In this document: piece after piece, positions 1 through 16,625 of the stretch
Layout of the letters: every line of letters starts with the position of its first letter
Numbering within the stretch: position 1 is the first letter of the stretch
DNA from: a bacterium
GTDB lineage: Bacteria > Gemmatimonadota > Gemmatimonadetes > Gemmatimonadales > Gemmatimonadaceae
DNA: 16,625 nucleotides
NCBI GenBank assembly: GCA_021802745.1
Contig: JAJZRK010000055.1
Span: forward strand, 1-16,625
Reading direction: 5' to 3'
Notes under the pieces: generated by a model
The model's input: the letters and a program-made list of their open reading frames with translations, nothing else
Databases searched by the model: none
What the model was told of the DNA's origin: nothing
Translations under genes and position numbers: made by a program

Positions 1-63
1 AACGCAGAGAGCACCCTAATCTTGCGCGCTCTTCTGCTCTCCAATTAGGTTTAGTGCCATCGG

Positions 64-1380
64 GTGCTGGACGACAAGGGCGACTTCGAGCGGCGCACCG
101 GGATGTTCCGCGCCGTGGACCTCGAGACGGGTGTGGTGTCCAGCGGCGCGCTGGCCGCGTCGGCGCCGGCGACGCCAGCGGAGCTGAAGGACCCGGCCAA
201 GGCGAAAGTCGAGATGGAGCGGCTGCTTCGCGTCCTCGTGGACAAGGGCGGCTCCGACCTGCACCTCCGCGTCACCGAGCCGCCGATCATCCGCAAGAGC
301 GGCGAGATGGACCGGCTCGAAGGCGCCAAGCTGACCGACGAGGCGCTCTCGGTGCTGCTGCACTCCATCATGCCCGACCGGAACAAGAAGGAATTTGCCG
401 AGCACAACGACACCGACTTTGCGCACGAGATCGAAGGCGTGGCGCGCTTCCGCGCCAACGTGCTGAAGGACCGCAAGGGCATCGCCGCCGTCTTCCGCGT
501 CATTCCGAGCAACATCGTCACCGCCGACCAGCTCGGCGTCACCCCCGAAGTGCAGAAGCTCTGCTACCTGACCAAGGGGCTCGTGCTCGTCACCGGCCCC
601 ACCGGCTCGGGCAAGTCCACGACGCTCTGCGCGCTGGTGGACCTCGTCAACCGGTCGCGGTCGGACCATGTCATCACCATCGAGGACCCCATCGAGTTCG
701 TGCACGAGAACAAGAGCTGCATCGTGACGCAGCGGCAGGTGGGCGTGCACACCGACTCGTTCAAGAGCGCGCTGCGCGCGGCGCTGCGCGAGGACCCGGA
801 CATCATCCTCGTCGGCGAGCTCCGCGACCTCGAGACGGTGGCCATCGCCATCGAGACGGCCGAGACGGGGCACCTCGTGTTCGGCACGCTGCACACGACC
901 ACGGCGGCGAGCACCATTGACCGTCTCATTGACCAGTTCCCGGCCGATCGCCAGGAACAGGTGCGCACCATGCTGTCGGAGTCGCTCAAGGGTGTCGTGT
1001 CGCAGGTGCTCTGCAAGAAGATCGGCGGCGGGCGTGTGGCAGCCCGGGAAATCCTCCTCGTCACGTCGGCCGTCTCGAACCTCATCCGCGAGGGCAAGAC
1101 GTTCCAGGTTCCGTCCATCATGCAGACGTCCAAGCGCATCGGCATGGTGACCATGAACGACACGCTCATCGAGCTCGTGGACACCAAGCAGGTGGAGCCC
1201 AAGGAGGCGTGGATGAAGTCGGTGGACAAGCCATCCTTCGTGGCCGCGTTGAAGGCCAAGGGATGGGACACGTCGTTCGCCGAATCGGAGCAGCAGCAGG
1301 CGGCGGGGGCGGGCGGCGCGCCGGCTCAGGGGGGCGCGGCAGGGGCGGCGCGCCCCGGGATGGGGGGCGCCAAGCGGTAA
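64..1380 (+). CDS. pilT: Type IV pilus retraction ATPase, PilT/PilU family
   Basis: This is a 438-residue hexameric secretion-type ATPase, of the kind that drives pilus retraction at the inner membrane by ATP hydrolysis. Visible motifs are Walker A GPTGSGKST (about 178-186), the Asp box VITIEDPIEFVH (about 203-214), Walker B DPDIILVGELRD (about 244-255) and the His box TGHLVFGTLHTT (about 268-279). The C-terminal stretch NLIREGKTFQVPSIMQT matches the PilT-type region. Usual PilT proteins begin close to the segment that here reads MERLLRVLVDKGGSDLHL (51-68), so about 50 extra residues precede the core. The tail after about residue 390 is Gln/Ala/Gly-rich and low in complexity. The GTG at 64 is the first in-frame start after stops at 46 and 52, but no good ribosome site is seen. 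ATG 103 or ATG 211 are alternatives. No other pilus gene is visible nearby. Confidence 0.9.
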   Translation: MLDDKGDFERRTGMFRAVDLETGVVSSGALAASAPATPAELKDPAKAKVEMERLLRVLVDKGGSDLHLRVTEPPIIRKSGEMDRLEGAKLTDEALSVLLHSIMPDRNKKEFAEHNDTDFAHEIEGVARFRANVLKDRKGIAAVFRVIPSNIVTADQLGVTPEVQKLCYLTKGLVLVTGPTGSGKSTTLCALVDLVNRSRSDHVITIEDPIEFVHENKSCIVTQRQVGVHTDSFKSALRAALREDPDIILVGELRDLETVAIAIETAETGHLVFGTLHTTTAASTIDRLIDQFPADRQEQVRTMLSESLKGVVSQVLCKKIGGGRVAAREILLVTSAVSNLIREGKTFQVPSIMQTSKRIGMVTMNDTLIELVDTKQVEPKEAWMKSVDKPSFVAALKAKGWDTSFAESEQQQAAGAGGAPAQGGAAGAARPGMGGAKR

Positions 1381-1435
1381 CGCGGTGCCTCAGCCCGCCG
1401 GGGGCGCGACGCGGTAAAGCGACGCCTCAGCCCGC
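1374..1435. repeat. Imperfect 25-bp direct repeat between convergent genes
   Basis: Copies at 1374-1398 and 1411-1435 agree at 22 of 25 positions, reading gcggtaa-gcg-gcctcagcccgc. The first copy contains the TAA stop of pilT. The second contains the stop of the opposing membrane-protein gene (tca at 1427-1429). It looks like a small local duplication of the intergenic border. No function is evident. Confidence 0.5.
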
Positions 1436-2287
1436 GGCCGATTTGTCGCCGAGGACGGCGCCGAACTCTCCCACGAGGCACGACGGACAGAGGATCGGCG
1501 AGAACTCCACGTCGCCGCGGGCGGCGACGTATGCCTCCAGTTGCTGCCAGGCGTGGGACGTGTCGCGCACCTTGTGGCAGTGCGGGCAGATCGGCACCAC
1601 GCCGCGGAGCGTGCGCAACTCGTCCACGGTCCGCCGCAGGCGCCCGTGGGCTACGGTCAGGGCGCGCCACGCCTCCTCCTCCTCGGCCGCCGTTTCCTGG
1701 CGGTGGCGCGCGACGAGCAGGCCGAGCACGTTGGCGAGCGCGAAGCAGACGATGTGCGAGACCAGTTCCGCCATCGACACGCCGGTGTGCCAGAACAGCA
1801 GCAGCGCGGAACTTGCCACGCTCAGCGTGACCGCCGGCACCGCCTGCACGCGCGAGCGACCCGGGATCATCAGGTAGTAGATCACGACGCTGAGCAGCTC
1901 GAACCGCGTCATGATGAGGGTGTTCGGTCCGCGTCCCAGGTGCGCGCCCACCGCGAGCGCCACGCCGATGAGCTGCGCAAAGAAGAGCAGCCGCTCGAAT
2001 CGCGCGCGGCTCGCCGCGCGGCGCAGCGCGTGCCAGAGCACCGCGACGCCCACCAGCGTTGCGCCGCGCACCGACCAGAGGATGGCAAGCCGCAGGACGC
2101 TCGTGGCCAGCAGCGCGTCGATGATGCCGAATGCGGCAATCGGCGCCGCGAGCACCGCGACGACCGTCAGCGCCTGCGCCCGGTCGCGCTCGAACCGGCG
2201 CTGCTCGAGCGCATCGGGGCTCGGCGGCGGGTTTTCGAGGACGGCGGTCGGTCCGGAGCGTCTGGGGGTGGCGCGCGGCAGGGTCAT
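1427..2287 (-). CDS. Membrane protein with C-terminal CxxC...CPxC domain (copy A)
   Basis: This 286-residue protein has an Arg/Pro-rich N-terminus and about six hydrophobic segments between residues 38 and 193. A charged, probably coiled-coil stretch follows (RHRQETAAEEEEAWRAL, about 195-228). It ends in a Cys-rich domain: VVPICPHCHKVR has Cys234 and Cys237, and ILCPSC has Cys267 and Cys270. That C-terminal module resembles the one often found at the end of bacterial PAS, response-regulator and other sensor proteins, where it may bind metal. Its function is not established as far as I know. The gene lies 17 nt after copy B and is probably co-transcribed with it. Start ATG 2287 is the first in-frame ATG after copy B ends. 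The sequence before it is pyrimidine-rich with no clear ribosome site. No kinase or cyclase domain is visible. Confidence 0.72.
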   Translation of the reverse strand: MTLPRATPRRSGPTAVLENPPPSPDALEQRRFERDRAQALTVVAVLAAPIAAFGIIDALLATSVLRLAILWSVRGATLVGVAVLWHALRRAASRARFERLLFFAQLIGVALAVGAHLGRGPNTLIMTRFELLSVVIYYLMIPGRSRVQAVPAVTLSVASSALLLFWHTGVSMAELVSHIVCFALANVLGLLVARHRQETAAEEEEAWRALTVAHGRLRRTVDELRTLRGVVPICPHCHKVRDTSHAWQQLEAYVAARGDVEFSPILCPSCLVGEFGAVLGDKSAAG

Positions 2288-2304
2288 GGAGGGGGGAAAA
2301 CGTG

Positions 2305-3132
2305 TTACCGGGGGCGGTCGACCGACCCCAGCGGATCGCTCGTCGGTTCCATAATCTCGGGAAAATGCAGCTTGGCGCAACTCGGGCACATGCCGTGCGA
2401 GAAGTCGGCGTCGGTGCGGGCGCGCACGTACTGGTCGAGCTGCTCCCACGCGCCGGCCTCGGTGCGCACCTGGTGACAGTAAGTGCAGATCGGGATGATC
2501 CCCTCGAGCCGGCGCAGGTCGGCGGCCGCTCGTTCGTGCTCCGCAATCGCCGCCGATTCGCGCGAGAGCGACGCATCGAGGTCCCGGTCAAGCCGCGCGC
2601 GGCTGCGCGCCACCACCATGCCGAGCGCGCCGGCCAGCGCGAAGTTGGACAAGGTGGAGAAGCGGTCCACGCCCGTCATGGCCGTATAGCGCCACCAGAG
2701 CAACATGACGGTGCCGACTGCGAGCACCCCCCACGAGACGAACTGGTAACGAAAGCGGTACGGAAGCGCGACAAACGTGCCGAACGACAGGATGATCAGC
2801 GTGCGCACCGGCATCCAGTTGTCGGCCGGCCGCAGCCAGGCGACGAGCAGGACGAAGACGACAACGCCCATCGCAAGCGCGAACAGGAGCGTGTCGAGCG
2901 TGGCGCTCGACCGGGCCCGCCGGATCAGCACCACGCTCCCGATCCACAGCGCCACCTGCGACGCCCGCAGGACAGAGAGGAGCCGCAGGGTGGCCGGGTC
3001 GGAAACCAAGGTGTGGTCGGCGAACGCGAAGAGGACGTTCGGGAGGAGCATCAGGCTCGTCACGACCATGGCGAGCCGTCGTTCGCTGTCGAGCCGGAGT
3101 TGGGCGACCTGCTGCAGGTGGGCGGAGGGCAT
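2305..3132 (-). CDS. Membrane protein with C-terminal CxxC...CPxC domain (copy B)
   Basis: This is a 275-residue paralogue of the next gene. About six membrane segments are visible (roughly 21-37, 52-70, 78-100, 109-124, 131-147 and 158-176). A charged helix with heptad character follows (about 178-208), then the Cys domain: [13 protein letters not shown] has Cys216 and Cys219, and HGMCPSC has Cys249 and Cys252. Between the Cys pairs both copies share a W-x-Q-L-[ED]-x-Y-V pattern and an acidic-F-S stretch. The layout suggests an integral-membrane sensor with a cytoplasmic metal-binding or redox tip, which is inference from architecture. It is transcribed away from typA, with about 119 nt between the two starts. 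No output domain is present, so it may act through a partner. Confidence 0.72.
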
Positions 3133-3251
3133 GGACGGGCGATCCGGTGAGCCAGGGTACGGCGGACCTGCGGGGGCGCTTTTCGGGTACCGTCAACATT
3201 CGGGGACCGTCACGGTGAATTCTAGCCGCCGATCCACTAGCTTTAAAGGCT

Positions 3252-5087
3252 ATGGAAATCCGCAATATCGCCATCATCGCCCACGTTGACCACGGCAAGA
3301 CTACGCTGGTGGACAAGATGCTCCGCCAGTCCGGGGCATTCCGCGAGAATCAGGTCGTCGCCGAGCGCGTGATGGACTCGAACCCGCTCGAGCGCGAGCG
3401 CGGCATCACGATCCTCGCCAAGAACACCTCCATCCACTGGAAGGACACCAAGATCAACGTGGTGGACACGCCAGGGCATGCCGATTTCGGCGGCGAGGTG
3501 GAGCGCATCCTGCGCATGGTGGATGGCGTGTTGCTCGTGGTGGACGCCTTTGACGGCCCCATGCCGCAGACGCGCTTCGTGCTTCGCAAGGCGCTGGCGC
3601 TGGGCCGGCAGGTGATCGTCTGCATCAACAAGATTGACCGCCCCGGCGCCGACCCCATGCGCGTGCACGAGGAGGTGCTCGACCTGCTCATCGAGCTCGA
3701 GGCCAACGAGCACCAGCTCGACGCCCCCGTCGTGTACGCCTCGGCGCGCGAAGGGACGTCGACCATGGACATGGCCGTCCCGGCCGTGAACCTGACGCCG
3801 CTGTTCGACACGATCGTCAAGCACGTGCCGCCGCCGCCGCACGACGCGGCGGGGGCGTTCCAGATGCTCATCTCGACGATTGACTACTCGAACTACCTCG
3901 GCCGCATGGCCATCGGGCGCATCGAGCGCGGCACGGTGCACGTGGGCGACACGGTGCACCTGCTGTCGGTGGACCACGAGAAGAAGCCCATCGTCGGGCG
4001 CGTGACCAAGCTGTATGGCTTCGAGGGGCTGGAGCGCATCGAGATGCCGCAGGCGTCGGCGGGTGAGATCGTCTGCCTCGCCGGCCTCGAGGGCGTGGAG
4101 ATCGGGCTGACGATCACCGATCCCGAGCATCCCGAGCGGCTGGAGGGGATCGCGGTGGAGGAGCCCACGATCTCGGTGGACTTCCTCGTCAACAACTCGC
4201 CGTTCGCCGGGCGCGACGGCAAGTACGTGACGTCGCGCCAGATCAAGGAGCGACTGGAGAAGGAGCTCGAGCGCAACGTGGCCCTGCGGGTGGAGGACAC
4301 CGACGCCACCGACACGTGGACGGTGAGCGGGCGCGGCGAGCTGCACCTCTCCATCCTGATGGAGACGATGCGCCGCGAAGGGTACGAGTTCCAGGTGTCG
4401 CGGCCGCGGGTGATCACGCACCTCGGGCCCAACGGCGAGCGGCTGGAGCCGTACGAGGAGCTGGCGATCGACGTCCCCGAGGAGTTCATGGGGACGGTCA
4501 TCGAGAAGCTCGGGCCGCGCAAGGCCGAGATGCTCGAGATGAAGAATCCCGGGCAGGGGATGGTGCGCCTGCTCTACCGGATCCCGGCGCGCGGGCTGTT
4601 CGGCTACCGGAGCGAGTTCCTGACGGACACGCGGGGCACGGGCATCATCCACCACCGCTTCCTGGAGTACGGGGCGTGGGCGGGGACGCTCGAGGGGCGC
4701 AGCCGCGGGGTGCTGGTGTCCATGGAGCACGGGACGATCGTCGCGTTCGCCCTTGGCAACCTGCAGGATCGCTCGACCCTGTTCGTGGCGCCCGGCGACG
4801 AGGTGTACGAGGGGATGGTGGTGGGCGAGAACTCCCGCCCGGGCGACATGGACGTCAATCCGACCAAGGAAAAGAAGCTGACGAACATGCGTTCCAAGTC
4901 GGCGGACGACGCCATTTCACTGGAGCCGCCGAGGGTGTTGACGCTGGAAGGTGCGCTAGAGTATATCGAAGACGACGAGTTGATCGAGGTGACCCCGAAA
5001 TCGATTCGTCTGCGGAAGCGGAGCCTCCTCGCGACGGACCGCAAACGCAGCTCACGCGAAGCGAAGCGCGAACGCGCCTCGTCCTAA
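3252..5087 (+). CDS. typA: Ribosome-binding translational GTPase TypA/BipA
   Basis: This 611-residue protein has the full-length TypA/BipA layout. The GTPase motifs are G1 AHVDHGKT (10-17), G2 RGITI (50-54), G3 [14 protein letters not shown] (72-85) and G4 NKIDRP (126-131). After these come EF-G-like domains and the TypA-specific C-terminal part (for example [18 protein letters not shown] and [18 protein letters not shown]). TypA binds the 70S ribosome at the EF-G site and affects ribosome assembly and stress or low-temperature growth in other bacteria. The start at ATG 3252 is preceded at short distance by AAAGG. It is followed 31 nt later by the acidic-protein gene, probably in one transcript. 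The C-terminal tail is Arg/Lys-rich. Confidence 0.97.
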
Positions 5088-5118
5088 TCCACCCAGGCAG
5101 CACAGGGAGCGCAGCATC

Positions 5119-5499
5119 ATGTCGGGCACGTTGGCGTCGGCGGCGATCAGCCGGGCTCTCGACGCGGACCTCATCACCCTTCTCGACCTGCAGGCGGCCG
5201 AGGAAGACGGAGCACTGTTCGACGCGGACCTCGACGAGGACGACGAGTTCGAGGATGAGGATGACGAGGAGGACGACGAGGAGGACGAGGAGGACGAGGA
5301 GCTCGAGGATGACGACGTCCTCGACGACGAAGACGAGGTCGCGATTGATGACGACGACCTCGACCTGGACGACGACGGGCTGCTCGACGACGACGACGAC
5401 GAGCTGGACGAACTGGACGACGACCTGATTGACCTGGACGACGAGTACGACAATCTGGAAGATGACGACGAACCGAAGGGGGGAGCGTTTGACGGGTAG
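5119..5499 (+). CDS. Small extremely acidic Asp/Glu-rich protein
   Basis: The protein has 126 residues, of which about 69 (47 Asp and 22 Glu by hand count) are acidic, against only two basic residues. Residues 1-34 look like an ordinary amphipathic segment (SAAISRALDADLITLLDLQAA, about 7-27). From about residue 35 to 119 it is almost continuous Asp/Glu with scattered Leu, Val and Ile, and it ends KGGAFDG. GGGAG-type sequence (gggag, 5105-5109) lies 9 nt before ATG 5119, a sensible ribosome site. The gene follows typA by 31 nt. I do not recognise a family. Possible roles include a charge-mimic binding partner for a basic surface, or a cation-binding protein, and both are speculation. Its acidic repeats could also be slippage-prone DNA. 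Confidence 0.65.
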   Translation: MSGTLASAAISRALDADLITLLDLQAAEEDGALFDADLDEDDEFEDEDDEEDDEEDEEDEELEDDDVLDDEDEVAIDDDDLDLDDDGLLDDDDDELDELDDDLIDLDDEYDNLEDDDEPKGGAFDG

Positions 5500-5520
5500 C
5501 GCTCGGGTGCAGGGTGGCAG

Positions 5521-5587
5521 AGTGTGGTGCGGGGGGGCAGGGTGTGGTGCAGGGGGCGGGGTGCGCGGTGTGGTGAGGGGGGCAGGG
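5521..5587 (+). repeat. G-rich degenerate tandem repeats upstream of tRNA-Ile
   Basis: The motif GTGTGGTG occurs three times (5522, 5542 and 5568), each followed within two bases by a run of five to seven G. It forms an irregular array of about 20-26-nt units. G runs of four to seven are spaced closely enough that a G-quadruplex on the + strand is conceivable. No gene covers it. Confidence 0.5.
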
Positions 5588-5658
5588 AAGTGCTTTGAGT
5601 GCCTTGAGTTAAGTGGCAGTTGACCCACGTGGCTGCACTGGCGAGATTTCAAGGTTCT

Positions 5659-5732
<74 letters not shown>

Positions 5733-5747
5733 TGTTGATGGAAACGC

Positions 5748-5781
5748 AAACCCCGCTACGGCTTGGGCCGCGGCGGGGTTT
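5748..5781 (+). terminator. Hairpin terminator of tRNA-Ile
   Basis: A perfect 9-bp stem, AAACCCCGC (5748-5756) with GCGGGGTTT (5773-5781), encloses a 16-nt loop that can pair further. It begins 15 nt after the tRNA 3' end. The TTT tail is short, but the stem is very stable. A near-copy at the same distance follows the decayed tRNA at 12704-12738. Confidence 0.8.
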
Positions 5782-5846
5782 GGCGTTCGGGGGCGGTGAA
5801 CCGAGCCGCCAGCGGTCACTGTGACGCGCAACGGCGCGCGTCGAGG

Positions 5847-6333
5847 CTAGTGCTCGTGCGCCGCAGGGTCACCCTTCGCGATGGCGCGGTGATGCCGCAC
5901 GTGGTGATCGCCTTCGGTGATGCCGCCGGCGAAGCCGAGGCCTCGGATACGGCTGACGAGCGCCGTGTCGCGCGCGTTGGCGGCGACGACCGTCAGGCGC
6001 ACACCGCCTGGTATGCTTCAGGGGCGACTGCGGTGTCATCGTCAGCATGGTGCGATCCGCGGACCAGGTCGCGGACGTGGAGACCACGGGCCCTGTGACA
6101 GTACCCTCGTGCAGAACGACGAGCATCTCCATGCCGGACATCATTGCCCGGCTGAACTGCAGCACGATGGGTGCACTGATGGCGACGCCGGCGGTCGCGT
6201 TCGCCGGTTGGATGCTCGCGAGGACCGGGGCGTCGGTGGCGGCGGGGCCTGTGTTGGACGAAGAACTTGAACAGGCCGAAAGCAGCGCGACGGCCGCGGG
6301 AAGAACGCGAAACATCCGTGAATGGCTCGACAT
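5847..6333 (-). pseudogene. Frameshifted Ig-like-fold lipoprotein gene
   Basis: From ATG 6333, preceded by GGGGAG at a good distance, the protein starts with a lipoprotein signal, RMFRVLPAAVALLSAC, then a Ser-rich linker. It continues into a bacterial Ig-like (SbsA-type) segment: ASIQPANATAGVAISAPIVL, then QFSRAMMSGMEM and TMTPQSPLK. After that point the frame turns into Arg-rich nonsense typical of an out-of-frame GC-rich read. The adjacent frame carries a sensible continuation (VRLTVVAANARDTALVSRI) to a His-rich end and a TAG at 5847-5849. A single-base indel near 6005-6030 explains this, either a true pseudogene or a sequence error. If intact, it would be an outer-membrane or periplasmic lipoprotein of unknown role. 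It lies downstream of fdhD on the same strand, after a gap of about 150 nt. Confidence 0.6.
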
Positions 6334-6366
6334 CGCTGACTCCCCGGAAGAGTACATTACTGTATA

Positions 6367-6376
6367 ACCGTACGGT
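6367..6376. promoter_or_regulatory. 10-bp palindrome in AT-rich gap after fdhD
   Basis: ACCGTACGGT is a perfect palindrome inside an unusually AT-rich stretch (about 6353-6388) between the end of fdhD and the lipoprotein start. It could be an operator for the lipoprotein gene. Nothing else supports this. Confidence 0.2.
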
Positions 6377-6483
6377 AGGATATTATGTGCAAATGTCGAC
6401 CCCTTGCCGGTCTCGCCGTCTGCCACGAGAACGATGAACGCTTCCTCTCGGTCGTGGCCCGCCGCCGCGAGCGCCTGTGACCG

Positions 6484-7326
6484 CTATTCTGAGAGCAGGC
6501 GCCGCGGGTGCGTGTACACATTTGCCGTCTCGTCTCGCACCAGTCCGGCAATCGTGATGCCAGCCCCGTCGGCGAGACGCACGGCCAGTCCGGAGGGACG
6601 TGAGACGGCGGCCACCAGCGAAACGCCCGCCACCGCCGCCTTTTGCACCAGTTCGTAGCTGACCCGGCTTGTCAGGAAGACGAAGCCGTCTGACGCATCC
6701 GTGCCGCGACGCCAGAGCGCGCCCAATACCTTGTCGAGAGCGTTGTGGCGTCCCACGTCTTCGCGAACCACCTGCAAGGTGCCGTCCGGCGTAGCCCAGG
6801 CCGCGGCATGCACGGCCCCCGTGGCGTTGTGCACGGTCTGTTGCACCTGCAGCGCGGCCGCCGCGCGCCATAGGGAGGTCCGGGCGATCCGAAGCGACGA
6901 ACGGACCGACGGTACCGCGCGCACCGCTTCGTCAATCGTCTCGACGCCGCACAGTCCGCATCCCGTGCGCCCGCTCATGGCCCGCGTGCGTTCCGCTATA
7001 CGTTCGCGCGCCGCGTGCGGTACGACGATCGCCACTTCGATGCCGCGGCTGTGACGCTGTACGGTGACATCACGAATGTCCGTGGCGTGCGCCACGATGC
7101 CCTCCGACAACGTGAAGCCCACCGCGAGGTCTTCAATGTCGAGTGGCGTGCACATCATGACCGCGTGCGGGCGCCCGCCATAGACGAACGCGACCGGGAC
7201 TTCCTCGGCGACTTCGACGCGCACGTCATGCGACGATGCACCCTCCAGTCGCACGAAGGCGCGCGTCGCATGTGGAGCACTGTAGCCGAGGCCCGGATCG
7301 GCGCCGAGCACGGAAGGTTCGGTCAT
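6484..7326 (-). CDS. fdhD: Formate dehydrogenase sulfurtransferase FdhD
   Basis: This 280-residue protein is of normal length for FdhD, which carries sulfur from a cysteine desulfurase to the bis-MGD cofactor and is needed for formate dehydrogenase activity. The key CxxC is in RTGCGLCGVET (Cys123 and Cys126). Other FdhD landmarks are PLDIEDLAVGFTLSEGI, VREDVGRHNALDKVLG, FLTSRVSYELVQKAA and SRPSGLAVRLA. Its ATG (7326-7324) overlaps the TGA of the preceding iron-sulfur gene as ATGA, so translation is probably coupled. It is the last gene of the formate dehydrogenase operon. A longer upstream reading of the same frame overlaps the neighbour and was not used. Confidence 0.95.
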   Translation of the reverse strand: MTEPSVLGADPGLGYSAPHATRAFVRLEGASSHDVRVEVAEEVPVAFVYGGRPHAVMMCTPLDIEDLAVGFTLSEGIVAHATDIRDVTVQRHSRGIEVAIVVPHAARERIAERTRAMSGRTGCGLCGVETIDEAVRAVPSVRSSLRIARTSLWRAAAALQVQQTVHNATGAVHAAAWATPDGTLQVVREDVGRHNALDKVLGALWRRGTDASDGFVFLTSRVSYELVQKAAVAGVSLVAAVSRPSGLAVRLADGAGITIAGLVRDETANVYTHPRRLLSE

Positions 7327-8294
7327 CCGCCTTCGCGCGTCGATGGGGGCACGGTCTGCACGAACTGCCAGCCGAAGCGCCCCTTGATGCACAGGTTGCC
7401 GCGCGAGACATCGTGATCCGCCGGCGAGGTGGCCTTGATGATCACGTTGTCCTGTACGTGCAGGCGCAACGTGCAGCCCACGCCGCAGTACGGGCAAATA
7501 GTGTCGGTGACCTTCTGATCCTCGGGACGCCAATCGCTGGCAGCGCGCAGGTCGAACTCGGGCCTGGCCATCAGCGCGCCCGTGGGGCAGACCGCGATGC
7601 AGTTGCCGCAATACACGCACGCCGAGTCCGGGAGGGGAACGGCGCGCTCGGTGGAGATCCGCGCCTGGAACCCGCGTCCGGCGACGGCGATGGCAAAACT
7701 GTTCTGGTGATCGACGCCGCACGCCGAGACACACCGGTAACACAAGATGCACTTGCCGAGGTCGCGGATGTACAGGTCGTTATCAAGCTTGGGCGGTTGC
7801 GCCACCGTTGCCGCGAACTCGGCTGCGGGCGGTGCATGGTGCCCGGCCAAGGCGGCGTCGCGGGCGCCGCTGGCGGCCGGCGGCTGAGGTGGACCGAACC
7901 GTTCGGGATGACAGTCGTACTCGGCGAGCAGTTCGGGAATGCCCGCCGTCGTGGAGAGATCGACGCTTGACGCCAGGAACTCGAGCACCATGCGGCGCGC
8001 GTGCACCACGCGATCAGACTTGGTGTGCACCACCATGCCAGGTTCCGCCGCGCGCGAGCAACTCGGCGCGAGTACGCGGGCCCCTTCGATTTCCACCACG
8101 CAGAGACGGCACGCATTCACCGGTGTGAGCGTCTCGAAGGCGCAGAGCGTCGGGACCTCGATGCCAATGTCACGGCACGCGGCCAGAATGGTTGTGCCTT
8201 CGGCAACCGTCACGGCGCGTCCGTCGACGGTCAACGACACCGTAGGGCGCGGCGCACGCCGTGGCCGCTGCATGTCGACCAGGGTCGTTGTCAC
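7323..8294 (-). CDS. Detached N-terminal iron-sulfur part of formate dehydrogenase alpha subunit
   Basis: This 323-residue protein carries four iron-sulfur sites. An N-terminal plant-type [2Fe-2S] domain has Cys51, Cys62, Cys65 and Cys79. Two ferredoxin [4Fe-4S] motifs follow: CILCYRCVSAC (Cys182, 185, 188, 192) and CVYCGNCIAVC (Cys226, 229, 232, 236). Last comes the [4Fe-4S] motif of the molybdopterin domain, CPYCGVGC with Cys267, 270 and 274 plus Cys302 in NLCIKGRFG. It stops just after KGRFGWQFV, where a full-length alpha subunit would continue into the cofactor-binding domain that the first operon gene encodes. The His-Cys3 cluster motif common in NuoG-type N-termini is absent, replaced by about 30 residues around SSVDLSTTAGIPELLAEY. 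It should relay electrons from the active site to the NuoEF-type subunit. Start GTG 8294 was chosen because GTGA overlaps the previous stop; ATG 8273 is an alternative. Confidence 0.9.
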   Translation of the reverse strand: MTTTLVDMQRPRRAPRPTVSLTVDGRAVTVAEGTTILAACRDIGIEVPTLCAFETLTPVNACRLCVVEIEGARVLAPSCSRAAEPGMVVHTKSDRVVHARRMVLEFLASSVDLSTTAGIPELLAEYDCHPERFGPPQPPAASGARDAALAGHHAPPAAEFAATVAQPPKLDNDLYIRDLGKCILCYRCVSACGVDHQNSFAIAVAGRGFQARISTERAVPLPDSACVYCGNCIAVCPTGALMARPEFDLRAASDWRPEDQKVTDTICPYCGVGCTLRLHVQDNVIIKATSPADHDVSRGNLCIKGRFGWQFVQTVPPSTREGG

Positions 8295-10174
8295 GGGGTG
8301 ACTCCATCGTAGAGATGCAAGCGCGCAATCGCTGATTCGATGGCCGCGTACGCGGTTTGGCCAAGTCCGCAGATCGATGCATCGCGCATCGCCGAGCCGA
8401 CGTCGTCGAGCAGCGCGAGCTCCGCCTGCACGCCGCCGCGCGCCTGTCCCGTCGCGAGGCGGTGCAGCGATTCCTCCTGGCGCACGGTGCCGACACGGCA
8501 CGGCACGCACTGTCCACAGGATTCGTCGCGGAAGAAGGCGGCAATGCGCAGCAGCACCTCCTGCAGGTCCTGTTGATCGTCGAAGACCATCACCACGCCC
8601 GACCCGAGCGTGGCATTGGCCGCGCGGGCTCCCTCCATGGAGAGCGGCAGCTCGACCTCGTCGCTGCGAATGAACGTGCCCGCGGCACCACCAAGCAGCA
8701 CCGCCTGCATGCGAGGCGAGGCGCCGGCCGTGGCGAGCAGGGCTTTGAGCGACGTGCCACAGGGCACCTCGTACACCCCGGGATGTGCGACCGCGCCACT
8801 CAGGCAGAACAGCCGAGTCCCGGTTGACTGCGCGGTGCCGGTGTGCGCGTACGCGGCTCCGCCATGGCGCAGAATCGGCAGCACGTTGGCCAGCGTCTCG
8901 ACATTGTTGACGAGAGTCGGCTTGCCGAAGAGCCCGACCTGCACGGGAAAGGGTGGCTTGCTGCGCGGTTCACCGCGCTTGCCTTCGATGCTTTCGAGCA
9001 ACGCCGTTTCTTCGCCGCAGATGTATGCTCCGGCGCCGCGGCGGATCTCGATGTCGAATGCGAAGCCGCGACCCATAATGTTGGCGCCAAGCAGTCCGGC
9101 GGCACGCGCCTGCGCGATGGCCACCTGCAGCCGCGTGTGCGCCAGCGGGTACTCGGCACGCAAGTAGATGAATCCCTTTTCGCTGCCGGTCGCATAGCCC
9201 GCAATGGTCAGCGCTTCGACGACGGCGAACGGGTCGCCCGTCATCAGCACGCGATCCTTGAACGTCCCGGGTTCGCTTTCATCGGCGTTGCAGACAACGT
9301 AGTGCGGCGCGGCCGGCTGTACGCGAACGGCGTCCCACTTGCGCCCGGTGGGAAAGGCGGCCCCGCCGCGACCGAGGAGGTTTGACGCGCTGAGTTCGGC
9401 AACCACACCGATGGGACCGAGTGCGAATGCTCGGTTGAGCGCCGTGTAGCCGCCCGCCGCGCGATAGGCGTCGAGCGACGTCGGGTCGACGACGCCAACC
9501 CGCTGAAGCAGTACGAGCGAGGCGTCACCCTGCTGCGGCACCCGCGTGGCAGTCAGTGCATCGGCGACGGGTGTCTCCCCGTGAAGCAGCGCCTGTACCA
9601 TCTCGGGCGTCGCGTTGCCGAGCAGCCGCTCGCGCGCGTCGGCGCCGGCGTCCGTGACGAGCAGGGCGGGCGCCTGATCGCAGAGACCGAGGCACGGCGT
9701 GTGCATCCACGCGGGCTGGGACGGGTCGAGCGACACGTGATCGCCGCCTGGTTCGTGACCGATGGCGGGACCCACGGTGGCCTCCGCCGCGGCAGTGAGG
9801 GCGCGGCCGCCGCGACCGCGACAGCCGATGTCATCACAGACGTGCACCACGCGCCGAGGGCGCGGCGACGTGGCGAACAAGGCATAGAACGTCGCCACGC
9901 CCCATGCTTCGGCGGGCGGGATGTGCAGGCGCTCGCACACGTGTCGCAGCCCGCCTTCGCTGATCCAGCCCACACGCGACTGCAGCGCATGCAGCGCGGG
10001 GATGAGTTCGTTGCGGCGTTCGCGCATGGCGCGCCCGCCAAACCCTGCATGCGCGTCCTGCGATGCAATCCGCAGGCCGCCATCCCACCCCGATGCCGGT
10101 GTGCCGAGCACCGCGTCAACGGCCGCGCGCTCGTCGTCGGTGGGAAGTGCATCGGGCAGCTTGATGTCCATCAT
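8291..10174 (-). CDS. fdhB: NuoE-NuoF fusion, NAD-linked beta subunit of formate dehydrogenase
   Basis: This is a 627-residue fusion. The N-terminal NuoE-like thioredoxin-fold domain carries [2Fe-2S] ligands Cys113, Cys118, Cys161 and Cys165 (CDDIGC and CLGLC). From about residue 225 comes a NuoF-like part with the FMN/NADH loop NLLGRGGAAFPTGRKW (265-280), CNADESEPGTFKDR (295-308) and RRGAGAYICGEETALLESIE (378-397). The C-terminal [4Fe-4S] site is SCGQCVPCR with Cys553, 556 and 559, plus Cys602. It should take electrons from the iron-sulfur subunit and reduce NAD+, or run in reverse for CO2 reduction. Fused NuoEF beta subunits are known in soluble NAD-dependent formate dehydrogenases such as Methylorubrum Fdh1. 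The start ATG 10174 overlaps the alpha-subunit TGA as ATGA, with GGAAGG just upstream. The next gene overlaps as GTGA. Confidence 0.94.
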   Translation of the reverse strand: MMDIKLPDALPTDDERAAVDAVLGTPASGWDGGLRIASQDAHAGFGGRAMRERRNELIPALHALQSRVGWISEGGLRHVCERLHIPPAEAWGVATFYALFATSPRPRRVVHVCDDIGCRGRGGRALTAAAEATVGPAIGHEPGGDHVSLDPSQPAWMHTPCLGLCDQAPALLVTDAGADARERLLGNATPEMVQALLHGETPVADALTATRVPQQGDASLVLLQRVGVVDPTSLDAYRAAGGYTALNRAFALGPIGVVAELSASNLLGRGGAAFPTGRKWDAVRVQPAAPHYVVCNADESEPGTFKDRVLMTGDPFAVVEALTIAGYATGSEKGFIYLRAEYPLAHTRLQVAIAQARAAGLLGANIMGRGFAFDIEIRRGAGAYICGEETALLESIEGKRGEPRSKPPFPVQVGLFGKPTLVNNVETLANVLPILRHGGAAYAHTGTAQSTGTRLFCLSGAVAHPGVYEVPCGTSLKALLATAGASPRMQAVLLGGAAGTFIRSDEVELPLSMEGARAANATLGSGVVMVFDDQQDLQEVLLRIAAFFRDESCGQCVPCRVGTVRQEESLHRLATGQARGGVQAELALLDDVGSAMRDASICGLGQTAYAAIESAIARLHLYDGVTP

Positions 10175-12102
10175 GCCTTCCGAGCGGAGAGCGCGGCGCG
10201 TTCCACACGCACCGCGCACGCTTTGTATTCGGCCGTGCCGGACTTTCGGTCGTACGCGTCATTGGTCAGCACATTCGTGTTGACGCGGTCGGGAAAGTGA
10301 AACGTCATGAACACGAGTCCGGCACGAAGACCGCGGTCGATGCGCGCGGGACACGTGACGTCGCCGCGGCGTGAGACGACGCGCACCAGTGCTCCGTCAG
10401 CCAGGCCGAGGCGTGCGGCATCCTCCGGCGACAGGTCGAGCGTCTCCCCATGGTGCAGCGGTGATGCGTAGCCGCCGCTCTGCACGCCGGTGTTGTACGA
10501 CTCCAGCCGGCGGCCCGTCGTGAGCAGCAGCGGAAACTCGTCATCGGGGACTTCCGCCGGTCCTTGATGGTGCACCACGGAGAATGGCGCCAGCCGACCG
10601 CGTGCGGGTGTCTCCCAGAGCCGTCCGTGCAGGAACGACTCGCCCGGATGCGACTCGTCGGGGCAGGGCCACTGCAGGCCCCCCAGCGCTTCGAGGCGCG
10701 CATAGCTCATGCCGCCCGCCATCTGCGGCGCGACCGTGCGGTACTCGTTCCACACCTCTTCGGCGGTCGGATTGCCCAAGTCGGTGCCGAGCCGACGCGC
10801 CAACTCGCACAGAATCCATAGTTCGTCACGTGCCCCGGCGGGTGGCTCTTTCGCCTTGCGCACGCGCTGCACCCGGCGTTCGGCATTGGTGACGGTTCCC
10901 TCGGCTTCGCACCAACTGGCGGTCGCCGGCAGCACCACGTGGGCGAGTTGCGCGGTCCGCGTGAGGAAGATCTCCTGCACCACGAGATGCTCGAGTCCCA
11001 GGAGTATGTGCTCCACCTTGTGGCCGTCGGCGTCACTCTGTGCGGGGTTCTCTCCCGCACAAAGCAGTGCGGTCATCTCGCCGGCTTCCATGGCGTGCAG
11101 CATCTCGGTGAGGTTCCTGCCGTACCGCGGCTGGATGGCTACCCCGTAGTGCGCCTCGAAACACGCCCGCACCTTCGGATCGAGGATGTCCTGAAATCCC
11201 GGAAGCCGGTTGGGCAGCGCGCCCATGTCGCCGCCGCCCTGCACATTGTTCTGTCCGCGTAGCGGATTGCACCCGCAGGCCCACCGCCCAATGTGGCCCG
11301 TTAACAGACACAGATTGATGAGCGCGAGCACGTTGTCGACCGCGTTGTGATGCTCGGTGATGCCGAGCGTCCACGCAATCATGGCCCGGCCGGCCGTGGC
11401 GAATGTATGCGCCGCCTCGCGGATCAGCTCGGCGGGGACGCCGGTAATGCGCGCACCTTCGGCGAGCGTGAACTCCTCCACTGACGCCTTGTACGCCTCA
11501 TAGCCGGTGGTGGCGTTGGCGATAAACGCCTCATGGGCGAGGCCCGCGTGGATAATCTCACGCGCCATCGTGTTCGCGAGCGCGATGTCGGTGCCCACGT
11601 TGAGGCCGAGCCACACGTCTCCCCATGTGGCCGACGCGGTGCGCCGCGGGTCCATCACATAGAGTCGCGTGCCGTTGTTCACGCCCTTGAGCAGGTGCTG
11701 GAACCAGATAGGATGCGCGTTGCGCGCGTTCGAGCCCCAGAGGAAGACAACGTCGGTCTCCTCCACCGCCTGAAAGGAGTTGGTGGAACCGCCGGAACCA
11801 AAGACCGTCGCCAGACCGACGACGCTAGGTGCGTGTCACGTTCGGTTGCAACTGTCGACGTTATTGGTGCCGAACGTGACGCGCGCGAGCTTTTGCGCGA
11901 GATAGTTCATCTCGTTCGTTGACTTCGAGCAGCTGAAAACGCCCACCGCGTTGGGGCCTCTGGCGTCGAGTACGCGCTTGAAGCCGGCGGCAGCCGCGTC
12001 AAGTGCCTCGTCCCACGTGGCGGGGCGCAGAACGCCGTCTTCGCGAAGCAGGGGAGTAACGAGACGCTCATAGGCGCCGGCTGGGGCGGACCTGGTGGTC
12101 AT
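10171..12102 (-). CDS. fdhA: Selenocysteine formate dehydrogenase catalytic subunit (lacks N-terminal cluster domain)
   Basis: Read through one in-frame TGA at 11838-11836, this gene encodes 643 residues of the Mo/W-bis-MGD oxidoreductase fold. The TGA is codon 89, in NNVDSCNRT-U-HAPSVVGL, aligned with the catalytic Sec of E. coli FdhF with the conserved His next to it. The sequence continues in frame with VEETDVVFLWGSNARNAHPIW, GITEHHNAVDNV, NPLRGQNNVQGGGDMGALPN and the C-terminal cofactor domain (TTGRRLESYNTGVQSGG). It should oxidise formate to CO2 or do the reverse. The N-terminal CxxCxxxC...C cluster region normally on the same chain is missing; the protein begins near ERLVTPLLR, and the missing part is the gene at 7323-8294. 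ATG 12102 was chosen for homology. It has no clear Shine-Dalgarno sequence, and the frame stays open upstream to a GTG at 12282 with unconvincing protein sequence. If the TGA were a stop, only 88 useless residues would result. Confidence 0.92.
11806..11838 (-). promoter_or_regulatory. Bacterial SECIS element and Sec UGA codon
   Basis: In the RNA, UGA (11838-11836) is followed by 18 nt and then the loop GGUCU (11817-11813). The loop is closed by a 7-bp stem, CGUCGUC (11824-11818) with GGCGACG (11812-11806), containing one U-G pair. As I recall it, the E. coli fdhF element has the same GGUCU loop, which SelB contacts, at the same 18-nt distance. The bulged U of the E. coli stem is not obvious here. 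This hairpin would recruit SelB and Sec-tRNA to decode the UGA. Confidence 0.85.
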
Positions 12103-12150
12103 GGAAGCGTAGGAGAAATGTGACGACTGCCCGCATGGATAGGATGGAGT

Positions 12151-12191
12151 CTTGCCTAGGGGCCCTATCGTGGCAAGTGGGCGATTTGCCA
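12151..12191. promoter_or_regulatory. Inverted repeats upstream of the formate dehydrogenase operon
   Basis: TGGCAA (12171-12176) and TTGCCA (12186-12191) form an inverted repeat with a 9-nt spacer. A further CTTGCC (12151-12156) is the complement of GGCAAG (12172-12177), so the same hexamer appears three times in alternating orientation. The site is about 50-90 bp before the fdhA start, where an operator would sit. The spacing does not fit a sigma-54 promoter. No regulator can be named. Confidence 0.35.
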
Positions 12192-12345
12192 GCGGAGCGC
12201 ACGGGTGCCGCTGCACGGACGAGTCCGACGCGGGCATGCCCCAGATGAAGGAGGTGATCCTGTGGTGAGTGGCTGGATCCACTACCTGCGCCGCTCCAAA
12301 CGGGCGCAGCTCAGCCGCCCGCGCGAACGGGCAAGCGGGCGGCCT

Positions 12346-12614
12346 TCAGCGGAGGGAGCACGGCAGATGATTTCGATACGCCGTATCGGAAACAACGGCA
12401 GGGCGCACCAGCCGTTCGAGGAAGGTCTTAACTGCGTCGAACGCTTCGGACCGGTCGTTGCACTGTCCCACCTGCAGACGCTGGATCAGGCTAGCTCACG
12501 GTTGCTGTTCTCGCTGATGGTGTTGATGTCGGTGTCGGAGATGCCGACATCGATGCCGCTCAAGTCCAGTGCTGGAGCGCCGCGTCGGCGTGCAACGGCG
12601 GTGTGTGCACTTGG
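12346..12614 (-). pseudogene. Possible remnant of a small minus-strand gene
   Basis: Two adjacent frames look protein-like with C/G-ending codons. The first (12614-12486) includes ALDLSGIDVGISDTDINTIS and ends at TGA 12488-12486. The second continues LIQRLQVGQCNDRSEAFDAV-KTFLERL and ends at TGA 12348-12346. Joining them needs one frameshift near 12490-12500, and no ATG or GTG start is apparent. The second part vaguely recalls short helical antitoxin-like sequences, but I cannot assign a family. It could be chance coding character in GC-rich DNA. Confidence 0.2.
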
Positions 12615-12645
12615 CTATGCTGGTCGGCTCAGGACCCTCGGGGCC

Positions 12646-12688
12646 CCTGATCAACGTGAGGTTCGAGGTTCAGCACCTCGATGACCGG
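12646..12688 (+). pseudogene. Decayed tRNA-Ile 3' half (right boundary repeat)
   Basis: The 43 nt from cctgat to the acceptor end align without gaps to 5690-5732 of the intact tRNA-Ile, including gtgaggt-cgaggttca and cctcgatg, with about nine differences. The acceptor 3' strand reads atgaccgg, not atggccca, so pairing is lost. Upstream, ggctcagg (12626-12633) may be a trace of the D-arm, but the rest is not alignable. It is in the same orientation as the intact gene and about 7 kb away. Confidence 0.7.
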
Positions 12689-12703
12689 TGGTCATCGAGA
12701 CAC

Positions 12704-12738
12704 AGACCCCGCAACGGCCTGGCGCCGGGGCGGGGTTT
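12704..12738 (+). terminator. Terminator-like hairpin behind the tRNA remnant
   Basis: ACCCCGC (12706-12712) pairs with GCGGGGT (12730-12736), followed by TT. It lies at the same 15-nt distance from the tRNA remnant as the intact terminator does from tRNA-Ile, with similar loop sequence (acggc-tgg-gccg). The homology between the two places therefore extends past the tRNA. Confidence 0.65.
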
Positions 12739-12875
12739 CGCGTGACGCGAGCCCGCGGCTCGCGGTTGGCACGCACTGCTCGGGCACCCAAGGATGGTGC
12801 CGCGCGGGATCAAGCCAGCGATTGCCTCCGCGACCGCGGCGGTTACGTTTGTCGCGTCCCGGAGGACACCACGAT

Positions 12876-13475
12876 ATGAATATCGTCTGGCTCTTGCTCA
12901 TCGGTGCGGCGGTCATCAGCGGCGCGGTCCAGGGACACATGGCCGACGTGTCCAACGCGATGTTCAGTTCCGCCACGACCGCCATTGAACTCGCCATCGG
13001 CCTCGTCGGTGGCATGACGCTGTTCCTCGGGCTGATGCGCGTCGCCGAAGACGCCGGCTTGGTCCGGGTGCTCGCCAGGGCCCTGCGCCCCGTGTTTCGC
13101 TTCCTCTTCCCCGACGTGCCGCGCGATCACCCGGCCCTCGGCGCCATCGCCATGAATTTCGGCGCCAACATGCTCGGCCTCGGCGACGCGGCGACGCCGT
13201 TCGGCATCAAGGCGATGGAGGACCTGCAGGAGCTGAACCCGGACAAGGACACCGCGTCGGATGCGATGTGCATGTTCGTGACGCTGCACTCCACCTCGCT
13301 GCAGCTCATCCCGGTGATGGTCATCAGCCTGCGGTCTGCCGCGGGCTCGAAGAACCCGTCCGAGACGATCGTCGGCACCATCTTCGCCACGGTGGCCTCG
13401 ATGATCGTCGCCATCGCGGTGTCGAAGATGTTCGCCCGATGGTTCGCGCTGCGGCCGCGGGGAGGTGCCGCATGA
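12876..13475 (+). CDS. spmA: SpmA-like membrane protein (nucleoside-recognition/Gate domain)
   Basis: This 199-residue polytopic membrane protein has hydrophobic segments at about 3-18, 35-56, and in the last third (about 130-148 and 163-182). The family signature region MNFGANMLGLGDAATPFGIKAM lies at about 92-113. In Bacillus, SpmA and SpmB are needed for spore-core dehydration. Homologues are common in bacteria that do not sporulate, where their role is unclear. GGAGG (12861-12865) lies 10 nt before ATG 12876. The stop overlaps the spmB start as ATGA. Confidence 0.88.
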   Translation: MNIVWLLLIGAAVISGAVQGHMADVSNAMFSSATTAIELAIGLVGGMTLFLGLMRVAEDAGLVRVLARALRPVFRFLFPDVPRDHPALGAIAMNFGANMLGLGDAATPFGIKAMEDLQELNPDKDTASDAMCMFVTLHSTSLQLIPVMVISLRSAAGSKNPSETIVGTIFATVASMIVAIAVSKMFARWFALRPRGGAA

Positions 13476-14005
13476 GGGAACTCGCGAACAGCGCCTCCAA
13501 CTGGATCGTTCCCCTGCTGATTCTCGTCGTTCCGCTCTACGCCTACGCCGTGAAGCGGGTCCGCGTGTACGAGAGCTTCATCGAAGGCGCCAAGGAAGGG
13601 TTCACGATCGGCGTTCGCATCATGCCGTACCTCGTCGCGATCCTCGTCGCCATTGGCATGTTCCGCGCGAGCGGCGCCATGGACGGGCTGGTCTGGGCCA
13701 TTCGCCCGGTGATCGGCTGGACGGGATTCCCGCCCGAAGCGCTCCCCTCGTCGCTGATGCGCTCGCTCTCTGGGTCGGCGGCGTTCGCCATGAGTTCGGA
13801 AATCTTCAAGATTCACGGCCCCGATTCCTTCATCGGCCGGCTCGTCAGCGTGATTCAGGGAAGCACGGAAACGACGTTCTACATCATGGCGGTCTACTTC
13901 GGCGCCGTCGCCGTGCGCAAGACGCGGTACACGCTCGCGGGCAGCCTCATCACGGACTTCTCGGGAATCGCCGCGGCCTACGGCATCTGCCGGCTGCTGT
14001 TCTAG
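13472..14005 (+). CDS. spmB: SpmB-like membrane protein
   Basis: The 177-residue partner of SpmA is of the family's usual size. It has about four hydrophobic segments (10-25, 47-66, 140-156 and the C-terminus) and the conserved stretch SLMRSLSGSAAFAMSSEIF, then GSTETTFYIMAVYFGAV. It starts at ATG 13472, overlapping the spmA stop by 4 nt, with GGAGG just upstream inside spmA. The LD-carboxypeptidase starts 12 nt after its stop, so the three genes are probably one operon. The pair may form a transport or sensing complex in the membrane. Confidence 0.9.
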   Translation: MRELANSASNWIVPLLILVVPLYAYAVKRVRVYESFIEGAKEGFTIGVRIMPYLVAILVAIGMFRASGAMDGLVWAIRPVIGWTGFPPEALPSSLMRSLSGSAAFAMSSEIFKIHGPDSFIGRLVSVIQGSTETTFYIMAVYFGAVAVRKTRYTLAGSLITDFSGIAAAYGICRLLF

Positions 14006-14017
14006 GAGATCACGACC

Positions 14018-14956
14018 ATGCCGCTGAACGTGCCTCGTTGCCTCGCCGTCGGAGACCGCGTGGCGCTGGTCTCGCTCGCGTCACCGGTGAAGAGCGCGCG
14101 CGTGCTGGCGCTGGGCCGCAGGCGACTGGAGCAGTTCGGGCTCCGGGTGAAGATCGGGCGGTACGCGCTCGAGGAACACGGCTATCTGGCCGGAACCGAC
14201 CGAGAACGCGTGCACGACCTCGAGGTGGCGTTTCGGGACCCCGAGGTCAAGGCGATCATCTGTACCCGCGGCGGCTATGGCGTCGCGCGGCTGTTGCCGA
14301 CCTTCGATCTCAACCTGGCGCGGCGCCACTCGAAGCCGCTCGTCGGCTTCTCCGACATCACCACACTCCACCTCGCCTTGCAGAAGGCGGGTGTCATCTC
14401 GTTCTGGGGCCCGATGCCCTGCTCGTCGCTCGGGTGGAGTCCGTTCGCCGCGCGTTCGCTCCAGCGCGCGCTGATGTCCACAGTGCCGGCCGGGCGCCTG
14501 CCGATGTCCCCAGGGCACCGGCCGATGACGCTGCGACGCGGGATCGCGCAGGGGCGCATCACCGGCGGCACGCTCAGCCTGCTGACGTCAAGCTTGGGGA
14601 CGCCATATGAGGTCGAGACGCGGGGCCGGATCGTCTTTCTCGAAGACGTGGACGAAGAGCCCTTCAAGGTGGACCGCATGCTGACGCAGCTGACTTCGGC
14701 GGGAAAGCTGTCCGATGCCGCGGGCGTGGCGCTGGGGATCTTCACGGGGACCGGCAGGCGCAATTGCCCCGGCCGGCTCAGCCTGACGATGCGCGAGGTC
14801 TTTGCTGATCACCTGCTGCCACTGAAGGTGCCGGTGTTTCGCCACCTCGCCGTGGGACATGTTCCCGATCAGGTGACGTTGCCGTACGGCGTCGCGGCCC
14901 GGATGGACGCCGGGGCGGGGACCCTCGCGCTGCTCGAGGCGGGCGTCCGGGCGTAG
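14018..14956 (+). CDS. ldcA: Murein LD-carboxypeptidase (peptidase family S66)
   Basis: This 312-residue enzyme is of normal length for the family. LD-carboxypeptidases remove the terminal D-Ala from murein tetrapeptides during peptidoglycan recycling. The predicted triad is Ser112 in LVGFSDITTLHLA, Glu209 in IVFLEDVDEEPFKVDR, and His281 in HLAVGHVPDQVTLPYG. CTRGGYGVARLL (82-93) is another family landmark. There is no signal peptide, so it is probably cytoplasmic. AGGAGAT lies just before ATG 14018. Its place directly behind spmAB suggests a shared role in cell-envelope or peptide handling. Microcin-hydrolysing MccF-type relatives share the fold and cannot be fully excluded. Confidence 0.92.
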   Translation: MPLNVPRCLAVGDRVALVSLASPVKSARVLALGRRRLEQFGLRVKIGRYALEEHGYLAGTDRERVHDLEVAFRDPEVKAIICTRGGYGVARLLPTFDLNLARRHSKPLVGFSDITTLHLALQKAGVISFWGPMPCSSLGWSPFAARSLQRALMSTVPAGRLPMSPGHRPMTLRRGIAQGRITGGTLSLLTSSLGTPYEVETRGRIVFLEDVDEEPFKVDRMLTQLTSAGKLSDAAGVALGIFTGTGRRNCPGRLSLTMREVFADHLLPLKVPVFRHLAVGHVPDQVTLPYGVAARMDAGAGTLALLEAGVRA

Positions 14957-15183
14957 CGGCTCACGCGTGATCCGGCGGATGGACGCGAACGCAAGCCTAT
15001 TGGTGCAGTAGGGTGGTGTGGATCGTGGGACGTACGCGATGCAGTCAATCTCCACCATCGCACGGCATCCGCACCGGGCGTGCTATCATTCTTCCATGCG
15101 CACGTCCCTCACCAAGTCCGTCCTTCTCGGCCGTGGCTCGTGGTCTGACAGGCCGTGTGAACGGCGAAACGTGCCTCAAGACG

Positions 15184-16524
15184 ATGAGTGAACCTGCTCC
15201 CGTCACCCGCGTGGACGCGGCCGAGGCCGCCGCCGAGGTGGAGTGGGGCGTCCCCTCTGGTGTGTCGCACGCCTGGCGCGCGCTGCGTCACCGCAACTTC
15301 CGGCTCTTTTTCGCGGGCCAGTCCATTTCGTTGATTGGCACGTGGATGACGCGCGTGGCCACCGGTTGGCTGGTCTACCGTCTCACCGGCTCGGCGCTCC
15401 TGCTGGGCACCGTCAGCTTCGCTGGGCAGATCCCGTCCTTCCTGCTGGCGCCCGTCGCCGGCGTGTGGGTTGACCGGCTCGACCGGCGGCAGGTGCTGGT
15501 GTGGACGCAGGCGCTCTCCATGGTGCAGTCGCTGGCGCTCGCCGCGCTGACGCTGTCGGGGCGCATCACGGTTCCGGCACTGCTGGTCCTGAGTGTCATG
15601 CAAGGCTGCATCAATGCTTTCGACATGCCCGGCCGGCAGTCGTTCATGGTGCAGATGGTGGACGACCGCCGCGACCTGCAGAACGCCATCGCCATCAACT
15701 CGTCCATGGTGAACCTCGCGCGGCTCGTCGGGCCGTCGCTGGCGGGCATGCTGATCGCGGTCTCCAGCGAGGGGTGGTGCTTTCTGGTGGATGGGGTCAG
15801 CTACATCGCGGTGATCGCGTCGCTGCTCGCGATGCGCGTGCACGCGCCCGTGGTCAAGCGCGGGGGCGCGTCGGTGCTGTCCGAGTTGAGGGCGGGCTGG
15901 ACGTATGTCTCCACCTTCCTTCCGGTGCGCACCATTCTCCTGCTGTTCGCCGTGGTCAGCCTGATGGGCATGCCGTTCGTGGTGCTGATGCCCATTTTCG
16001 CCGCCAAGGTGCTGCATGGCGGGCCGCACACGATGGGTTTCCTCACCGGCGCGATGGGACTGGGGGCGCTGGGTGCGGCGCTCTCGCTGGCCGTGCGCAA
16101 GAATGTACGCGGGCTGGTGCGGCTCATCCCCGTCTCCGCGGCGGTCTTTGCGCTGGGGCTGATGGGCTTCGCGTGGTCGCACACCTTCTGGCTGTCCCTG
16201 CTCGCGCTGATGGTGGCGGGGATGGGGATGATGCAGGGCATGGCGGCCAGCAATACCGTCATCCAGACCATCGTGAGCGACGACAAGCGCGGCCGCGTGA
16301 TGAGCTACTACACCATGGCCTTCATGGGCATGGCGCCGTTTGGCAGTTTGCTGGCCGGGACGATGGCCGATGCCATTGGGGCGCCCGCGACGGTGATGGT
16401 CAACGGCGCCGTGGTGCTGCTGGGTGCGGCCTGGTTTGCCACGCGGCTGCCCGCCGTGCGACGCGAGCTGCGCCCCATTTACGAGCAGATGGGGATCCTG
16501 GGGGCGGGGCGGGGCGCGCGGTGA
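15184..16524 (+). CDS. MFS exporter, EntS-like (MFS_3 type)
   Basis: This 446-residue major facilitator has about 12 hydrophobic segments. The N-terminus is soluble and followed by RALRHRNFRLFFAGQSISLIGTW-MTRVATGWLVY, typical of the EntS/MFS_3 group. The motif between helices 2 and 3 is GVWVDRLDRRQVL, and GRVMSYYTMAFMGMAPFGSL appears in the second half. Relatives export siderophores, drugs or other small molecules by proton exchange. The substrate cannot be told here. ATG 15184 gives a normal N-terminal length. An open frame upstream to 15013 lacks support. The ribosome site is weak. The gene stands alone, about 230 nt after ldcA. Confidence 0.88.
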   Translation: MSEPAPVTRVDAAEAAAEVEWGVPSGVSHAWRALRHRNFRLFFAGQSISLIGTWMTRVATGWLVYRLTGSALLLGTVSFAGQIPSFLLAPVAGVWVDRLDRRQVLVWTQALSMVQSLALAALTLSGRITVPALLVLSVMQGCINAFDMPGRQSFMVQMVDDRRDLQNAIAINSSMVNLARLVGPSLAGMLIAVSSEGWCFLVDGVSYIAVIASLLAMRVHAPVVKRGGASVLSELRAGWTYVSTFLPVRTILLLFAVVSLMGMPFVVLMPIFAAKVLHGGPHTMGFLTGAMGLGALGAALSLAVRKNVRGLVRLIPVSAAVFALGLMGFAWSHTFWLSLLALMVAGMGMMQGMAASNTVIQTIVSDDKRGRVMSYYTMAFMGMAPFGSLLAGTMADAIGAPATVMVNGAVVLLGAAWFATRLPAVRRELRPIYEQMGILGAGRGAR

Positions 16525-16625
16525 TGCGCGCCGACGCCGCTGGCGCCGGCGGCGCCGGCCGGCATGCCTGCGCGGTACCTGCGCGCGCTTGCTCCACTCT
16601 GCCCGCGAGGCCCATATTGCGCCAT

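Follow-up and report, generated by a model that had tools for sequence, protein, structure and literature searches.

A formate dehydrogenase gene from Gemmatimonadota with an in-frame TGA almost certainly read as selenocysteine at a small RNA hairpin

Metal-dependent formate dehydrogenases (FDHs) attract broad interest as catalysts of CO2/formate conversion, and forms carrying selenocysteine (Sec) can exceed their cysteine counterparts in efficiency by more than 100-fold (excerpted text of PMC7176365, citing Axley 1991). A 2026 review describes FdhA as the selenoprotein family with the widest distribution in bacteria (PMC13188914). Among the closest described systems is FDH3 of the actinobacterium Actinomycetospora chiangmaiensis DSM 45062, termed a cytoplasmic NAD-dependent FDH with Sec in its alpha subunit; proteomics detected all three subunits, and this organism required selenium to remove formate, an activity that the authors credit to FDH1 and FDH3 together (same excerpts of PMC7176365). 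The soluble enzymes FdsABG/FdhAB (Rhodobacter capsulatus, 6tg9; Methylorubrum FDH1, 7vw6) combine 2Fe-2S, Fer4, Fe4S4, Mo/W, NuoE and NuoF domains, with FdhD encoded alongside, and their FdsA is one chain. E. coli FdhF, for its part, carries its own [4Fe-4S] domain.

Here we analyse a 16,625-nt stretch of DNA (hereafter the window; contig JAJZRK010000055.1 of assembly GCA_021802745.1), which comes from a member of the Gemmatimonadota, unlike FDH3, and encodes an FDH operon on its minus strand (Table 1). Compared by size and Sec alone, its subunits of 643, 627 and 323 residues match the 640, 614 and 316 residues given for FDH3, and its FdhD has 280 residues, as does one of A. chiangmaiensis, whose cluster is not given in the table consulted (PMC7176365, in part). 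On this match the window's FDH belongs to a known kind. The same operon has all the domains of FdsABG/FdhAB, but with NuoE and NuoF fused, with Sec at the position of the FdsA cysteine, and with FdsA divided between two genes at about residues 302-306, the N-terminal part lying downstream of the catalytic part.

Table 1. Features of the FDH operon in the window.
Feature	Coordinates	Strand	Basis or detail
Catalytic (Mo/W-bisMGD) FDH subunit gene	10171..12102	-	643 residues including Sec89; terminal stop TGA
TGA predicted to be read as selenocysteine	11836..11838	-	TGA in 79/79 covering loci; aligned with E. coli fdhF codon 140
Putative bSECIS hairpin, 6-bp stem	11807..11823	-	synonymous constraint and covariation
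Apical loop GGUCU, 18 nt after UGA	11813..11817	-	layout measured against MG1655 fdhF
Fused FdsG+FdsB-like diaphorase subunit (NuoE, NuoF domains), 627 aa	8291..10174	-	domain and family matches
Iron-sulfur subunit (2Fe-2S, 4Fe-4S ferredoxin, Molybdop_Fe4S4), 323 aa	7323..8294	-	domains and FdsA alignment
fdhD, sulfurtransferase for bis-MGD cofactor, 280 aa	6484..7326	-	TIGR00129 211 bits, above cut-off

The catalytic frame (12102-10171) spans 644 codons, and its sole internal stop is a TGA at codon 89 (11838-11836), ahead of the terminal TGA at 10173-10171. We chose ATG 12102 as the start; the frame is open further, up to GTG 12282. The residues VDSCNRT precede the internal TGA and HAPSVVGLATVF follows it. 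A sequence-only reading had placed this codon between CNRT and HAPSVVGL, at the active-site position of Sec-type FDHs and with unbroken homology on both sides, and it was right on each count: the protein aligns as far as its end with E. coli FdhF (631 columns, 39% identity), FdhF having about 60 extra N-terminal residues ahead of the aligned part, and residue 89 falls on TGA codon 140 of fdhF. Likewise, U89-H90 pairs with U140-H141, and R282 and Q284 with R333 and Q335, the RGQ motif being in place; we take these Arg and Gln residues of FdhF to be the catalytic ones, with UH at the Mo/W ligand position. Pfam Molybdopterin and Molydop_binding domains are present, and the TIGR01591 score is 641 bits, under the 666-bit cut-off. 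An AlphaFold2 model of the chain (mean pLDDT 78.4, pTM 0.83) matches NAD-linked FDHs and also E. coli FDH-H (1fdi, 656 columns, E 8.9e-52).

Twelve nucleotides past the UGA starts the hairpin GUCGUC-GGUCU-GGCGAC, a continuous stem of 6-7 bp closed by a 5-nt loop, GGUCU, whose onset lies 18 nt past the UGA. The loop and its distance had been predicted correctly, and E. coli MG1655 fdhF (NC_000913.3) has GGUCU at the identical offset. The further claim that this is the arrangement of E. coli fdhF stands for loop sequence and spacing and needs refining for stem and loop size: in its predicted fold, fdhF leaves one U of the stem unpaired and has a loop of 4 nt, so the hairpin of the window is fdhF-like yet not identical. 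A loose bacterial SECIS model is nearly useless in DNA this rich in GC: of 392 TGA triplets in the window, counted in every frame of both strands, 307 satisfied it at 4 bp or more and 105 at 6 bp or more. The strict layout of fdhF (GGTCT loop at 18 nt, stem of 6 bp or more) was satisfied by 1/392. The folding energy of the hairpin stretch did not exceed chance (z -0.52). Rfam gave no match at the TGA/hairpin site, even at E up to 5, and the SECIS therefore had to be judged comparatively.

A scan of GTDB genomes yielded 189 relatives; the 80 best were taken further as loci (L numbers). TGA occupies the site in all 79 of these that cover it, L075 beginning past it, and the record titles of the TGA-bearing loci name eleven phyla, Chloroflexota, Planctomycetota, Acidobacteriota and Actinomycetota among them. 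Codons 94-98, the five of the hairpin, hold ranks 1-5 of 503 scored columns for synonymous constraint: GTC in 80/80, GTC in 43/43 (rows with Val), GGT in 78/80, CTG in 80/80 and GCG in 77/77 (rows with Ala). A TGA could also arise here through an error in sequencing, or through mutation of an ordinary Cys-type gene that has become a pseudogene, given that the window is a single contig and that Cys-type homologues exist; but the recurrence of the codon across many assemblies, the extreme constraint right after it and the alignment with FdhF to the protein's end make this explanation exceedingly improbable. By comparison of sequences, the in-frame TGA is confirmed as real, and it is this evidence (TGA in 79/79 loci, constraint on codons 94-98), not fold energy, that decides the matter. 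Two loci from Rokuibacteriota, L037 (3869) and L046 (8276), have GGG in place of GGT, which changes the third base of a loop that is constant elsewhere from U to G. In their host genomes SelA, SelB and tRNA-Sec scored above cut-off, and a co-change of the loop with SelB is possible.

To these we added an actinobacterial sample of 198 genomes from the phylum of G020 (the host of L030, titled Thermoleophilia), searched with a Cys query. Matches at E 1e-100 occurred in 114/198 genomes, and in the 30 loci retrieved the Sec-position codon was TGA in 28 and TGC in 2. In an alignment of the 80 earlier sequences with 32 further TGA sequences (27 of the 28 plus 5 distant ones; 112 in all, 97 distinct; excluding three duplicate retrievals and L142, whose sequence runs into N), 99.8% of hairpin cells were paired. 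Double-change cells numbered 18; shuffles averaged 1.8, and 0/500 reached that number. The compensatory changes were C-G to G-C or U-A at one pair and G-C to A-U at the next. When partners were slid by +3 columns as a control, 15 double-change cells appeared, but only 82.6% of cells were paired. The 80 closest sequences alone contained no double change, and their pair variation was matched by 68/500 shuffles; the covariation therefore rests on the more distant relatives.

In nine Cys homologues, seven of them distant, pairing fell to 61%, the level of shuffles. As judged from these alignments, the hairpin is tied to TGA and has decayed in sequences with TGC or TGT at that codon. TAA or TAG codons inside some distant matches raised the suspicion that the Sec codon had been recoded to one of these. 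This was rejected: at 12 distant places (eleven with TAA/TAG inside, one without a stop) the Sec-position codon was TGA in 5 and TGC/TGT in 7, and none had TAA or TAG there. In a FastTree phylogeny (106 rows, midpoint root), the two close Cys homologues L119 and L120 fell within the TGA-bearing actinobacterial rows (local support 99), on a long branch. This placement suggests a replacement of Sec by Cys, with SECIS decay, in the L119/L120 branch.

The sequence-only reading had also foreseen that automatic gene callers would split the gene, as has indeed happened: 88 codons precede the TGA, and the window's protein is recorded as the 531-residue P0002. That record is what speaks for TGA as a true stop, leaving an 88-residue peptide and a separately initiated protein of 531 residues. 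Yet the segment between the TGA and that start (HAPSV-GL...) is nearly unchanged across 79 loci, the resulting protein would be without its metal ligand, and a conserved, covarying hairpin would be left with no evident role, so that termination at codon 89 is hardly credible and reading as Sec is again preferred. The truncation is widespread in records: of the 120 homologues listed out of 8000 scored, 103, with P0002 among them, begin beyond residue 89, and the 17 that cover it have Cys (16) or Arg (1). Such cutting of the Sec gene by gene callers probably leaves the clade under-recorded.

We then searched for the Sec machinery in 30 host genomes (G numbers) chosen from the 80 loci and in 14 control genomes. 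Above cut-off were tRNA-Sec in 26 hosts, SelB in 26, SelA in 27 and SelD in 28, with all four in 22/30, and one host, G010, had SelD alone; the controls gave 5, 2, 1 and 2, respectively. As 5/14 controls exceeded the tRNA-Sec cut-off, borderline matches are not proof; the 26 counted scored at least 63.8 bits against a cut-off of 47. ARAGORN reported tRNA-SeC(tca) at 11 of the 15 loci given to it, out of 30 fetched, the other four being those below cut-off. The nearest GTDB locus, L001 (81%), comes from the Gemmatimonadetes MAG G001, which had all four components, SelD in two pieces. In 12/30 host genomes the best SelD match holds one in-frame TGA, as for a candidate Sec-containing SelD.

Ranked by TypA among 200 genomes sampled from the phylum of G001, the closest to the window were G291 (99%), G258 (96%) and G339 (95%). 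This FDH was not found in these three MAGs, which may be incomplete; their best matches were at 40-41% and lacked the TGA. Searched for SelA and tRNA-Sec only, all three had SelA, and G291 and G339 had tRNA-Sec, with none above cut-off in G258. The FDH of the window belongs to a mostly uncultivated group, with relatives at 63% identity or more in 27 of the 200 sampled genomes: these, each with one internal TGA (one in two pieces), are among 32 matches at E 1e-150, the other 5 being at 44-46%. At the level of sequence, Sec machinery is present both in genomes with relatives of the gene and, as SelA and tRNA-Sec, in nearest relatives of the window. A third way to account for the codon would be decoding as some other amino acid, through a reassigned code or read-through with Cys or Trp. 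We consider this most improbable: TGA is the ordinary stop of the catalytic gene and of the next two operon genes, so recoding must be context-dependent; tRNA-Sec with anticodon tca occurs in relatives' host genomes; and the hairpin accompanies TGA and is decayed with TGC or TGT.

With a conserved in-frame UGA at the metal-ligand position and a conserved, covarying hairpin, the genomic record supports the selenocysteine interpretation of the sequence-only reading: the TGA inside this FDH gene is almost certainly read as Sec, guided by the small RNA hairpin. We regard it as very close to certain that the gene at 12102-10171 specifies the catalytic subunit of an FDH, by its domains a soluble NAD-linked one, in which UGA codon 89 directs Sec insertion by SelB-GTP-Sec-tRNASec on the downstream hairpin. 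SelB-GTP-Sec-tRNASec would bind the mRNA hairpin just 3' of the codon, Sec89 would ligate Mo or W in a cofactor sulfurated by FdhD, and formate would be oxidised at this site. Electrons would travel through the [4Fe-4S] cluster supplied in trans by the iron-sulfur subunit and reach the FMN and NAD+ of the fused GB subunit.

Two features are less ordinary than Sec itself: the splitting of the catalytic subunit and how widely the records are truncated. The four genes of the operon are linked by 4-nt stop-start overlaps (ATGA, GTGA, ATGA), given the chosen starts ATG 10174 for the diaphorase gene, where GTG 10219 is also in frame and where the chosen ATG overlaps the catalytic stop, GTG 8294 for the iron-sulfur subunit and ATG 7326 for fdhD; such overlaps across four genes suggest coupled translation. 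The Pfam search found no Molybdop_Fe4S4 domain in the catalytic chain, an absence that the sequence-only reading had missed. This domain sits at the end of the third gene, after the 2Fe-2S and ferredoxin domains. In R. capsulatus FdsA (6tg9_A), residues 14-302 align with the iron-sulfur subunit and 306-932 with the catalytic chain; by this alignment the iron-sulfur subunit is the N-terminal third of FdsA that the catalytic chain lacks. Overall, the enzyme resembles a soluble FDH of the NAD-linked FdsABG type, with its proximal [4Fe-4S] domain encoded by a separate downstream gene.

A same-strand survey of 86 sequences (80 loci, the window and 5 actinobacterial stretches) detected the Fe4S4 domain in 61, and in 61/61 it lay downstream, within the ferredoxin-domain ORF. 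It was not found in 25/86, of which 22 end about 2.7 kb or less from the catalytic gene; the other three, L064, L072 and L077, had none despite 8 kb more sequence. No sequence (0/86) had the Fe4S4 motif upstream in frame with the catalytic chain, L018 and L075 being open at that end. In two Planctomycetota loci, L007 (ORF end 7457) and L052 (12871), NuoE-NuoF and the iron-sulfur subunit share one frame, and ORFs of L003, L006 and L009 are long enough for a candidate fusion of this kind. The long ORFs of L007 and L052 had raised the possibility of a single catalytic-GB-iron-sulfur chain, which was rejected as the frame differs from the catalytic one. We found no description of a split catalytic subunit in the open-licence PMC literature as far as its text was available, which is weak evidence of absence; the excerpts of PMC7176365 mention no missing [4Fe-4S] domain for FDH3, and those of PMC5029168 and PMC12013277 do not mention Gemmatimonadota.

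As to the surroundings, synteny with the nearest genomes ends at the end of an intact tRNA-Ile (5658-5733). Beyond the FDH operon, 12646-12737 resembles 5690-5781: it is a 75%-identical degenerate tRNA-Ile 3' half with the stretch that follows (local score 117, against a best of 45 for 534 random pieces). Because synteny stops at the tRNA-Ile and the operon was not found in the nearest genomes, the FDH operon looks like cargo of an island at tRNA-Ile. Remnants of similar kind were seen in L174 and L168. The break in synteny had raised the question of a chimeric contig, which was rejected as both flanks match G291 DNA (81-84% identity on the left, 90% on the right), though on two different G291 contigs. 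Two further observations concern this region: a plus-strand ORF just before the tRNA-Ile (5119-5499, 126 aa) is extremely rich in Asp and Glu, and the plus strand at 12248-12260, between the operon and the tRNA remnant, reads AAGGAGGTGATCC, presumably the complement of the usual 16S rRNA 3' end and a candidate ribosome-binding site or rRNA remnant.

Taken across phyla, these loci probably represent a large clade of NAD-linked Sec FDHs whose catalytic subunit is broken at the domain I/II boundary, with the proximal [4Fe-4S] domain, which the Mo/W chain normally includes, supplied in trans by the diaphorase arm (in one frame with NuoE-NuoF in the two Planctomycetota loci), so that two polypeptides would be needed to assemble the active site; the clade would be under-recorded and would have undergone the change from Sec to Cys with SECIS decay in its actinobacterial branch. 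Because many records give the gene as a fragment lacking its N-terminal part, use of formate and selenium in this group is probably under-counted. With the split chain, nature moreover offers a way to ask whether the catalytic subunit needs a covalently attached [4Fe-4S] domain.
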